Source: Pseudofrankia inefficax
GTDB lineage: Bacteria; Actinomycetota; Actinomycetes; Frankiales; Frankiaceae
DNA: 64,000 nt
Assembly: GCF_000166135.1 (NCBI RefSeq)
Contig: NC_014666.1
Coordinates: 1,984,001 to 2,048,000 of the forward strand
Direction: 5' to 3'
Made by a program: the position numbers and the translations under genes. The notes under the pieces were generated by a model, which did not search any database, was not told where the DNA came from, and saw only the letters and a program-made list of their open reading frames with translations. Of this stretch, positions 1 to 64,000 are shown one piece after another; the stretch's first letter is position 1; the number at the start of each line of letters is the position of its first letter.

Positions 1-186
1 GCTAGACCTTGATCAATTCTGACCTGACGGGCGAACGCTGCCACGTCCAAGGGGGCCTCCCAAAGCCGCCCGGCTGTCCTCAGATGTCCACAGTACGGCC
101 ACAAGGCTTCCGTTCCCGTCAGGGCCGCTGGCACGGTATGGCTGTCGATCAGCTACGTAGCGAAACCGACCGTGCGGGGAGTGGAC

Positions 187-570
187 ATGATCGTTAGGTG
201 CGAGCTTGACGGCGGCAGCGATAGGTCCGCGACCGTTCCGGCGCGGATCGCGGAGCGGATCGGCGACGTAGGCGAGATGGCCCGGGGCCTGTTGGTCGCG
301 ATCCCGGGAGCGGCCCGTATTCAGATCTGGTCGGACGGGCGTTCGTTCGGCGACGAGCCGAACGCGGACGTTCGCGCGCCGCTGGCCGATCCGCCACGGC
401 CTAGCAACCTTGTGCTGGACGTGGCTACGGCTGTCATCGTGCTCGCGGATATCGCTCGCACCATCCCGACCGGCCCGCCCCCGTGGTTGAACCGGGGCCA
501 GGGTCGCGCTGCGGCTGCCCCGGGAGTCCCACGGGGGCGGGCCACGCGCGGGCCGCTACCTCCGGTGTAG
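187..570 (+). CDS. Hypothetical accessory protein (127 aa)
   Basis: I do not recognise a family. The ATG at 187 is preferred over the upstream GTG at 172 because GGGGAG lies five bases before it. Residues 1-100 look like a globular alpha/beta fold with a conserved-looking run DVATAVIVLADIART. The last 30 residues are Pro/Gly/Arg-rich and disordered. It is the first of three small genes that precede the nucleotide-metabolism operon and share its accessory context. It might be a plasmid or integrative-element maintenance gene, but nothing in the sequence proves that. Confidence 0.5.
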   Translation: MIVRCELDGGSDRSATVPARIAERIGDVGEMARGLLVAIPGAARIQIWSDGRSFGDEPNADVRAPLADPPRPSNLVLDVATAVIVLADIARTIPTGPPPWLNRGQGRAAAAPGVPRGRATRGPLPPV

Positions 571-573
571 GGC

Positions 574-813
574 GTGGAAGAGGACCCTTGTGCGGACCTT
601 CCGCGCTACGCGCCCGTGGTGGATGGGGACAGCCGCCTCCCGCCCATGGCGCGGGAACGGGAGCACTTCCTGATCACTGTGCGCTACGAGCAGGCCCGCC
701 GCACGCTGCCGCCCGCGCCGCGTGAGCGAGACGGTACGCCCGTGCCGCACCGGTCACCGTTCGGGGAGATCAACCAGATGGTGTACCGAGAAGACGCACC
801 GCCAGACGAATAG
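574..813 (+). CDS. Small hypothetical protein (79 aa)
   Basis: A GTG-started frame begins four bases after the preceding stop codon. It encodes a charged, Pro- and Arg-rich polypeptide with no recognisable domain, signal peptide or membrane segment. Tight spacing with the gene before it suggests co-transcription. The ribosome-binding site is weak. It may be a genuine small mobile-element gene or a chance frame in GC-rich DNA. Confidence 0.35.
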   Translation: MEEDPCADLPRYAPVVDGDSRLPPMAREREHFLITVRYEQARRTLPPAPRERDGTPVPHRSPFGEINQMVYREDAPPDE

Positions 814-905
814 CGAGCAACTGAACTTGCCCGGTCGTTGTTCGCCCACAACGGCTAGGGCTTTCCCGGTAACGGCTGAGTAGGAATCCCGCCGTAAGCC
901 GGAAG

Positions 906-953
906 GGCACCCCGGGGGTGATGCCCCGCCCCGACCGGCCGCCCCGGGGTGCC
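906..953. terminator. Strong inverted repeat, probable terminator
   Basis: GGCACCCCGGGG at 906-917 pairs perfectly with CCCCGGGGTGCC at 942-953 around a 24-base GC-rich loop. There is no T-run afterwards, as is usual for actinobacterial hairpins. It follows the small genes at 187-813 and could end their transcript before the downstream cassette. Confidence 0.5.
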
Positions 954-1091
954 GCATTCTCCTTCCCGGTTCAACCAGAAGATTGAGAGAACGACGTTGT
1001 TAGCCGAGCTACTCGCAGTGCTGCCCCATCTGTGGGTACAGGTCAGCTTCCGTCACCGACTCGAAGCGGGGGCCGCACGGGTGGTGAGCAC

Positions 1092-1253
1092 ATGACACAG
1101 CCCGCAGGGGAACCGGACGACCAAGCTCTGTATAGCGAAATCCCCGACGAGGAAACACCGGGCATGACACCGCAGGCGCCCGTGTTTCCAGACCGCCCGT
1201 GGCTCCGCCGCACGTGGGAATGGCAGAAGTGGGAGGCGAGTCAACGCCCGTGA
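1092..1253 (+). CDS. Very small hypothetical protein (53 aa)
   Basis: The ATG at 1092 follows a GTGAG sequence and starts an acidic N-terminal half (EPDDQALYSEIPDEE) and a Trp/Arg-rich C-terminal end (WLRRTWEWQKWEASQRP). Short proteins with this acidic-then-Trp/Arg layout are common in actinobacterial integrative elements, but their function is unknown. It sits directly upstream of the kinase gene and may be the first gene of that operon. Confidence 0.45.
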   Translation: MTQPAGEPDDQALYSEIPDEETPGMTPQAPVFPDRPWLRRTWEWQKWEASQRP

Positions 1254-1338
1254 TTCGCACGAGGGTATGCGCCGTGCGCCGCGCACCGTGTTGCACGAGT
1301 CGCCGTTCACAGGGTCGATATCGTCAACTAGGCAGGTC

Positions 1339-2073
1339 ATGTCGGGTACACAACCCCCGCCCGACGAGCCGCGAGACGCAAAAGGCTTGACGATTGTGTA
1401 CACCACAAATATTGCCCTTGCCGGTCTCACAGCGGCGGGCAAGACCACCCATGCAAGGCGGCTGGCGGCCGAGCTGGGATACAGGTACGTCTCGGCGACG
1501 GACATCCTCCTTGAGATTCTTGGAATTGATGACGCGAGCGAGACCGTTTGGTTGAGACGGCTTTCGGAGATAAATGCTGCGCGGCGCGACGGTTCGATAG
1601 ACGGGGAGTTGGAAGAACGCCTCCTTTCCATGAACCGGGCGTGTCAGAGAACCGTCTTCGATACGTGGGCGCTCGCCTGGATCGGTGACGGTCCACTCGT
1701 CCGTATCTGGATTGAATCCGATCTTGAATCGCGGGTCCGGAAATGCCTGGTCTCTCAGAGAGGCTCACGGACGAGCCCTGAAGACGCCAGGGCACTATTG
1801 AATGAGAAGGACCTGTTCAACCGGTGGACGTTCCAGGAGCGACACGGGTACGACCTGTTCTTGGACCGGCAACGATACGACCTGGTCGTGAACAACAGCC
1901 ACCTAATCCCGCAGTCGACCAACTCTGCGGCCAGGACTGGCGTAGAGACCCTTGCCCCTATTCTCAATGCCGCGACGGCATGCGTGATGGACTCTGACTC
2001 GGCAAACGCTGAAGCCCTCCTCCACAGGCATCCGCAGGAACTTAGGCGAATCACCGTTTCGAACGACAGGTAG
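1339..2073 (+). CDS. Cytidylate-kinase-like P-loop NTPase
   Basis: The protein (244 aa from the ATG at 1339) has a Walker A motif GLTAAGKT at residues 29-36, followed by HARRLAAELGYRYVSATDIL. This layout is typical of nucleoside monophosphate and cytidylate-kinase-like enzymes. A lid-like Arg-rich stretch (LESRVRKCLVSQRG) and an RxxWTFQERHGYDLF motif follow. It probably phosphorylates a nucleotide or nucleoside, but the substrate cannot be read from sequence. An earlier ATG at 1267 is possible. The 1339 start was chosen because AGGCAGG precedes it and the extra residues look unstructured. It is the first enzyme of a five-gene operon, nine bases ahead of the deaminase gene. Confidence 0.72.
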   Translation: MSGTQPPPDEPRDAKGLTIVYTTNIALAGLTAAGKTTHARRLAAELGYRYVSATDILLEILGIDDASETVWLRRLSEINAARRDGSIDGELEERLLSMNRACQRTVFDTWALAWIGDGPLVRIWIESDLESRVRKCLVSQRGSRTSPEDARALLNEKDLFNRWTFQERHGYDLFLDRQRYDLVVNNSHLIPQSTNSAARTGVETLAPILNAATACVMDSDSANAEALLHRHPQELRRITVSNDR

Positions 2074-2082
2074 GGGTGGGCC

Positions 2083-3009
2083 ATGTACAGCCTGCTTCAC
2101 TTTCACTTTGAATCAGCTCTGCGCGCTCTGAACCTCAGGTCGCCCGAAACTGCGCGACAATTGAGAGAAGTTTACGGATCACGGACTTACCAACTGCTGG
2201 CACCGGCCGAGAGGCTTACGTGCCTCTGGCACGCCGTGACGAGCCTGACTGATGGCTCGGACATCTTCACCGAAGAAACATTCCGCTCTGTCGTTGAGCA
2301 TCTTCTAGCCGACATGGGGAGGTCGCATGTCGAGCATATTGATCTCCGGATAGGGCCGTCTACAGGGCGGTGGCGATGGATGCGAAGCGCCGCAGACGGT
2401 ATCGACATCTTCCGTGACCGCCTCGCGGAATGCGACGGCCTCTCGATGGCCTTCCTGGCCGGCATAAATATGACCAAGACCGAGGCTCAGTTGGACGAGA
2501 TATTTGACGTCCTGGGCGCGGGCGGTGACCTGACGGCGAGTATTGCAGGCATCGACATAAATTTCCTGTCGCGCGATCTGTCGAAGTTTGACAGATACCT
2601 CAACACGCTTCGGAGTCTTCAGGCCGGCGGCCTGAAGGTCAACATTCACCTGGGGGAGCTATTTGGCAACGAGATCTCGCGCTACGTCTTGCATCGGATC
2701 ACGCCCGATCGGATAGGTCACGGTGTCTTACTCCTTGACGATCCGGAGCTAGTTGAGATCATCAAAGGCCGGGATATTTGTCTGGACATGTGCCCGACCA
2801 GTAACGTGCTTCTGGGTGTTGCTGACTGGAATCGGTCAAGCCCGGCGAGCCGAGCGCTTCAGCTCGGAATACCAGTCTCGATCAATACAGATGACCCCGT
2901 CTTGTTCGACACTGATATCGGCCGTGAACTTGCCCTAGCGGGGTTGAATAGCAGGCAGTTGGACCAGGTGATCGCGAACGGTCGGAAGTATCGCCATGGT
3001 CGCGGCTAG
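2083..3009 (+). CDS. Adenosine deaminase-like metal hydrolase
   Basis: All the signature residues of the adenosine/AMP deaminase TIM-barrel family are visible: HFH at residues 6-8 (metal ligands), IHLGE at 188-192 (metal His plus catalytic Glu), RIGHG at 210-214 (catalytic His) and NTDDP at 268-272 (metal Asp). At 308 aa it is slightly shorter than canonical adenosine deaminases, which run to about 340 aa. The expected reaction is hydrolytic deamination of a purine nucleoside or nucleotide, acting in the cytosol. The specific substrate is unknown. Its 3' end overlaps the next gene by 14 bases, so translational coupling is likely. It shares an operon with two kinases, a nucleotidyltransferase and a HAM1 pyrophosphatase. 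Confidence 0.85.
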   Translation: MYSLLHFHFESALRALNLRSPETARQLREVYGSRTYQLLAPAERLTCLWHAVTSLTDGSDIFTEETFRSVVEHLLADMGRSHVEHIDLRIGPSTGRWRWMRSAADGIDIFRDRLAECDGLSMAFLAGINMTKTEAQLDEIFDVLGAGGDLTASIAGIDINFLSRDLSKFDRYLNTLRSLQAGGLKVNIHLGELFGNEISRYVLHRITPDRIGHGVLLLDDPELVEIIKGRDICLDMCPTSNVLLGVADWNRSSPASRALQLGIPVSINTDDPVLFDTDIGRELALAGLNSRQLDQVIANGRKYRHGRG

Positions 3010-3616
3010 AACGACGATCCACATCATTTACGGCGTTCCGTGCGCCGGAAAGTCGACCACCGCACTCGCATTTGCTCATCGCCGAGATATCCGAACCGTG
3101 ATTCATACCGACTACTTAAGGGAGGTCCAGCGGCATTACGTGCCGCGCGAGACTGTTCCGGTTCTTGCCCGGGTAACTCACGACGCCTGGGAACTCTATG
3201 GGCCACCGACACCCGCGAACATCCGCGCTGGATTCCTGGACCACGTCGCGGCAGTTTTTCCAGCCATCCAGGTGGTGACCGACAAGCTAGTCTCTGACGG
3301 ATTCGATTCGGTGGTCGAGGGAGTGCACTTTCACGGCGAGCTGATCGAAATACTCCGGGGACAGAATCGGCAGGCCGATATCCGAGCAACGCTGCTGACC
3401 GTCGGGACTGGTGAGGAACTTCTGCGGCGAGCGATCAGTAAAGGACACGCCAGAACGAACGGACTGCCGCTGAAAGAATGGCGGGAAAATATACCCGCCA
3501 TGCTTGCCATCCAGGAGTTCCTCGTCGCCGACGCTGAGGAAAGGGACATCGACGTCACGACGGCCACCGAGTGGAGAGAGTCATGGGGACTGAGCGACGT
3601 GCGGCGTTGGACCTAG
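2996..3616 (+). CDS. 2-phosphoglycerate-kinase-like P-loop kinase
   Basis: The 206-aa product opens with a Walker A motif GVPCAGKST and then VIHTDYLREVQRHYV and HDAWELYG. These follow the same order as the TDxxREVMR and YxAWK motifs of archaeal 2-phosphoglycerate kinases. The later VVEGVHFHGE also matches that family. Such kinases phosphorylate small metabolites; here a nucleotide-like substrate is only inferred from context. The start overlaps the deaminase gene by 14 bases and the end overlaps the nucleotidyltransferase gene by 34 bases. A general AAA_33-type zeta-toxin-like kinase is the main alternative. Confidence 0.7.
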   Translation: MVAARTTIHIIYGVPCAGKSTTALAFAHRRDIRTVIHTDYLREVQRHYVPRETVPVLARVTHDAWELYGPPTPANIRAGFLDHVAAVFPAIQVVTDKLVSDGFDSVVEGVHFHGELIEILRGQNRQADIRATLLTVGTGEELLRRAISKGHARTNGLPLKEWRENIPAMLAIQEFLVADAEERDIDVTTATEWRESWGLSDVRRWT

Positions 3617-4524
3617 ACCACGTGGTCGCGGGTGATGGCCGGATATATAGGGTGGTGGGCAATCTCGACAGTGAGACACACTTTCTCGGATACAACGTTT
3701 ACTCTCCGGACACCACAGGCGACCGTGTCTATCGCGGCGCGCGGTACCGAAAGAACTTCGTAGAGGACGAGCGGCTTCCGGCGGATGTTCTCGACGTCTA
3801 CATGTTGCTACCGATTGCGAGCGTGGTCGAACATCTCGATCCCATAGCATCGGCCGTAGAGAAGGCCGAGACGTTCCAGCAAACAATTTGGTACGAGCTA
3901 TACACGGAGCTGGTCGCGGCGCTCGGGAAAGGGTCTGTCGGCATATTCGGGTCGTCGATGCTCGGGCTGCACCTGACCCCGGCGGGAGCGGTGCGGAAAG
4001 ACGTCGATTTTGTGATTGAGGGTCTTGCAAACCTTGATGTGCTGAGGAAAGAGCTTCCTGGAATCAGAGGCAGGCTCGGATTCACGGTGGTATCACCCGA
4101 ACGCCAACGCCTCCAGTATGAGCGATACCGCAGAGTCTTCCGAAACGAGAACAACTCAATCGAAGCCGTGATCGCGCGCCGCTGGACAGGCTTGCAACTT
4201 TCTCCCGACGTGGTGACCACCATTCGATTCCGAGACCCCTCTCACGTCACACCGGTTGCACTTGTGGCCGCGAGGCCAGATATGGAAGAGGCGATCGTCT
4301 CCGGTCGCGTGCTCAACGCGGCCGGCAGCAACTTGTTCCCTCGGAAATTCGATCTGACTACCGATTATGGAATGGTTGAGATCTATATTTTTTGGTGGAA
4401 GTTCAGTACGCCAGTAAGAGACGGAGACTCGGTGACCTTACGTGGTAGCATCTTCACAAACGGAGAAAGGCCGGTCGTCCGGCTGAGCAACTACTCTCGC
4501 CACTGGTTGCGGATCGAAGAGTGA
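3583..4524 (+). CDS. Nucleotidyltransferase-fold protein
   Basis: Residues 119-145 carry the nucleotidyltransferase signature: GIFGSS followed by KDVDFVI, giving the Gly-Ser and the two metal-binding aspartates (D140, D142) of the Pol-beta fold. The N-terminal 110 residues form a separate domain, and the C-terminal 60 residues look beta-rich (VTLRGSIFTNGERPVVRL). The layout recalls predicted archaeal-type nucleotidyltransferases of unknown role. It probably transfers a nucleotide to a small molecule, RNA or protein. The ATG at 3583 with GAGAGAG upstream is preferred to the GTG at 3571. The gene overlaps its upstream neighbour by 34 bases and lies 24 bases before the HAM1 gene. Confidence 0.68.
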   Translation: MGTERRAALDLDHVVAGDGRIYRVVGNLDSETHFLGYNVYSPDTTGDRVYRGARYRKNFVEDERLPADVLDVYMLLPIASVVEHLDPIASAVEKAETFQQTIWYELYTELVAALGKGSVGIFGSSMLGLHLTPAGAVRKDVDFVIEGLANLDVLRKELPGIRGRLGFTVVSPERQRLQYERYRRVFRNENNSIEAVIARRWTGLQLSPDVVTTIRFRDPSHVTPVALVAARPDMEEAIVSGRVLNAAGSNLFPRKFDLTTDYGMVEIYIFWWKFSTPVRDGDSVTLRGSIFTNGERPVVRLSNYSRHWLRIEE

Positions 4525-4548
4525 CCCATTCAGAGGAAGATGGCATCA

Positions 4549-5094
4549 ATGATTGAGCGCGTCTCACTGATTACCGGCAACGAGGGCAAGGCGCGGGAGT
4601 ATGCGGCTCTCCTTGGCATCGAGGTCGTCGGAGTCAAGGAAGATCTTATCGAGATCCAGTCACTCGACGTCGTAAAGGTTGTCGAACGAAAGGCGACGGA
4701 CGCATACTCTAAGCTGCGGAGTCCCGTGCTGGTCGATGACACCGGCCTCGTTCTTCACGCTTGGAACGGTCTCCCGGGTGCACTCGTCGCGTGGTTTCTC
4801 GACGCTGTAGGTACCCAAGGTCTGCTCGCAATGGCGGCAGGCGTGGCGGATCGGAGCGCTACCGTGACCACGGCGCTTGGCTACGCCGACGCAGACGGCG
4901 TGCGGGTTTTCACCGGCACGCTTGACGGTCTGTTGACGACCGAGCAGCGCGGAGACGGCGGGTTCGGCTACGATTCGATCTTCGCTCCCGGCGATGGAAG
5001 CCTGACCTTCGCCGAGATGACGAGCGATCAGAAGAACGCGATCTCGCATCGGCGACTAGCTGTCGAAGGGCTCCGAAAGGAGTTCGGCCTTTAG
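4549..5094 (+). CDS. HAM1/RdgB non-canonical purine NTP pyrophosphatase
   Basis: The protein (181 aa) has the whole ITPase/HAM1 motif set: TGNEGKAREY near the N-terminus, VDDTGL at the metal site, GYDSIF, and SDQKNAISHRR near the C-terminus. The family hydrolyses ITP, dITP and XTP to monophosphate and pyrophosphate, clearing deaminated purines. The ATG at 4549 is chosen because AGAGGAAG lies nine bases upstream; the alternative ATG at 4540 abuts that ribosome-binding site. Its presence in the same operon as a deaminase suggests they act on related purine nucleotides. A chromosomal housekeeping rdgB probably exists elsewhere, making this an accessory copy. Confidence 0.88.
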   Translation: MIERVSLITGNEGKAREYAALLGIEVVGVKEDLIEIQSLDVVKVVERKATDAYSKLRSPVLVDDTGLVLHAWNGLPGALVAWFLDAVGTQGLLAMAAGVADRSATVTTALGYADADGVRVFTGTLDGLLTTEQRGDGGFGYDSIFAPGDGSLTFAEMTSDQKNAISHRRLAVEGLRKEFGL

Positions 5095-5165
5095 CGGAAC
5101 GGGCTAACAAGCGGACGGTTCAGCGCGCGAGCGTAGCTTTCAGCGCTACTCCGAGGCGGACGAGA

Positions 5166-5198
5166 CTGAGGCCCCCGGCTAAAAGCCGGGGGCCTCAG
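5166..5198. terminator. Perfect 14-bp hairpin terminator
   Basis: CTGAGGCCCCCGGC (5166-5179), the loop TAAAA and GCCGGGGGCCTCAG (5185-5198) form a perfect 14-bp stem. It lies between convergent genes (HAM1 on + and the unknown gene at 5214-5759 on -), so it can terminate both. Confidence 0.85.
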
Positions 5199-5213
5199 TA
5201 GGACCGGACAGGC

Positions 5214-5759
5214 TCAGACCACACGCCCGTAGTGCGGGCCGCGAGACCCCGCCGGCAACATGTCCGCGAGTGCGATCACTGTCTCGGGTTCCTCTCGGCG
5301 GACAAGGTCAAAGATCCTGGCGCGGGCCGCGCCGTCCCAGGCCGCGCCGATCAGCTCTTGGGCCGCGAGCGTGTAGCGATTGATCCCGGGGTCGAACACG
5401 GCGGAAATATCGGGCACCCAGCCGACGACGTCGCCCGGGAGGGTCAGTGCGTCTGCCACGTCGTCCGTATCCGGGGCACGGCGGGGAGACGTGCCGTCCG
5501 GGGTGCGCCACGGTGACGAACCGCCGACCCCGAGCGCCGTGTCGCGAAAGACGAGATCCACGGCGGCCCGACCGGGGGTCACAGGCCGATGGTCGATGTA
5601 GGTCGCGGAGGGCAGGAGCCCTGCCAGCGTCGCCAGCGCGCGTGCCGGTGCGCCGGGGTGCAGCCTGACTGCTACGTCGCCGTTGGGTAGTGGCACGATC
5701 CGCGCGGGCTGCCAGCGTCGGGGCCAACCGCTGTGCTCGGGTGGGGGAAGATGGGACAC
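5214..5759 (-). CDS. Hypothetical accessory protein (181 aa)
   Basis: No family is recognised. The product starts MSHLPPPEHSG, has an alpha/beta-looking core (ARIVPLPNGDVAVRLHPG, TYIDHRPVTPGRAAVDLVF) and a C-terminal helical segment (ELIGAAWDGAARARIFDLVRREEPETVIALADML). There is no signal peptide or membrane segment. It is convergent with the nucleotide cassette, shares its terminator, and is divergent from the small HTH gene at 5897. That suggests an integrative-element or plasmid gene. Confidence 0.55.
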   Translation of the reverse strand: MSHLPPPEHSGWPRRWQPARIVPLPNGDVAVRLHPGAPARALATLAGLLPSATYIDHRPVTPGRAAVDLVFRDTALGVGGSSPWRTPDGTSPRRAPDTDDVADALTLPGDVVGWVPDISAVFDPGINRYTLAAQELIGAAWDGAARARIFDLVRREEPETVIALADMLPAGSRGPHYGRVV

Positions 5760-5896
5760 GGGTTACCGTCCTGTCTGGGTACAGGTCTGTGATCCACGGT
5801 CCCGGCGTGGCGGGCATGCCCGCCGGGACCACCTACAAACAGAATTCTACGGCGCCGCGCCGCATATTTCTTCCGACTGGAGACACCGCACCCGGC

Positions 5897-6124
5897 ATGA
5901 CCGATGAAGATCCGCTACTCGGTTACCGCGAGATGGCCGAGCGAGCCGGCATCCGGCCGAGCACGCTGCGGACCTATCGCAGTCAGGGACGGCTACCCCC
6001 GCCAGACGACGACTCGGTACCCGACCGGCCGCGCTGGCGTCTGTCTACCTTCGAGACGTGGATGCGCTCCAGGCCGGGACACGGCGGACGACCGCCCAAG
6101 CCCAGGCCAGACGACAGCCCGTAG
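5897..6124 (+). CDS. Excisionase/MerR-like small HTH protein
   Basis: The 75-aa product has a winged-helix arrangement: LLGYREMAERAGIRPSTLRTY as helix-turn-helix, QGRLPPPDD as wing, and RPRWRLSTFETWMRSRPG at the end. This is the shape of the small AlpA/Xis-like DNA-binding proteins of actinobacterial integrative elements, and the tail is basic and disordered. Longer upstream readings from 5690 run antisense to the neighbouring gene and are rejected. It sits at the right edge of the accessory island. An excisionase-like or element-regulatory role is plausible but not shown. Confidence 0.65.
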   Translation: MTDEDPLLGYREMAERAGIRPSTLRTYRSQGRLPPPDDDSVPDRPRWRLSTFETWMRSRPGHGGRPPKPRPDDSP

Positions 6125-6129
6125 ACATC

Positions 6130-6162
6130 AAAAAAGAGCCCGCTTGCATTTGCAAGCGGGCT
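6130..6162 (-). terminator. Intrinsic terminator reading leftwards
   Basis: AGCCCGCTTGCA (6137-6148) and TGCAAGCGGGCT (6151-6162) form a 12-bp stem. On the minus strand it is followed by six T residues (6130-6135 read in reverse), the classical intrinsic terminator layout. It ends leftward transcription from the truncated methyltransferase and can also block the HTH transcript from the other side. Confidence 0.8.
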
Positions 6163-6179
6163 GCAAGCGCAGGTCGAGT

Positions 6180-6572
6180 CTAGATCGAGGCTCCAGGGAA
6201 GATCGACAGCGACCTCCGACTAGCGTGCATACAACCCGACTTGAAAGGGTCGTTGTCCACGTACACGACCCGGCTGTCGGGCGCGACGCGCTGGGCGACC
6301 TCGTGGGTGTTGTCCGAGGACGGAAGCCCGGTGCCGATGTCGAGGAACTGCCGGACGCCGGCCTCGCCGGCCAGGAAGGTCACCGCACGGCGCAGGAAAG
6401 CCCGGTTCGCCCGGACACTGAGGCGGACGGCGGGGTCGGCGGCCAGCACCCGTTCGGCCAGGGCCCGGTCGGCGGCGAAGTTGTTCTTGCCGCCGAGCCA
6501 GTAGTCGTACACCCGGGCGATGTGCGGAATCTCCGTGCTCAGCCCGTCCGGTGCCCGCCGTTCCTCTGCCAC
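6180..6572 (-). pseudogene. Truncated DUF574-type SAM methyltransferase
   Basis: Residues 1-103 match the N-terminal part of the actinobacterial S-adenosyl methyltransferase family DUF574: PHIARVYDYWLGGKNNFAAD, VRANRAFLRRAV, the SAM motif FLDIGTGLP, and VVYVDNDP. Full-length members are about 270 aa. This frame ends at 130 aa, and after VDNDP the sequence turns into an unrelated tail (FKSGCMHASRRS). The break lies near 6240-6255, exactly where the accessory island begins. The simplest reading is that insertion or deletion of the island removed the 3' half. The SAM-binding core is incomplete, so activity is unlikely. Confidence 0.75.
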
Positions 6573-6674
6573 TGTCCGCCCACCCCGTCGGTCGGTGCCT
6601 GTCTGACCCGGTACACCTGGTCACCCTCGCGTACCGGGTCATATTCGCAGAGCATCGGGCAAGCGGGAACAGAC

Positions 6675-7472
6675 CTACTCCTCTCCGACAGGGGAAAGGT
6701 TGTCGTAACGCTGGTGCGCGAACGGGATGACGTCCTCCTGCGGCAGACGGCGCACGATCGCGCCAGTCTGGAGGCTGGAGCGCTCGGCGATCTCGATGCC
6801 GACGAGGCGCCGGACCGGGAGGTCCACGACCGGGTCGAACCGGGACTCGCGCAGGATCACCTCGCCGTCGACCTTGAACAGCGCGCGGGTCCTCTCCCGG
6901 CGCTGGACGTGCACCAGCCCGGGGTCGTCGTCGAACCCCTTGCCGTCGGGGGCCGGCTGGAACTTCAGGTAGAAGCTGGTCCGGACCCGGTCGGCGGGCA
7001 GCGGCAGCTCCTCGACGAGTGTCCCGGCGATCTCCACGTAGGTGACGCCGAGCCGGGTGAACGAGCCGGTCAGCCGGCTGCCGACCGCGAGGCCGCCGGA
7101 CAGGTCGAGCCGGACGTCGGCGATCTTCTTCGGTTCGCCGAACGTCTCCCGGCCGCCGACGACGGACTGTTCGGTCGACATCGGCATCGTCAGCGCGTAG
7201 TCGCCGGCGATCCCGTCGTGGGTCGCGCCCACGGCGAACGTGCCGGCGCCGAACGGCGGCATGTTGCGGATGTCGACCCGCGCGATCGTCACCCGGACAT
7301 GCTCGGGGACGGAGGCCACGAGCGGCGGGGGCAGGACGGCCGCGACGAGGGCGGGGTCGGTCTCGTAGATCGCGACCAGCGAGGTCGCCCAGGTGTCGAC
7401 GGAGGTCGCCTCGACCTCACGGTTGCGCAGCTGCTCGGGGGTGCGGGCGCCATATCGGATGCGGGTGGCCAC
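6675..7472 (-). CDS. Acetoacetate decarboxylase-family protein
   Basis: The 265-aa protein has the acetoacetate decarboxylase (ADC) fold pattern: a mid-protein MPMSTEQSVVGGRETFGEPKKIADVRL segment, including GREXXGxPKK, which matches the family lysine region. A beta-cone-like C-terminal half follows. ADC relatives act as decarboxylases, aldolases or dehydratases on small keto acids. The GTG at 7472 is chosen because AGGAGGAG lies just upstream. It is the last gene of an operon with two amidohydrolases, which hints at degradation of a carboxylated aromatic or keto acid. Substrate unknown. Confidence 0.75.
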   Translation of the reverse strand: MATRIRYGARTPEQLRNREVEATSVDTWATSLVAIYETDPALVAAVLPPPLVASVPEHVRVTIARVDIRNMPPFGAGTFAVGATHDGIAGDYALTMPMSTEQSVVGGRETFGEPKKIADVRLDLSGGLAVGSRLTGSFTRLGVTYVEIAGTLVEELPLPADRVRTSFYLKFQPAPDGKGFDDDPGLVHVQRRERTRALFKVDGEVILRESRFDPVVDLPVRRLVGIEIAERSSLQTGAIVRRLPQEDVIPFAHQRYDNLSPVGEE

Positions 7473-7522
7473 GGCGTCTCCTCCTGGGGGAACGTGATGG
7501 TCCTGGGAACGGGCGGGACGGA

Positions 7523-8782
7523 TCAGCTCGCGGGGGCGCCGTAGCCGATCAGGGCCGGGCACTTCTCCGCCTCCGCCGGCAGGGACGCGTGCTTCAGCGG
7601 TTCGGCGATCTGGGCGACGGTCGGGCCGACCCGGTCGGCGACCGGGCGCAGCGCGTCGAGGTCGAAGCCGTACGTCGCGGCGGCGTTCGTCGCCAGCATC
7701 CGTTCGACGTCGACCGGGTCGACGCCCGCGAACGCGGCCCGCAGCGCCTCCCGCGAGAACGGGTGGCTGCCCTCCCGGTGCGGGTAGTCGCTGCCCCACA
7801 TGATCTTGTCGAAGCCGACCCGGCTGGCGGCGGGCAGCTCGTGGCCCCGGATGAAGCTCGCGCCGATCGACACCTGGCGGGCGAAGTACTCGCTCGGCCT
7901 CAGCGACATCCGCCCGACGAGCTCCTGGCCCCAGACGGCCTCCTGCGAGCCGGACCGGTCGGTCCCCATCCGGTCGAAGAAGTAGTCGAGCCGGGCGAGC
8001 TCCTCCGGGATCCAGGCGGTGCCCTGCTCGGCCAGGATCAGCCGCAGCCCCGGGTGCCGCTCGAACACCCCGCCGACCAGCAGGTGGGAGAACGCCCGGT
8101 GCGCCCACCAGGTGACCTCCAGCAGGAGGATCACCTTGTCCTCGGCGCGCTCGCCGGCCGGTGGCGCGGCCGAGCCGGCGTGGTGGTTGACCGGCAGGTC
8201 CAGCTCGGCGCAGACCGCCCACAGCGGCTCGTAGTACTCGGGGTCGTAGAGCGCCGGCACCCCTGACCCGGGCGGGGCCCCCGGCAGCAGCACCCCGCCG
8301 GTCAGGCCGTTCTCCTTGGCCCACCGCACCTCGGCGACCGCCGCGGCCACGTCGTGCAGCATGATCTGGGCGATCCCGGCGCGCCGGCCCGGGGCGGCCG
8401 CGCAGAAGTCGGCCATCCACCGGTTGTGCGCCCGCAGGCCGGCCCAGCGCCGGTCCAGGTCGCCGGAGTTCGGCGCCGGCGGCTGCTCCACCAGGGAGCT
8501 GTTCGGGTAGAACGGCGGCACGGTGTTCGGGTAGATCACCTCGGCGACGATGCCGTCGGCCTCCAGGTCGGCCAGCCGTCGCGACGAGTCCCAGTTGCGC
8601 GGGCCCAGGTCGCCTTCCAGGTCCGAGTACGGGTTGACGTAGTCGCGGGCCCAGGCGTCGAAGTCGTCGAGGTAGCGCTTCTCCAGGTACGGGCGGTAGT
8701 CGAGAATGCCGCCGCCGCCGTGGCAGTCGGCGGAGATGACGACGTACCGGTCGTCGGGTGCCGGGCCCCCGTTCCCGCTCAT
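7523..8782 (-). CDS. Amidohydrolase_2-family metal hydrolase
   Basis: The protein (419 aa) begins with VVISADCHGG, the metal-binding D-x-H of the ACMSD-like amidohydrolase family. Later it has PVNHHAGS, LILAEQGTAWIPEEL and IMWGSDYPHREGSHPFS, the WGSDYPHxEG block carrying the second metal Asp. Family members are TIM-barrel decarboxylases or hydrolases of aromatic or meta-cleavage acids. The start overlaps the stop of the upstream paralogue by four bases (ATGA), so translation is coupled. With that paralogue it forms a duplicated pair of divergent sequences, perhaps acting in sequence or as a heteromer. Confidence 0.85.
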   Translation of the reverse strand: MSGNGGPAPDDRYVVISADCHGGGGILDYRPYLEKRYLDDFDAWARDYVNPYSDLEGDLGPRNWDSSRRLADLEADGIVAEVIYPNTVPPFYPNSSLVEQPPAPNSGDLDRRWAGLRAHNRWMADFCAAAPGRRAGIAQIMLHDVAAAVAEVRWAKENGLTGGVLLPGAPPGSGVPALYDPEYYEPLWAVCAELDLPVNHHAGSAAPPAGERAEDKVILLLEVTWWAHRAFSHLLVGGVFERHPGLRLILAEQGTAWIPEELARLDYFFDRMGTDRSGSQEAVWGQELVGRMSLRPSEYFARQVSIGASFIRGHELPAASRVGFDKIMWGSDYPHREGSHPFSREALRAAFAGVDPVDVERMLATNAAATYGFDLDALRPVADRVGPTVAQIAEPLKHASLPAEAEKCPALIGYGAPAS

Positions 8783-10074
8783 TCGGCGACGCCCATCGGC
8801 AGGTCGTCGCCGGTCAGCCAGTGCCGGCCCGCGGCTTTTGCCCGAGCCCAGCTGGCGATGTTGGCCGCGTCGTCGGTCTGGCCGAGGCTCTCCGGGGTGA
8901 CCGCGAGCCGGTCGGCGATGGGCCTTAGCTCGGCGAGGTCGAACCCGAAGACCTCGGCCGCGGCCGCGCCGAGCATGCGGCGGGTCTCGTCGACCGGCAC
9001 ATCGTGGAAGGTCTTCCTCAGCCATTCGCGCGAGCGCGGCCAGGTGCCCTCGGGGTGCGGGAAGTCGTTTCCCCAGAGCATGTTGTCGACGCCGATCTCG
9101 TAGCGCATCCCGATCTCGCGCCGCTTGGTGTTCGACGAGCAGATGAAGATGTTCCGGTCGAAATAGTCGCTCGGGGCCATCGTCAGGTCGCCGAGGGAAC
9201 CGAGCTTCTCCGCGCCCTTCGACCCGAGGTACAGCCGGTCCCAGAACCACAGCAGGTTCGCCACCCACCAGCAGCCCGCCTCGGCCACGCCGAACCGCAG
9301 CCGGGGGAACCGTTCGAACACCCCCGACCAGAGCAGGAACCACATCGGGCGGGCCGGCCACCAGGTCACCTCGGTGACGTAGATGCCCAGATGATCGCCG
9401 TAGCTCTCCTTGTCCGCCGGGCCGGAATGGGTGAGCACCGGCATGTCCAGGTCCTGGCACAGCTCCCAGACCGGGTCGTAGCGCCGGTCGTGGTACGGGA
9501 CCTGGTTCATCCACATCGCCGGGATCATCACCGCCCGCAGTCCCGACTCGTACGCCCGGCGGATCTCGGCCAGCACATCGTCGAGCGGCGCCGTGATCTG
9601 CACCAGCGCGACCCCACGGCGGCGTTGTGGCGAGTCGGCGCACAACTCGGCGAGCCAGCGGTTGTGCGCCCGGGCGCCGGCGAGGCCGAGTACCGGGTCG
9701 AGGTCACCGGAAAGCCCGAGCCCGGTGCCGAACGGCGCGCAGGTGCGGCTTTCGACGGCGTCCGCGTCCGGGAAGATGATCTCGGCGCAGATGCCGTCGG
9801 CGTCCATCTCCTTGTTGCGCCGCTCCGCCTCCCAGCCGCCTTCCAGCCCCTCCGCGTTCTCGGTGAACCATTTCTGCGCGAACTTCTCGTCGGTCACGCC
9901 CCTGCGGCGGATTTCCTCGACCGCGGCCGGTCGGCCGGCGAGGAACTCGTCGAACGCCGGGTGGAACTCCTTCTCCAGGTAGTCCCGGTACTGCTCGGTG
10001 GGTAATCCCGCGTGGCAGTCGGACGAGATGACGACGTACGCGCCGGTGTCTGGCGCGCTTTCGGGGTTGGGCAT
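8779..10074 (-). CDS. Amidohydrolase_2-family metal hydrolase (paralogue)
   Basis: The 431-aa product shows the same family marks as its neighbour: VVISSDCHAGL near the N-terminus, PVLTHSGPADKESYG, FGVAEAGCWWV and MLWGNDFPHPEGTWPRS. In the last motif Asn replaces the usual Ser (WGND instead of WGSD) but the metal Asp is kept. It is the first gene of the operon, transcribed away from the IclR regulator at 10208. ACMSD-like decarboxylation or hydrolysis of an aromatic ring-cleavage product is the family-based guess. No substrate can be named. Confidence 0.85.
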   Translation of the reverse strand: MPNPESAPDTGAYVVISSDCHAGLPTEQYRDYLEKEFHPAFDEFLAGRPAAVEEIRRRGVTDEKFAQKWFTENAEGLEGGWEAERRNKEMDADGICAEIIFPDADAVESRTCAPFGTGLGLSGDLDPVLGLAGARAHNRWLAELCADSPQRRRGVALVQITAPLDDVLAEIRRAYESGLRAVMIPAMWMNQVPYHDRRYDPVWELCQDLDMPVLTHSGPADKESYGDHLGIYVTEVTWWPARPMWFLLWSGVFERFPRLRFGVAEAGCWWVANLLWFWDRLYLGSKGAEKLGSLGDLTMAPSDYFDRNIFICSSNTKRREIGMRYEIGVDNMLWGNDFPHPEGTWPRSREWLRKTFHDVPVDETRRMLGAAAAEVFGFDLAELRPIADRLAVTPESLGQTDDAANIASWARAKAAGRHWLTGDDLPMGVAE

Positions 10075-10149
10075 GGGGATGTCCCTCCGGCTCGGCCGGC
10101 CGCATCGGCGTGACGACGGGCCCTGTCCGCCGCCCGATCAGGGAACCTC

Positions 10150-10185
10150 TTTGCACCAGGCATGTCAATATTCGCACTATGCAAA
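10150..10185. promoter_or_regulatory. Divergent promoter region with possible IclR operator
   Basis: TTTGCA (10150-10155) and TGCAAA (10180-10185) form inverted hexamers within an unusually AT-rich stretch between the amidohydrolase operon and the IclR gene. The position fits a shared operator, but the arms are short and widely spaced. Confidence 0.35.
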
Positions 10186-10207
10186 AGCGATGGTTAGAGT
10201 GCGGACC

Positions 10208-11134
10208 ATGTCGTCCCGTCCGTCACCGCAGACCGACCGGGTCGTCGCGGTCGTGGAGATGCTCGCCGGCGCCGCGGGAGGGCTGAGCCAGTCGGAGATC
10301 GCGCGGCGCCTTGGCGCGACGCCCGCGACCTGCTACCCGACGCTCGCCGCCCTGGAACGTGCCGGCTGGCTGCGACGCCACCCGACCCGGCGCACCTACG
10401 CGCTGGGCCCCGGCCTGATCGCCGCCGGCCAGGCCGCCGCCGCGGGCACCGACGCGCTCGCCGCCGGGCGGCCGTTGATGGCCGACCTGCACCGCCGGCT
10501 CGGCCTGTCGGTCGTCGCGCTCGTCCCGGCCGCCGAGTACGCGACCGTCGCGCACCTCGTCGTCGACCCGCACGGCCCGCGCCCGGTCGCGACGCTGCGG
10601 GTCGGCGACCGCATCCCGTTCCACCCGCCGCTGGGCGCCACCTTCATGGCCTGGCAGTCGGACGCCGTCGTCGACGCCTGGCTGGACCGGGCCGCGCACG
10701 ACGATCCCGCGCGGGGCGAGGCCGAGCGCGCGCAGTACTGGGACGAGATCCTTCCGGCCATCCGGGCTCGCGGCTACTCCGTGGAGCTCGCGGCCTCCCT
10801 CGACGAGCGCATCCGCCGCCAGGTCGGTGTCGCGGCCGCCGCGAACCTTCGCGCCCAGCTCCCCGCCCTTCTCCGGGACCTGGCCGCCCACCTCCCGCAC
10901 CCCACCGACTTCGTCGCCGGCGACCTGGATCCGGATGCCACCTACCGCGTCGACTCCGTGTCGGCCGCGGTGTTCGACGCCCACGGCGAGGTCGCCCTGC
11001 TCCTGTCGCTGCGTGGCTTCGCCGACGACCTGACCGGCGCCGAGGCCGACCGCGTCGGCGCCGCCCTGCGTGCCGCCACCGCCGCGCTCACCGCCGACAT
11101 CGCCGGCCGGGCGCCCGCCGCCGCGCACAGCTGA
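10208..11134 (+). CDS. IclR-family transcriptional regulator
   Basis: An N-terminal winged helix (LSQSEIARRLGATPATCYPTLAALERAGWLRRHP) is followed by the effector-binding domain (DLHRRLGLSVVALVPAAEYATVAHLV, then RVGDRIPFHPPLGATFMAW). This is the standard IclR layout at 308 aa. IclR proteins usually control catabolic operons next door and sense the substrate or an intermediate. It diverges from the amidohydrolase/ADC-like operon and very probably regulates it. The ATG at 10208 is preferred; one at 10190 would add six residues. Upstream extension to 9998 is antisense to the amidohydrolase gene. Confidence 0.88.
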   Translation: MSSRPSPQTDRVVAVVEMLAGAAGGLSQSEIARRLGATPATCYPTLAALERAGWLRRHPTRRTYALGPGLIAAGQAAAAGTDALAAGRPLMADLHRRLGLSVVALVPAAEYATVAHLVVDPHGPRPVATLRVGDRIPFHPPLGATFMAWQSDAVVDAWLDRAAHDDPARGEAERAQYWDEILPAIRARGYSVELAASLDERIRRQVGVAAAANLRAQLPALLRDLAAHLPHPTDFVAGDLDPDATYRVDSVSAAVFDAHGEVALLLSLRGFADDLTGAEADRVGAALRAATAALTADIAGRAPAAAHS

Positions 11135-11214
11135 GAACCGCGCCGCGGCCCCCTGCGACGACAGGTTTTCGTCCAGGCGTGTGTACCGCTTTGGCGTGGA
11201 ATGATCGGTCTGGT

Positions 11215-11247
11215 ACTGTCGACTCGGACAGGGACTGAGTCGACAGT
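11215..11247. promoter_or_regulatory. Perfect 10-bp inverted repeat containing GTCGAC
   Basis: ACTGTCGACT (11215-11224) and AGTCGACAGT (11238-11247) are perfect inverted arms with a 13-base spacer. The right arm belongs to a motif (CTGAGTCGACAGTGTC at 11235-11250) found again next to another toxin-antitoxin locus at 26641. It looks like an operator or a recombination site. Confidence 0.5.
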
Positions 11248-11303
11248 GTCTTAGAACGCAGTGTCTTAGCACACAGTGTCTCAGAAGACACTGTCAGAGT
11301 AGG
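11244..11303. repeat. 15-bp tandem (iteron-like) repeats
   Basis: CAGTGTCTTAGAACG, CAGTGTCTTAGCACA and CAGTGTCTCAGAAGA follow each other with a strict 15-bp period (11244-11288). A fourth degenerate unit starts CACTGTCAGAG at 11289. The remaining gap from 11135 to 11642 (about 500 bp) holds this array, two inverted repeats and no convincing gene. Confidence 0.7.
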
Positions 11304-11613
11304 CATGGGCCGCGTTGATTCCGGCCGGGCAAACGGTGTGCGACACGTCGGGCCGACGGGTGCTGGCGGGCAGGGCGAGGCCCTCTTCACGATGAACGGA
11401 GGATCGCCATGGCTGGATCGGACGGGTGTTGGCGTCGTGCCGGCCCGGAACCACGATGGCGGATCAGGTGCACGGTCGGGTTGCCGCGCGGCGCCACGTC
11501 GGAGTTCGGGTGCTCTGGCTTGTGGGGCGAATGCGTCGCGTCCACGCCAGTGCCGCCTGATCTTGTCGCCACCCTGCGCGCCGCGATCCACGCTTCGCGT
11601 GGCGCGGGCACGG

Positions 11614-11630
11614 AATCTGATTGTCAGATT
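11614..11630. promoter_or_regulatory. Operator-like palindrome upstream of antitoxin gene
   Basis: AATCTGA TTG TCAGATT is a perfect 7-bp inverted repeat that ends 12 bases before the antitoxin start codon. Toxin-antitoxin operons are typically autoregulated at such sites. Confidence 0.55.
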
Positions 11631-11642
11631 ACGCTGGCAGTC

Positions 11643-11900
11643 ATGAGGACCATGACGGCGACCGAGGCTTCGCGGCGGTTCTCGGACCTGCTGGATGCGG
11701 TCGAGGCCGGCGAGACCATCACGATCACGCGCGGGAACCGTCGGATCGCCGAGATCGGACCGGCGCGTCGGCGAACCGGAGCGGATCTGCGGGCTGCCCT
11801 CGTGGGCACTACGCCTCCCGACGAGGCGTTCGAAGAGACCATCGCCGCCGCGGTCGACTCATTCCTCCCTTATGAAGGTGATCCATGGGCCGGCGCCTGA
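11643..11900 (+). CDS. Phd/YefM-type antitoxin (VapB)
   Basis: The 85-aa protein has the Phd/YefM fold pattern: MTATEASRRFSDLLDAVEAGETITITRGNRRIAEIGPA. This is the DNA-binding and dimerising N-terminal half. The acidic C-terminal end (DEAFEETIAAAVDSFLPYEGDPW) would wrap the toxin. It neutralises the PIN toxin encoded next, whose gene overlaps it by 16 bases. Regulation is probably by conditional cooperativity at the palindrome 12 bases upstream. The ATG at 11643 is chosen since longer versions from 11409 have no family-like sequence. Confidence 0.88.
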   Translation: MRTMTATEASRRFSDLLDAVEAGETITITRGNRRIAEIGPARRRTGADLRAALVGTTPPDEAFEETIAAAVDSFLPYEGDPWAGA

Positions 11901-12283
11901 TACTGGACACGAACGTGCTGGTCGCCTTCGAACGGGGAACCGTCGATCAGTTCGCCTGGGACGATGACGAAGTAGCGGTAGCAGCGGTTACGGTCGCGGA
12001 ATATCGGGTCGGCATCGAACTGGCCGACAGCGCGGAACGCGCGGCCCAACGGTCCCGGTCCTTGGCGGCCATCACGGCGGCGCTGGACGTTCTGGCCTAC
12101 ACAAGCGGCACCGCCGCGCATCACGCTCGGCTGATGGCCTGGTCGCGCAAGAGCGGCCGACCACGAGGAAGACATGATCTGATCGTCGCGGCGCATGCCG
12201 CTGAGACTGGCAGAACCATCGTCAGTCGGGACGCGAAGGCCAGGTTTGCGGACCTCCCGGGAGTGAACGCCGCCGAGTCGTAG
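11885..12283 (+). CDS. vapC: VapC-type PIN-domain ribonuclease toxin
   Basis: The 132-aa product has the four acidic PIN residues: LDTNVLVAF (D8), AEYRVG (E40), HDLIVAAHAAE (D97) and SRDAKARF (D115). PIN toxins are Mg-dependent ribonucleases that cut tRNA or rRNA and slow growth when free of antitoxin. All catalytic residues are present, so the toxin should be active. Gene order antitoxin then toxin with a 16-base overlap is standard. The locus lies beside an intergenic repeat cluster, as often seen for acquired toxin-antitoxin modules. Confidence 0.9.
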   Translation: MGRRLILDTNVLVAFERGTVDQFAWDDDEVAVAAVTVAEYRVGIELADSAERAAQRSRSLAAITAALDVLAYTSGTAAHHARLMAWSRKSGRPRGRHDLIVAAHAAETGRTIVSRDAKARFADLPGVNAAES

Positions 12284-12328
12284 CTTGATTGTCTGGCCTG
12301 GAGCGATGCGACCGGAGGCCGCTTGAGG

Positions 12329-12631
12329 TCAGCGAGGGCTGACCGAGTGGACGGATTGCCGGCCGGGCGCCTGCGTCGGGTCCGCGCCCGTCAGTCTCAC
12401 GAGGCCCTTGGTGTCGCCCAGGTCGCAGACGGCGTAGAGGGCGAAGGTTCGGTTGCCGGCGGTGCGCTGAGCCCAGCCGAGGACGTCGGCCACGTCGGTG
12501 TCGGTGATCTCGAACTCGGTGGCGGTCGGCGCGGCGTTCGAGTGCGCCGGACGGGTCCAGAAGTGGACGCGGTACGACGGCTGGTCGATCTCCCAGCCGA
12601 CGTCCCGGACGTCGATACGGCGCACTCGCAC
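12329..12631 (-). CDS. Hypothetical protein downstream of NUDIX gene
   Basis: A 100-aa frame from the GTG at 12631 encodes RRIDVRDVGWEIDQPSYRVHFWT, then NAAPTATEFEITDTDVADVLGWAQRTAGNRTFALYAVCD. This looks like a compact alpha/beta protein with a conserved-looking Trp-rich N-terminus. I know no family name. It starts ten bases after the NUDIX stop codon and is probably co-transcribed with it. The C-terminal 20 residues are disordered. Confidence 0.6.
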   Translation of the reverse strand: MRVRRIDVRDVGWEIDQPSYRVHFWTRPAHSNAAPTATEFEITDTDVADVLGWAQRTAGNRTFALYAVCDLGDTKGLVRLTGADPTQAPGRQSVHSVSPR

Positions 12632-12641
12632 GATCCGCAGG

Positions 12642-13232
12642 CTAACGGCGAATGTCGCCCGATCCGCCCAACCGCGCGGTGTCGGGCAGGGCGAGCCCCT
12701 CGGGCGGGCGTGCACACAGCAGGGCCCACGCCGCGAGCGTGTTCACGTCCTGGATGGTCCCCGAGGCGAGAAGCTCCGCCCATTCGTCGAATCCGACGTG
12801 CCGGGCCACCAGGTCCTGTTCCTCGACCAACAGCTCGCGTGGCCCCGCCGACAGCTCGGAGGCGACCCAGACCTGGCATCCCTGCGTGGAGTACCCATAG
12901 GCCGCGAACAGCCGCCCGACGTGGTCGAGGCGCCCCGCGCGCAGCCCGGTCTCCTCGCGCAACTCGGCCGCCGCGAGCTCGCGCGGGTCGACGTCCGGCC
13001 GGTCCTCCCAGGAGCCCTGCGGGAACTCCCAAAACCGGCCACCGACCGGATAGCGGTACTGCTCCACGAGCCACAGCCCGTCGACGTCGATGGGCACAAC
13101 CAGCGCGAAGTCGGGCTTTTCGACGACGCCGTAGCTGCCCGAGCTGCCGTCGGCGCGGACGATCGCATCCTCGCGGACCCGCATCCACCGGTTCTCGTAC
13201 ACGACCCGGCTGCCCCGAATCTCGATCGTCAC
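12642..13232 (-). CDS. NUDIX hydrolase, ADP-ribose pyrophosphatase-like
   Basis: The 196-aa protein holds a NUDIX box of the form G-x-W-E ... AAAELREETGL, preceded by LWLVEQYRYPVGGRFWEFPQGS. The YRYPVG...WEFPQG pattern is characteristic of ADP-ribose/nucleotide-sugar pyrophosphatases. One box position that is usually Arg is Ala, but the catalytic EExG core is intact. It hydrolyses a nucleoside diphosphate linked to another moiety; the exact substrate is unknown. It is followed by a small hypothetical gene and lies between a toxin-antitoxin pair and a repeat-rich gap. Confidence 0.85.
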   Translation of the reverse strand: MTIEIRGSRVVYENRWMRVREDAIVRADGSSGSYGVVEKPDFALVVPIDVDGLWLVEQYRYPVGGRFWEFPQGSWEDRPDVDPRELAAAELREETGLRAGRLDHVGRLFAAYGYSTQGCQVWVASELSAGPRELLVEEQDLVARHVGFDEWAELLASGTIQDVNTLAAWALLCARPPEGLALPDTARLGGSGDIRR

Positions 13233-13304
13233 CGCACCATCCCGACGCTCGCCCTAGTCGGACCCTAGCGCCGGACCCAGTCAGGTTGGCCCCGGTCGGC
13301 CCAG

Positions 13305-13406
13305 ATGATCGCCGTTTCGACCCTCGCCGGGGTGCTAACAGAGGTACCTGAACAGGGGACGTAAATGGGCAACAAACGCCGGTCTCCCTTCCCCGCTGGC
13401 GATCAT
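13305..13406. repeat. 102-bp intergenic unit bounded by ATGATCGCC inverted ends
   Basis: ATGATCGCC at 13305-13313 and GGCGATCAT at 13398-13406 are perfect 9-bp inverted ends enclosing non-coding sequence. The ends match those of the longer composite repeats at 13.9, 27.2 and 41.1 kb, so it may be a family member or remnant. Confidence 0.5.
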
Positions 13407-13852
13407 TGCGCCAGAGGGGCTGTCGGAGCCGCGTGACCATTGACTAAGGATCAAAACGATGCGGATCCGCCAGTTCCCCCTGCGCAGCCAGTGATCAATG
13501 CGGCCCTACGCCCCATCGAAACGCCTTGATCACTCGTTGCGCAGGCAAGGCGGCGTTCGGTACCCCGATTTGTCCAAATTATCTCTGCGCAGTTCTCGAT
13601 CAGAGTGCGGCAGATTGTCCAGTTAGCCGGATGATCGGCGTCTGCGCAGGGAAGTCGGCGCTGGTGGACCAGGCGAAGCTGGGTCGGTTGTCCAGTTGCT
13701 GGCGGGGCCCCGGCCAAAACGGGGTTCAAGCGGCGGGGACGATCCTGGCGGGCGCCGCGTTCGGCGGTGTGCGGACCGGCGGTCGGCGGTTGGTCTCGGC
13801 GATTCCGGCCGCGCTTCATGGTCGCTGTTGTCGATCTTCAAGATGCTGTGGC
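13407..13852. other. Non-coding stretch with degenerate GATC-centred fragments
   Basis: No open frame here has family-like sequence. Several fragments of the form TGATCAxxGCG or TGATCGGCGxxTGCGCAGG recur (near 13488, 13529 and 13632). They look like decayed copies of neighbouring palindromic repeats. Confidence 0.45.
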
Positions 13853-14046
13853 GATGCCAATTCACATACCCAGTTAGAGATCTTCGGCCGCGTATGGCTG
13901 GTTCGCATTCCATGATCGCCGGTTGCGTATGGATAAAAGGTGTAAATCGGGCAAGGTCTGCCGGTTTCCATACCAAGTTGGTGATCATGGTGCCCAAGGG
14001 GGCTTTCAGCGCCGAGTGATCGCTGGTCAGGTATGGAAACGGTCGT
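13853..14046. repeat. Composite palindromic repeat, copy 1
   Basis: A central 80-bp palindromic unit (13911-13990) has arms GATCGCC...GTATGGATAAA...AAATCGG and CCGGTTT...CATACCA...GATCATGG around a 10-base loop. It is flanked by two inverted half-units (about 13853-13886 and 14016-14046) carrying CATACC/GGTATGGAAAC. The same three-part layout occurs at 27099-27283 and 41011-41196. Confidence 0.7.
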
Positions 14047-14054
14047 CGGGTGCC

Positions 14055-14175
14055 GTGACAGCCCGAGCCGGGCGGCGCTTCAGCGGTTGGTAGCCCGAGC
14101 GGGTGGCTCCAGCGGGTGACAGCCCGAGCCGGGCGGCGCTCCAGCGCGTGGTAGCCCGAGTTGGGTGGCGAGCCG
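14055..14175. repeat. Tandem repeat, period about 61 bp with 30-bp sub-units
   Basis: GTGACAGCCCGAGCCGGGCG occurs at 14055 and again at 14116. Within each period an AGCCCGAG core occurs twice, giving four sub-units. The array and the rest of the gap up to hpnH at 14455 show no credible gene. Confidence 0.7.
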
Positions 14176-14454
14176 GAGGGTGGTGGGCTCCGCCCAGCGG
14201 CACCCACAGCCGGACGCCGCGCTCCTGTCGGGAAATCTTGGCGAGAAATGCTGCTCGGGTGCGGCTATCCGACGGTCGGCGTTCTTCTCGCCGGGTGCCT
14301 TTTTCCGGGAAACCACGGACGGCTCCGACCTCCTTCCCATCGCGTTCTCACACGCGGCGGCGAAAGAACCGCTCGCCTAGGGTGAGCGAGCTAGCGGCGA
14401 CGCGAGCTGCCTCCCGATCGGGCGGGCAGGCGACCAACGGCAGGGAGAGGCGCG

Positions 14455-15651
14455 ATGAGCATTCCTCGGCGTCAGGCGGTAAAGATCGGGGCGTATATTC
14501 TCAAGCAGAAGCTGGCGAGGCGCGACAAGTTCCCGATCACCCTGGAGTTGGAGCCGCTGTTCGCCTGCAACCTCGCCTGCGTGGGCTGCGGCAAGATTCA
14601 GCACACGGCGGATGTGCTCAAGCGACGTATGCCCGTCGAGCAGGCGCTCGCGGCGGTCGACGAGTGCGGCGCCCCGGTGGTGTGCCTCGCCGGCGGCGAG
14701 CCGCTGATGCACCCGCAGGTGGAGGAGATCGTCGCCGGTCTCGTCCAGCGTAAGAAGTTCGTCTACCTCTGCACGAACGCGCTGCTGCTGCCCAAGAAGA
14801 TCGACAAGCTGCGCCCGTCGCCGTACCTGTCGCTCGCGGTGCACATCGACGGGCTCGAGGAGCGGCACGACGCGTCGGTCGCGAAGGAGGGGGTCTTCGC
14901 GAAGGCGGTCGACGCCATCAGGGACGCGCAGCGGCGTGGTTTCCGGGTGACCACGAACACCACGTTCTTCAACACCGACACGCCGCAGACCGTCATCGAG
15001 GTGCTGAACTTCCTGAACAACGACCTGCGGGTCGACGGGATGATGCTCTCCCCGGCCTACGCCTACGAGAAGGCACCGGGCCAGGACAAGTTCCTGGGAA
15101 TCGAGGAGACCCGGGAGCTCTTCCGCGCGGCATTCGCCGGAGGGCGGCGCAACCGCTGGCGGCTGAACCACTCGCCGCTCTTCCTGGATTTCCTGGAGGG
15201 CAAGGCCGACTTCCCGTGCACGGCCTGGGGCATCCCGTCGTACTCGCTGTTCGGCTGGCAGCGGCCCTGCTACCTGATGGGCGACAGCTACGCGGCGTCC
15301 TACCGGGAGCTGCTGGAGACCACCGACTGGGAGCAGTACGGCCGCGGCCGTGACCCGCGCTGCGAGAACTGCATGGCCCACTGCGGCTACGAGCCGACCG
15401 CCCTCGCGGCGACGCTCGACTCGCTGCGTCAGACGGTCCGCGCGGGGGCCCTCTCGGCGGCGCCGTCCCTGTTCGCCGACGCCCGGTCCAAGGCCCTCCC
15501 CGCGCGGCGGACCATCCCGGCGCAGACCGTTCCCACCCAGGCCGCCCGACCCGGGGCCGCCGGACCCATCCCGGCCCAGCCGATACCCGGCGACTCGATG
15601 GTGGTCTCGACCGCGGACGCGACCCCGGCGGGTCCGGGCGGGGGCGCCTGA
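14455..15651 (+). CDS. hpnH: Adenosyl-hopene transferase HpnH (radical SAM)
   Basis: HpnH is the radical SAM enzyme that adds a 5'-deoxyadenosyl group to diploptene, starting extended (C35) hopanoid synthesis for membranes. The protein opens with a hallmark IGAYILKQKL segment, then CNLACVGCGK, which is the CxxxCxxC cluster ligand set, and ECGAPVVCLAGGEPL. The C-terminal half carries extra cysteines (RPCYLMGDSY and CENCMAHCGYE) typical of HpnH. The last 50 residues are a Pro/Ala-rich tail not needed for the fold. At 398 aa it is slightly longer than usual because of that tail. The other hopanoid genes are not in this window. Confidence 0.93.
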   Translation: MSIPRRQAVKIGAYILKQKLARRDKFPITLELEPLFACNLACVGCGKIQHTADVLKRRMPVEQALAAVDECGAPVVCLAGGEPLMHPQVEEIVAGLVQRKKFVYLCTNALLLPKKIDKLRPSPYLSLAVHIDGLEERHDASVAKEGVFAKAVDAIRDAQRRGFRVTTNTTFFNTDTPQTVIEVLNFLNNDLRVDGMMLSPAYAYEKAPGQDKFLGIEETRELFRAAFAGGRRNRWRLNHSPLFLDFLEGKADFPCTAWGIPSYSLFGWQRPCYLMGDSYAASYRELLETTDWEQYGRGRDPRCENCMAHCGYEPTALAATLDSLRQTVRAGALSAAPSLFADARSKALPARRTIPAQTVPTQAARPGAAGPIPAQPIPGDSMVVSTADATPAGPGGGA

Positions 15652-15742
15652 CCGGCCCCGCGGCGCCAGGAGGTTGGCGCAGCCGCGGTGCCGGGCACGC
15701 TGGAGGGGTGAACTGTGCGTGGCGTGGGCTGGGGCCCGGCGG

Positions 15743-18700
15743 ATGGGGGGCATAGCGCCGGGCCGTGATCCGCCGTCCACACCGGCGCGGGCAGCAGCGC
15801 CGCGGGGCACGGCGCGCACTGTGCTGCTCCGGGAGACCGTGCTGCTCCACGAGACGGAGCGCACCCGGATCTCCCGTCTCGTCCTCCCGACGGGACCGGT
15901 GATCCGCAAGGAGCCGCTCGGGCCGGACGCACCGGGGCGGCTGCGGCATGAGCGGGAGATCCTCGACCGGCTGGCCGGCCTGCCGGGGATCTCGCAGCTG
16001 GCGCGGGACGGCGCCAGCGCGCCGGCGTCGCCGGACGCGATCCTGTTGGTGGACGTCGGCGGCGTGGCCCTGTCCGAACGGACCCTGCCGCTGGACCCGG
16101 CCGAGCTGCTCGCGCTGGCCGAGCGGCTGGCCCAGGCCCTGGCGGGGATGCACCGCAGGGGAGTGGTACACCGGGACGTGAACCCCACGAACGTCATCGT
16201 GACGGCGGACCCGAGCGCCGCGAGGCGACGTACCGCGGGCGGCGCCGGCACGGGGAGCCTGCCCTATCTGATCGACTTCGCGCTCGCGGCGGTCGTCGAG
16301 GCCTCCGAGGTCCGGTCCGCCCCGCCGATGTTCTCGGGGCGCCGCGAGATCGTCGGGACCGTGCCGTATCTGGCGCCGGAGCTGACCGGCCCGACCGGGC
16401 GCCCCGTCGACCAGCGGGCCGACCTCTACGCCCTCGGGGCGACGTTGTACGAGCTGGCGACCGGTGCCCCGCCGTTCGGCTCGGGCGACCCCGTGCGCGT
16501 CCTGCACGACCATCGCGCGCGGGTGCCCACGCCGCCGTCGACGCGCAACCCGAAGGTGTCGTCAGAGCTGTCCGGCATTCTCCTTCACCTGCTGGAGAAG
16601 GAGCCCGACGACCGGTACCAGAGCGCGGACGGGCTGGAGCACGACCTGGCCGAGCTGCGCCGCGGCGGCCGGGTGGCTCGTCCGGGCGGGCATGACGTCC
16701 CGGCGCGGCCACTGACGCCGTCCCGCCTGGTCGGTCGCGACGAGGAGATCGGCGACCTGCGCCAGGCGTTCGCCGACGTCATGGCGGGCCGGTGCAGCGG
16801 GGTGCTGCTCTCCGGGGTCTCCGGCGTCGGCAAGACCTCGCTGGCCGCCGAGCTGCGCCCGATCGTCGCGGCGCATGGCGGCTGGTTCGTCGCCGGCAAG
16901 TTCGACCAGTACCGCCGAGACCAGGAGTACGACGGCGTCCGCAACGCGTTCCGGGGGCTGAGCCGGCTGCTGCTGGCCGAGCCCGAGGCCGCGTTGACGC
17001 AGCTGCGGGACCGGTTGCTGGCTCGGCTCGGTGCCACCGCCGGGCTCGCCGCCGCCGTGGTCCCCGAGCTCGGCGCCCTGCTGAGCGTGCGGGCGGAGCC
17101 AGGCGACCCGATGACCACCCAGGCGCGGGCGGAGCGCTCCGCTCTGGAGGTCCTGCGCGCCGTGGCGCGCCCGGACCGGCCGCTGGTGTTCTTCATCGAC
17201 GACCTGCAGTGGGCCGGCCGGACGCCGCTGGGCCTGGTCGACCAGGTGTTCAGTGGCGCGGAGACGATCGAAGGGCTGCTGCTGGTCTGCGCCTACCGAG
17301 AGGACGCCCTGGACCCGTCACATCCGCTGACGCCGCTGCTGGCCGCCTGGGGAGCGCAGCGGATCAGACCGCGCCAGCTGCGGCTGGGCGGGCTGGCGCC
17401 GACGGGCCAGGCCGCGATGCTGACCGACCTGCTGAACCTGCCGCCCGCCTCGGCCGTCGAGCTGGCCGAGCTCGTCGCGACGGCCACCCGCGGCAATCCC
17501 TACGCGACGGTGGAACTGATCAACGCGCTGCGTCACGACGGGGTGCTGGCCGCGGACGACGGCACCTGGCGGTGGGACCGGGCCGCGCTGCGCCGCCGCC
17601 GCGCCGAGCTGTTCGACGTCGACGCGCTGCTGACCGCTCACGTGGCGACGCTGCCACCCGCCACCCGCGCGCTGCTGGTCGCGATGGCCTGCCTTGCCGG
17701 CCAGGTGGAGCTTGACCTGCTGGCGGTCGCGGTCGGCCTGTCGTCCGATGACGTCCGACGGCGGCTCGCCCCCGCGCTGGCCGCCGGCCTGGTGGTGCCC
17801 GCGGCCGAGGACCGGGAGAGCGTGCGCTTCTACCACGACCGGGTGCGGGAATCGGTGCTCGGCGGCGTGTCCGGGCCCGCGCGCCGTGACACGGAGCTGG
17901 CGCTGGCCAGGCGGCTGGCCCGCCGGCCCGAGTTCGTCGACGCGGCCGCGCAGCAGTACCTACGGGTGGCCGACGCGGTGCACGCCGCCGACGAGCGCCG
18001 GGGGATGGGTGAGCTGTTCCGGCGGGCGGCCGTCGAGGCGGTCGTGCTGGGCGACTACGTGCTGGCCGAACGGTTCCTGACCGCCGCGGTGCCGCTGGCC
18101 GACCCAGCCGACTTGGAGGGGCTGATCGGGCTGCGCACCGAGCGGCACGCCGCCCTGTACTGCCAGGGCCGGCTGGACGAGGCCGACGCCGAGTTCAGGA
18201 CCATCTGCCGGCTCAGCGCGTGTCCGGCCCAGCGCTCGGCAGCCACGGCCGTGCAGGTCATGAGCCTCACCAACCGCAGCCGCGGCCGGGAGGCGATCTC
18301 CCTCGGGCTCGGCCAGCTGCGTCGGCTCGGCGTGGCCGTCCCGGATCCGGCCCACCTCGACGAGGAGATCGACCGCGGGTTCGCCGAGATCTACCGCTGG
18401 ATCGACGAGACGGACGAGCCCGCCGACGTGCACGGGTCCGGCGACGGCGACGCCTGGCAGCGCGCGGTCGGGGTCGTCAACCGGCTGATGCCCACGGCCT
18501 TCTTCTACGACCAGCCGATGATGGTCTGGCTGGCCGTGAACGTGCTGCGGATCTGGGCGCGGGACGGGCCGGACCCGAGGCTGCTGCTCCCGGCCGGCCA
18601 CATCGCCGGCGCGCTCATCACGCGCCGAGGTGACTACGCGACCGCCGGCCGGGTGATGCGGCGGATTCTCGACGTCGCGCGGGCCGGTGCCGAGGAGGCG

Positions 18701-20764
18701 GAAGGCTGGGAGGCGGAGCTCTGGGACGCGCGTTTCCTCTACGCCGTGAGCGCCGGGCACTGGTTCGACGCGCTGGAGGACAACCTGGCCGAGGCACGGC
18801 GGGTGCTGGCGGGCCTGATCCGGGTCGGGCACCTGCAGAACGCCTGCTGGAACTACTTCGGGCTGCTCTACAACCTGCTGGACTGCGCGCCGGCACTGGA
18901 GGAGTTCGTGGCGCAGGTCGACGAGGCCCTCGCTCTCGCCGCGCGGACGGGCAACCCCCATGCCGAGGAGACGTTCCAGTCGTGCCGGCAGCTGGCCCGC
19001 GTGCTGCGCGGCGAGGTGGCCGAGTCGACGGTCGACGAGCTGACCCGGGAGACCCTGCTGGCGGGCAACCCGCAGGCCGTCGCCCACATGCACATCACCC
19101 GGGCGATCGCCGCCGCCATCCTCGACCAGCCGGCCGACCTGGCCCGGCACACCGCGGCGGCGCTCCCGTTCTGCTCCACCACCGGGTCGAACTACTCGAT
19201 GGCGATCGCCCGGGTGCTGCGTGCGCTGGCGCTGGCGTCGCGGGCCAGGGCGACGGAGGGCGGCGAGCGGGACGCGGCGCTGGCGGAGCTCGCGGACCTG
19301 GTGGCGTGGCTGTCCGCCCGGGCCGCCGAAGCGCCGGCCAACTTCCAGCACCTGCTGCGCCTGGTCGAGGCGGAGCGGGCCTGGGCCGCGGGCGACTTCC
19401 AGCAGGCCGCGTACACGTTCGACCTGGCCCAGCATGACAGCCACGCGCGGTCCCGACCCTGGCACCAGGCCCTGATCCTCGAACGCTCCGCGCGGTTCTA
19501 CCTGGCCCATGGCATGTGTGAGGCGGGCCGATCGCTGCTCGCCGCCGCCCGGCGCCGCTACGTGCAGTGGGGCGCGACCGCGAAGGTCAGCCAGCTTGAC
19601 TGGGTGAACCCGACGCTGTGCCCCGAGCCGGCCGGTGCGCCGCGGGCCGGCGGGTCGGACGAGGAGGTGATGGGCCGCCGCTCCACGCTCGCGACGGGCA
19701 CCATCGACCTGCTCGGGGCCGTCGCCGCCTCCCAGGCGCTCAGCTCCGAGACCAGCATCGCGGGCCTGCGGGCCCGGGTCGAGGGCATCCTGTCCGAGAT
19801 GACCGGCGCGACCGGCGTCCACCTGCTGCTGCGCGACGAGGACCGTCGCCGCTGGTCGGTGCCGGACGGCGCCGGCACCGTGGTCCCGCTGGAGACGGCC
19901 GGCCGGCGGGGACTGGTCCCGTCCTCGGTGGTCCGGTACGCCGAGCGGACCCACGAGCCGGTCGCCGTCGCCGACGCCACCCAGGACGACCGGTTCCGCC
20001 GCGACCCCTACTTCGCCGGCCTGGACCGCTGCTCCCTGTCGGCGGTGCCGATCCTCATCCGCGGCGAGCTACGGGCCATGCTGCTGCTGGAGAACCGGAT
20101 GATCCGCGGCGCGTTCTCCACCGAGCGCCTGGAGGGGATCATGCTGATCGCCGCGCAGCTGACGGTCTCGTTGGACAACGCGCTCGTCTACGCCTCGCTG
20201 GAGCGCAAGGTCACCGAGCGGACCCGCCAGCTCGCCGCCGCCAACCAGCGGCTCGAGCAGCTCTCGGTGACCGACCCGCTGACCGGTCTGGCCAACCGCC
20301 GCCGGCTGGAGGACGTCCTCGACTCCGAATGGGGCCGGTCCGCGCAGCGGCACACCCCGCTGGGCCTCGCCATGATCGATGTCGATCACTTCAAGGGCTA
20401 CAACGACCGCTTCGGCCACACCGCCGGCGACCGGTGCCTGCAGCGGGTCGCCGCCTGCCTGCGGGCGAACGTCCGCGACACCGAGCTGGCCGCCCGCTAC
20501 GGCGGCGAGGAGTTCGCGATCGTGATGCCGAACTCGGACCGGGACACCGCGACCCGGCTGGCCGGGCGGCTGTGCCACGCGGTCGCCGAGCTCGCCGAGC
20601 CGCACCCGTCGGCCCAGAAGGCCATCGTCACCGTGAGCGTCGGAGCCGCGTCCGTCCTACCAGGCCCTGACGGCTCGGTGGCGAAGCTCATCGACCTCGC
20701 CGACGCGGCCCTCTACCAGGCCAAGCGGGACGGCCGGGGCCGCGTCAGCGTGGCGGATTCGTGA
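15743..20764 (+). CDS. Giant Ser/Thr kinase - AAA ATPase - GAF - GGDEF signalling protein
   Basis: This is a protein of about 1673 aa. Residues 30-300 form a protein-kinase domain with HRDVNPTN (catalytic loop), LIDFALA in place of DFG, and LAPE. Near residue 358 a Walker A motif GVSGVGKTS opens an AAA/NACHT-like ATPase (FFIDDLQW as Walker B). A long helical, TPR-like middle follows. Residues 1340-1490 form a GAF domain (HEPVAVADATQDDRFRRDP) and the C-terminus is a GGDEF domain with an intact YGGEEF signature near 1590. The allosteric I-site position reads RDTE rather than RxxD. It resembles trifunctional kinase/ATPase/histidine-kinase proteins but ends in a diguanylate cyclase, so c-di-GMP synthesis is expected. 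The ATG at 15743 is tentative; GTG codons at 15718 and 15821 are alternatives. Confidence 0.85.
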   Translation: MGGIAPGRDPPSTPARAAAPRGTARTVLLRETVLLHETERTRISRLVLPTGPVIRKEPLGPDAPGRLRHEREILDRLAGLPGISQLARDGASAPASPDAILLVDVGGVALSERTLPLDPAELLALAERLAQALAGMHRRGVVHRDVNPTNVIVTADPSAARRRTAGGAGTGSLPYLIDFALAAVVEASEVRSAPPMFSGRREIVGTVPYLAPELTGPTGRPVDQRADLYALGATLYELATGAPPFGSGDPVRVLHDHRARVPTPPSTRNPKVSSELSGILLHLLEKEPDDRYQSADGLEHDLAELRRGGRVARPGGHDVPARPLTPSRLVGRDEEIGDLRQAFADVMAGRCSGVLLSGVSGVGKTSLAAELRPIVAAHGGWFVAGKFDQYRRDQEYDGVRNAFRGLSRLLLAEPEAALTQLRDRLLARLGATAGLAAAVVPELGALLSVRAEPGDPMTTQARAERSALEVLRAVARPDRPLVFFIDDLQWAGRTPLGLVDQVFSGAETIEGLLLVCAYREDALDPSHPLTPLLAAWGAQRIRPRQLRLGGLAPTGQAAMLTDLLNLPPASAVELAELVATATRGNPYATVELINALRHDGVLAADDGTWRWDRAALRRRRAELFDVDALLTAHVATLPPATRALLVAMACLAGQVELDLLAVAVGLSSDDVRRRLAPALAAGLVVPAAEDRESVRFYHDRVRESVLGGVSGPARRDTELALARRLARRPEFVDAAAQQYLRVADAVHAADERRGMGELFRRAAVEAVVLGDYVLAERFLTAAVPLADPADLEGLIGLRTERHAALYCQGRLDEADAEFRTICRLSACPAQRSAATAVQVMSLTNRSRGREAISLGLGQLRRLGVAVPDPAHLDEEIDRGFAEIYRWIDETDEPADVHGSGDGDAWQRAVGVVNRLMPTAFFYDQPMMVWLAVNVLRIWARDGPDPRLLLPAGHIAGALITRRGDYATAGRVMRRILDVARAGAEEAEGWEAELWDARFLYAVSAGHWFDALEDNLAEARRVLAGLIRVGHLQNACWNYFGLLYNLLDCAPALEEFVAQVDEALALAARTGNPHAEETFQSCRQLARVLRGEVAESTVDELTRETLLAGNPQAVAHMHITRAIAAAILDQPADLARHTAAALPFCSTTGSNYSMAIARVLRALALASRARATEGGERDAALAELADLVAWLSARAAEAPANFQHLLRLVEAERAWAAGDFQQAAYTFDLAQHDSHARSRPWHQALILERSARFYLAHGMCEAGRSLLAAARRRYVQWGATAKVSQLDWVNPTLCPEPAGAPRAGGSDEEVMGRRSTLATGTIDLLGAVAASQALSSETSIAGLRARVEGILSEMTGATGVHLLLRDEDRRRWSVPDGAGTVVPLETAGRRGLVPSSVVRYAERTHEPVAVADATQDDRFRRDPYFAGLDRCSLSAVPILIRGELRAMLLLENRMIRGAFSTERLEGIMLIAAQLTVSLDNALVYASLERKVTERTRQLAAANQRLEQLSVTDPLTGLANRRRLEDVLDSEWGRSAQRHTPLGLAMIDVDHFKGYNDRFGHTAGDRCLQRVAACLRANVRDTELAARYGGEEFAIVMPNSDRDTATRLAGRLCHAVAELAEPHPSAQKAIVTVSVGAASVLPGPDGSVAKLIDLADAALYQAKRDGRGRVSVADS

Positions 20765-20777
20765 CCGCCGGACGGGG

Positions 20778-21929
20778 TCAGAGCCCGAGGTGGCGGGCGA
20801 TGAGCATCTTCTGGACCTCGGAGGTTCCCTCGCCGATCTCCAGGATCTTGGCGTCCCGCCAGTGCCTGGCGACCGGGTACTCGTTCATGAACCCGTAGCC
20901 GCCGAAGATCTGCGTCGCCTCGCGGGCGTTCGTGACCGCGGCCTCGGAGGAGAACAGCTTGGCGATCGCCGCCTCCTTCTTGAACGGCAGGCCGGCGAGC
21001 ATCCGGGCCGCGGCGTCGTAGTAGGCGGTCCTGGCGACGTGCGCCCGCGCCTCCATCTCGGCGATCTTGAACTGGATCGCCTGGTACCTGCCGATCGGGA
21101 CGCCGAACGCCTCGCGCTCCTTGGCGTACCTCACCGACTCGTCGACGCACGCCTGCGCGAGGCCGACCGACAGCGCCGAGATCGCGATCCGGCCCTCGTC
21201 CAGGATGCGCAGGAAGTTCGCGTAGCCACGGCCCTGCTCGCCGAGCAGGTTCGCCGCCGGCACCCGCACGTCGGCGAAGGACAGCGGGTGGGTGTCGGAG
21301 GCGTGCCAGCCGACCTTCGAGTACGGCGGCTCGGCGGTGAAGCCGGGCGTCGGCACCGGGACGATGATGGTGGAGATCTCCGGCTTGCCGGCCGCGGACC
21401 GGCCGGTGACGGCGGTGACCGTGACGACCCTGGTGATGTCGGTGCCCGAGTTCGTGATGAACGCCTTGGAGCCGTTGATCACCCACTCGTCGCCGTCGAG
21501 CTTCGCCGTGGTCCGCGTGCCGCCCGCGTCGGAGCCAGCGCCCGGCTCCGTCAGCCCGAACGCGCCGAGCGCCTTGCCGCTGGCCAGCAGCGGCAGCCAC
21601 TCCTTGCGCTGCTCCTCGGTGCCGAACCGGTAGATCGGCATCGCGCCGAGCCCGACCCCGGCCTCCAGTGTGATCGCGACCGACGAGTCGGCCCGGGCCA
21701 GTTCCTCGATCGCCAGGCACAGCAGGAAGTAGTCGCCGCCCTGGCCGCCCCACTCCTCGGGGAACGGCAGCCCGAACAGCCCGAGGTCGGCCATCTGGTC
21801 GATGACCGCGTAGGGGAACGTCTTCGTCTCGTCGTGGTGGGCGGCGACCGGCGCGACGACCTCCCGAGCGAACTCCTCGACGGTCCTGCGCAGCGCCTCC
21901 TGCTCATCTGTGAGCCGGGTGTCAGGCAT
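20778..21929 (-). CDS. acdH: Acyl-CoA dehydrogenase, AcdH/branched-chain type
   Basis: The 383-aa flavoprotein has the ACAD signature GAFGLTEPGAGSDAGGTRTTA and the C-terminal IFGGYGFMNEYPVARHWRDAKILEIGEGTSE. The catalytic glutamate is the one in EGT, as in short/branched-chain enzymes, rather than the helix-G Glu of true isovaleryl-CoA dehydrogenases. It oxidises branched acyl-CoA to the enoyl-CoA with FAD, passing electrons to ETF. It is the last gene of an operon with accA1 and accD1, matching the Streptomyces acdH-acc leucine/valine degradation cluster. The step after it would be 3-methylcrotonyl-CoA carboxylation. Confidence 0.9.
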   Translation of the reverse strand: MPDTRLTDEQEALRRTVEEFAREVVAPVAAHHDETKTFPYAVIDQMADLGLFGLPFPEEWGGQGGDYFLLCLAIEELARADSSVAITLEAGVGLGAMPIYRFGTEEQRKEWLPLLASGKALGAFGLTEPGAGSDAGGTRTTAKLDGDEWVINGSKAFITNSGTDITRVVTVTAVTGRSAAGKPEISTIIVPVPTPGFTAEPPYSKVGWHASDTHPLSFADVRVPAANLLGEQGRGYANFLRILDEGRIAISALSVGLAQACVDESVRYAKEREAFGVPIGRYQAIQFKIAEMEARAHVARTAYYDAAARMLAGLPFKKEAAIAKLFSSEAAVTNAREATQIFGGYGFMNEYPVARHWRDAKILEIGEGTSEVQKMLIARHLGL

Positions 21930-21978
21930 CGGTCCGCTCCTCCGTGCTTTTCCAGGGATGTTCTGGTGTTCTCGCTGG

Positions 21979-24135
21979 TCAGGTCGGGTCGGCGACCGGC
22001 TCGACGACGGCGAGCAGTGCGTCCAGGGCGACCCGGGCGCCGACGGCGACCAGCACGTCCTTCACCAGTCCGGCGACCGGTGCCGTGATCGCGTGCTCCA
22101 TCTTCATCGCCTCCACGACCGCGAGCCGCTGGCCGGCGGCGACGGAGTCCCCGGCCGCGACGTCGACCGCGATCACCGTGCCGGGCATCGGGCTGCGTGC
22201 CTGCCCGTCGCCGGCCGCTGCCGCGACCGCGCCCGGCTCGCGGACCCACTCGCCCAGCGGCCAGGCGGCGCCGCCGGCCCCGACCCACAGCGTGCCGTCC
22301 GGACCGTCGGCGAGCCGCCAGCGCGACGTGACGCCGTCGAGGGTGACGAGCAGCTCGGTGCCGGCGGGGCTCTCGACGCGGCGGGCGGCCGCGGCGATCG
22401 GCGCCCGCCCGTCGATCCGCACCGCCGCCGCCGCGGGCGTGCCCCGTACCTCCACGCTGGGCCGGGCGCCGGCACCCAGGTCGAGGGTCCAGCGCAGCCA
22501 GGTGTCCTCGCCGACCCGCCAGCCGGACGGCACGTCCCACGGGTCGATGACCGGACCGGCCGGCTGCAGCCGCAGCAGCTGGGCCAACCCGTAGACGGCG
22601 AGCGCGTCCGCCGGCGGCCCGACCCCGCCGACTTCGGCCGAGGTGTTCTCGGCCGAGCCCCGCGACGCCGTGCCCGGCGCCGCTGAGCCCTCCGACGCCG
22701 TGCCCTCCGACGCCGTGCCCTGTGACGCCGTGCCCTGTGACGCCGTGCCCTCCGGCGCCGGGGCGGCCGTCAGCTCGGCGAGATGACGCTCCACCAGGCC
22801 GGTGTCCAGCCGGCCCGCGCGCACGTCCCCGTTCGCGAGCAGCGTCCGCAGGAAGCCGATGTTCGTCGTGACGCCGAGCAGCACGGTGTGCCCGAGCGCC
22901 GCGTCCAGGCGGCGCAGCGCGCCGGCCCGCTCCGGCGCCCAGGCGATCACCTTCGACAGCATCGGGTCGTAGTCCGAGCCGACGACCGTGCCGGCGGCGA
23001 CGCCCGAGTCGACCCGGACACCCTCACCCGTCGGCTCGGTCAGGGCCAGGATCTCGCCGCCGGTCGGCAGGAAGCCCCGGCCCGGGTCCTCCGCGTAGAC
23101 GCGGGCCTCGACCGCGTGCCCGGTGAGCGTCACGTCCTGCTGGCGCACCCGCAGCGGCTCGCCGGCGGCGACCCGCAGCTGCTCGGCGACCAGGTCGAGG
23201 CCGGTGACGAGCTCGGTCACCGGGTGCTCGACCTGCAGGCGGGTGTTCATCTCCAGGAAGTAGAAGGTCTCGGGCTCGTCGCCCGCGACGATGAACTCGA
23301 CGGTCCCGGCACCGACGTAGCCGACCGCGGCCGCCGCGGTGACGGCGGCCTGGCCGATCCGCTCCCGCACGGCACCGCCGTCGGGGAGCGCCGTGAGCAG
23401 CGCCGAGGGCGCCTCTTCGATGATCTTCTGGTGGCGTCGCTGCAGCGAGCACTCGCGCTCACCGAGGTGGATGACGTTGCCGTGGGCGTCGGCGAGGACC
23501 TGGACCTCGATGTGGCGCGGACTGTCGACGTAGCGCTCGAGGAACAGTGTGTCGTCGCCGAACGCGCCCGCGGCCTCCCGGCGGGCCGAGGCCACCGCGT
23601 CGGCCATCTCGGCCGCCGCGCGCACGATCCGCATGCCCTTGCCGCCGCCACCGGCGGACGGCTTGAGCAGTACCGGGAACCCGATCTCCTCGGCCGCCTC
23701 CGCCAGCGCCGCCGCGTCCAGGCCGGGCTCGGCCCGGCCGGGCACGACCGGCACCCCGGCCGCCACCATCGCCTTCTTCGCGGTGATCTTGTCGCCCATC
23801 ACCTCGACGGCGTGGGCCGGCGGCCCGACGAAGACGATCCCCTGCTCGGCGCAGGCCGCGGCGAACGCCGCGTTCTCCGACAGGAAGCCGTAGCCGGGGT
23901 GTATCGCCTGCGCCCCCGTCGCCCAGGCGGCGGCGAGCACGGCGGTCGTGTTCAGGTACGACTCGCGGGCGGGCGCCGGCCCGATCCGGACCGCGACATC
24001 CGCCTCCCGCACGTGCCGGGCGCCTGCGTCGGCGTCCGAGTAGACCGCGACCGACCGGATCCCCAGCGCCCGCAGGCTCCGGATGACCCGGACGGCGATC
24101 TCCCCCCGGTTCGCGACGAGCACGGTGTCGAACAT
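21979..24135 (-). CDS. accA1: Acyl-CoA carboxylase alpha subunit (biotin carboxylase + BCCP)
   Basis: The protein (718 aa) contains a biotin carboxylase domain ([59 protein letters not shown]) and a C-terminal biotinyl domain with EAMKMEH near residue 675. It carboxylates biotin with ATP and bicarbonate for transfer by the AccD1 subunit. Pairing with AccD1 and AcdH points to 3-methylcrotonyl-CoA carboxylase in leucine catabolism. Between the two domains is an odd linker of repeated [10 protein letters not shown] pentapeptides (encoded near 22663-22760). Translation starts 21 bases after the accD1 stop. Confidence 0.93.
22663..22760. repeat. 15-bp tandem repeat coding the BCC-BCCP linker
   Basis: The sequence GACGCCGTGCCCTGT, with one- or two-base variants, recurs in register inside accA1. 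It encodes about six Gly-Thr-Ala-Ser-Gln/Glu pentapeptides in the flexible linker. Copy number may vary between strains. Confidence 0.75.
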
Positions 24136-24156
24136 CGAGTGCGTTTCTCCTCCTGC

Positions 24157-25788
<1,632 letters not shown>

Positions 25789-25806
<18 letters not shown>

Positions 25807-25830
25807 GCCGCCAGGTTAGCGCCCATTAAC
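25789..25830 (-). promoter_or_regulatory. Promoter with twin 16-bp operators for accD1 operon
   Basis: GTTAGTGGCCGCTAAC (25789-25804) and GTTAGCGCCCATTAAC (25815-25830) are two near-identical palindromes 26 bp apart, one over the start codon and one over the probable -10 region. A TetR-like repressor binding as a pair of dimers is the likely reader. Confidence 0.6.
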
Positions 25831-25958
25831 CACTCGCGCCAGTTCTGCGGGCCGCCAGCGCCTACGTCACACCACCAGCGGCGCGAGCGCCCCCGACGCG
25901 CCGACACGGGTCGCTCGGCTCGGTTCGCCGTGCTCTGGAATGAGCGGGACTGGGCAGG

Positions 25959-26267
25959 TCAACGGTCAGGAGTAGCCAGGATCTTGAAAAGCATGTTGTT
26001 GACGTTGGTCAGCGTCTGGACGTCGACCTGGCGCTCACGGATGTCCAGAGAGGCCTTGGCGACGAAGGTCACGAGACCCAGCACCGCCCACTGATCCTCG
26101 CCGAGAGGTACGCAGAACCCTTCGGCGGTCGCGTTTTGAGCAATCAGAGTGATGAGCACGGTCGGCTCGTCGGCGATCTCGTTGTAGACGGTGGAACTGA
26201 TGACCAACACCCGCGGCGAGGTTGGCCCGCCGGTCGTCGCCCAGATCTCACCGCGGCGCGGCGGCAT
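25959..26267 (-). CDS. MazF/PemK-like toxin
   Basis: The 102-aa product starts MPPRRGEIWATT and continues PRVLVISSTVYNEIADEPTVLITLI. This is the RGEIW and RPVLVIS-like opening of PemK/MazF endoribonucleases. The C-terminal LGLVTFVAKASLDIRERQVDVQTLTNVNNMLFKIL fits the family's final strand and helix. MazF enzymes cut mRNA at short sequence motifs. The antitoxin gene lies upstream on the same strand and overlaps heavily. Family members are diverse, so the assignment rests on N-terminal motifs, length and context. Confidence 0.75.
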   Translation of the reverse strand: MPPRRGEIWATTGGPTSPRVLVISSTVYNEIADEPTVLITLIAQNATAEGFCVPLGEDQWAVLGLVTFVAKASLDIRERQVDVQTLTNVNNMLFKILATPDR

Positions 26268-26527
26268 CGCTCGGCGGTGATTGCGACGTTCGGGAGGCCC
26301 GCGTCGGCGAGCGCGCGCTGGTTGGCCGCGACGAAGGCGAGCGCGGAGGCCGACACCGAAGGGTTCGCTCGCACCCAGGCCCCGTGGGCCGCGCAGCGTC
26401 GCCGCATGTCCTCGGCGTCCAGTACGCCTTCGATCCAGGCGTTCATCGAGGTCTGCGCGGCCTCGGCATGCCGTTTGACGGTCTCGTAGGCCTCGTCCGA
26501 CAGTCGGAGTGTGATCACGCGGGCCAT
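26144..26527 (-). CDS. Ribbon-helix-helix antitoxin with anomalous overlap
   Basis: The start MARVITLRLSDEAYETVKRHAEAAQTSMNAWIEGVL is a clear ribbon-helix-helix DNA-binding domain. A helical toxin-binding region follows to about residue 85 (NVAITAER). The frame then runs on for 124 bases inside the MazF-like gene in a different frame, yielding an Arg/Ser-rich tail that looks non-natural. Either the antitoxin lost its stop through a frameshift near 26268, or the overlap is real. It pairs with the toxin at 25959-26267. The start at 26527 follows the family pattern. Confidence 0.72.
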   Translation of the reverse strand: MARVITLRLSDEAYETVKRHAEAAQTSMNAWIEGVLDAEDMRRRCAAHGAWVRANPSVSASALAFVAANQRALADAGLPNVAITAERCRRAAVRSGRRPAGQPRRGCWSSVPPSTTRSPTSRPCSSL

Positions 26528-26640
26528 GGCAGAACGCTGGCACCTATAGACAGCATGACCCGCTTGCAAAGGCCGAGAGGTTGGCGAGGGACGGTCGGCG
26601 CCAACGCCAGCGCTGTCCGGGACTTCGGCTGGGGTGCTGT

Positions 26641-26660
26641 CTGAGTCGACAGTGTCATAG
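26641..26660. repeat. Copy of the CTGAGTCGACAGTGTC motif
   Basis: The 20 bases match 11235-11254 with one mismatch. This copy lies between the MazF-like module and the CcdA-like antitoxin gene, while the other lies upstream of the vapBC module. Confidence 0.6.
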
Positions 26661-26771
26661 TCGTCGGTCAATGCGTAGCCGGGCCCCGTTGCGTCGTCCA
26701 AGCAAACGCTTGGCGAACGACACTTGGTGGAAGGAGTGGCGATGATCGTTCGTGATACCTATGGTCTGACC

Positions 26772-27008
26772 ATGGCCAGAGTGACCATCACCGTGCCGGA
26801 CGAGCTTCTCGCGCGTGCCACGGCCGCGGGCCTCAACGTCTCCCACGTCACCGCCGTGGCGCTCGTCGAGGAACTCGAACGGCAGGCGAAGCGTGCGGAG
26901 CTGGACGCCTACCTGGCCGAGCTCGAGAACGAGCTGGGGCCGGTCCCTCCTGACGAGGCGGCCGAGGCGCGCGACTGGGTCATTCGCCTGACCGCGCACA
27001 CCAGCTAG
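26772..27008 (+). CDS. Orphan CcdA-like ribbon-helix-helix antitoxin
   Basis: The 78-aa protein begins MARVTITVPDELLARATAAGLNVSHV, a beta-strand plus helix typical of CcdA/MazE-like ribbon-helix-helix antitoxins. A highly charged C-terminal helix (AELDAYLAELENELGPVPPDEAAEARDW) would bind a toxin. No toxin-like gene follows: the next 590 bases are repeats and non-coding DNA. It is therefore an orphan, or regulates in trans. The ATG at 26772 is preferred to one at 26742 because the motif begins there. It sits divergently from the MazF-like module. Confidence 0.7.
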   Translation: MARVTITVPDELLARATAAGLNVSHVTAVALVEELERQAKRAELDAYLAELENELGPVPPDEAAEARDWVIRLTAHTS

Positions 27009-27098
27009 CCGGTCGAGGTAATCGCCATCTGACCTTGTCCGAGGTCGCTCGGACCTGGGCTGGGCCGAGCCCCGGTCTCATCTGCCCCGCCTCTGATG

Positions 27099-27283
27099 CC
27101 GGTTCGATACCAAACTGGCGATCACAGGTGACTCGCCTTGACTTCCAACGCGAAGATCGCGGATTGGGTATGGAGAGTGGCATTCTGTGTCCGATTCGCG
27201 AACTTCATGCATACGTGGTCTATGATCATGGGGGACTGGCGGCTCAATATCGACCGAAGATCGTCGTCTTGGTATGCGATCTG
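27099..27283. repeat. Composite palindromic repeat, copy 2 (degenerate)
   Basis: A left half-unit (27099-27124, with GATACCAAACTGGCGATCA), a central 78-bp unit (27154-27231, GATCGC...GTATGG...CCGATT...CATAC...GATCATGG) and an inverted right half-unit (about 27254-27283, GATCGTCGTCTTGGTATG) keep the layout and length of the copies at 13.9 and 41.1 kb. The gap 27009-27609 holds this element and otherwise no convincing gene. Confidence 0.6.
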
Positions 27284-27609
27284 GCATGGATGTCTTGCAG
27301 AGGCCACCCACGAACTGCGCTGCTTCGATGCACGGCGACCGGGGCCGAGTCCAGGGCCGACGTCGAGGCTCGCCGGGTACCGTTGAAGACCCGCGAGTGC
27401 GCGTCAAGCCGCCGGCGGGGTTGAGGCGAGGAGATCTTCAGTGCGGGTTGTCAGGGTGGAGCGCCGACCGCTGTAGCCGGGCCGTCCTGCGTGGGTGGCC
27501 CGGCGGCGACGTCTGGCGACGCGTCGGGTGACGACGCGCGCAGTCCGGTGGCCACCCTCGAAGCGTCGTCCGTCGATGGCGCCTCACCGCGACGATGGAG
27601 TCTCCTCCC

Positions 27610-29352
27610 GTGCCCGCTCAGGCTTCCCTTTCCCGCGTCGACCTCCTTTCGCGCACGTTCATCCGGACATTGCGCGAGGACCCGGCGGACGCGGAGACCG
27701 CCAACCACCGGCTGCTGGTGCGTGGCGGCTATGTCCGCAAGGCCGCCTCCGGGATCTACAGCTACCTGCCGCTCGGGCTTCGGGTGCTGCGCCGGATCGA
27801 GGCGGTCGTGCGGCAGGAGATGGCCGCCGCCGGCTGCCAGGAGCTGCTCATGCCGGCGCTGATGCCCCGCGAGCTGTGGGACCGCAGCGGCCGGTGGGCC
27901 GACTACGGCGACCTGATGTTCCGCGTCGTCGACCGCAAGGGCACGGAGTTCTGCCTCGGCCCGACGCACGAGGAGCTGATCACCAGCCTGGTCGCGAACG
28001 AGCTCGGCGGTCACCGTGACCTGCCGTTGCGCGTCTTCCAGATCCAGACGAAATACCGCGACGAGCTGCGGCCCCGGTCCGGGCTGGTCCGTTCCCGGGA
28101 TTTCGTCATGAAGGACGCGTACACGTTCCACGCCGACGAGGATTCGCTGCGCGAGACCTACCGGGAGATGTACGCCGCCTACGAACGGGTCTTCACCCGG
28201 TGCGGCCTTCGGTTCCGGGCCGTCGAGGCGCAGGCCGGTGAGATGGGCGGTGGCCGCAACCAGGAGTTCATGGCGCCGACGGAGATAGGCGAGGACCTCG
28301 TCGCGTTCGCCCCGAATGGAACGTACGCGGCCAATCTGGAGACGGCCTCGGCCGCCGTGCCGGTACCGGTCGAGCCTGGCACCCAGTCGCTCACCCGGGT
28401 TCACACACCCGGCGCACAGACCGTCGACGATGTCGCCGCGTTTCTGGGAACGCCGCCCGGCCAGGTCCTCAAATGCCTGCTGTACAAGGTTCCCGCGGCT
28501 CAGCGCGGCGAGGTCGTGGCCGTGCTGTGCCCCGGCGACCGGGAGATCAACGAGCTGAAACTCGCCCGGGTGCTCGGGGCGACGCCGGCTTTGCTGGACG
28601 TGGCCGACTTCGAGGCGCACCCGAGCCTGGTGCGCGGGTATGTCGGTCCCCACGGCCTCGCGTCCCGGGTCAGCCGGATTGTCGCGGATCATTACGTCGC
28701 CGCTGGGCGGGACTGGACCATCGGCGCGAACGAGCCCGGTTATCACCTCACCGGCGCCAACCTGGGCCGGGACTTCGAGGCGGACCTGTTCGCCGACGTG
28801 GTCAACGTCCGCGCCGGTGACGCGTCGCCGGATGACTCCGGTCCCCTGACGCTGGAGCGGGCCGTCGAGATCGGTCATATTTTCCAGCTCGGCACGAGGT
28901 ACTCGGTGCCGCTGGGGGCCACGTTCCTCGACGCGGCTGGTGTCGAGCGCCCGGCGCTGATGGGCTGCTACGGGATCGGGATCAGCCGGCTGATGTCCGT
29001 CGTGATCGAGCAGCACCACGACGAGCACGGCATCCGCTGGCCGGCGGAGCTGGCGCCCTATGACGTCCAGGTGATCCCGCTCGGCCGCAGAGTCGACGAG
29101 GACCTGGTCCGCTCGGTCGCGGACATGCTTGCCGGGGTCGGCCTTGAGGTGCTGGTCGACGACCGGTCGGGCGCCTCGGCCGGCGTCAAGTTCGCCGACG
29201 CCGACCTCATCGGCGCCCCGTTCCAGGTCGTCCTCGGCCGCCGCGCCGCCGAGGGCATCGCCGAGCTGCGCACCCGCGACCGCTCCACCGTCACCGAGGT
29301 CGCCCTGACCGAGCTGACCAACGTCATCGACGGAATCCGAACCGCGAGCTGA
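27610..29352 (+). CDS. proS: Prolyl-tRNA synthetase, bacterial type
   Basis: ProS charges tRNA-Pro for translation. The protein shows class II motifs: FRDELRPRSGLVRSRDFVMKDAYTFH (motif 2) and MGCYGIGISRLMSVVIEQHHDE (motif 3). Between them, roughly residues 225-405, is the editing (INS) domain with VLKCLLY and LCPGDREINELKL, which removes mischarged alanine. The C-terminal anticodon-binding domain has VQVIPLGR and VLVDDRSGASAGVKFADADLIGAPFQVVLG. At about 580 aa it is of normal length. The GTG at 27610 is chosen because GGAG lies nine bases upstream; an ATG at 27595 lacks this. It appears monocistronic. Confidence 0.96.
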   Translation: MPAQASLSRVDLLSRTFIRTLREDPADAETANHRLLVRGGYVRKAASGIYSYLPLGLRVLRRIEAVVRQEMAAAGCQELLMPALMPRELWDRSGRWADYGDLMFRVVDRKGTEFCLGPTHEELITSLVANELGGHRDLPLRVFQIQTKYRDELRPRSGLVRSRDFVMKDAYTFHADEDSLRETYREMYAAYERVFTRCGLRFRAVEAQAGEMGGGRNQEFMAPTEIGEDLVAFAPNGTYAANLETASAAVPVPVEPGTQSLTRVHTPGAQTVDDVAAFLGTPPGQVLKCLLYKVPAAQRGEVVAVLCPGDREINELKLARVLGATPALLDVADFEAHPSLVRGYVGPHGLASRVSRIVADHYVAAGRDWTIGANEPGYHLTGANLGRDFEADLFADVVNVRAGDASPDDSGPLTLERAVEIGHIFQLGTRYSVPLGATFLDAAGVERPALMGCYGIGISRLMSVVIEQHHDEHGIRWPAELAPYDVQVIPLGRRVDEDLVRSVADMLAGVGLEVLVDDRSGASAGVKFADADLIGAPFQVVLGRRAAEGIAELRTRDRSTVTEVALTELTNVIDGIRTAS

Positions 29353-29366
29353 ACCATTGGACCGCG

Positions 29367-29396
29367 CTGTCGGGTCGACTACTGTCGGAGTCGACA
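29367..29396. promoter_or_regulatory. Direct and inverted GTCGAC repeats upstream of antitoxin remnant
   Basis: CTGTCGGGTCGAC and CTGTCGGAGTCGAC stand in tandem, and GTCGACT (29374-29380) with AGTCGAC (29389-29395) form an inverted pair. The site is related to the palindrome at 11215-11247 and lies just upstream of the antitoxin-like gene at 29430. Confidence 0.5.
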
Positions 29397-29429
29397 GGTA
29401 GATCGGTCGGGACGGTAGGGAGGCGGGCG

Positions 29430-29633
29430 GTGCCCTCGAATGGTGAAGGCACGACGGGCGTCGAAGTCACTGTGGCTGCGGCCGTCGACAGGGCCAAGGA
29501 CGCTGTGGCCGACCATCGGCTTCTCGCGGTCGGGGACGAAGCATGGGCCAAGTTCCTCGCAGTTCTGGATCGCCCAGCGGCCAGCAAACCGCGACTTGAA
29601 CGCCTGTTCGCCGAGGAACCGCTCTTCGAGTGA
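29430..29633 (+). pseudogene. N-terminally truncated DUF1778 (TacA-like) antitoxin
   Basis: The 67-aa frame ends HRLLAVGDEAWAKFLAVLDRPAASKPRLERLF. This is the toxin-binding C-terminal half of DUF1778 antitoxins, which pair with GNAT acetyltransferase toxins. Before it, VTVAAAVDRAKDAVAD matches the second helix of the ribbon-helix-helix, but the N-terminal strand and first helix are missing. Full-length relatives are about 90-100 aa. No GNAT toxin gene follows; the next gene is a thioesterase on the other strand. It is probably a decayed antitoxin, although a small functional remnant cannot be excluded. Confidence 0.65.
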
Positions 29634-29666
29634 GGGGTGATTCGGCAGATGGTCCGGGCCGGCTGG

Positions 29667-30545
29667 TCAGCTGTTGCGGGGGAAGCGGTTTGGGTCGGCG
29701 CGGCCGGGGTTCGCCAGGGCGGTGATGGTGCACGATCCGAGCAGGCCGGCGGCGTCGTGGATGGTCGCCCGGCCGAAGGAGATGCCGTCGGCGCCGAACT
29801 GGTCCTCGGCGAGGACGCCGAGGAACTCCCCGACGGGCTCCCGGACCAGCGTCAGCGTCCAGTCGGTGTTGATGTGCTGGATGCCGCCGGTGCCCTGATG
29901 GGTCATCGGGCTGGTCATGTCGGCCAGCATCGCGGCCCGGACCACCCCGGTCAGCGGCCGGTCCTCGACGATCAGGCTCAGTTCCCGGACCCACATGCCG
30001 CCGCGCTGGACGGTCCGGTGCGGGCCGAGCGGGGTGTCCGGTGGCACCACGCCGGGCAGCATCGGCCGGCCGTCGATCCGGGGGTTGATCGGATTCGGGT
30101 TCGGGTTCGGGGAAGCAGGGTCGGGCGCCTGCCAGACGCCGCGGTCGGGCTGCCAGATCTCCCCGGGCGGGTTCGACCCCGGCCGCAGGAAGACGGCGGT
30201 CGCCCGGCCGAACAGGGACCCGTCGTGCTCAAGCAGCACGTCAGCCACGCGGATCCGCCCGCCCTCGCGGACCGCGCGGGTCGTGATGGACACCGGCGCG
30301 AACGGGAGGGTGCGGAACATGTCGCAGGTCAGCCGGGCCAGCCGGTAGCCGGGGCGCGCCTGCTCCCGCTCGACGACGTGCGCCACCAGGCCGCCCAGGA
30401 TCCGGCCACTGATCGAGTTCGGCGCCCAGACGCCGGCGGCGACGTCGTTCGGCAGGTAGGTGCCGTCGTCGGCGGCCCGGAAATAGGCCGTCCGCGTGGC
30501 CGGCGCGGCGGCCGTCGGCAGGGGAGTGGGCTCTGTCGTCGTCAT
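29667..30545 (-). CDS. Acyl-CoA thioesterase-like protein (double hotdog)
   Basis: The protein (292 aa) fits the thioesterase-like superfamily: an N-terminal hotdog half with WAPNSISGRILGGLVAHVVEREQ and FRTLPFAPVSITTRAVREGGRI, and a C-terminal half with MLADMTSPMTHQGTGGIQHINTDWTLTLVREP. It would hydrolyse acyl-CoA. Between the halves lies an Asn-Pro repeat (NPNPNPINP), a likely flexible linker. It sits before an enoyl-CoA hydratase gene on the same strand, separated by about 70 bases, so both may serve the same acyl-CoA pathway. Substrate chain length is unknown. Confidence 0.82.
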   Translation of the reverse strand: MTTTEPTPLPTAAAPATRTAYFRAADDGTYLPNDVAAGVWAPNSISGRILGGLVAHVVEREQARPGYRLARLTCDMFRTLPFAPVSITTRAVREGGRIRVADVLLEHDGSLFGRATAVFLRPGSNPPGEIWQPDRGVWQAPDPASPNPNPNPINPRIDGRPMLPGVVPPDTPLGPHRTVQRGGMWVRELSLIVEDRPLTGVVRAAMLADMTSPMTHQGTGGIQHINTDWTLTLVREPVGEFLGVLAEDQFGADGISFGRATIHDAAGLLGSCTITALANPGRADPNRFPRNS

Positions 30546-30613
30546 GGCGTGCGCTCCACGCTAGTTGAGGCCAGGCCGGCGGGCGGTGGTCGGCGGTCGC
30601 CGTGAGACGCGGC

Positions 30614-31375
30614 TCATTCACCGGTCCAGACGGGAGCGCGCTTCTCGGTGAACGCGAGGGAGCCCTCGATCGCGTCCTTCGAGCGCATGGCCGCCTCGAA
30701 GATCGGCGCCTGCAGCTCGACCCACCGGTCGGTGGGCCAGTCCGCCGAGGCGGTGACGATCGCCTTGGTGTGCTCGACCGCCTTGGGAGCATTGGCCGCG
30801 ATCTCGGTAGCCAGCGCCTTCGCGGCCTCCAGAGCTCCGCCTGGCGGCGTGAGAGTGTTGACCAGCCCGTACCGGTGCGCGTCCACGGCGGAGAGGAAAC
30901 CGCCGGTGAGGCAGAGTTGCATCGCGACGTTGTACGGGATGCGCCGCGGCAGCCGGTAGAGGCCGCCACCGCCGGCGATCAGCCCGCGCTTCGGCTCCGG
31001 CAGGCCGAACGACGCGTCGTCGGCCGCGGTGATGAGGTCGCAGGCGAGCGCGATCTCGAAGCCACCGGCCAGCGCGTAGCCCTCGACGGCGGCGATCACC
31101 GGCTTGCGCGGTGGCTGCCCGGTGATCCCGGCCAGGCCCTTGGGCAGCATCGGGCTCTCACCGCGGACGAACGCGCGCAGGTCCATGCCCGAGCAGAACG
31201 TCCCGCCCGCGCCGGTGAGGATCGCGACGGTCAGGTCGGCGCGGGCGTCGAACTCGTCGAGTGCCGCCCCGACTCCCACGCTGAGCGCCCGAGTGATCGC
31301 GTTCCTGGCCCGCGGCCGGTTCAGCGTGATCGTCATGATCCCGCCACCGGTCTCGACGAGCACCTCGTCGGACAT
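30614..31375 (-). CDS. Enoyl-CoA hydratase/isomerase family protein
   Basis: The 253-aa crotonase-fold protein has LNRPRARNAITRAL, GGTFCSGMDLRAF (oxyanion hole loop) and KPVIAAVEGYALAGGFEIALACDLITAADDASFGLPE. The last block carries one catalytic-site Glu position; Pro-Glu follows. It hydrates or isomerises 2-enoyl-CoA in fatty or side-chain acid degradation. The ATG at 31375 is preceded by GAGGAGGGGA. It lies upstream of the thioesterase gene on the same strand and is likely co-transcribed. Longer starts toward 31531 are rejected as GC-rich leader. Confidence 0.92.
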   Translation of the reverse strand: MSDEVLVETGGGIMTITLNRPRARNAITRALSVGVGAALDEFDARADLTVAILTGAGGTFCSGMDLRAFVRGESPMLPKGLAGITGQPPRKPVIAAVEGYALAGGFEIALACDLITAADDASFGLPEPKRGLIAGGGGLYRLPRRIPYNVAMQLCLTGGFLSAVDAHRYGLVNTLTPPGGALEAAKALATEIAANAPKAVEHTKAIVTASADWPTDRWVELQAPIFEAAMRSKDAIEGSLAFTEKRAPVWTGE

Positions 31376-31739
31376 TCCCCTCCTCGTCGGGGTTGGCGGG
31401 CATACCGGGGTTGGCTGGCACGGTGGGGTTGGCGGGTTGAGCAGGCGCACTTCCGTCGTACCGCCGGCCTGCCGCCCGCCGCAACCAGTTGGCCCGCTAC
31501 GGGCCGATACCGACCGATTCGTGCAGGTCAACGTTGCGGAGGGTAGTACTCCGGTTCTCTAGCCCCGGGAGATTTCGCGAGAGTACGGTGCAGATTAGTT
31601 ACCAAGGATCAACAATCAACCGGCCGGGGCTCCCCGCACCAACGGGCGCCCGCCGGCGCGGGGCGCGCCGGAGCCAGGGCGCGGCTCGGGGGCGAGCCGA
31701 GCCAGGCGGCCGGTCCGCCGTGACCGCCCGGAGGACCGG
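31376..31739. other. Divergent intergenic region, no gene seen
   Basis: This gap separates the enoyl-CoA hydratase and MBL hydrolase genes. It contains GGGGTTGGCGGGCA-type direct repeats near 31390-31437 and a short AT-rich stretch at 31585-31620 suited to a promoter. No operator is obvious. Confidence 0.4.
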
Positions 31740-32765
31740 ATGACCTCGCTGACCCAGCCACCGAGTGTGGACCTGCCGCCGGTCGAACGGCTGCGGCCGG
31801 GCCTGTGGAGCATCCCGGTACCGCTGCCGTCGCTCGGCCTGCGCCACGTCTTCGTCTACCTGTTCGAGACCGACAGCGGCGGCTACATCGTCGACGCCGG
31901 CTGGGACACGGAGGAGGCCTACGACGCGCTGAGCGCCGGCCTCGCGCTCGCCGGCTACCGGGTCGGCGACATCCGCGGCGTCCTGGCGACGCACATGCAC
32001 CACGACCACTACGGCCTGGCCGACCGGGTGCGGACCGAGTCCGGTGCCTGGGTCGCGCTGCACCCGGCCGACGAGGCAGCGCTGCGGTTCTTCACCGGCG
32101 AGCCGGCCGACCTGCTCGCCGGCATGAACCGGCTGCTCACCCGGGGCGGCGTCCCCGCCGCCGACATCGCCGCGATGACCGCGGCCCTGCCGCCCCGGTC
32201 CGCCATCGCGAAACCAGCGCTGCCGGACGTGCTGATCGAGGACGGCGAGCGCCCGGACGTCCCGGGCTGGGACCTGCGCGCGATCTGGACGCCCGGCCAC
32301 TCGCCCGGCCACCTGTGCTTCTGGGAGCCGGCCAACCGGCTGCTGCTCGCCGGCGACCACGTGCTGCCCCGGATCACGCCGAACATCCCGTTCGCCGCGG
32401 CCGAGAGCGCCGACCCGCTGGGTGACTTCCTGCGCTCGCTGGACAAGGTCGAGCAGTACCCGGCCGACGAGGTGCTGCCGGCGCACGAGTACCGCATCCC
32501 GGACCTGTCCCGGCGGCTCGCTGAGCTGCGTGGCCACCACGAGCAGCGGTTCCGTGAGATCGTGACGGCGATCCGCGGCGGGGCGGTCACGGCCTGGGAG
32601 ATCTGCCAGCGGATGACCTGGTCACGCCCGTGGCACGAGGTCGAGGGATTCATGAAGCGCGCCGCTCTGGCCGAGGGTATGGCTCACCTGCGCGCACTGC
32701 AGAAGCGTGGCGTCCTGCGCGAGCTCGACGGCGAGCCGCCCACCTGGCAGCTGGTCGGCGAATGA
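31740..32765 (+). CDS. MBL-fold metallohydrolase
   Basis: The 341-aa protein has the metallo-beta-lactamase motif THMHHDHYGLADRV (HxHxDH), the later GHSPGHLCFW (third metal His), LLLAGDHVL (bridging Asp) and LPAHEYR. It has a helical C-terminal domain of about 90 residues, as in LACTB2/hydroxyacylglutathione hydrolase-like enzymes. It probably hydrolyses a thioester or ester; the substrate is unknown. It ends 60 bases before a tandem-domain acyl-CoA dehydrogenase gene in the same direction, with a palindrome between them. Confidence 0.88.
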   Translation: MTSLTQPPSVDLPPVERLRPGLWSIPVPLPSLGLRHVFVYLFETDSGGYIVDAGWDTEEAYDALSAGLALAGYRVGDIRGVLATHMHHDHYGLADRVRTESGAWVALHPADEAALRFFTGEPADLLAGMNRLLTRGGVPAADIAAMTAALPPRSAIAKPALPDVLIEDGERPDVPGWDLRAIWTPGHSPGHLCFWEPANRLLLAGDHVLPRITPNIPFAAAESADPLGDFLRSLDKVEQYPADEVLPAHEYRIPDLSRRLAELRGHHEQRFREIVTAIRGGAVTAWEICQRMTWSRPWHEVEGFMKRAALAEGMAHLRALQKRGVLRELDGEPPTWQLVGE

Positions 32766-32784
32766 GCGAGCGCCGAGCCACCGG

Positions 32785-32801
32785 CTAGAACTATGTTCTA
32801 G
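32785..32801. promoter_or_regulatory. CTAGAAC-TAT-GTTCTAG operator
   Basis: A perfect 7-bp inverted repeat with a 3-base spacer lies 24 bases before the FadE start codon. It resembles the TAGAAC/GTTCTA palindromes read by KstR-type TetR repressors of lipid and steroid genes; identity of the regulator is inferred. Confidence 0.6.
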
Positions 32802-32825
32802 CTCGACAAGCCGGGAGGTCTGGTC

Positions 32826-34985
32826 ATGGCGATCGCCATCAGCGAGGAGCACCGCGAGCTGGCCCGCACGACGCGGGCGTTCCTCACGTCGCACGAGGCA
32901 CGCGCCGCCGGTCGGGCGTTACTCGAAGCGGACGAGGAGCCACTGCCCGCCTTCTGGAAGCCGTTCGCCGACCTGGGGCTGCTCGGCGTCCACCTGCCGG
33001 AGGAGCACGGCGGCGGCGGAGCCGGGCTGAACGAGCTGGTCGTCGTCGTAGAGGAGCTCGGCCGGGCCGTCGCGCCCGGGCCGTTCGTGCCCACCGTCGC
33101 GGCCTCCGCCGTCGTCGCGGCCGCCGGCTCGCCGGACCAGCGAGCCCGCCTCCTGCCCGGGCTCGCCGCGGGCGACGTCACGGGTGCCGTCGGCCTGCTC
33201 GGCGACCTCACCCTCACCGACGGCACGGTCTCGGGCGACGCGGGCGTGGTGCTCGGCGGTGGGCTCGCGTCGCTGTTCGTCCTGGTCGCGGGAGAGGACG
33301 TCGTCGTCGTGCCGGCCACCGCCGCCGGCGTGACCGTCACCGTCCCGCAAGCCCTGGACCCGGGGCGTCGCTCCGCTCGCCTGACCCTCGACGGGGTCAC
33401 CCCGACCGAGGTCCTCCCCGGGGCCGCCGCGACCGCGCTCGCGCTGGCTCGGGTCGTCTACGGCGCGGAGGCCGTCGGCGGCGCGCTGGAGGCGGTCGAG
33501 GTCGCCACCGCCTACGCCAAGGTCCGCGAGCAGTTCGGCCGGTCGATCGGCTCGTTCCAGGCGATCAAGCACCACCTGGCGAACATGCTGGTAGCCGCTG
33601 AGCTCGCGACCGCCGCGGTCTGGGACGCCGCCCGGGCCGCCACCGACGGCGCGAGCGTCGACGAGCTGTCGCTGGCCGCGGCGAGCGCCGCGGCCCTCGC
33701 GCTGCCCGCGTTCGCCGGCAACGCCTCGCTCAACACCCAGGTCCACGGCGGCATCGGCTTCACCTGGGAGCACGACGCCCACCTGCTGCTGCGCCGCGCG
33801 ACGACCTTGACGGCGGTGCTCGGCCCGCGGGCCGCGGCCGCCGACCTGACCAGGCTGACCGCCGCCGGCGGCGTCCGGGCCGCGTCGCTGGACCTGCCGG
33901 ACGAGGTCGAGGCCGCCCGCGCCGGGGTCCGCGCGCTGGCCCAGGAACTCGCCGCGCTGCCCGAGCAGGAGCAGCTCGAACGGCTCATCGACACCGGGTA
34001 TGTCCAGCCGCACTGGCCGAAGCCGTGGGGCATCGAGGCGCCGGCCGGCCTGCAGCTCGTCATCGACGAGGAGTTCGCCGCGGCGGGCGTGCGGCGGCCG
34101 AACTACGGCATCACCAGCTGGAACATCCTCACTCTCGTCCAGCACGGGACCCCCGACCAGATCTCCCGGTACGTCCGCAAGGCGCTGACCCGGGAGGAGA
34201 TCTGGTGCCAGCTGTTCTCCGAGCCGGCCGCCGGCTCCGACGCGGCCGCCGTGCGAACCCGCGCGGAGAAGGCGGACGGCGGCTGGGTCATCAACGGCCA
34301 GAAGGTCTGGACCAGCGGCGCCCAGTACTGCCGGCGCGGCCTGGCGACCGTGCGCACCGACTTCGCCGCCGCCAAGCACGCCGGCGTCACCGTCATGATC
34401 ATTGACATGAACGCCCCCGGCGTCGAGGTCCGCCCGCTGCGCCAGACCACCGGCGACAGCGGCTTCAACGAGGTCTTTCTGACCGATGTGTTCGTGCCGG
34501 ACGCGGACGTCGTCGGCGAGCCCAACCAGGGCTGGAAGGTCGCTCGCGCCACCCTCGGCAACGAGCGGGTCAGCATCGGCGGCGGCGTCGGTGCCCCCCA
34601 GCCCGGCGACCCCATCGAGCTCTACAAGGCCCAGCCGGACGCGTTCCCTGGCGCGGCGGAGTGGGTCGGCCAGTTCCTCGCCACCGGCCTCGCGCTGCGC
34701 CAGCTCAACCTTCGCTCCGCGGTGCGGGCCGTGTCGGGCGGCGAGCCCGGGCCGGAGGGCAACATCACCAAGCTGGCCCTGGCGGAGCACATCGGCGACG
34801 CGGCCTACCTCGCCCTCGCGTTCGCCGGGCCAGAGGCGGCGTTCCTGGAAGGCCCAGGCACGATGGCCGGGCGCTCGGCGCTGTCCTGGCGCGCGATGAC
34901 GATCGCCGGCGGCACCTCCGAGATCACCCGCAACCAGATCGCCGAACGCATCCTCGGCCTGCCCCGCGACCCGCTGCTGAAGTAG
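32826..34985 (+). CDS. Tandem-domain acyl-CoA dehydrogenase (FadE)
   Basis: At 719 aa this is two ACAD domains in one chain, like the mycobacterial long FadE enzymes. The first half has YAKVREQFGRSIGSFQAIKH and HGGIGFTWEHDAHLLLRRA. The second has QLFSEPAAGSDAAAVRTRA (FAD/substrate block) and AIAGGTSEITRNQIAERILGLP-like ending (residues near 700). In the second half the EGT glutamate position is Gly, as in steroid- and bulky-acyl-type FadE enzymes. It likely oxidises a bulky acyl-CoA. A good ribosome-binding site (GGGAGG) precedes the ATG at 32826. Confidence 0.9.
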   Translation: MAIAISEEHRELARTTRAFLTSHEARAAGRALLEADEEPLPAFWKPFADLGLLGVHLPEEHGGGGAGLNELVVVVEELGRAVAPGPFVPTVAASAVVAAAGSPDQRARLLPGLAAGDVTGAVGLLGDLTLTDGTVSGDAGVVLGGGLASLFVLVAGEDVVVVPATAAGVTVTVPQALDPGRRSARLTLDGVTPTEVLPGAAATALALARVVYGAEAVGGALEAVEVATAYAKVREQFGRSIGSFQAIKHHLANMLVAAELATAAVWDAARAATDGASVDELSLAAASAAALALPAFAGNASLNTQVHGGIGFTWEHDAHLLLRRATTLTAVLGPRAAAADLTRLTAAGGVRAASLDLPDEVEAARAGVRALAQELAALPEQEQLERLIDTGYVQPHWPKPWGIEAPAGLQLVIDEEFAAAGVRRPNYGITSWNILTLVQHGTPDQISRYVRKALTREEIWCQLFSEPAAGSDAAAVRTRAEKADGGWVINGQKVWTSGAQYCRRGLATVRTDFAAAKHAGVTVMIIDMNAPGVEVRPLRQTTGDSGFNEVFLTDVFVPDADVVGEPNQGWKVARATLGNERVSIGGGVGAPQPGDPIELYKAQPDAFPGAAEWVGQFLATGLALRQLNLRSAVRAVSGGEPGPEGNITKLALAEHIGDAAYLALAFAGPEAAFLEGPGTMAGRSALSWRAMTIAGGTSEITRNQIAERILGLPRDPLLK

Positions 34986-35005
34986 GCAAGCCCCCGTCGG
35001 CGCGC

Positions 35006-35031
35006 CGCCTGCCGGTCCCGCCCGGCAGGCG
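35006..35031. terminator. 10-bp hairpin after the FadE gene
   Basis: CGCCTGCCGG, six-base loop TCCCGC and CCGGCAGGCG form a perfect stem 20 bases after the FadE stop codon. It lacks a T-run. Confidence 0.6.
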
Positions 35032-35144
35032 CCGCCGGCGGGCCGGCGGGCTCGCGGTGGCCGGCGATTCGCCGGAATCGCTATGGTTGGCGCCGGGTTG
35101 AACCGGCGCGGCAGGCGCGCCCGCAGCGAGATGGGGAGATCATC

Positions 35145-35822
35145 GTGGGGCGGCGTGGGCTGGTGGACGTCGAGGCGCAGGCTGACGCGATGGCGCACAT
35201 GCGGCGGGCGGCCCGTTCGCTACGGGCCTTCGACGTCGACACCTTCACCCTGGACTCGGCCGGTCCGCGGACCGGCCGGGACCCGGAGCCCGGCAGCGAC
35301 GGCGACCACGCGGTCGTCGCGGCCGGCGCGCTCATCACCGCCTGCACGACGTTCGTCGACGACCTGTGCGTCGACATCGCCGCGTTGCTGATGACCAGGG
35401 TGGACGCCGTGGCCGCCGACGTGGTCGGACGCGAGGACGGGCCGCTGTCCCGCCTGCCCCAGGCCTACGGAGACCACTACACGGTCGACTTCGCCCGGCG
35501 GCTGCTCGTCGCGACGGTCAGCGTCACCGGCCGGCTGGCCGAGCCGGACTGGATCCCGATCGCCTGCCTGGCCGAGCAGCTGGCCCTCTACCTCGTGGTG
35601 GAGGAGGCGGCGAGCCTGCTCGACCGTTACGGGCTCGACGACGACCCGCGGGCGCGCTACCAGTTCTTCGAGGAGCAGGCGTTCGAGAACGACGCTCACC
35701 TGCGCCTGTTCGACGAGGCCCCCGAACTCGCAGGATCCCGGGCCGGCGACCCGATCAGCGCCTGGTTCACCCCGTTCTACGACGGCTTCTACGTCCACCC
35801 GTACGTCGAGCCGCGTTTCTAG
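35145..35822 (+). CDS. Unknown protein, mostly alpha-helical (225 aa)
   Basis: I do not recognise a family. The GTG at 35145 has GGGGAGA upstream. Predicted features are long helices (VVAAGALITACTTFVDDLCVDIAALLM and LAEQLALYLVVEEAASLLDRYGL) and a C-terminal motif EEQAFENDAHLRLFDEAPE. The C-terminal end is aromatic-rich (ISAWFTPFYDGFYVHPYVEPRF). There is no signal peptide. It stands alone between the FadE gene and the convergent SGNH lipoprotein. The conserved-looking acidic motif may bind metal, but this is a guess. Confidence 0.65.
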   Translation: MGRRGLVDVEAQADAMAHMRRAARSLRAFDVDTFTLDSAGPRTGRDPEPGSDGDHAVVAAGALITACTTFVDDLCVDIAALLMTRVDAVAADVVGREDGPLSRLPQAYGDHYTVDFARRLLVATVSVTGRLAEPDWIPIACLAEQLALYLVVEEAASLLDRYGLDDDPRARYQFFEEQAFENDAHLRLFDEAPELAGSRAGDPISAWFTPFYDGFYVHPYVEPRF

Positions 35823-35856
35823 CGTCGAGCCCGCGGTCCGCGGTCCGCCTTGGCGG

Positions 35857-36987
35857 CTACGCGCGGCTGCTGGGCACGTTGATCTCGACGGCCGGCCCCG
35901 GTTGGCCGGTCATCCACACCTTCACCGGGATCACCCGGTAGTAGACAGTGCTGCCTCGGGGCAGGTTCTCCGTGGTGAAGGTCAGGCCCTTGATCTGCGC
36001 GGGCCATCGGACGTAGGTCTGGTCGTCCGTCGAGCCGGTCCGGCGTTCGATCAGGTAGGCGGTCGCTCCGGGGGCCGCCGGCCACGTCACCGTGTAGTGG
36101 GTGCCACCGGCCGGCGCGGCCACCGGGACCCCGCCCTTCTCGGGCCAGGTGAGGTTGCCGAAGACCGCCCCGAACTTGCCGCCGATGCCGAGGTCGTGCA
36201 GCGCGTTCGCGAAGCCACGGGCGATCACCATCTCGCCGTTCGGGTTCGGGTGGGAGCCGTCCCAGGTGTCCTTGCGGGGATCCCAGCCCAGGTCCGTCGG
36301 CGCGGTGATGACCTGCGACGTGGGCGTCGACCAGCCGGGAGCCTGCTGGTCGAGCAGCTTGTTGTAGTCCACCGCCTGCGGGAGAGCGATCGCGTTGAAG
36401 TCGGGGTTCCAGCGGGTCAGCACGTGGCCCAGCACGAACGTCAGCTTCGGGTTGGCCTTGCGGGCGTTGTCGACGAACTGCTTGATCTTGACGACCGTCT
36501 GTGGCGCGTTGGTCCGGAACTCCAGGTCGTTCCCGCCGAGCAGGACCAGCGCGACGTCCGCAGGGACCTTCTGCAGCACGCTCTCGACCTTGGGGTTCTC
36601 CAGGTAGAGCGAGTCGCCCCAGACGGACGAGTGCTGGCTGTCGAACACCGGGTTGAGGTAGGCGTGCGACCCGGCCGTGTCGGAGACGTTGTCGTGCACG
36701 TCGTCGCGGGTGCCGACGAAGTCGACCCGGCCCGGCGCCGAGAACGACAGGTGCGCGGCCAGCCGGTAGCGCCAGGTGTAGTCGCCGGCCGTCTCCTGCG
36801 TGGTCGAGTCGCCGAAGATCATGACCCGCAGCCGTGGCTGCGCCGACGCCGTGGGCTGCGCGTCCGCCGCCTTCGCCGCGCCGCCGCAGCCGGCCGCCGC
36901 GACCGCCACGGCGGCCAGCAGGAGCGCGGTCAGCCACGCGGCCGAGGGCCGGCCGCCGTTACCTCGATCACGCCCGAGCCGTGTCAT
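35857..36987 (-). CDS. SGNH/GDSL-type lipoprotein hydrolase
   Basis: The product (376 aa from the ATG at 36987) has a lipoprotein signal ending VAAAGC, so it is probably anchored outside the membrane. SGNH blocks are visible: IFGDSTTQ (Ser), LLGGNDLEF (Asn) and DGSHPNPNG (Asp/His). The C-terminal 95 residues look like a fibronectin-III domain (VTWPAAPGATAYLIERRTG). It would hydrolyse an ester on a wall polymer, lipid or polysaccharide. A near relative follows upstream at 37157-38281, so the pair arose by tandem duplication. An ATG at 37023 is less likely as it would precede a normal signal peptide. Confidence 0.87.
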   Translation of the reverse strand: MTRLGRDRGNGGRPSAAWLTALLLAAVAVAAAGCGGAAKAADAQPTASAQPRLRVMIFGDSTTQETAGDYTWRYRLAAHLSFSAPGRVDFVGTRDDVHDNVSDTAGSHAYLNPVFDSQHSSVWGDSLYLENPKVESVLQKVPADVALVLLGGNDLEFRTNAPQTVVKIKQFVDNARKANPKLTFVLGHVLTRWNPDFNAIALPQAVDYNKLLDQQAPGWSTPTSQVITAPTDLGWDPRKDTWDGSHPNPNGEMVIARGFANALHDLGIGGKFGAVFGNLTWPEKGGVPVAAPAGGTHYTVTWPAAPGATAYLIERRTGSTDDQTYVRWPAQIKGLTFTTENLPRGSTVYYRVIPVKVWMTGQPGPAVEINVPSSRA

Positions 36988-37048
36988 GTCGGACACAATA
37001 GAGGGGCGGAATGCGACATTCACCCCGTGGTGTCGCCTTTGCCGGAGC

Positions 37049-37084
37049 CCGTCCGTGCCCTGAACGCCGTCCGTGCCCTGAACG
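37049..37084. repeat. Two tandem 18-bp repeats between SGNH genes
   Basis: CCGTCCGTGCCCTGAACG is present twice head to tail, then a partial TCCGTGCC. It lies in the short gap between the two duplicated lipoprotein genes. Confidence 0.65.
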
Positions 37085-37156
37085 TCCGTGCCGTGGCCCG
37101 CTGGTCCGGCGCTGGCCTGTGCCGCTGGCCGGGCGCCCTGCGCGCCGACGGCGACC

Positions 37157-38281
37157 CTACTGGGCCGGAACGGTGAACTCGACCGGCGGGCCGGGCTGAC
37201 CGGCCATCCAGAACTTGAGCGGGATGATCCGGTAGGCGACGGTGGCCCCGGCCGGGAGGCTGTCCGTGGTCCAGCTCGTGCCCTTCACCGAGCCGGGAAG
37301 CCGGGTGAACGAGGCCTCGTTCGCGGACGAGATCCGCCGCTCGACGATGAAGTCGTCCGTCCCGGCGGCGGCCGGCCAGCTCAGCGTGTAACGGGTACCG
37401 CCGGCCGGGATGACCGTCGGCGTCCCGCCCTTCTCCGGCCAGGTCAGCCCGCCGTACACCGGTCCGAACGGGCCGCCGATCCCGAGGCCGTGCAGCGCGT
37501 TCGCGAAGCCCCGCGCGATCAGCATCTCGCCGTCCGGGTTCGGGTGGGTGCCGTCCCAGGTGTCCTTCTGCGGGTCCCAGCCCTGGTCGGTCAGCGCGAT
37601 GACGACCTTGGACGTCGGCGTCGACCAGCGCGGCACCTGCGCGTCCAGCAGCCGGTTGTAGTCGGTGGCGATCGGCAGGCCGAGGTCGTCCCGCAGGTAG
37701 TCCCACCTGGTCAGCACGTGGCCGAGGACGATGGTGATGTTCGGGTTGGCCTTGCGGGCGTTGTCGATGAACTGCTTCGTCAGCGCGACGGTCTCGGCCG
37801 GCTTGGTCCAGTAGGTCAGGTCGTTCTCGCCCAGCCCGACCAGGAGCACGTCGGCCGGCACCTTGCGCAGCAGCCCCTCGACCTTCGGGATCTCCAGCCG
37901 GAACGCGTCGCGCCAGTCCGCGTGGTGGTCGGTGTCGAACTTCGGGTCCAGGTAGGCGTGCGAGCCGGCGTCGTCGGTCAGCGGGTCGTAGAGATCGGTG
38001 CGGTCGCCGACGAGGTCGACCCGCCCCGGCGCCGTGAGCGTGAGGTGACCGGCCAGCCGGTAGCGCCAGGTGTAGTCGCCGGCCGTCCCCTGGGTGAGCG
38101 AGTCGCCGATGATCATGACCCGGGTCCGGGAGCCCGGGGAGGTCTTGCCGCCCGTCGCGCCGGAGCCACCGCAGGCCGCCGCGGTGACCGCCACGGCGAG
38201 CCCGACCACGGTCGCCCGTAACGCCGTCGGTCGCCACCGCCTGAGGCTGAAGCCGCGGCCAACCTCACCCATACCGGACAC
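37157..38281 (-). CDS. SGNH/GDSL-type lipoprotein hydrolase (paralogue)
   Basis: The 374-aa protein has a lipobox (VTAAAC) after a hydrophobic signal. It carries the same SGNH blocks as its downstream twin: IIGDSLTQGTAGDYTW, GLGENDLTYW and DGTHPNPDGEM. A fibronectin-III-like C-terminal domain (LSWPAAAGTDDFIVERR) and the shared ending MAGQPGPPVEFTV confirm duplication. In block III the Gly-Gly-Asn of the twin is Gly-Glu-Asn here, keeping the catalytic Asn. A second ATG three codons in (38272) is an alternative start. Confidence 0.87.
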   Translation of the reverse strand: MSGMGEVGRGFSLRRWRPTALRATVVGLAVAVTAAACGGSGATGGKTSPGSRTRVMIIGDSLTQGTAGDYTWRYRLAGHLTLTAPGRVDLVGDRTDLYDPLTDDAGSHAYLDPKFDTDHHADWRDAFRLEIPKVEGLLRKVPADVLLVGLGENDLTYWTKPAETVALTKQFIDNARKANPNITIVLGHVLTRWDYLRDDLGLPIATDYNRLLDAQVPRWSTPTSKVVIALTDQGWDPQKDTWDGTHPNPDGEMLIARGFANALHGLGIGGPFGPVYGGLTWPEKGGTPTVIPAGGTRYTLSWPAAAGTDDFIVERRISSANEASFTRLPGSVKGTSWTTDSLPAGATVAYRIIPLKFWMAGQPGPPVEFTVPAQ

Positions 38282-38459
38282 GCTCCGATTCTAGGAAGCG
38301 ACGTTGCGCCGCCGCGCTCAGCCCACCCCCACATAGTCTGCGTTCAAAGCGGTCCTGCGGGACCGTTGCCGAGCTGGCTGTCGGTCGCGACGTGTCCGCG
38401 ATCGGAATGTCGGAATTTCGGATGTCGGATTGTCGGAACTTCGGAATGGAGGTGGGCTC

Positions 38460-38942
38460 ATGTCGGTCGCGGTCGGCGATCGGGTTCCGGACGTCGAGGT
38501 CCAGCTGATGGGCGAGGAGGGCCCGGTGACCGTGCGCAGCGCCGAGCTGCTCGGTTCCGGGAAGGTGGTGCTGTTCGCCGTCCCCGGGGCGTTCACGCCC
38601 GGCTGTTCGAAGATCCACCTGCCGGGCTTCGTCGCCCAGGCGGACGAGCTCGCCTCGAAGGGCGTCGACCGGATCGCCTGCGTCGCGGTGAACGACCCGT
38701 GGGTGATGCAGGCGTGGGCCGCCTCGCAGGGCGTCGGCGACAAGATCGTGATGATCGCCGACGGCAGCGCGAGGTTCACCGAGGCGATGGGCCTCACCGG
38801 CGACATGACGGCGGCCGGCCTCGGCGTCCGGTCCCAGCGCTACGCCGCCGTGATCGAGAACGGTGTCATTCGCAACCTCGACGTCGAGCCCCAGCGCGGT
38901 GTCGACGTCAGCTCGTGCGAGGCCGTCCTCACCCGGCTGTAG
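38460..38942 (+). CDS. Peroxiredoxin, Prx5 type
   Basis: The 160-aa protein carries PGAFTPGCSKIHLPGF, the peroxidatic Cys motif of Prx5/type II peroxiredoxins, and a later VSSCEAVL that could be the resolving Cys. It reduces H2O2 and organic hydroperoxides with thioredoxin or glutaredoxin-like partners in the cytosol. The ATG at 38460 sits after GGAGGTGGGC. The 100 bases upstream contain a string of TCGGAAT/TCGGAT simple repeats (38401-38446), possibly promoter slippage-prone DNA. It is convergent with the MarR-GNAT gene. Confidence 0.93.
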   Translation: MSVAVGDRVPDVEVQLMGEEGPVTVRSAELLGSGKVVLFAVPGAFTPGCSKIHLPGFVAQADELASKGVDRIACVAVNDPWVMQAWAASQGVGDKIVMIADGSARFTEAMGLTGDMTAAGLGVRSQRYAAVIENGVIRNLDVEPQRGVDVSSCEAVLTRL

Positions 38943-38951
38943 CCCGGGCCG

Positions 38952-39839
38952 TCACCCGCCGGGGGCCATGAGGGTCTTCTCGAAGAAGTGGGTGGCGTAG
39001 GGGTTGTCGTTGTACCGGGCGGTGCGGTGATAGCCCGCGCGCCCGTACAGGGCGATCGCCTCGGTGAGCGTCTCGTTGGTGTCGAGGCGAGCCGCCCGGT
39101 GCCCCAGCGTCCGGGCCGCGTCCTCGAGCTGGCGCAGCAGGCGGGAGCCGAGACCCACCCCGCGCCACCTGTCGTCGACCCACATGCGTTTCACCTCGCC
39201 GACGCCGTCGGCGATCGTCCGCACGCCGCCACAGGCGACCGGCTGGCCGTCGTCGCAGGCCACGAGGAAGATCCCGTGCGGCGCGGCCAGCTCGACGGCG
39301 TCCTGCCCGGCCTGGCCGGTCGCGTCGAAGCCGAACCGGCGGCCGATCTCGGCGAAGTACCGGTCGACCGCGCCCCGAGCCACCGGCCCGCGCGGATCGA
39401 CCGGCTCGAATGTCACCGTCGCTGCCCGGACCAGCAGGTCGGCCTCGCTCAGCGCCGCCGCCAGCCGGGCCCGATGCCGCGCGGAGAGGGGTTCGACCAG
39501 CTGGCGGGCCCGCTCCTCGGACCTGTCCTCCAGCCCCCGCCAGCGGCGCCGGCCGGCCTCGGTCAGGCCGACCAGCCGGCGTCTCCGGTCGTCCGGATCC
39601 GGCTCGACCGCGACCAGCCCGTCCTCCTCCAGCCGGCGCAGCAGGCGGCTCAGATACCCCGAGTCCAACCCGAGGCGTGCTCGCAGCCCCTGCGTCGTCG
39701 TCGGCCCCGCCCCGATCTCGAACAGCAGCCGCGCGGTCCCCAGCGGCAGCCCCATCCCGAGGAACGACTCCTCCAGCGCGCCGATCCGCTGCGTGTAGGC
39801 CCGATTGAACCGCCGCACCACGGCCGTAACGTCATCCAT
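38952..39839 (-). CDS. MarR-GNAT fusion protein
   Basis: Residues 1-145 form a MarR winged helix (TTTQGLRARLGLDSGYLSRLLRRLEEDGLV, DPDDRRRRLVGLTEAG). Residues 150-295 form a GNAT acetyltransferase with VKRMWVDDRWRGVGLGSRLLRQLEDAA, the acetyl-CoA motif A, and LYGRAGYHRTARYN. The pairing of a regulator and an acetyltransferase in one chain is a known actinobacterial architecture. The enzyme's substrate is unknown; it may modify the ligand it senses. A perfect palindrome lies three bases upstream of the start, consistent with autorepression. Confidence 0.9.
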   Translation of the reverse strand: MDDVTAVVRRFNRAYTQRIGALEESFLGMGLPLGTARLLFEIGAGPTTTQGLRARLGLDSGYLSRLLRRLEEDGLVAVEPDPDDRRRRLVGLTEAGRRRWRGLEDRSEERARQLVEPLSARHRARLAAALSEADLLVRAATVTFEPVDPRGPVARGAVDRYFAEIGRRFGFDATGQAGQDAVELAAPHGIFLVACDDGQPVACGGVRTIADGVGEVKRMWVDDRWRGVGLGSRLLRQLEDAARTLGHRAARLDTNETLTEAIALYGRAGYHRTARYNDNPYATHFFEKTLMAPGG

Positions 39840-39842
39840 ATC

Positions 39843-39860
39843 CTCTGACCTTAGTCAGAG
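39843..39860. promoter_or_regulatory. CTCTGAC-CTTA-GTCAGAG operator
   Basis: Perfect 7-bp inverted arms with a 4-base spacer lie just before the MarR-GNAT start codon. This is the expected place for MarR autoregulation. Confidence 0.7.
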
Positions 39861-40035
39861 AAATCCAGCGACGACGCGCCCTGGCCGAACGTCGAGCCGC
39901 CGGCTCGTGGCCGGCTCGGTGGGTGTCCCGCGGGCTACCGGGACACTCGCCGCTCCCCCCTCCACCACCCCGCGCTTGTCCACAGCTGTCAGGCACGGCT
40001 TGCCTGTGTCGATCCGGTGGCGAAGCCTATGAGCC

Positions 40036-40980
40036 GTGACGGATCTTGAACGCCGGCGGCTGGAGGATCTGGCCCTTGCCGAGTCACTCCGGGTGGCCCG
40101 CCGGCAGGACGGAATGATCACCCGGGAGCAGGCGCTGGAGGCCGGGCTCACCGACGGCCGGCTCAGGGGGCTGGTCCGCTCGGGCACCTGGTCGCGACCG
40201 GGGCGGACGACCTATCTCGTGCCCGGCGCGGACGCGGTCCGGGGGAAGGCGCGCGCGGCGATCCACCGGCGCCCGGACGCAGTGGTGTGCGGCATCACGG
40301 CGGCCCGGCTGGCTGGTCTGGACGCACTCGCGTTGTCTGGGCCCGCGGAGCCCGTCCACCTGTTGGTCAGCCACCGGAACGCGCGGGTCGCCGTTCCGGG
40401 GGTCGTGTTCCATGTCGGTGAGATCGAGGCGCGTGACGTCCACAGCCTGGCCGGAATCCCAGTGACGTCACCGGCCCGGACGCTGGCCGACCTCACGCTC
40501 GCCCTTGACCGGATGCGGGCGATCTCGGCGCTCGACGCCGGGCTGCGGGCGGGCTGGGTTCCTGACATGGGACCGGTGCTGGCCCAGTTGTTCGGCCGGT
40601 CTGGAGCCGTTGCTCGGCGTCCCTGGCTCCGGGAGGTCGACTCGCGGTCCGAATCGCCTCTTGAGACCCACGTTCGGCTGATCGTGACCGATGCGGGCCT
40701 TCGTCCGGAGGAACTGCAGTATCGGATCTTCAATGAAGGTGGCGGGTTCGTAGCCCGGGTCGACATGGCCTGGCCGTCGCGAGGGGTGTGCGTCGAGGCC
40801 GACGGCGTGGGATATCACTCCGATCCCGCGCCTGCCTACCGCGACCGTGATCGACAGAACGCGCTGGTCAGGCTTCATTGGCGTGTGCAGCGGGTGACCT
40901 GGTGGGACGTCGAACGCCGGCCCGGCTGGATCGTCGCCCAGGTCGCCGGCCTGTTGGCCGCGGTGCAGGAATTCTTCTAG
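40036..40980 (+). CDS. AbiEi-like N-terminus fused to DUF559/VSR-like nuclease domain
   Basis: The 314-aa protein starts with a helix-turn-helix typical of AbiEi-type antitoxins (VARRQDGMITREQALEAGLTDGRLRGLVRSGTWSRPGRTTYLVPG). Its C-terminal half looks like a DUF559/VSR-like PD-(D/E)XK fold: SESPLETHVRL, FVARVDMAWPSRGVCVEADGVGYHS, then a basic RDRDRQNALVRLHWRVQRVTWWDV. The Asp of RVDMAW and the Glu of VEADG could be catalytic. No AbiEii-like toxin is next to it. It may be an orphan regulator or a DNA-acting protein. The start is a GTG at 40036. Confidence 0.75.
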   Translation: MTDLERRRLEDLALAESLRVARRQDGMITREQALEAGLTDGRLRGLVRSGTWSRPGRTTYLVPGADAVRGKARAAIHRRPDAVVCGITAARLAGLDALALSGPAEPVHLLVSHRNARVAVPGVVFHVGEIEARDVHSLAGIPVTSPARTLADLTLALDRMRAISALDAGLRAGWVPDMGPVLAQLFGRSGAVARRPWLREVDSRSESPLETHVRLIVTDAGLRPEELQYRIFNEGGGFVARVDMAWPSRGVCVEADGVGYHSDPAPAYRDRDRQNALVRLHWRVQRVTWWDVERRPGWIVAQVAGLLAAVQEFF

Positions 40981-41010
40981 GCGGCTCGCCGGTCGCTGCC
41001 CCCGACGGCA

Positions 41011-41196
41011 CCGATTTCCATACCAAGATGCTGATCTTCCCCGCCGATGGGTCGACTGGCGCGCCTTGATCGCGAACCACGTATGGATAAAGGCGCAAAT
41101 CGGCCACGGAACACCGATTTGCATACCAGGCTGGCGATCATGGTTTCTGTCCGAGCCCGGCGCCGGGATTGATCGCCAGTTTGGTATGGAAATCGG
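41011..41196. repeat. Composite palindromic repeat, copy 3 (best preserved)
   Basis: Left half-unit 41011-41040 (CCGATTTCCATACCAAGATG) is the near-perfect inverse of the right half-unit 41169-41196 (GATCGCCAGTTTGGTATGG). Between them is a 79-bp palindromic unit (41065-41143) with CAAATCGG and CCGATTTG arms around a 10-base loop. No gene lies in 40981-41388. Confidence 0.72.
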
Positions 41197-41388
41197 CGCG
41201 ATGAGACGGGTGGCCGCTCTGCGGGAGGGCGGCCGGCGTGGCGAATGGGGTCGGGCTGGCTGCTCGGTCCGGCGTCGGAGGGCAGATGAGCTCGGCGCCT
41301 GGCGTCGCGCGGTCGAACCCGTCGTGGCGCTGGGGTCGTGCGGCGGTTTGGTCGGGGCGGGGAGTGTGAGGGAGAAGGCTGGCGGAAT

Positions 41389-41420
41389 CTTACGTTGACG
41401 TGAGATGGAGGTAGTAGCGT
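41389..41420 (+). promoter_or_regulatory. MerR-type promoter of the DHA2 transporter gene
   Basis: CTTACGT-TG-ACGTGAG (41389-41404) is an imperfect palindrome like those bound by actinobacterial MerR proteins. A -10 box TAGCGT follows at 41415-41420. Transcription would start at about 41427, making the GTG at 41429 nearly leaderless. Confidence 0.6.
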
Positions 41421-41428
41421 CGGGGATC

Positions 41429-43321
41429 GTGACGACGTCGGAGAGCGCAGCGCTGAACGGGACCGGGTCACGACTACGGGGTGCGGCGGCCCCGCCGGGA
41501 GACGCGGAGGTCCGCGGCGACAGCTACAAGTGGACCGTGCTGATCAACACGACCATCGGCATCCTGATGGCCACGGTGAACGCGTCGATCCTGCTGATCG
41601 CGTTGCCGGACATCTTCCGCGGGATCGGCATCGATCCGCTGGCTCCGGGCAACACCTCGTACTTCCTGTGGATCCTGATGGGCTTCATGCTCGTCACGTC
41701 GGTGCTGGTGGTGAGCCTGGGCCGGGTCGGCGACATGTTCGGCCGGGTGCGCTGTTACAACCTGGGCTTCGCGGTGTTCACGGCGGCGTCGATCCTGCTG
41801 GCCGTCACCTGGATGCACGGCGACGCGGCGGCACTGTGGATCATCATTGTCCGGGTCGTGCAGGGCGTCGGCGGCGCGATGCTGATGGCCAACTCCTCGG
41901 CGATCATCACGGACGCGTTCCCGGCGAACGAGCGGGGCTTCGCCATCGGCGTCAACGGAGTCGCCGCGATCTCGGGGTCGTTCCTCGGGCTGCTGATCGG
42001 CGGTCTGCTCGCCCCGATCGAATGGCACCTGGTCTTCATCGTCTCGGTGCCTTTCGGCGTCTTCGGCACCGTGTGGGCGTACGTGAAGCTCAAGGACAAC
42101 GGCGTGCGGACCCCGGCCAGGATCGACTGGTGGGGCAACCTGACCTTCGCCGCCGGGCTCATCTCTGTGCTGGTCGGCATCGTCTACGGCCTGCAGCCGT
42201 ATGGCGGGCACACGATGGGCTGGACGAACCCGTGGGTGCTCACGGCGATGATCGGCGGCGTCGCCGTGCTGATCCTGTTCTGCTTCATCGAGACCCGGGT
42301 CAGCGACCCGATGTTCGCCCTGGAGCTGTTCAAGAACCGTGGCTTCACCATGGGCGTGATCGCCGGCCTGCTGGGGGCGCTCGCCCGCGGTGGCCTGCAG
42401 TTCATGCTGATCATCTGGTTGCAGGGCATCTGGCTGCCGCTGCACGGCTACAGCTTCGAGCGGACGCCGCTGTGGGCAGGCATCTACATGATCCCGATGA
42501 CGGTCGGCTTCCTGATCTCCGGGCCGATCGCCGGGCGGCTGTCCGACCGCTATGGCGCCCGGCCCTTCGCGACCGTCGGCATGCTCGTGAGCGCGGCCGG
42601 CTTCGGGATCTTCGACGTCATCCCGATCGACTTCAACTACATCGGGTTCGCCCTCGCTCTGATGCTCATCGGGATGTCGATGGGCCTGTTCGCGGCCCCG
42701 AACACCGCGGCCGTGATGAACGGCCTGCCGCCGAACCGGCGGGGCGCAGGCGCCGGGATGCTCAACACGTTCCAGAACTCCGCGCAGGTGCTCTCGATCG
42801 GCGTCTTCTTCACGGTGATCGGCCTGGGCCTGGCGGCCTCGCTGCCGCACACGCTGTTCTCGGGTCTGGCCGCGCAGGGGGTGCCGGCCGCGAAGGCGCA
42901 CGAGATCGCCGGCATTCCGCCGGTCGGCAGCCTCTTCGCCGCGTTCCTCGGCTACAACCCGATCCAGCAGCTGATCGGCTCGTCGACGCTGTCGACCCTC
43001 CCGCCGGACCGGGCCAGCTACCTGACCGGGCAGGAGTTCTTCCCCCACCTGATCTCCGGCCCGTTCGGCGACGGACTGCACCTCGCGTTCGCGTTCGCGG
43101 CGCTCGCCTGCGTGATCGGCGCGGTGGTCTCCTGGCTGCGCGGCGGCACCGAGCAGCCCGTGCATCGCTCGCTCGCCGCGGAGACGGCCGCGGGCCTGGC
43201 CGGCGCGGGTGACGCCGCCGCGGGGGAGGCCGGGGCCGGTGGCGTGGGCGGCGTCGACCCGGCCGAGGCGACGGACGCGGCCGGCGCGATGGGGCTGCCG
43301 GCCGCGAACCGGGCGACATGA
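41429..43321 (+). CDS. DHA2/EmrB-QacA family MFS transporter
   Basis: The protein (about 630 aa) has 14 predicted membrane helices. Motifs of the DHA2 drug/proton antiporters are visible: LPDIFRGIGI, LGRVGDMFGRVRCYNLGF (motif A), RVVQGVGGAMLMANSSAIITDAFP (motif B) and a motif-C-like GLLIGGLLAP. It probably exports hydrophobic compounds. The C-terminal 60 residues are an Ala/Gly-rich tail. The GTG at 41429 is supported by the adjacent MerR-type promoter; an ATG at 41405 would lie inside it. A MerR-family gene lies 200 bases downstream and is probably its regulator. Confidence 0.9.
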   Translation: MTTSESAALNGTGSRLRGAAAPPGDAEVRGDSYKWTVLINTTIGILMATVNASILLIALPDIFRGIGIDPLAPGNTSYFLWILMGFMLVTSVLVVSLGRVGDMFGRVRCYNLGFAVFTAASILLAVTWMHGDAAALWIIIVRVVQGVGGAMLMANSSAIITDAFPANERGFAIGVNGVAAISGSFLGLLIGGLLAPIEWHLVFIVSVPFGVFGTVWAYVKLKDNGVRTPARIDWWGNLTFAAGLISVLVGIVYGLQPYGGHTMGWTNPWVLTAMIGGVAVLILFCFIETRVSDPMFALELFKNRGFTMGVIAGLLGALARGGLQFMLIIWLQGIWLPLHGYSFERTPLWAGIYMIPMTVGFLISGPIAGRLSDRYGARPFATVGMLVSAAGFGIFDVIPIDFNYIGFALALMLIGMSMGLFAAPNTAAVMNGLPPNRRGAGAGMLNTFQNSAQVLSIGVFFTVIGLGLAASLPHTLFSGLAAQGVPAAKAHEIAGIPPVGSLFAAFLGYNPIQQLIGSSTLSTLPPDRASYLTGQEFFPHLISGPFGDGLHLAFAFAALACVIGAVVSWLRGGTEQPVHRSLAAETAAGLAGAGDAAAGEAGAGGVGGVDPAEATDAAGAMGLPAANRAT

Positions 43322-43530
43322 CGACGTTGCCGCGCCAACCGGCGTCACCGCGCCGGCGTCCGGCCCTGGCCGAAGCCGAGGCCACTCGCCGGGCGGTCGG
43401 GCCCGTCGGCCGCCCGGCGCTCGCCGAGGGGCCTACCAGCCGCCCGGCGAGCTGGGCCCGACCGGCCGACATGTGGCCCCCGGCGGCGCACAGCGCGCGC
43501 TCGGAGCCCCCCGCTGGGAATACTTAGGTC

Positions 43531-44091
43531 ATGACGGACAGTGGGACGATCGCCGCCGTTCGCGGCGACCAGGCCGGCGGCCCGGCCTTAGCCGGGAGTC
43601 CCGGTGCTGACGCGACTGGCGCGGCTGACGGCGCGACCAACCCCGCCGCCGTCGGCGCGGCCGCGGAGCCGGCCCTGCTCGCGATCGGGCCGGCGTCCCG
43701 GGAGGTCGGCGTCTCGGTGCGCTCGCTGCGGTACTACGAGGAGATGGGCCTGCTCACCCCATCAGGGCGGACCAGCGGAGGGAACCGGCTCTACGGCCCG
43801 GACGACCTGGCCCGGGTCCGCCGCATCCGGGAGCTGCAGCAGCTGCTCGGCTTCAACCTGGACGAGGTACGCGCCATCCTCGGCCACGAGGACCGGCTGG
43901 CCCGGGTCCGCCAGGACTGGGCGGTGGCGAGCACCGAGGACCGGGTCAGCCTGCTGGACGAGGCCCGCGAGGTGTACCTGAACCTGCGCGACCAGGTCGA
44001 AGGCAAGATCAAGGGCCTGGTCTCGTTCCGCGACGAGCTGGACGCCCGCGTCGCCCGCAACGACCGGCTCCGGGAGACCCTCCCCGGCTGA
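43531..44091 (+). CDS. MerR-family transcriptional regulator
   Basis: The 186-aa protein has a 50-residue Ala/Gly-rich leader, then LAIGPASREVGVSVRSLRYYEEMGLLTPSGRTSGGNRLYGPDDLARVRRIRELQQLLGFNLDEVRAIL, a complete MerR DNA-binding domain. The C-terminal helical stretch is for dimerisation and sensing. MerR proteins distort long-spacer promoters on ligand binding. It probably regulates the transporter upstream through the palindrome at 41389. The true start may lie near 43675, which would remove the leader. Confidence 0.9.
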   Translation: MTDSGTIAAVRGDQAGGPALAGSPGADATGAADGATNPAAVGAAAEPALLAIGPASREVGVSVRSLRYYEEMGLLTPSGRTSGGNRLYGPDDLARVRRIRELQQLLGFNLDEVRAILGHEDRLARVRQDWAVASTEDRVSLLDEAREVYLNLRDQVEGKIKGLVSFRDELDARVARNDRLRETLPG

Positions 44092-44288
44092 CGGGCGGGC
44101 GGACCGGGGCCCTGGTGCGGCCCCGAACCTCAGACCAGCGGAAATTCCGTGGACGTCACGGGCGGGGTGTCGTGGACTTGGGAGGTCCCGCAACCACCCG
44201 CCGCCCGGTGCAGGCGACAGAGGCCCGGACCGTACGGTCCGGTCAGCGTCGTCCTTCTCGGTGGCCGCCGCCGGCTCAGGAGGCTCAC

Positions 44289-45053
44289 GTGACCGCCCCG
44301 ACGGCCGGCGACTTCGACTACGAGACCCATGGCGGCGGCTACGCGCTGCGCCGGCGGACCGACCCGCGCATCGCCGCTTTCGTGCATGCCGCCCTGGGTG
44401 AGGCGCGCACGGTCGTCAACGTGGGGGCCGGGGCCGGCTCCTACGAGCCGGTGGGCCGGTGCGTCGTCGCGGTCGAGCCGTCGGCCCGGATGCGGGCCCA
44501 GCGCCTCACCGGCCGGGCCCAGGTCGTCGCCGCGGTCGCGGAGGCGCTGCCGTTCGCCGACGGCGCGTTCGCCGCGGCGATGGCGACGAACACGGTTCAT
44601 CAGTGGGCCGACCTGGAACGGGGCCTGTGTGAGCTGCGCCGGGTCAGCCGCGGCCCGGTCGTCCTGCTCACCTTCGACGGCGACGCCTTCGACCGGAACT
44701 GGCTCGTCGAGTACGTCCCCGAGCTGGTCGCCTACGAGCAGCGCCGGATGCCCTCGATCGGGCGCATCGTGGCGGCTCTCGGCGGTACGACGGTGGTCAC
44801 GCCCGTACCGGTGCCAGCCGACTGCTGCGACGGCTTCATCGAGGCCTTCCTCGGCCGGCCCGAATGCTTCCTCGACCCGACGATCCGGCGAGCCCAGTCC
44901 CCGTGGGTCTTCATCGGGCCCGAGATCGTGGCCCGTGGCGTGGCCCAGCTGCGCGCCGACCTGGTGTCCGGCGCCTGGGACCGCCGCCACGCCGCGCTGC
45001 GGCTGCAGAACGAGTTCACCGGCGCGCTGCGCCTGATCACCGCCTACCCATAG
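44289..45053 (+). CDS. Class I SAM-dependent methyltransferase
   Basis: The 254-aa enzyme shows Rossmann methyltransferase motifs: TVVNVGAGAGSYEP (SAM glycine loop), VVAVEPSARM, VAAVAEALPFADGAFAAAMATNTVHQW and LCELRRVSRGPVVLLTF. The type resembles Methyltransf_11 small-molecule enzymes. The GTG at 44289 is chosen because CAGGAGG sits six bases upstream. Substrate unknown. It is convergent with the 2-oxoglutarate oxygenase gene. Confidence 0.85.
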   Translation: MTAPTAGDFDYETHGGGYALRRRTDPRIAAFVHAALGEARTVVNVGAGAGSYEPVGRCVVAVEPSARMRAQRLTGRAQVVAAVAEALPFADGAFAAAMATNTVHQWADLERGLCELRRVSRGPVVLLTFDGDAFDRNWLVEYVPELVAYEQRRMPSIGRIVAALGGTTVVTPVPVPADCCDGFIEAFLGRPECFLDPTIRRAQSPWVFIGPEIVARGVAQLRADLVSGAWDRRHAALRLQNEFTGALRLITAYP

Positions 45054-45080
45054 CGACGTCGGCGAGCGGCCGGGGCGAGG

Positions 45081-46133
45081 TCAGTCCGTCGGGCGCAGCC
45101 GGGCGGCCTCATGAGTGGCGGCGGCGTTGAGGACGAGGCCGCGGGAGCCGGTGAGCTTGGCCGTCAGATGGTCGGCGACGGTGACCGGCTCGTAGCGGGC
45201 CGGGTTGTCGGGTGTGGCGCAGCCGGGAAGACAGGCGATCACGGCGTCGACGTCCCCGTCGTGGAAGTAGGCGGCCGAGCGGCGGCGGACCAGCCGCCCG
45301 CCGGCATCGCGGGGCGGGACCACGCGGTGCATGGTCGAGACCCAGCGGTCGTTGGTCCAGCGGGCCAGCAGGTCGCCCAGGTTCACCAGCAGCGCGCCCG
45401 GGGCGGGCAGCACATCGTGCCACCGGCCGGCCCGGTCGAGGATCTGCAGGCCGGGCACCGGGTCGGCCCACAGGATCGTCACGATCCCGTAGTCGGTATG
45501 GGCGCCCATGCCGACCTGGCCCTCCTCGAGGGTGACGTCGCCCGGGACCAGGTAGTTGTTCATCCGCAGCACGTCGAGCGAATGCGACTGAAAGGCGTCG
45601 AAATAGCCGGCCGGCAGCCCGAGGGCGAGCGCGAAGACCCCCGTCAGCGTCTCGGCGAGCTGGCGCGCGGCGGCGAACCACCTCTCGACGCCGGCCCGGA
45701 AGCCGGCCGCCCCGGCCGGCCAGATGTTGTCCGCGTAGTAGCTCGCCGGCAGGCCGAGGCCGGGGTACTCACCGGCCTCGATGCCGACGTTGAAGGCCTC
45801 GAACAGGTCCGCGGGGGAGTAGACGCCGAGACTGTGGCTGAGGCGCTCCGAGCGGGGCGGGCTGTAGCCGCGGTTGACCGCCGTCGACGCCGGCCGGCTG
45901 GCGAGCTTCGTCGCCATCGGCAGCGCGAAGAAGGTGTCCAGCGCGGCGGTCAGGCCGGCCTCGGTCCCCGCCGGGATCCCGTGGCCGACGACCTGCATGA
46001 ACCCGACCGTGCGCGCGGCGTCGTCGACCGCCGCCGCGAGGGCCCTGGCGGCCGCCGGCTCGCCGCGCCGGTACCCGGAAAGATCGATCACCGGGACGTC
46101 GAGCGTCCCGTGACTCGTCCTGGCCGAACCCAT
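45081..46133 (-). CDS. 2-oxoglutarate/Fe(II) oxygenase, isopenicillin N synthase-like
   Basis: The protein (350 aa) has the non-haem iron triad: GAHTDYGIVTIL (HxD) and STMHRVVPP (distal His), with an Arg-rich RRRSAAYF following that binds the co-substrate carboxylate. The N-terminal DIOX_N domain (IDLSGYRRG, VGFMQVVGHGI) is also clear. Family members hydroxylate or desaturate small molecules. Substrate unknown. It lies about 85 bases from the siderophore-interacting reductase gene on the same strand; a shared role is possible only by proximity. Confidence 0.88.
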   Translation of the reverse strand: MGSARTSHGTLDVPVIDLSGYRRGEPAAARALAAAVDDAARTVGFMQVVGHGIPAGTEAGLTAALDTFFALPMATKLASRPASTAVNRGYSPPRSERLSHSLGVYSPADLFEAFNVGIEAGEYPGLGLPASYYADNIWPAGAAGFRAGVERWFAAARQLAETLTGVFALALGLPAGYFDAFQSHSLDVLRMNNYLVPGDVTLEEGQVGMGAHTDYGIVTILWADPVPGLQILDRAGRWHDVLPAPGALLVNLGDLLARWTNDRWVSTMHRVVPPRDAGGRLVRRRSAAYFHDGDVDAVIACLPGCATPDNPARYEPVTVADHLTAKLTGSRGLVLNAAATHEAARLRPTD

Positions 46134-46218
46134 CGCGCCACCTCCAGCCTCCGCCGCCGCTCGCCCCGACGGTAGCCAGCCGCGGCGTCACCGCCGTTAC
46201 GGGACGGAAAAGCGCGGG

Positions 46219-46995
46219 TCAGTCCATGCCACGGCGTCCCGGTGTCCAGAACGGGTGGGTGACGACGTTGCGGCGCGGCCAGCCGCGTTCCTCGACCAGA
46301 TGCCGGCGCGCACTCTGGATCGCGCGGGCCTCACCGGCCAGGTAGGCGACGCCGGGCTCGGCCGGCAGCGGCAGGTCGGCGAGCGCGGCCGGCAGCCGTG
46401 GCGAGTCGGCGGCTGGCGCGCCCTCGCGGTAGACGAAGGTCAGCTCGTCGCGTCGCGGCAGCGGCAGCGCGTCGCCCGGGGTGTCGTGCTCGACCGCTCC
46501 GAACACGGGCGCCGTCGCGGGCAGGGCCCGCAGGATCGCGCCGAAGGCGACCGCCGCGGTGTCATCCCCGGCGAACACGTGGTACGGCGCGTCGGGCTGG
46601 GCCACGAGGTGCCCCTCCGGGCCCTTGACCAGGACGCCGCGGCCGGCGGCGGCCTCGCGGGCCCACCGGGCGCCGGGGCCGTCGCCGCCGTGGTCGTAGA
46701 CGGCCAGGTCGAGCCGGCCGTCGGGGGCGTAGTCCCACACCGAGTAGGTGCGCTTGAGGTCCCGCGGGCTGCGCAGCCAGGAGCCGGGCACCGAAGGGTC
46801 GGCGAGCACGACGCTCACGTGCTGGCCGGGCGTCCAGTCCAGCCCGGCCAGGGCGTCGCCGGTCAGCGTGATCCGGCGGGTGCGGGCGGCCAGCTGCTCG
46901 ACGGCCGCCACCTGCGCCCGGTGTAGCACGCGGGCCAGCGGGTTGCGCGACGAGCGGGCGGGCCGCGCCGTCGGGGCGGGGGTTGTCGCGTCCAT
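46219..46995 (-). CDS. Siderophore-interacting protein (FAD/NAD(P)H reductase)
   Basis: The 258-aa protein fits the SIP family. It has an FAD-binding barrel with RTYSVWDYAPDGRLDLAVYDHGGDGPGARWA, then a C-terminal NAD(P)H domain (HVFAGDDTAAVAFGAILRAL and YLAGEARAIQSARRHLVEERGW). SIP reductases release iron by reducing ferric siderophores in the cytosol. A perfect palindrome, CGATAGCTATCG, lies 40 bases upstream, between it and a divergent DNA-binding protein gene, so it may be regulated by that protein. Confidence 0.9.
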   Translation of the reverse strand: MDATTPAPTARPARSSRNPLARVLHRAQVAAVEQLAARTRRITLTGDALAGLDWTPGQHVSVVLADPSVPGSWLRSPRDLKRTYSVWDYAPDGRLDLAVYDHGGDGPGARWAREAAAGRGVLVKGPEGHLVAQPDAPYHVFAGDDTAAVAFGAILRALPATAPVFGAVEHDTPGDALPLPRRDELTFVYREGAPAADSPRLPAALADLPLPAEPGVAYLAGEARAIQSARRHLVEERGWPRRNVVTHPFWTPGRRGMD

Positions 46996-47033
46996 GACTC
47001 CTCCGGAGGTACGGATCCTGCTAGCTAGCTATA

Positions 47034-47045
47034 CGATAGCTATCG
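47034..47045. promoter_or_regulatory. CGATAGCTATCG palindrome in divergent promoter
   Basis: A perfect 12-bp palindrome, with a nearby GCTAGCTAT half-match at 47020-47030, sits between the SIP reductase gene and the RHH-HTH gene. It is the clearest candidate operator for either. Confidence 0.6.
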
Positions 47046-47114
47046 ATCGAGTCGGTCCGTGCGGGGGTTGCCCGCATCCAGGGCCGCTTCGCACGGAAAC
47101 CTCAGGAGGCCGGG

Positions 47115-47636
47115 ATGACCCCGTCCGAACCGACCAGGGCCGTCTACGTCCGGATGCCGGACAAGCTCGCGCAGAAGCTCGACAAGGCCGCGGAGCGCTT
47201 CGGCGTCAGCAAGCGCGACCTGCTCGCCACGCTGGTCTCCGACCATCTCGACATCGAGGGCGACGAGATCGTCTTCCGTCCGCACGGCCGGGACGGCAAC
47301 AGCCAGGGCAGGCACGAGGGCGCGCCTCGGCCCCCGCGCCCGGGTGACCTGTGGCGCAAGCGTTCCGGCGCCGACGACCAGGACGCCGACGCGGCCGGGC
47401 CGAAGGTGCGGATGAGCAAGGCCGCGGCGCCCGAACCGGAGGCGCCCGCCGCGCCGGTGAGCGAGGTGCTGACGCTCGAGGAGGCCGCGGAGCTGGTGCG
47501 CGTCCCCGTCGACGACCTACGCGCGCTGGTCGAGTCCGGCGAGCTTCCCGCTCGTCGCATCGGCGAGTCCTGGCGTCTCACCCGCACCGCGGTCCTCGCC
47601 TGGCTGGCCGGCCCCGGCCCGGCCCCGGCCGGCTGA
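47115..47636 (+). CDS. RHH-HTH dual DNA-binding protein
   Basis: The 173-aa protein combines two DNA-binding folds. The N-terminus is ribbon-helix-helix (AVYVRMPDKLAQKLDKAAERFGVSKRDLLATLVSDHL). A disordered Pro/Asp-rich linker follows. The C-terminus is an excisionase/MerR-like helix-turn-helix (LTLEEAAELVRVPVDDLRALVESGELPARRIGESWRLTRTAVLAWL). Being divergent from the SIP reductase with a palindrome between suggests local regulation, perhaps in iron uptake. No ligand-binding domain is visible. Confidence 0.82.
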   Translation: MTPSEPTRAVYVRMPDKLAQKLDKAAERFGVSKRDLLATLVSDHLDIEGDEIVFRPHGRDGNSQGRHEGAPRPPRPGDLWRKRSGADDQDADAAGPKVRMSKAAAPEPEAPAAPVSEVLTLEEAAELVRVPVDDLRALVESGELPARRIGESWRLTRTAVLAWLAGPGPAPAG

Positions 47637-47656
47637 CCCGGCCGCCGGTCCGTGCG

Positions 47657-47995
47657 TCAGCGCAGCAGGATCGCGACGAGTCCGGTGACGCACAGAGCGG
47701 TCGTCAGGGCGGCCGTGACCGCCAGGGCGCGGTGGTCCTCGGGGGAGCGCTCACGGCGGATCGCGGCCACGGTCGAGCGGTAGCGCACCTGGGCCCGGCC
47801 GACGAGCAGGGCCGTCACGACCAGGGCGATCAGCCCGGGGACGACCAGCGGCGTCCGGCCGTCGAGGGCGGCGTGCAGCAGCAGGGCGCCGTTGGCGGCG
47901 AAGCCGAGGCCGGTGCGCTGCCAGGCCAGATAGGTGCGCTCGCTCTGCATCCCGGAGTCGAGGACCTCGGTGGGGTGCTCCAGCCGGTCGGTCAT
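47657..47995 (-). CDS. DUF202 membrane protein
   Basis: The 112-aa protein has the family start MQSERTYLAWQRTGLGFAANGALLL, then VVPGLIALVVTALLVGRAQVRYR and a final helix. This gives three predicted membrane segments. DUF202 members are small inner-membrane proteins of unknown function. The start codon overlaps the preceding gene by four bases (ATGA), so the two are translationally coupled and may form a heteromer. An ATG in-frame slightly downstream is possible. Confidence 0.85.
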   Translation of the reverse strand: MTDRLEHPTEVLDSGMQSERTYLAWQRTGLGFAANGALLLHAALDGRTPLVVPGLIALVVTALLVGRAQVRYRSTVAAIRRERSPEDHRALAVTAALTTALCVTGLVAILLR

Positions 47996-48399
47996 CGGCG
48001 GCCTCGGGCCACGTCGACCAGGATGAACACCATGGCGCTGATCATGACGGCGGAGATGCCCAGGCCGACCAGGCGGGGCAGCAGCGACGGGGGCAGCGGC
48101 GCGCCCTCGCGGATCGCGCGCTCCCGGCGCTCCCAACGGGTGTAGCTGGTCGCGGCGATCAGGATCGCCAGCACGATCAGCGCGATCCCGAGGATGTGAC
48201 GGGCCCAGCCGATCGAGAAGCTCGGCACGATCTGCACGACCGCGATCCCACCGGCCAACAGCGCCAGCGCGGTGCGGATCCAGGCCAGAAAGGTGCGTTC
48301 GTTCGCCAGGCTGAACCGATAGTCCGGGTCGGTGCCGACGGTGTGCACGGGCGGCTTCCTGCCGCCGGTCTGTCCGGCGAGCCGCCGCAGCCAGTCCAC
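47992..48399 (-). CDS. DUF202/YidH-family membrane protein
   Basis: The 135-aa product has FSLANERTFLAWIRTALALLAGGIAVVQ and two further hydrophobic segments (ILGIALIVLAILIAATSY, LGISAVMISAMVFILVDVA). This is the YidH-type DUF202 pattern, with a short cytosolic N-terminus. Function unknown. It is first in a two-gene operon with the second DUF202 gene. Confidence 0.87.
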   Translation of the reverse strand: MDWLRRLAGQTGGRKPPVHTVGTDPDYRFSLANERTFLAWIRTALALLAGGIAVVQIVPSFSIGWARHILGIALIVLAILIAATSYTRWERRERAIREGAPLPPSLLPRLVGLGISAVMISAMVFILVDVARGRR

Positions 48400-48520
48400 G
48401 GCGTCAACCTAGCGGGGTCGCTTCGGGCCCGCCTTGGCGAACTTTCCACGTCGGCCAGGTGGGATTTCGGGCATCGCGCCAGGTTCCAGCCTCCAGGACG
48501 GTGCCGCGGAACTGGGGCGG

Positions 48521-50335
48521 CTACAGCCAGGCGGGGTCGGTGTCGAGGGTGGTGCGGTCGAGGCTCGCGAGCAGGTCGAGCTGGGGCGCGGTCCTCGGCA
48601 GCTCGTACCGGTAGAAGAAGCGGGCGGCCGCGCGCTTGCCGTCGTAGAACGGCCCCTGCCTGCCGGCGGCGGCGAGCGCCTGCTCCAGCCAGAGCCAGGC
48701 GATCACGGTGTGGCCGACCGCCTCGAGGTAGACGCTCGCGTTGGCCAGCGTGACGTCGGGGTCGCCCGTGCCCCACAGCTTCGCCGTGACCTCCACGATG
48801 CGCTCGACGGTCGCGCCGAGCTGGCCGGCGAGCTCGGCGAGCTCGCCGCCCGCGGCCGTCGCCGTGGACACGGTCGCGTTCACCGCCTCGGCCAGCGCGG
48901 CCAGTCCCGCGCCGCCCCGCAGCGCCACCTTGCGTCCCAGCAGGTCCAGGCCCTGAATGCCGTGCGTGCCCTCGTGGATCGGGTTCAGCCGGTTGTCGCG
49001 GAAGTGCAGCTCGACGTCGTACTCACGGGTGTAGCCGTAGCCGCCGTGGATCTGGATCGCGAGGTTGTTGGCCTCCAGGCACCACTGCGACGGCCAGCTC
49101 TTCACGATCGGGGTGAGCGTGTCCAGCAGCAGGTGGGCCCGGTCGCGCTCCTCGGCGGTCGGCGCGGTCCGCTCGTCGTCCAGCAGCTTCCCGGCGTAGA
49201 GGACCAGCGCGAGCGCCCCCTCCACGTACGACTTCTGCGCGAGCAGCATCCGCCGCACGTCCGCGTGCTCGATGATGGGGATCTGCGGGGCGCGGGCGTC
49301 CTTGCCGGCCGGCGGGCGGCCCTGCGGGCGCTCCTTGGCGTACTTCAGCGACTTCAGGTAGCCGGTGTAGCCGAGCGCCATCGCGCCCGCGCCGACCTTG
49401 ATCCTGGCCTCGTTCATCATCGTGAACATGTACGAGAGGCCCTGGTGCGGCTGGCCGACCAGGTAGCCGATCGCGCCCGGCTCGCCGCCGGGGGTGTACT
49501 TGCCCTCGCCGAAGTTCAGCAGCGTGTTGGTGGTGCCGCGGTAGCCCATCTTGTGGTTCAGGCCGGCGAGGACGACGTCGTTGCGCTCGCCGACGGAGCC
49601 GTCCGTGTTCACCAGGAACTTCGGGACGACGAACAGGCTGATGCCCTTGACGCCCGCCGGGCCGCCGGGGATCTTCGCCAGCACCAGATGGACGATGTTC
49701 TCGCCCAGCTCGTGCTCGCCGGCCGAGATCCACATCTTGTTGCCGAAGACCCGGTAGCTGCCGTCCGGGCGTGGCTCGGCCCTGGTGATGATGTCCGACA
49801 GCGACGACCCGGCCTGCGGCTCCGACAGGCACATCGTGCCGTGGAAGCGGCCGTCGAGCTGCGGGCGGACGTAGGCGTCGACCTGCTCGGGGCTGCCGTG
49901 CGCGAGCAGCAGGTTCGAGTTGCCGATCGTCAGGAACGGATAGCTGAACGTCGAGACGTTGGCCGCCATCAGCCACGAGAAGCAGGCGTCCGCGACCACC
50001 ACGGGCAGCTGCGCGCCGCCGACCTCGGCATCCATCGTGGCGGCGATCAGCCCGGTCTTCGCGAACACGTCGACGGCCGCCCCGATCTCGGGGATCAGGT
50101 GCACCCGCTCGCCGTCGAACGTCGGCTCGTTGAGGTCCGAGCGGCGCAGGTGCGGGTAGAAGTGCTCGGTCGCGACCTGCTCGGCGAGGTCGAGGAGCGC
50201 GTCGAACGTCTCCCGGTCGTGCTCGGCGAACCGTTCCCGCGCCGTCAGCGCCGTCACGTCGAGCCACTCGTACAGCAGGAAGTCCAGATCCCGCCGCGAG
50301 AAGATCACAGACTCGGCACTGCCACCTGGCGGCAT
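48521..50335 (-). CDS. FadE5-like acyl-CoA dehydrogenase
   Basis: The protein (604 aa) resembles the long ACADs with an extra C-terminal domain, like mycobacterial FadE5. Motifs include GTMCLSEPQAGSSLSDIITRA, IQIHGGYGYTREYDVELHFRDNRLNPIHEGTHGIQ (with the catalytic Glu in HEGT) and LGRKVALRGGAGL. It oxidises fatty acyl-CoA at the start of beta-oxidation. The ATG at 50335 is chosen over a TTG at 50341; GAGGGG lies upstream. A -10 box sits at 50420-50425. Confidence 0.92.
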   Translation of the reverse strand: MPPGGSAESVIFSRRDLDFLLYEWLDVTALTARERFAEHDRETFDALLDLAEQVATEHFYPHLRRSDLNEPTFDGERVHLIPEIGAAVDVFAKTGLIAATMDAEVGGAQLPVVVADACFSWLMAANVSTFSYPFLTIGNSNLLLAHGSPEQVDAYVRPQLDGRFHGTMCLSEPQAGSSLSDIITRAEPRPDGSYRVFGNKMWISAGEHELGENIVHLVLAKIPGGPAGVKGISLFVVPKFLVNTDGSVGERNDVVLAGLNHKMGYRGTTNTLLNFGEGKYTPGGEPGAIGYLVGQPHQGLSYMFTMMNEARIKVGAGAMALGYTGYLKSLKYAKERPQGRPPAGKDARAPQIPIIEHADVRRMLLAQKSYVEGALALVLYAGKLLDDERTAPTAEERDRAHLLLDTLTPIVKSWPSQWCLEANNLAIQIHGGYGYTREYDVELHFRDNRLNPIHEGTHGIQGLDLLGRKVALRGGAGLAALAEAVNATVSTATAAGGELAELAGQLGATVERIVEVTAKLWGTGDPDVTLANASVYLEAVGHTVIAWLWLEQALAAAGRQGPFYDGKRAAARFFYRYELPRTAPQLDLLASLDRTTLDTDPAWL

Positions 50336-50419
50336 GGACAACCCCTCGCGGCACTCGAAGACGGCCCGGACAACCGGTCGGCCGGCCCAGCGCTCGGCCG
50401 TGGCCGCCGCCCGGGCTCG

Positions 50420-50425
50420 ATTTTA
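50420..50425 (-). promoter_or_regulatory. TAAAAT -10 box for the FadE5-like gene
   Basis: On the minus strand, TAAAAT lies about 85 bases upstream of the start in an AT-rich island (GGATACTGGATAAAAT) unusual for this genome. No matching -35 is obvious. Confidence 0.45.
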
Positions 50426-50466
50426 TCCAGTATCCAATGACCTGCCCCGCTGCCGCGACCGCTGGG

Positions 50467-50694
50467 CTAGGGCCTGACCTCGACCGTTCTGATCGTCCGC
50501 CAGGACACGACGACCTGGCCGCCGCCGTCGAGGGGGAGTGCCGTCACCTCGCTCTGGGCGATCCAGCCCTGGATCGTCTGGGTCAGCGCGGCGAGCTGTG
50601 CCTTCCAGGGCTCGGCGCTGTCCAGCAGGCCGCTGATGTCGATCCGGTGCTCGATCGTGCCGTCGATGATGAGGGAGACGCCCACGGTTGCCAC
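50467..50694 (-). CDS. Small hypothetical protein after gltX
   Basis: The 75-aa frame starts four bases after the gltX stop codon and is probably co-transcribed with it. It has a beta-rich start (TVGVSLIIDGTIEHRIDISGLL), a helix (AQLAALTQTIQGWIAQ), and a final strand (QVVVSWRTIRTVEV). No family is recognised. There is no membrane segment or signal. Confidence 0.6.
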   Translation of the reverse strand: MATVGVSLIIDGTIEHRIDISGLLDSAEPWKAQLAALTQTIQGWIAQSEVTALPLDGGGQVVVSWRTIRTVEVRP

Positions 50695-50698
50695 GGCC

Positions 50699-52378
50699 TC
50701 AGCCTGCCAGGACCGCGCCGAGGCGGCGGCGGGTTTCGGGCTCGCCCAGGGCCTGGGTGACCAGGTGGAACGCGGGGCTGCGGTTCGAGCCGGTCAGCAG
50801 GACGCGGAAGACCTGCGCGGCCTCCTTGGTCGAGCCGACGAAGGCGTCCTTGTCGGCCTTGTACTCCTTCGGGCTACCGGCGAACCTGTTCGCGACGGCG
50901 GCGGCCCGGATCTGGGCGAACCACTCGTCGCTGTCGTTGACGTGCCGGTAGTCGCGCAGGAAGTCCTCGCACAGCGCGCGGACCACCTCCGCCGGCAGGC
51001 CGCCGAGCCGAGGGTCGGCCGGGTCGGTGACCGGCTCGAACAGCGCCGCGAAGAAGTAGCCGTAGACCGACCGGAAATCCGACCACTTGCGCAGGTCCTT
51101 GCGGGGGTTCTCGACGCCGGTCCGCTCGATGTCCAGGGCACGCAGCGCGACCCCCGGCTCGGCGCGGACCGCCGCCGCGAGCTCCGTGTCGTGGACGTCG
51201 GCCCAGCCGAGCACCTCGTCCACGATCGTCTGGCCGGACAGGGTCGCGATGTGGTCGGCCGCGATGTCCTCCAGCTTGACCAGGTCGACCAGGGCGCCGG
51301 AGACGCCGGCCTCCGAGAGGCGCAGCGGCTCGGCGAGCGCCTGGTCCATCGGCAGCGCGGCCAGCCGGCCGTTGATCAGTCCGCGCAGGTAGTAGAGGAC
51401 GGCGTCCGCCGGGTAGCCGGCGGCGATGTAGAACTCGACCGACGCCTCCGGGTCCTTGCGCTTGGACAGCTTCCGCTTGCCCGACCCGTCCCCCTTGAGC
51501 AGCGGCGCGATGTGCGCGTACGGGATCCGCTCGAAGCCGGCCGCGTCGAACAGCTGCAGGTGCAGGGGCACCGACGACAGCCACTCGTCGGCGCGGATCA
51601 CGTGGGTGACCCGCATCAGGTGGTCGTCGACGGCGTGCGCGAAGTGGTAGGTCGGCAGCCGCAGCGGGCTGTCGGAGGACTTCAGCAGGACGACGTCGTT
51701 GCGGTTCGCGTCCGCGGTGATCTCGCCGCGGATCAGGTCGGTGTAGGTGACCCTGGAGCCGCCGGGGGAGCGGAACCGGACGACGTAGGGCCGGCCCGCG
51801 GCGAGCGCCTCCCGGACCCGCTCGTCCGGGGCGTCGCGCCACAGCGCCCACCGGGCGTAGTACCCGGTCGGCACCTTCGCGGCCCGCTGCTGCTCGGCCG
51901 ACGCGGCCAGTTCCTCCTTGGTGGCGAAGCACAGGTACGCCCGGCCGTCCCGCAGGAACTCGCGGGCGTACGAGAGGTAGATCTCGGCCCGCTCGGACTG
52001 GGTGTACGGGCCGTAGGCGCCCTTCTCCGGCGTCTCGTCGGCGTGGACCCCGAAGTAGGTGAACGCCGCGTCGAACTGCAGGAGCGCGCCCTCGACGGTC
52101 CTGGCCTGGTCGGTGTCCTCGACCCGGATGAGGTAGACGCCACCGGAGTGCCGGGCGAGGTCCTTGTCGAGCATCGCCACGTAGACGCCGCCGAGGTGGG
52201 CGGCGCCGGTCGGGCTCGGCGAGAACCGGGTGACCATCGCGCCCGCCGGCAGGTCCCGGGGCGGGTAGCGCTGCTCCCAGTACTCCGGGCCGGGCAGATC
52301 GCCGTCCGGCCGGTCCGCGGAAGTCGGTCCGGCGGGGACCCGGGGGAACAGGGCGTCGATCTCGTCCCGCTCAAGCAT
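50699..52378 (-). CDS. gltX: Glutamyl-tRNA synthetase, clostridial-type
   Basis: This class I synthetase (559 aa) has RFSPSPTGAAHLGG (HIGH motif), LIRVEDTDQAR, and KRKLSKRKDP (KMSKS-like). It charges tRNA-Glu. The N-terminal extension (DALFPRVP...YPPRDLPAGAMVTR) and about 560-aa length match the clostridial-type GluRS lineage rather than the usual ~480-aa actinobacterial enzyme. That may mean a second, horizontally acquired GluRS. It is followed by a tiny hypothetical gene and is divergent from a PaaX-like regulator. Confidence 0.9.
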   Translation of the reverse strand: MLERDEIDALFPRVPAGPTSADRPDGDLPGPEYWEQRYPPRDLPAGAMVTRFSPSPTGAAHLGGVYVAMLDKDLARHSGGVYLIRVEDTDQARTVEGALLQFDAAFTYFGVHADETPEKGAYGPYTQSERAEIYLSYAREFLRDGRAYLCFATKEELAASAEQQRAAKVPTGYYARWALWRDAPDERVREALAAGRPYVVRFRSPGGSRVTYTDLIRGEITADANRNDVVLLKSSDSPLRLPTYHFAHAVDDHLMRVTHVIRADEWLSSVPLHLQLFDAAGFERIPYAHIAPLLKGDGSGKRKLSKRKDPEASVEFYIAAGYPADAVLYYLRGLINGRLAALPMDQALAEPLRLSEAGVSGALVDLVKLEDIAADHIATLSGQTIVDEVLGWADVHDTELAAAVRAEPGVALRALDIERTGVENPRKDLRKWSDFRSVYGYFFAALFEPVTDPADPRLGGLPAEVVRALCEDFLRDYRHVNDSDEWFAQIRAAAVANRFAGSPKEYKADKDAFVGSTKEAAQVFRVLLTGSNRSPAFHLVTQALGEPETRRRLGAVLAG

Positions 52379-52755
52379 GACGGGTCGTCCTTCCAGGGGC
52401 CGTTTGTCGTCCGGGCGTGTTCGGGATCGTTCTCGTCCGAACCCGCCGGGTCCCCGCCGAGCGACCTATCGGCCCGCGTCGGCGCTGAACGTTCGGATGG
52501 GTGGGGCTCGGCGGATCAGTCCTGGCCACCGCGGACCCGTGTCGATGTTAGTACGCGGCGCCGCGGCCCCGGCGCCCCGCGCGTCCGGGCCGCGCCCGGC
52601 CGGGTGCTCGGGCGGCGGCCGCGGTCGTGGACCGCCTCGGCTCACCCTGCCCACACGGCACTTTTGGTGGTCCGCCGACCGCCGTGGCCTGGCCGGTCAC
52701 GAGCGTGCCGATGTCCGTGTCCGACCGATCGGTCCAACTCCGCCGAGGACCCTCG

Positions 52756-52770
52756 TAAACTGCCCCTTTG
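52756..52770 (+). promoter_or_regulatory. Leaderless promoter of the PaaX-like gene
   Basis: TAAACT at 52756-52761 matches the actinobacterial -10 form TANNNT. It ends eight bases before the GTG start at 52770, so the mRNA is probably leaderless. The rest of the 390-base divergent gap to gltX shows no further gene or clear operator. Confidence 0.55.
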
Positions 52771-53777
52771 TGACCTCGCCGCGCCGGACAATCGGGCCGG
52801 ACCACCTTCCGGCCCACCCGCTGGTACCCCCACAGCGGCCAGCCCTGCGCGCGCTGCCCACGCACCCCGAGGTCGACCTCCCGCGCACCCAGGAGGGCCC
52901 ACAGCCGCAGCGGCTGTTGACCACCCTGCTCGGTGACTACTGGTACGGCCGGCGCGAGCACCTGCCCTCCGCCGCCCTCGTCGCGCTGCTGGGCGACTTC
53001 GGCGTGACCACCGTCGGCGCCCGCGCCGCGCTGTCCCGGCTGGCCCGGCGCGGCGTCCTCGAGTCCTCCAAGGTCGGCCGCCACACCTACTACGGGCTGA
53101 CCGCGGCGGCGTCCGAGGTCGTCCTGGAGAACGTGCACCGGCTGCGGTCCTTCGGCGAGCGGCACGAGCCGTGGGACGGCCGGTGGACCGTCGCCGCCTT
53201 CTCACTGCCCGAGGACCTGCGCGACGTCCGGCACACCGTGCGCAGCCGGCTGCGCTGGCTCGGGTTCGCCCCGCTCTACGACGGCATGTGGGTCAGCCCC
53301 CGCCCGGTCGCGGAGCCCGCCCGCCGGGTGTTCGCCGAACTGGGGGTGCTGGCGTCCACCGTGCTGACCACGACCGTCGACGCCCGCCGCAGCGACCCGC
53401 GCCCGCCGATGGCCGCCTGGGACCTCTCCGAGCTCCGTGGGCAGTACGAGGAGTTCGTCGCGACCACCAGCCCGTTGCGGGACCAGGTCCGGGCCGGCGG
53501 GGTCGCCGGCGCGCCGGCGCTGGTGGCCAGGACCGCGCTGCTCAACGCCTGGTGGCGCTTCCCGAGCCTCGACCCGGACCTCCCACTCGACCTGCTGCCC
53601 GAGCGCTGGCCGCGCCGTGGCGCCCGCGAGCTGTTCGCCGAGACCTACGACGCGTTGGGCCCGCTGGCCGTCGAGCGGTTCCGCGCGGTCGTCGGCGAGT
53701 CGGCGCCAGAGCTGGCCGGGCTGGCCGGCTACCAGCGTTCCGAGGGCTCCGCCGGCGGCCCATCCGCCCGACGCTAG
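52770..53777 (+). CDS. PaaX-family transcriptional regulator
   Basis: The 335-aa protein has the PaaX layout. A winged helix (LLGDYWYGRREHLPSAALVALLGDFGVTTVGARAALSRLARRGVLESSKVGRHTYYGLT) is followed by the central domain (WTVAAFSLPEDLRDVRHTVRSRLRWLGFAPLYDGMWVSP). The C-terminal segment includes NAWWRFPSLDPDLPLDLLPERWP. PaaX-like proteins repress phenylacetate or related aromatic-acyl catabolism genes with a CoA-thioester ligand. No target gene is adjacent here, so the regulon is unknown. The start is the leaderless GTG at 52770. Confidence 0.9.
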   Translation: MTSPRRTIGPDHLPAHPLVPPQRPALRALPTHPEVDLPRTQEGPQPQRLLTTLLGDYWYGRREHLPSAALVALLGDFGVTTVGARAALSRLARRGVLESSKVGRHTYYGLTAAASEVVLENVHRLRSFGERHEPWDGRWTVAAFSLPEDLRDVRHTVRSRLRWLGFAPLYDGMWVSPRPVAEPARRVFAELGVLASTVLTTTVDARRSDPRPPMAAWDLSELRGQYEEFVATTSPLRDQVRAGGVAGAPALVARTALLNAWWRFPSLDPDLPLDLLPERWPRRGARELFAETYDALGPLAVERFRAVVGESAPELAGLAGYQRSEGSAGGPSARR

Positions 53778-53792
53778 GGGCGCGGCACCGGT

Positions 53793-53870
53793 CATGATCG
53801 CCGCTTGAGCCCTGAGGTGGTCGTGAAAACGTCCTTGCCACGACCGCCCCAGGGCCAAATCCGCGATCAA
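53793..53870. repeat. Palindromic intergenic repeat
   Basis: Inner arms at 53810-53824 and 53840-53854 match in 13 of 15 positions when inverted (CCCTGAGGTGGTCGT versus the complement of ACGACCGCCCCAGGG). Outer GATCGC/GCGATC ends also pair. It lies between the PaaX-like and rarA genes. Confidence 0.6.
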
Positions 53871-53963
53871 GGCGACGCGAGCGCGCCCAGCCACGTGGAC
53901 CTCGCCCTGATGGCGACGCAGGTTGCCGGCACCGCCGGGTGACCGCCGCCGTACGGTTGGTGG

Positions 53964-55832
53964 GTGAGCCTGTTCGACACGGTTGCTCCCTTCCCCGACG
54001 CCTCGCCAGGCGGCGTGCCGGGAGCCGGCCCCACCGCGCCTGCCGGGGCCGGCGGCGGCGCACCGGCGGGCCAGGCCGCCGGGTCCCGCCCGGCCGGGCA
54101 GCCGGGCGGGCCGCTCCCGCTTCCCGGGCCGACAGGTCCGCTCGCCGACCGGCTGCGCCCGCGCGGGCTCGACGAGCTCGTCGGCCAGCGCCACCTGCTC
54201 GGCCCCGGCAGCCCGCTGCGCCGGCTCGTCGAGGGCGGCGGGACGACCTCGGTCGTGCTGTGGGGACCGCCGGGCACCGGGAAGACGACGCTCGCGCACA
54301 TCGTGTCGCGCGCGACCGGCCGGCGGTTCCGTGAGCTCTCGGCGGTGACAGCGGGCGTCAAGGACGTCCGGGCGGTGATCGACGAGGCGCGCGACGCGCT
54401 GTCGAGCAGCCGGTCGAACCAGTCGCGCCGGATGGTCCGCGAGCCCGGCCTGTTCAGCGACGCGGCGCAGGCACCCGGCGGGGAGGTGCCGGTCGACCTG
54501 AGGACCGTGCTGTTCATCGACGAGGTGCACCGGTTCACCCGGACCCAGCAGGACGCGCTGCTGCCGGCCGTCGAGCGGGGCTGGATCACACTGGTCGCCG
54601 CGACGACGGAGAACCCGTCGTTCTCGGTCGTGGCCCCGCTGCTGTCGCGCTCGCTGCTGTTCACGCTCACGCCGCTGACCGACGACGACATCCGCGCCCT
54701 CGTCCGCCGGGCCCTGGTCGACCCGCGCGGCTACGGCGGCCGGGTCCGGATCGCCGACGACGCCCTGGAGCACCTGGTCCGGCTGGCCGGCGGCGACGCG
54801 CGCCGCGCGCTCACGGCGCTGGAGGCGAGCGCCGAGGCCGCTCTCGCGGTCGCGCCGACCGCCGTGCCGACCGCGGCACCCACGCTGGCCACGACGCCGA
54901 CGCCGCCCGCGCAGGCGGCCGGCGAGGGCGGCTCGCCGGGCGAGGCCGAGCTGGGCCCGGCCGTCGCCGGGGCGGCAACCGACACCGCGGCGCCGCCTGC
55001 CACCTCGCCGGCCGTGAACCCGGCGCCGACCGATCCGACCACGGACGATCCGGCCACAGCGGACCCGACGGCGGCCGATCTGGTGACGACCGACCCGGCC
55101 GTCGACGGCGCGGCTCCCGAGTCGCGGGCGCAGGCGCCGACGGCGGCGGTGGACCTCGCCCTGCTGGAGCAGTCGATCAACCGCGCGGCCGTCCGGTACG
55201 ACCGGGACGGCGACCAGCACTACGACGTCGTCAGTGCCTTCATCAAGTCGATGCGCGGCGGCGACGCCGACGCCTCGCTGCACTACCTGGCCCGGATGAT
55301 CGAGGCGGGCGAGGACCCGCGCTTCATCGCCCGCCGGATGATCATTCTGGCCAGCGAGGACATCGGCATGGCCGACCCGGGCGCGCTCGGCGTCGCCGTC
55401 TCGGCCGCGCAGGCGCTGGAGCTGATCGGCCTGCCCGAGGCCCGGCTCGCCCTCGCCCAGGCTGTGATTCACCTCGCGCTGGCCCCGAAGTCCAACGCGG
55501 TGATCCGGGCGATGGACGCGGCGACCGCGGACGTCCGCGCCGGGAAGGCCGGGCCCGTTCCGCGCCACCTGCGCGACGCGCACTACCAGGGCGCCCGCCG
55601 GCTCGGCCACGGCGACGGGTACCGCTACCCGCACGACTATCCCGAGGGTGTGGCCCGCCAGCAGTACCCGCCGGACGAGCTGGTCGGCGTCGACTACTAC
55701 CGGCCGGGTGACCTCGGCTTCGAGCGCAGGGCCGCCGCCCGGGCGGCCGAACTGCGCGCCGTGCTCCGCTCCCCGACGCCCGCCGACGCCCCGCGTGACC
55801 CCCTTGACGCGGCTCGCGGGGAGGGGTCCTGA
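53964..55832 (+). CDS. rarA: Replication-associated recombination protein RarA
   Basis: RarA/MgsA is an AAA+ clamp-loader-like ATPase acting at stalled replication forks. The protein (622 aa) has [15 protein letters not shown] (Walker A near residue 100), [18 protein letters not shown] (Walker B) and TTENPSF (sensor 1). The C-terminal oligomerisation domain includes [28 protein letters not shown] and [10 protein letters not shown]. Between the AAA lid and that domain (residues about 293-396) lies an unusual Ala/Pro/Thr/Asp-rich insert of about 100 residues, so it is longer than typical 440-aa RarA. The start is a GTG at 53964. Confidence 0.93.
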
Positions 55833-56006
55833 CACGACCTGGTCTGCGGGCCATGCCGTGCTGGGGCCCGTCCGGTCGGTAAGGTCCTCTCACGACCGGT
55901 GTTCGCGGTCCGGGCAGAACCGGGCGGTGACCTTCGGGCACGACACCGACCGGTCCGACACCGGCCGGTCGGGTACCGGCCGACCCAGCATTGGAGGCGC
56001 GTGACG

Positions 56007-56516
56007 ATGTCCGCTGGCGCGATGGCCGGCCTGATCGCGTCGGGTGCCTTCGCGGTGCTCGTGCTGTTCGGCTGCTACGCCCTCTACAAGCTGGGCAAGA
56101 TCTTCGACGAGACCGCCGCCCGGGTTCGCCAGACCGGCATCGCCATCGACGAGGGCACCGCGCGGGTCCGCCAGGCCGGCGCGACCGTCGACGAGGTCAA
56201 CGTCGCGCTCGCGCACGTGAACAAGGAGCTCGACCGGATCGACGCGATCACGGAGAACGTCCAGACGATCACCACCAACGTGTCGTCGATGTCGTCGCTG
56301 TTCGCCGCGACCATCGGCGGGCCGATCGTGCGGGTCGCGGCCTTCTCCTACGGCGTCCGCCAGGCGGCCTCCAAGCGGGCCAGGGCCGAGGTCAGCTCCC
56401 GGGTCGAGGCCGAGATCAAGGCCGAGAAGACGGCGGCCAAGAGGTCGCGCCGCGCCGCGACGGCGCCGGCGCAGCCGACCGGCACCGACGTCGACGAGCC
56501 GGTCCGGGGCCGCTAG
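56007..56516 (+). CDS. DUF948 membrane-anchored coiled-coil protein
   Basis: The 169-aa protein has an N-terminal membrane helix (AGLIASGAFAVLVLFGCYALYKLGKIF) and then heptad-like coiled coil (VRQTGIAIDEGTARVRQAGATVDEVNVALAHVNKELDRIDAITENVQTI). It ends in a charged disordered tail. DUF948 members lie between rarA and alaS in actinobacteria and their role is unknown. The ATG at 56007 is preferred over GTG at 56001 because GGAGG lies nine bases upstream. Confidence 0.88.
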   Translation: MSAGAMAGLIASGAFAVLVLFGCYALYKLGKIFDETAARVRQTGIAIDEGTARVRQAGATVDEVNVALAHVNKELDRIDAITENVQTITTNVSSMSSLFAATIGGPIVRVAAFSYGVRQAASKRARAEVSSRVEAEIKAEKTAAKRSRRAATAPAQPTGTDVDEPVRGR

Positions 56517-56804
56517 ATGCCGCGCCGACTGTTCTACGTCACCTTCGGCGCGGTCGCCGGGGTCCTCGCCGTGCGCCAGGCGGCGAAGGCCGCCTCCGCG
56601 CTGGCCCCGGGCAGCGTCGCCGGCTCGCTGGTCGCGTCGGTCCAGGAGTTCGTGGCCGACGTCCGCGCGTTCATGGCCGAGCGGGAGGACGAGATCCGCG
56701 AGGCGCTCGGCCTGTACGAGGCCGACGAGGACGGGCCGAGCGCCGAGCTCCCCGCCACCGTGTCCGAGGACACCGTCCGCCTGGAGCGGCTGCGCCAGCG
56801 CTAG
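56517..56804 (+). CDS. Small conserved actinobacterial protein (DUF6167-like)
   Basis: The 95-aa frame starts directly after the DUF948 stop codon. It has a hydrophobic N-terminal segment (RLFYVTFGAVAGVLAVRQAAKAASAL) and a helical, acidic C-terminus (VQEFVADVRAFMAEREDEIREALGLYEADED). It forms the usual rarA-DUF948-small protein-alaS core order seen in actinobacteria. Function unknown; it probably associates with the membrane. Confidence 0.82.
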   Translation: MPRRLFYVTFGAVAGVLAVRQAAKAASALAPGSVAGSLVASVQEFVADVRAFMAEREDEIREALGLYEADEDGPSAELPATVSEDTVRLERLRQR

Positions 56805-57012
56805 CCCGAAACGCCTTGGAGCCGCGGCCCCCGGCGGCGGTACCGTTGCGGTGGCCGGCCGGGCGCGCTGCGCGCCGAACCTCACGTACTAAGTTGGACG
56901 GCGTCACCCCGGCGACCCGTCTGTCCGGTCGGTCGCCGCCAGCGCCCGCCGCACCGTGTCCGCCGCAACCAATGCCCGCTGCAACCTCGACCCTGGACGA
57001 CGTGAGAAACCG

Positions 57013-59664
<2,652 letters not shown>

Positions 59665-59681
59665 CCGGGCCGGGACGACGA

Positions 59682-60275
59682 GTGGCGGCGGGTGATCCCG
59701 GCGGCCCGTCGGCGGGCCGCTCGGGCGACCCGGCCGGGGCGCCCGGGTCCGGGCCGCCGGCCGGCCGGCCGCGCAAGCCGCGCCAGCGAGCCGCCCGCCG
59801 GCCGCTGCCGGTGGGGGTCTGGCTCGGGGTCGACGTCGGCACCGTTCGGATCGGTGTCTCCGTGAGTGACCCGGATGGGGTTCTCGCACTACCGATAGGT
59901 ACGCTTCGTCGCGACGTGTCAGACAACAGCGATCTCGCGCAGCTGGCCGAGCTCGTACACGAACGGCGGGCGGTAGCGGTGGTGGTCGGTCTGCCGATGA
60001 CCCTCTCGGGTGAAGAGGGTCTGGCAGCCCAGCGGATCCGCCAATACGCACAGTCGCTGTCCGCTCGCGTCGCCCCGATTCCGGTCCGTCTCGTCGACGA
60101 GCGGCTGACGACGGCGGCGGCGCATCGCAGAATGGCCGAGCGAGGGCTGAGCTCACGAGCCCGCCGCGGTCTCGTCGACCAGGAGGCAGCCGTGCAGATC
60201 CTGCAACACGCGCTGGACGTGCGGCGCGGCGCGCCGCCCGCGCCCGCCGCCGGCGGCCCGACGGAAGATCGGTGA
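59682..60275 (+). CDS. ruvX: Holliday junction resolvase-like RuvX (YqgF)
   Basis: The 197-aa protein starts with a 45-residue Gly/Pro/Arg-rich leader. The RNase H-like fold follows: GVWLGVDVGTVRIGVSVSD (first Asp), AVVVGLPMTLSGEEG, and VRLVDERLTTAAAHR (Glu), ending LVDQEAAVQILQHALD (Asp). YqgF/RuvX acts on nucleic acids, probably in pre-16S rRNA end processing or recombination. The start is a GTG at 59682, 17 bases after alaS, and the end overlaps mltG by four bases. Confidence 0.94.
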   Translation: MAAGDPGGPSAGRSGDPAGAPGSGPPAGRPRKPRQRAARRPLPVGVWLGVDVGTVRIGVSVSDPDGVLALPIGTLRRDVSDNSDLAQLAELVHERRAVAVVVGLPMTLSGEEGLAAQRIRQYAQSLSARVAPIPVRLVDERLTTAAAHRRMAERGLSSRARRGLVDQEAAVQILQHALDVRRGAPPAPAAGGPTEDR

Positions 60276-63187
60276 GCGAGCGCTGGGACCTCGACAACGG
60301 TGTCGGGGGCGCGGCCGGGTACGGGGGGACTGACCCGTGGGCCGCGCACCGGACGGGCGCACGCCCGGTAGACCCGTTCGCTGTGGAGTCGCCTGAACAG
60401 CCGGCCGACATCTCGGTGGGCGGTGGACCGGTTCTGGGCGGATCGCCCGGCGGCCAGCCCGCGGGCGGCCCCACCGGCGGCTACCCGGCGGCCAACGGCG
60501 GGTACGGCGGCGACGCCTTCAGCGTCGGCGACCAGGGCTATGGCGCCACGGGGTACCCGGCGGCCACCGCGCCCGCGCCGGCCGCCACCCCGGGGTACAG
60601 CGACACCACCGCGGCCTTCTTCGGCTCGGGAACCGGGGTCTGGTCCAGCTACCAGGCACCCGAGGCACCCAGCGGGTACGAGATACCCGGTCCGGCGGTC
60701 GCCGCCCCGTATGTCGGCGGTCCCTACCTCGGCGACTCGGCGGCCCAGGGTGCCGACAGCGCCGTCGCCTACACCGAGACGTCCACCGGGTACCACGCCG
60801 CGCTCGGCTACTCCGACGGTGGCCAGGGGACCGTGGTGGCAGGGCAGGGCACGCTCGGCGGCGCGCAGCAGGCGGGCTACCAGCAGGCCGGCTACCCGAC
60901 GGGCTACCTGGAGCCGGTCCAGACCGGTTATCTGGAACCGGTCCAACCAACCGGCTACCTGGAGGCGGTGCCCCAGACGGGGTATCAGGAGGCCGTGCAC
61001 CAGACCGGCTACCAGGAAGTCGCCCAGCAGACCGGCTACCAGCAGGCCATCGGCTACCCGGACGCCTTCGGGCAGCAGGCGCAGGCCGCTGCCTACGACT
61101 ACCAGTCCGGCTACCAACAGACCGGGGTCAACCCGTCGACCGGCTCCTTCTCGACCGCCGGCTACCAGCAGGCCGTCCCAGCCGTCGAACAGAGCGGCTA
61201 CCAGCACGCGGTTCCGGCCGTGGAGCAGAGCGGCTACCAGCAGGCAGTTCCGGCTGTCGAGCACAGCGGCTACCAGCCTGCCGTTCCGGCCGACCAGCAG
61301 ACCGGCTACCAGGCCGCCTATCCGTCCGGGGCCCATCCCGCGACGGGCGGTCACGTCGTCACCGGTGGCTACGCCACCGAGCAGTACCTCGCCGACCCGT
61401 ACCCGCGAACCGGTGGTCTCGCCCGGCCGGTCCTGCCCGCGCAGCCGGCGAGCCCGGGCCTGGAACCCGGCTACGCGGCTGTCGTCCCGGCCGGTTACCC
61501 CGACGCCGGCTACTCGGCGGCGGTGCAACCGGCCGGCTACGACGCGAGCGGCCAGGCCGCCGCGTTCGGAACCGCAGGCGGCGCCACCCAGGCCGAGGCC
61601 TACCCGGCCGACGGCTACCCGCAGGGCACCGGCGGCTATCAGGCCCAGACCGCCCGCTACAGCGACGAGCCCAGGCAGGCCGGCGCCGGCACCGGGCCTC
61701 GGCCCCCGGCTGACCTCCCCGCGGCGGGCGCGGTCCCGCCGCCCGCCGCCGAGCCCGGCGAGGGCGGGACCCGCTCGGCCCGGCGCGGCCGGCGCGCCCC
61801 CGACCGGCGCACCGAGGCGCTGAACTTCCGGATCGACCCGCCCGAGGACCTTTACGCGCCGGCCGAAGAGGACTACGCCGACGAGCCGCGTGGCCGGTTC
61901 GACCAGGTCCCCGCCGCCGCCCCCCGGCGCGCGGGCAGGGCCGGCGCCCGCGGCCAGAACGGTCGGTTCGTCGCCGCGCGCGACCACGCCGACAGCGGGC
62001 TGGACGACCTCGAGGACGGCGACGAGGACCGGCTGGACGACAGACCGAACGACAGGGCTCCCCGGTTCGAGCGGCCGCGGCGCGACGACCATGGTGACCG
62101 GGCCCGCCGCCGTCGCGCGGCGCCGAAGCTCATCGCGATGCTGCTCGTGCTCGCCGTGCTGCTCGGCGGGGGCATCTACGCGGGCGGCAAGGTGCTCGGC
62201 CGGATGACCGGCGGCAAGGCGATCCCGGACTACCCGGGCCCGGGCTCCGGCACCGCCGAGGTGAAGGTCGCCCAGGGCGCGACCGCGACCGACATCGCCG
62301 GGACGCTGTTCGCGGCCGACGTCGTCAAGAGCAGGCAGGCCTTCATCACGGCCGCGGCCAACGACCCGAACTCGATGAAGATCCAGCCGGGCACCTACCG
62401 GCTGAAGAAGCAGATGACCGCCGTAGGAGCGCTCGCCGCGCTGCTGAACTCGGCCAACTCGATCTACCGGTTCACCCTGCCGCCCGGCCGGACGGCTGAC
62501 TGGCTGATCACCGAGCTCTCCCAGCGGCTCGGCGTGCCGAAACAGACCTACCAGGACCTCCTCGATCACCCGGCGGGCAAGCTCGACCTGCCGGCCTACG
62601 CGAACGGGCACGTCGAGGGCTACCTGCTCCCGTCCACCTACGACCTCGACCCGAAGGCGACGCCCGCGCAGACGCTGAACCTGTTCATCGACGCGTTCAA
62701 GGCGCAGGCCGCGAAGATCAATCTTGAGGCGGTCGCGCAGCAGGACGGGATGACGCCGGACCAGATCGTCACCGTCGCCTCCATCATTCAGATGGAGGTG
62801 CCGCGCATCGACGACGGCCAGAAGGTGGCCCGGGTGATCTACAACCGGCTCAACGACAAGACGGGCAAGTACCAGAAGCTCGACATGGACTCGACGACCC
62901 GGTACGCGGTCCACAAGCCGACCGGGGCGTTGACCCAGAGCGACCTGAACAATCCCAGCCCGTTCAACACCCGCCTGCACACGGGCCTGCCGCCGGCCGC
63001 GATCGCGAGCCCCGACCTGTGGGCGCTGACGTCGGCCCTGCACCCGTACACCGGGCCGCAGGGGGCCGACGGGCAGCCGTGGTACTACTTCGTCGCGCTG
63101 CCCAAGTCGAATGTCACGATCTTCGCGAGCGAGTCGGAGTGGCCGGCGGCGCACGCCAGGTTCATAGCCGAGGGCGGCGTTGGCTGA
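60272..63187 (+). CDS. mltG: Endolytic murein transglycosylase MltG with long low-complexity N-terminus
   Basis: MltG cuts nascent peptidoglycan glycan strands near the membrane. The protein (971 aa) has about 600 cytoplasmic residues rich in Gly, Tyr and Gln. They include TGYQEAVHQTGYQEVAQQ-like repeats. A membrane helix (KLIAMLLVLAVLLGGGIYAGG) follows near residues 618-640, and then the YceG domain. The catalytic Glu is in ASIIQMEVPRID, where the second acidic residue of the usual SIVEKE motif is kept. The start is a GTG overlapping ruvX by four bases. The repeat region is encoded by 36-bp tandem units. Confidence 0.93.
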   Translation: MSERWDLDNGVGGAAGYGGTDPWAAHRTGARPVDPFAVESPEQPADISVGGGPVLGGSPGGQPAGGPTGGYPAANGGYGGDAFSVGDQGYGATGYPAATAPAPAATPGYSDTTAAFFGSGTGVWSSYQAPEAPSGYEIPGPAVAAPYVGGPYLGDSAAQGADSAVAYTETSTGYHAALGYSDGGQGTVVAGQGTLGGAQQAGYQQAGYPTGYLEPVQTGYLEPVQPTGYLEAVPQTGYQEAVHQTGYQEVAQQTGYQQAIGYPDAFGQQAQAAAYDYQSGYQQTGVNPSTGSFSTAGYQQAVPAVEQSGYQHAVPAVEQSGYQQAVPAVEHSGYQPAVPADQQTGYQAAYPSGAHPATGGHVVTGGYATEQYLADPYPRTGGLARPVLPAQPASPGLEPGYAAVVPAGYPDAGYSAAVQPAGYDASGQAAAFGTAGGATQAEAYPADGYPQGTGGYQAQTARYSDEPRQAGAGTGPRPPADLPAAGAVPPPAAEPGEGGTRSARRGRRAPDRRTEALNFRIDPPEDLYAPAEEDYADEPRGRFDQVPAAAPRRAGRAGARGQNGRFVAARDHADSGLDDLEDGDEDRLDDRPNDRAPRFERPRRDDHGDRARRRRAAPKLIAMLLVLAVLLGGGIYAGGKVLGRMTGGKAIPDYPGPGSGTAEVKVAQGATATDIAGTLFAADVVKSRQAFITAAANDPNSMKIQPGTYRLKKQMTAVGALAALLNSANSIYRFTLPPGRTADWLITELSQRLGVPKQTYQDLLDHPAGKLDLPAYANGHVEGYLLPSTYDLDPKATPAQTLNLFIDAFKAQAAKINLEAVAQQDGMTPDQIVTVASIIQMEVPRIDDGQKVARVIYNRLNDKTGKYQKLDMDSTTRYAVHKPTGALTQSDLNNPSPFNTRLHTGLPPAAIASPDLWALTSALHPYTGPQGADGQPWYYFVALPKSNVTIFASESEWPAAHARFIAEGGVG
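60900..61303 (+). repeat. Coding tandem repeats in mltG
   Basis: Four 36-bp units (61160-61303) encode SGYQxAVPAVEQ-like dodecapeptides. Upstream (60900-61060) are looser units of 27-30 bp coding GYLEPVQT and GYQEAVHQT peptides. Copy number may vary. Confidence 0.8.
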
Positions 63188-64000
63188 CCCTGTCCCGGCG
63201 GGGCCGCCGGAGGCCGGATCGGGACAGCCCGATCCGGCCGAGGCCCAGCCGGGACGACGGGCGGCGGTGCTCGGATCGCCGATCGGGCATTCGCTGTCCC
63301 CGGTGCTGCACCGGGCCGCCTACCAGGCGCTCGGGCTCGACGACTGGTCCTACACGGCCATCGAGACCGACGAGGCCGGGCTGCCGGGCGTCCTGGACGA
63401 GGTCCGGTCGCGGGCCGGCTGGGCCGGCCTGTCGCTGACGATGCCGCTGAAGACCGCGGCCGTACCCCTGGTCGACCGCCTCGACGCGAGCGTCGAGGCG
63501 GTCGGCGCGCTCAACACGATCGTCGTCGAGCCGGACGGCTCGCTCGCCGGCTACAACACCGACATCGCCGGCATTCGGTACGCCGTCCGCCAGGTCCTCG
63601 GCGCGGCCCGTCCCGGCGGGCATGAGGCGCTCCCGGCGGCCCTGGCGCCCGCGCCGCCGGCCGGCGGGTCGGCGCCGCCGCTGGCGGTGCCGCCGGTACG
63701 TCCGCTGCTGCTCGGCGCGGGCGGGACGGCGCGGGCCGCCGTCGCGGCGCTCGCCGCGGTCGGGGTGCGCCGGGTCGGCGTGGTCGCCCGTCGCGCGGCG
63801 GCGGTCGTCCCGTTGACGGAGATCGGTGCGCGGCTCGGGATCGAGGTCGTCGCGCTGCCCTGGGAGACCATCGCCGGCGGGCTGCCCCGCGGCGTGGATC
63901 TCGTCGTCGCGACCACCCCCGCGGGCGTGACCGACCAGCTCGCCGAATGGGCCTGGCCCGCCGGCTGCCCGCTCGTCGAGCTGCTGTACCACCCATGGCC
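63180..64000 (+). CDS. aroE: Shikimate dehydrogenase AroE (3' end outside window)
   Basis: AroE reduces 3-dehydroshikimate with NADPH in aromatic amino acid synthesis. The visible 273 codons contain AAVLGSPIGHSLSPVLHRAAYQ (substrate site), GLSLTMPLKTAAVPL (catalytic Lys), GALNTIV, GYNTDIAGI and the NADP loop LLLGAGGTARAAVAAL. Between the two domains is a Pro/Ala-rich insert (PPAGGSAPPLAVPPV). A TTG at 63180 begins the frame, overlapping mltG by eight bases with GAGGG upstream. It is the fourth gene of the core cluster and is incomplete at the window end. Confidence 0.93.
   Translation, partial: MADPVPAGPPEAGSGQPDPAEAQPGRRAAVLGSPIGHSLSPVLHRAAYQALGLDDWSYTAIETDEAGLPGVLDEVRSRAGWAGLSLTMPLKTAAVPLVDRLDASVEAVGALNTIVVEPDGSLAGYNTDIAGIRYAVRQVLGAARPGGHEALPAALAPAPPAGGSAPPLAVPPVRPLLLGAGGTARAAVAALAAVGVRRVGVVARRAAAVVPLTEIGARLGIEVVALPWETIAGGLPRGVDLVVATTPAGVTDQLAEWAWPAGCPLVELLYHPW

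Follow-up and report, generated by a model that had tools for sequence, protein, structure and literature searches.

In Enterococcus faecalis, the PASTA kinase IreK phosphorylates a cytoplasmic segment of MltG that is predicted to be disordered, and both proteins co-purify, according to the sections of the article available (PMC12369325). In Streptococcus suis, five Thr sites of MltG were down in a kinase mutant, with directness unproven (PMC8707513, available in part). Besides, the disordered juxtamembrane domain of StkP was required for the phosphorylation of some substrates (PMC12077195, available in part). Among the open-licence papers listed, the use of the MltG cytoplasmic side was described for Firmicutes only. 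For an actinomycete MltG arm, nothing was found among the matches listed in the open-licence literature, and a search of the available text of PMC7164672, on PknA and PknB of Mycobacterium tuberculosis, returned neither Rv2553 nor the words "juxtamembrane" and "transglycosylase".

Within the window (the whole stretch of 64,000 nucleotides that was analysed), mltG lies at 60272..63187 on the + strand, as do all the features given below. It encodes 971 aa: a long cytoplasmic arm, one transmembrane helix, and a YceG ectodomain (PF02618, TIGR00247). The start codon is GTG, shared with the stop of ruvX (59682..60275; PF03652) as GTGA in a 4-base overlap. The GGAAGATCGGTGA context upstream of this start was present in 7/7 readable genus genomes, own included; in the eighth (G007), mltG is cut by the contig end, and it was left out of the 7/7 counts.

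The transmembrane helix was placed at residues 620-638 by hydropathy (62129..62185; helix 619-633 in the structure model), thus leaving 619 residues on the cytoplasmic side. The catalytic ectodomain spans residues 664-954 (62261..63133; Pfam domain match). The long MltG scored 205.8-209.5 bits for PF02618 (cut-off 32.4) and 112.7 bits for TIGR00247 (cut-off 103.4), and stayed below the threshold of the narrower NF007619 (PRK10270.1; 66.6 vs. 532 bits). The ectodomain was modelled with confident structure, residues 1-616 of the arm with almost none, and Foldseek matched it to MltG structures 8yoa (E 1.8e-19), 4iiw, 8yq7, and 2r1f. A Gln at the first Glu of the E. coli IIEKE motif raised the idea of a dead enzyme, which was ruled out: catalysis depends on the second Glu (E218); its equivalent here, Glu842 (62795..62797; alignment with E. 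coli MltG), was invariant in 16/16 and 19/19 alignment rows. Other alignment-invariant residues were retained too. As judged from sequence, the gene product is a membrane-anchored MltG with its enzyme part outward, predicted to cut nascent glycan strands; the outward orientation would be that of the family.

At the level of the arm, the preliminary description had reported about 600 cytoplasmic residues rich in Tyr, Gly, and Gln at 60272-62130, and this was borne out. Residues 1-540 (60272..61891) form a low-complexity Ala/Gly/Pro/Gln/Tyr stretch, as seen from composition, shuffles, low pLDDT, and dN/dS, with 44 Tyr (8.1%), 31 GY (7.4 in shuffles), and 11 GYQ (0.6 in shuffles). They are followed by a juxtamembrane segment with an Arg/Asp-rich composition (residues 541-619; 61892..62128). 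Two repeat arrays were found: an imperfect ~27-bp array of TGYLEPVQ / TGYQEAVH units (60875..61040; 72% matches) and a 36-bp array with four SGYQxAVPAVEQ units (61159..61312; 4.3 copies, 83% matches). In the repeat part (residues 185-360), the aromatics were more evenly spaced than by chance (CV 0.47 vs. 0.88, p 0.0004), and not significantly so over the whole arm (p 0.27) or in its flanking parts, residues 1-184 (p 0.28) and 361-540 (p 0.88). In the structure model, pLDDT was below 50 for residues 1-489 and 495-616, with no secondary structure before 619, so the 619-residue arm is predicted to be disordered.

FUS-like prion-like domains have a composition dominated by Ser, Gly, Gln, and Tyr, with [GS]Y[GS] repeats. 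The arm was initially called FUS-like, and it does share with the FUS low-complexity domain a disordered sequence of low complexity in which Tyr recurs at intervals, with G-Y steps. However, the label is loose because the arm is rich in Ala, Gly, and Pro with little Ser (Ala 17.6, Gly 16.9, Pro 11.1, Gln 8.7, Tyr 8.1, and Ser 5.0% of residues 1-540). A composition dominated by the four FUS residues was not found, and the arm is tethered to the membrane. The [GS]Y[GS] motifs are few in number but exceed the expectation (6 vs. 2.1; p 0.02).

Arm length and composition were compared in relatives, as the preliminary description had proposed: long related arms were found in 7/7 readable genus genomes, own included; sister genera had a quite different sequence, either shorter, mostly acidic GY arms or ~40-50 residues. 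The seven readable long copies had arms of 576-698 residues, vs. 40-299 in most other family members. In one extraction of arms, several starts were plainly placed too far upstream (e.g., L053, L056, L060) and two loci (L058, L073) gave no arm. The MltG arms of the seven genus genomes contained 4-11 GYQ each, and none was found in 24/24 other family MltGs read, in the cut G007 MltG, or in three short paralogues. In the own genome, the second MltG nearby, beyond aroE, has 42 residues before its transmembrane helix, and when the repeat region served as a protein query there, the sole matches were itself and a chance one (E 0.73).

The alignment of the seven genus members displayed three conserved islands in the arm: WDLDNGVGG ... 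DPW ... RPVDPFAV ... ADI at the N-terminus (residues 1-50; 60272..60421), DPYPRTG (residues 375-381; 61394..61414), and DRRTEALNFRIDPPEDLY (residues 511-528; 61802..61855), within which RRTEALxFRI was kept in 7/7. Since the DP[WFYL] motif was picked after seeing the sequences, its excess counts merely as a lead.

Judging by dN/dS, the arm is under purifying selection within the three-species clade (G000, G006, and G004). Values were 0.26 (G000/G006) and 0.36 (G000/G004) for the arm, 0.16 and 0.34 for the repeats in the same pairs, and 0.42-0.49 for the charged juxtamembrane segment, the least constrained part. The 36-bp array had four units in each of the three species, with small indels only; since this number is stable, the ongoing expansion suggested earlier is unsupported. 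Between G000 and G004, Tyr, Phe, Trp, and Arg changed at 4/72 arm positions and other residues at 107/453 (Fisher p 1.6e-4), compared with 3/39 and 22/313 in the transmembrane helix and ectodomain (p 0.75). This sticker constraint was significant in the three-species clade only, where the genome pairs are non-independent. The neutral model for residue change had few A and T sites to draw on, which makes its expected Tyr counts rough; the Fisher comparison is independent of it. As a genus-wide rule, the sticker constraint was rejected: it did not replicate in the other clade of the genus, whose members have a single mltG copy (single-copy clade; p 0.52, 0.59, and 0.9). In the G005/G003 ectodomains of that clade, Tyr, Phe, Trp, and Arg changed more (18/43 vs. 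74/313, p 0.015), but the mosaic ectodomain distorts this comparison. Ser was the least conserved arm residue (11/27 retained across the three species), Thr was average (24/35), and phosphosites are thus not visibly favoured; in the repeat core, only 1/10 Thr changed.

Together with the published kinase phosphorylation of E. faecalis MltG, our best reading, which we hold tentatively, is that the arm has a docking or regulatory function, and not a catalytic or neutral one, and would link MltG to wall synthesis under kinase control. A scaffold role was proposed before; a selected, disordered scaffold or docking arm is supported by its pLDDT, its dN/dS of 0.26-0.36, and the islands in seven genus genomes, and further by the aromatics and Arg being best kept, in the three-species clade only. 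We consider it rather unlikely that the arm is just a disordered linker under loose constraint, which lengthens and shortens as slippage and duplication act on a GC-rich genome and has no specific role other than tethering. Such a linker would fit the wide length variation, the quite different sequence in sister lineages, the lack of sticker constraint in the single-copy clade, the 42 residues with which the paralogue manages, and the weakly constrained charged segment. The dN/dS of arm and repeats, the start and islands conserved over seven genomes, the constant repeat-unit number, and a matching arm on PknA argue against it.

The GYQ arrays on the juxtamembrane arm of the PknA-like kinase are new here, and they occur in the same seven genomes as the MltG arms. 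This kinase lies in a PP2C-RodA-PBP-PknA-PknB cluster, and its arm carried 5-9 GYQ in 7/7 genus genomes examined (own included, G007 not); PknA and PknB were separated by size and linker, with Pfam in the own genome only. The PknA-like kinases of 8 other family genomes examined had none, and outside genomes had at most one GYQ in any kinase linker (20 of the 22 genomes gave a kinase linker). Elsewhere in the family, GYQ arrays adjoined a transmembrane helix in 8/9 proteins kept, a count without L243 and L244 (GYQ in doubtful frames) and without the pattern matches of G014, G028, and G029. With 11 GYQ before the helix at 620-638, the MltG arm is likewise a GYQ-array tail (at least three GYQ next to a transmembrane helix).

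Under the docking reading, Tyr, together with Phe, Trp, and Arg, would make weak, multivalent contacts, with rapidly evolving Ala/Gly/Pro/Gln linkers between them. Partners would bind to the small number of fixed islands (DPW/DPF/DPYPRTG, RRTEALxFRI), and the most likely partner system is the Ser/Thr-kinase branch of cell-wall control. Since PknA also bears a GYQ-repeat arm, we propose that like-to-like contacts would bring PknA and MltG together, and Thr and Ser of the arm would get phosphorylated. The matching arms suggest that kinase and MltG meet through them; contact between both arms, arm phosphorylation, and an effect on MltG activity or position would be expected. In a bolder proposal, which we consider unlikely, PknA and MltG evolved the same cytoplasmic GYQ sticker arm as matching tags for signalling, and kinase and client would pair in a membrane-bound cluster through like-to-like contacts of low-complexity sequence instead of a folded docking site, with phosphorylation loosening or tightening the cluster.

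PknA and MltG share GYQ in one genus, which counts as a single evolutionary step. GYQ arms were also found on other family membrane proteins and on a histidine kinase of the own genome, and may thus be a general trait of cytoplasmic tails. One more protein, which we take to be FhaA, was rejected as an additional GYQ carrier, its C-terminal part being rich in Arg and Asp (own genome only).

The preliminary description also linked the arm to filamentous growth. Kitasatospora, Nonomuraea, Actinomadura, Kribbella, and Streptosporangium grow as mycelia, and their MltGs had 16-55 cytoplasmic residues with 0-1 Tyr in our named-genus survey (80 loci; 2 without 5' end and 3 more with the first start in frame). 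The link fails because several mycelial genera lack such an arm; the class loci were likewise against it. Comparable Tyr-rich arms were found in the named set in Streptomyces only (8/8).

The preliminary description also raised phase separation. We regard as improbable that a condensate concentrating wall enzymes at hyphal tips or septa is driven by the arm or takes it up: the composition of the arm is Ala/Gly/Pro-rich and not Ser/Gly/Gln/Tyr-rich, and several mycelial genera do without it. Pointing towards a condensate are the Tyr-rich sticker-spacer make-up, the evenly spaced aromatics of the repeats, Tyr, Phe, Trp, and Arg conserved in three species, and the membrane transporter Rv1747, which condenses via a disordered, kinase-controlled cytoplasmic part (PMC9312465, available in part).

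Finally, a division of labour after duplication, with the long copy mainly regulatory or structural and the short MltG beyond aroE cutting, is very improbable: the MltG pair in 3/8 genus genomes, the lower PF02618 score of the long copy (209.5 vs. 244.2 bits), and the long stem branches of both copies (0.49 and 0.69) fit it, but the long copy retains the catalytic Glu and the alignment-invariant residues, the sole MltG of four single-copy genus genomes bears an arm of this kind, and the duplication is older than the three-species clade and therefore not the origin of the arm. A recent duplication into an armed and a bare copy inside this clade was rejected by the AU test (p 0.0205), a result qualified by the long branches and by the mosaic ectodomain of the single-copy clade.

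MltG activity must stay confined to nascent strands, and a Tyr-rich arm common to a wall kinase and MltG in one genus is a concrete testable case. Low-complexity sequence may encode partner choice in the bacterial membrane, and the MltG and PknA arms offer an entry point for interpreting GY-rich tails on other membrane proteins of actinomycetes.

Among known systems, Streptomyces MltG also has a Tyr-rich cytoplasmic arm (215-333 residues, 6-12% Tyr, many Gln-rich) in 13/13 counted, i.e., the 8 named plus 5 loci taken as Streptomyces. Unlike here, it is shorter, has other repeats, and starts with MTEYGRGxGSEPWHPEDPLYG in most shown; since it belongs to another lineage, it is probably a separate elaboration. 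The Rv1747 regulatory module of M. tuberculosis, whose phase separation is controlled by kinase and phosphatase, resembles our case: it belongs to a membrane protein, is cytoplasmic and disordered, and is linked to Ser/Thr kinases. However, it has FHA domains and experimental droplets (PMC9312465, available in part), whereas the Pfam domain scan found no FHA domain in this MltG. A likeness in architecture is also seen with the MltG of E. faecalis and streptococci: alongside a Ser/Thr-kinase system, it has a single transmembrane helix with YceG facing outward and, at the N-terminus, a cytoplasmic segment (PMC12369325, PMC8707513, and PMC8135044, each available in part), predicted to be disordered in E. 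faecalis (PMC12369325) as it is here. The differences are that the arm here has 619 residues and is rich in Tyr and GYQ repeats, and that the kinases are actinomycete PknA/PknB instead of IreK/StkP.

We found that the long MltG of Pseudofrankia inefficax carries a cytoplasmic N-terminal arm that is a real, genus-specific, and selected elaboration of a known enzyme. The window sits within an 8,815,781-base single-contig genome, where Pfam gives the order alaS, ruvX, mltG, shikimate dehydrogenase, and a second mltG. The long mltG ORF (60272-63187, forward strand) encodes 971 residues: a transmembrane (TM) helix at residues 620-638 leaves 619 residues in the cytoplasm, and the YceG domain spans residues 664-954. 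Residues 1-540 contain 44 Tyr, 31 GY, and 11 GYQ, far above shuffled sequences, which confirms the long GY/GYQ-rich N-terminus of the preliminary description. The gene begins at a GTG that overlaps the stop codon of ruvX, and a ribosome-site-like context 5′ of this start is common to the seven readable genomes of the genus. AlphaFold, with a shallow alignment of 19 family members, predicted pLDDT < 50 at residues 1-489 and 495-616; blocks over residues 651-970 averaged 74-96, last block excepted. In Foldseek, the ectodomain grouped with solved MltGs (best 8yoa, E 1.8e-19). Further short tandem arrays lie in the window at 22652-22760, 14055-14160, and 38402-38448 (units of 15, 32, and 8/23 bp).

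PF02618 was present in 33 of the 35 family genomes. Within the genus, three of the eight genomes carry a long and a short mltG and five carry one copy. The arm measured 576-698 residues in the seven readable long copies, a range that leaves aside G007, whose gene is cut off at a contig end. All seven arms share an N-terminal island within the initial ~50 residues (the stretches WDLDNGVGG, [DE]PW, RP[VI]DPFAV, and ADI) and retain two others, DPYPRTG and RRTEALxFRI. In the sister genera g2 and g6, arms had 106-299 residues, most of them bearing acidic GY repeats, and none of the 18 read contained GYQ; those of g4 and g7 had 40-53 residues (n = 4 read). The MltG start positions of two genomes, G021 and G023, are unsure. 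The short paralogues (n = 3) have 42-residue arms.

When the own genome (G000) was compared with its two nearest relatives, dN/dS was 0.26 and 0.36 for arm residues 1-540. The TM helix with the ectodomain gave 0.35 and 0.21, and the charged segment gave 0.42 and 0.49. Against G004, another member of the three-species clade with two copies, Tyr/Phe/Trp/Arg changed at 4 of 72 arm positions vs. 107 of 453 for other residues (p 1.6e-4); the ectodomain displayed no such bias in that pair (3/39 and 22/313). The remaining two pairs of the clade, which are not independent, also presented aromatic/Arg conservation (p 0.013 and 0.0013). Pairs from the single-copy clade did not replicate it (p 0.52, 0.59, and 0.9), and one of five sister-genus pairs was significant (p 0.014). 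Thus, the MltG arm is under constraint, with a specific preference for aromatics demonstrated in just one clade.

The short mltG lies just outside the window, two genes downstream (L003:4299-5465; G000:C1:2048299-2049465), and encodes 388 aa with a 42-residue arm. In the ectodomain tree, all long copies of the genus formed one group (100/97), with the short copies branching outside it, and a clade joining short and long copies within the three species was rejected by a tree test (p 0.0205). Therefore, either the duplication predates the three species or the short copy was acquired from elsewhere. In the single-copy clade, the G005 gene (L017:6141-9320, reverse strand) was compared with those of G001 (L013) and G003 (L015). 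G001 and G005 share 93-99% identity over the arm and for ~600 bases into the TM plus ectodomain, vs. 42-75% in the remainder and 92-96% in the flanks; G001 and G003 share 81-93% across the whole TM plus ectodomain. This sequence pattern points to a recombination that replaced the catalytic half in either G001 or G005, so the MltG tree of this clade should be read with care. Tandem mltG pairs were also seen in another actinomycete family (f14 genera; G095 and G127), with 0-2 Tyr per arm, and many genomes of genus f15g21 have two PF02618 matches.

At the class level, the MltG family was found in at least 195 of the 197 genomes sampled. We read arms from 28 of the 30 best-scoring class loci, from 42 genes in 40 regions picked largely for long open frames (one gene cut), and from 80 named loci, 78 with the 5′ end. 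Among these 78, 67 arms were shorter than 70 residues (63 with 0-1 Tyr), and eight had at least 10 Tyr, all from Streptomyces (8/8). Five f15g21 arms resemble the Streptomyces ones, and other long arms were Arg/acidic (f14g34, 0.9-1.6% Tyr) or Ala/Pro-rich (family f29, 0-0.5% Tyr). Kitasatospora, Nonomuraea, Actinomadura, Acrocarpospora, Kribbella, and Streptosporangium are mycelial growers, and their named loci lacked a Tyr-rich arm; in some, a gap of at least several hundred bases from ruvX to the copy read may hide a further copy. The proposed tie to filamentous growth is thus unsupported. Among arms of at least 30 residues, DP[WFYL], a motif picked post hoc, occurred in 13/13 from Streptomyces (37 observed vs. 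4.5 expected), 7/8 from the own genus, 11/12 from g2, and 9/9 of an f14 subset, and was rare elsewhere (6/67 other arms, 0/6 in g6).

To find GYQ genes, we used an exact-codon pattern of three GGCTACCAG words, with the reversed pattern as control. In the own genome, GGCTACCAG x3 matched three genes (long MltG, a PknA-like kinase, and a NIT-domain histidine kinase) and the control matched none. The pattern is a lower bound, because G004 scores 0 despite 9 GYQ in MltG and 7 in PknA. Among 69 putative genes of the own genome (overlapping loci counted twice), only these three proteins had at least two GYQ. The NIT-domain membrane histidine kinase (L204:5372-9451, reverse strand) carries its array at the C-terminus and adjoins genes we take to be roadblock-like and small-GTPase-like. 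By Pfam, the PknA-like kinase lies within a PP2C-RodA-PBP-PknA-PASTA kinase cluster, whose gene names are presumptive. Both it (L203:5238-7052) and the PASTA kinase (L203:3221-5278), on the reverse strand, have juxtamembrane arms, GYQ-repeat and GY-rich, respectively.

With the PBP of this cluster as query, we took regions from 29 of 30 genomes (G029, with a split match, was excluded). The PknA-like arm had 5-9 GYQ in 7/7 genomes of the genus examined. Kinase linkers were obtained from 20 of 22 other genomes (G128 and G061 yielded none), and presented one GYQ in G022 (PknB-like) and none in the other 19. Array size varies among the three species for PknA (arm of 278 in G004 vs. 243 and 245), unlike for MltG, whose 27-bp and 36-bp arrays are genuine yet consist of diverged copies; the ongoing expansion suggested for MltG found no support.

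Across the family, the pattern matched 14 of 35 genomes in 3 of 7 genera. We opened 11 stretches and kept a GYQ protein in nine, with the array adjoining a TM helix in eight. Genus g6 has GYQ tails on other proteins, and GYQ is absent from its MltG (0 in 6/6) and PknA (0 in 2/2 examined), which argues against mere genome-wide letter drift. Other Frankiaceae membrane proteins with GYQ/GYP-rich tails adjoining a TM helix are at loci L235, L236, L237, L238, L239, L240, L241, and L245.

The GYQ arm on both PknA and MltG within one genus fits a shared docking mode; we infer this from one evolutionary co-occurrence and from precedents in other bacteria, and the Ser/Thr residues of the MltG arm presented no special conservation. 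S. pneumoniae MltG reportedly contacts EloR. In E. faecalis, the PASTA kinase IreK is reported to phosphorylate the predicted-disordered cytoplasmic part of MltG and to co-purify with it, and phosphosite substitutions in MltG alter the ceftriaxone response (PMC12369325). In an S. suis kinase mutant, MltG phosphorylation was lost at five Thr, directly or indirectly being left open there (PMC8707513). The StkP juxtamembrane domain is described as disordered and required for some substrates (PMC12077195), and S. pneumoniae MltG as having an additional cytoplasmic domain (PMC8135044). MltGs in which a disordered cytoplasmic segment serves regulation are already known, and the arm of this genus adds a fresh variant.
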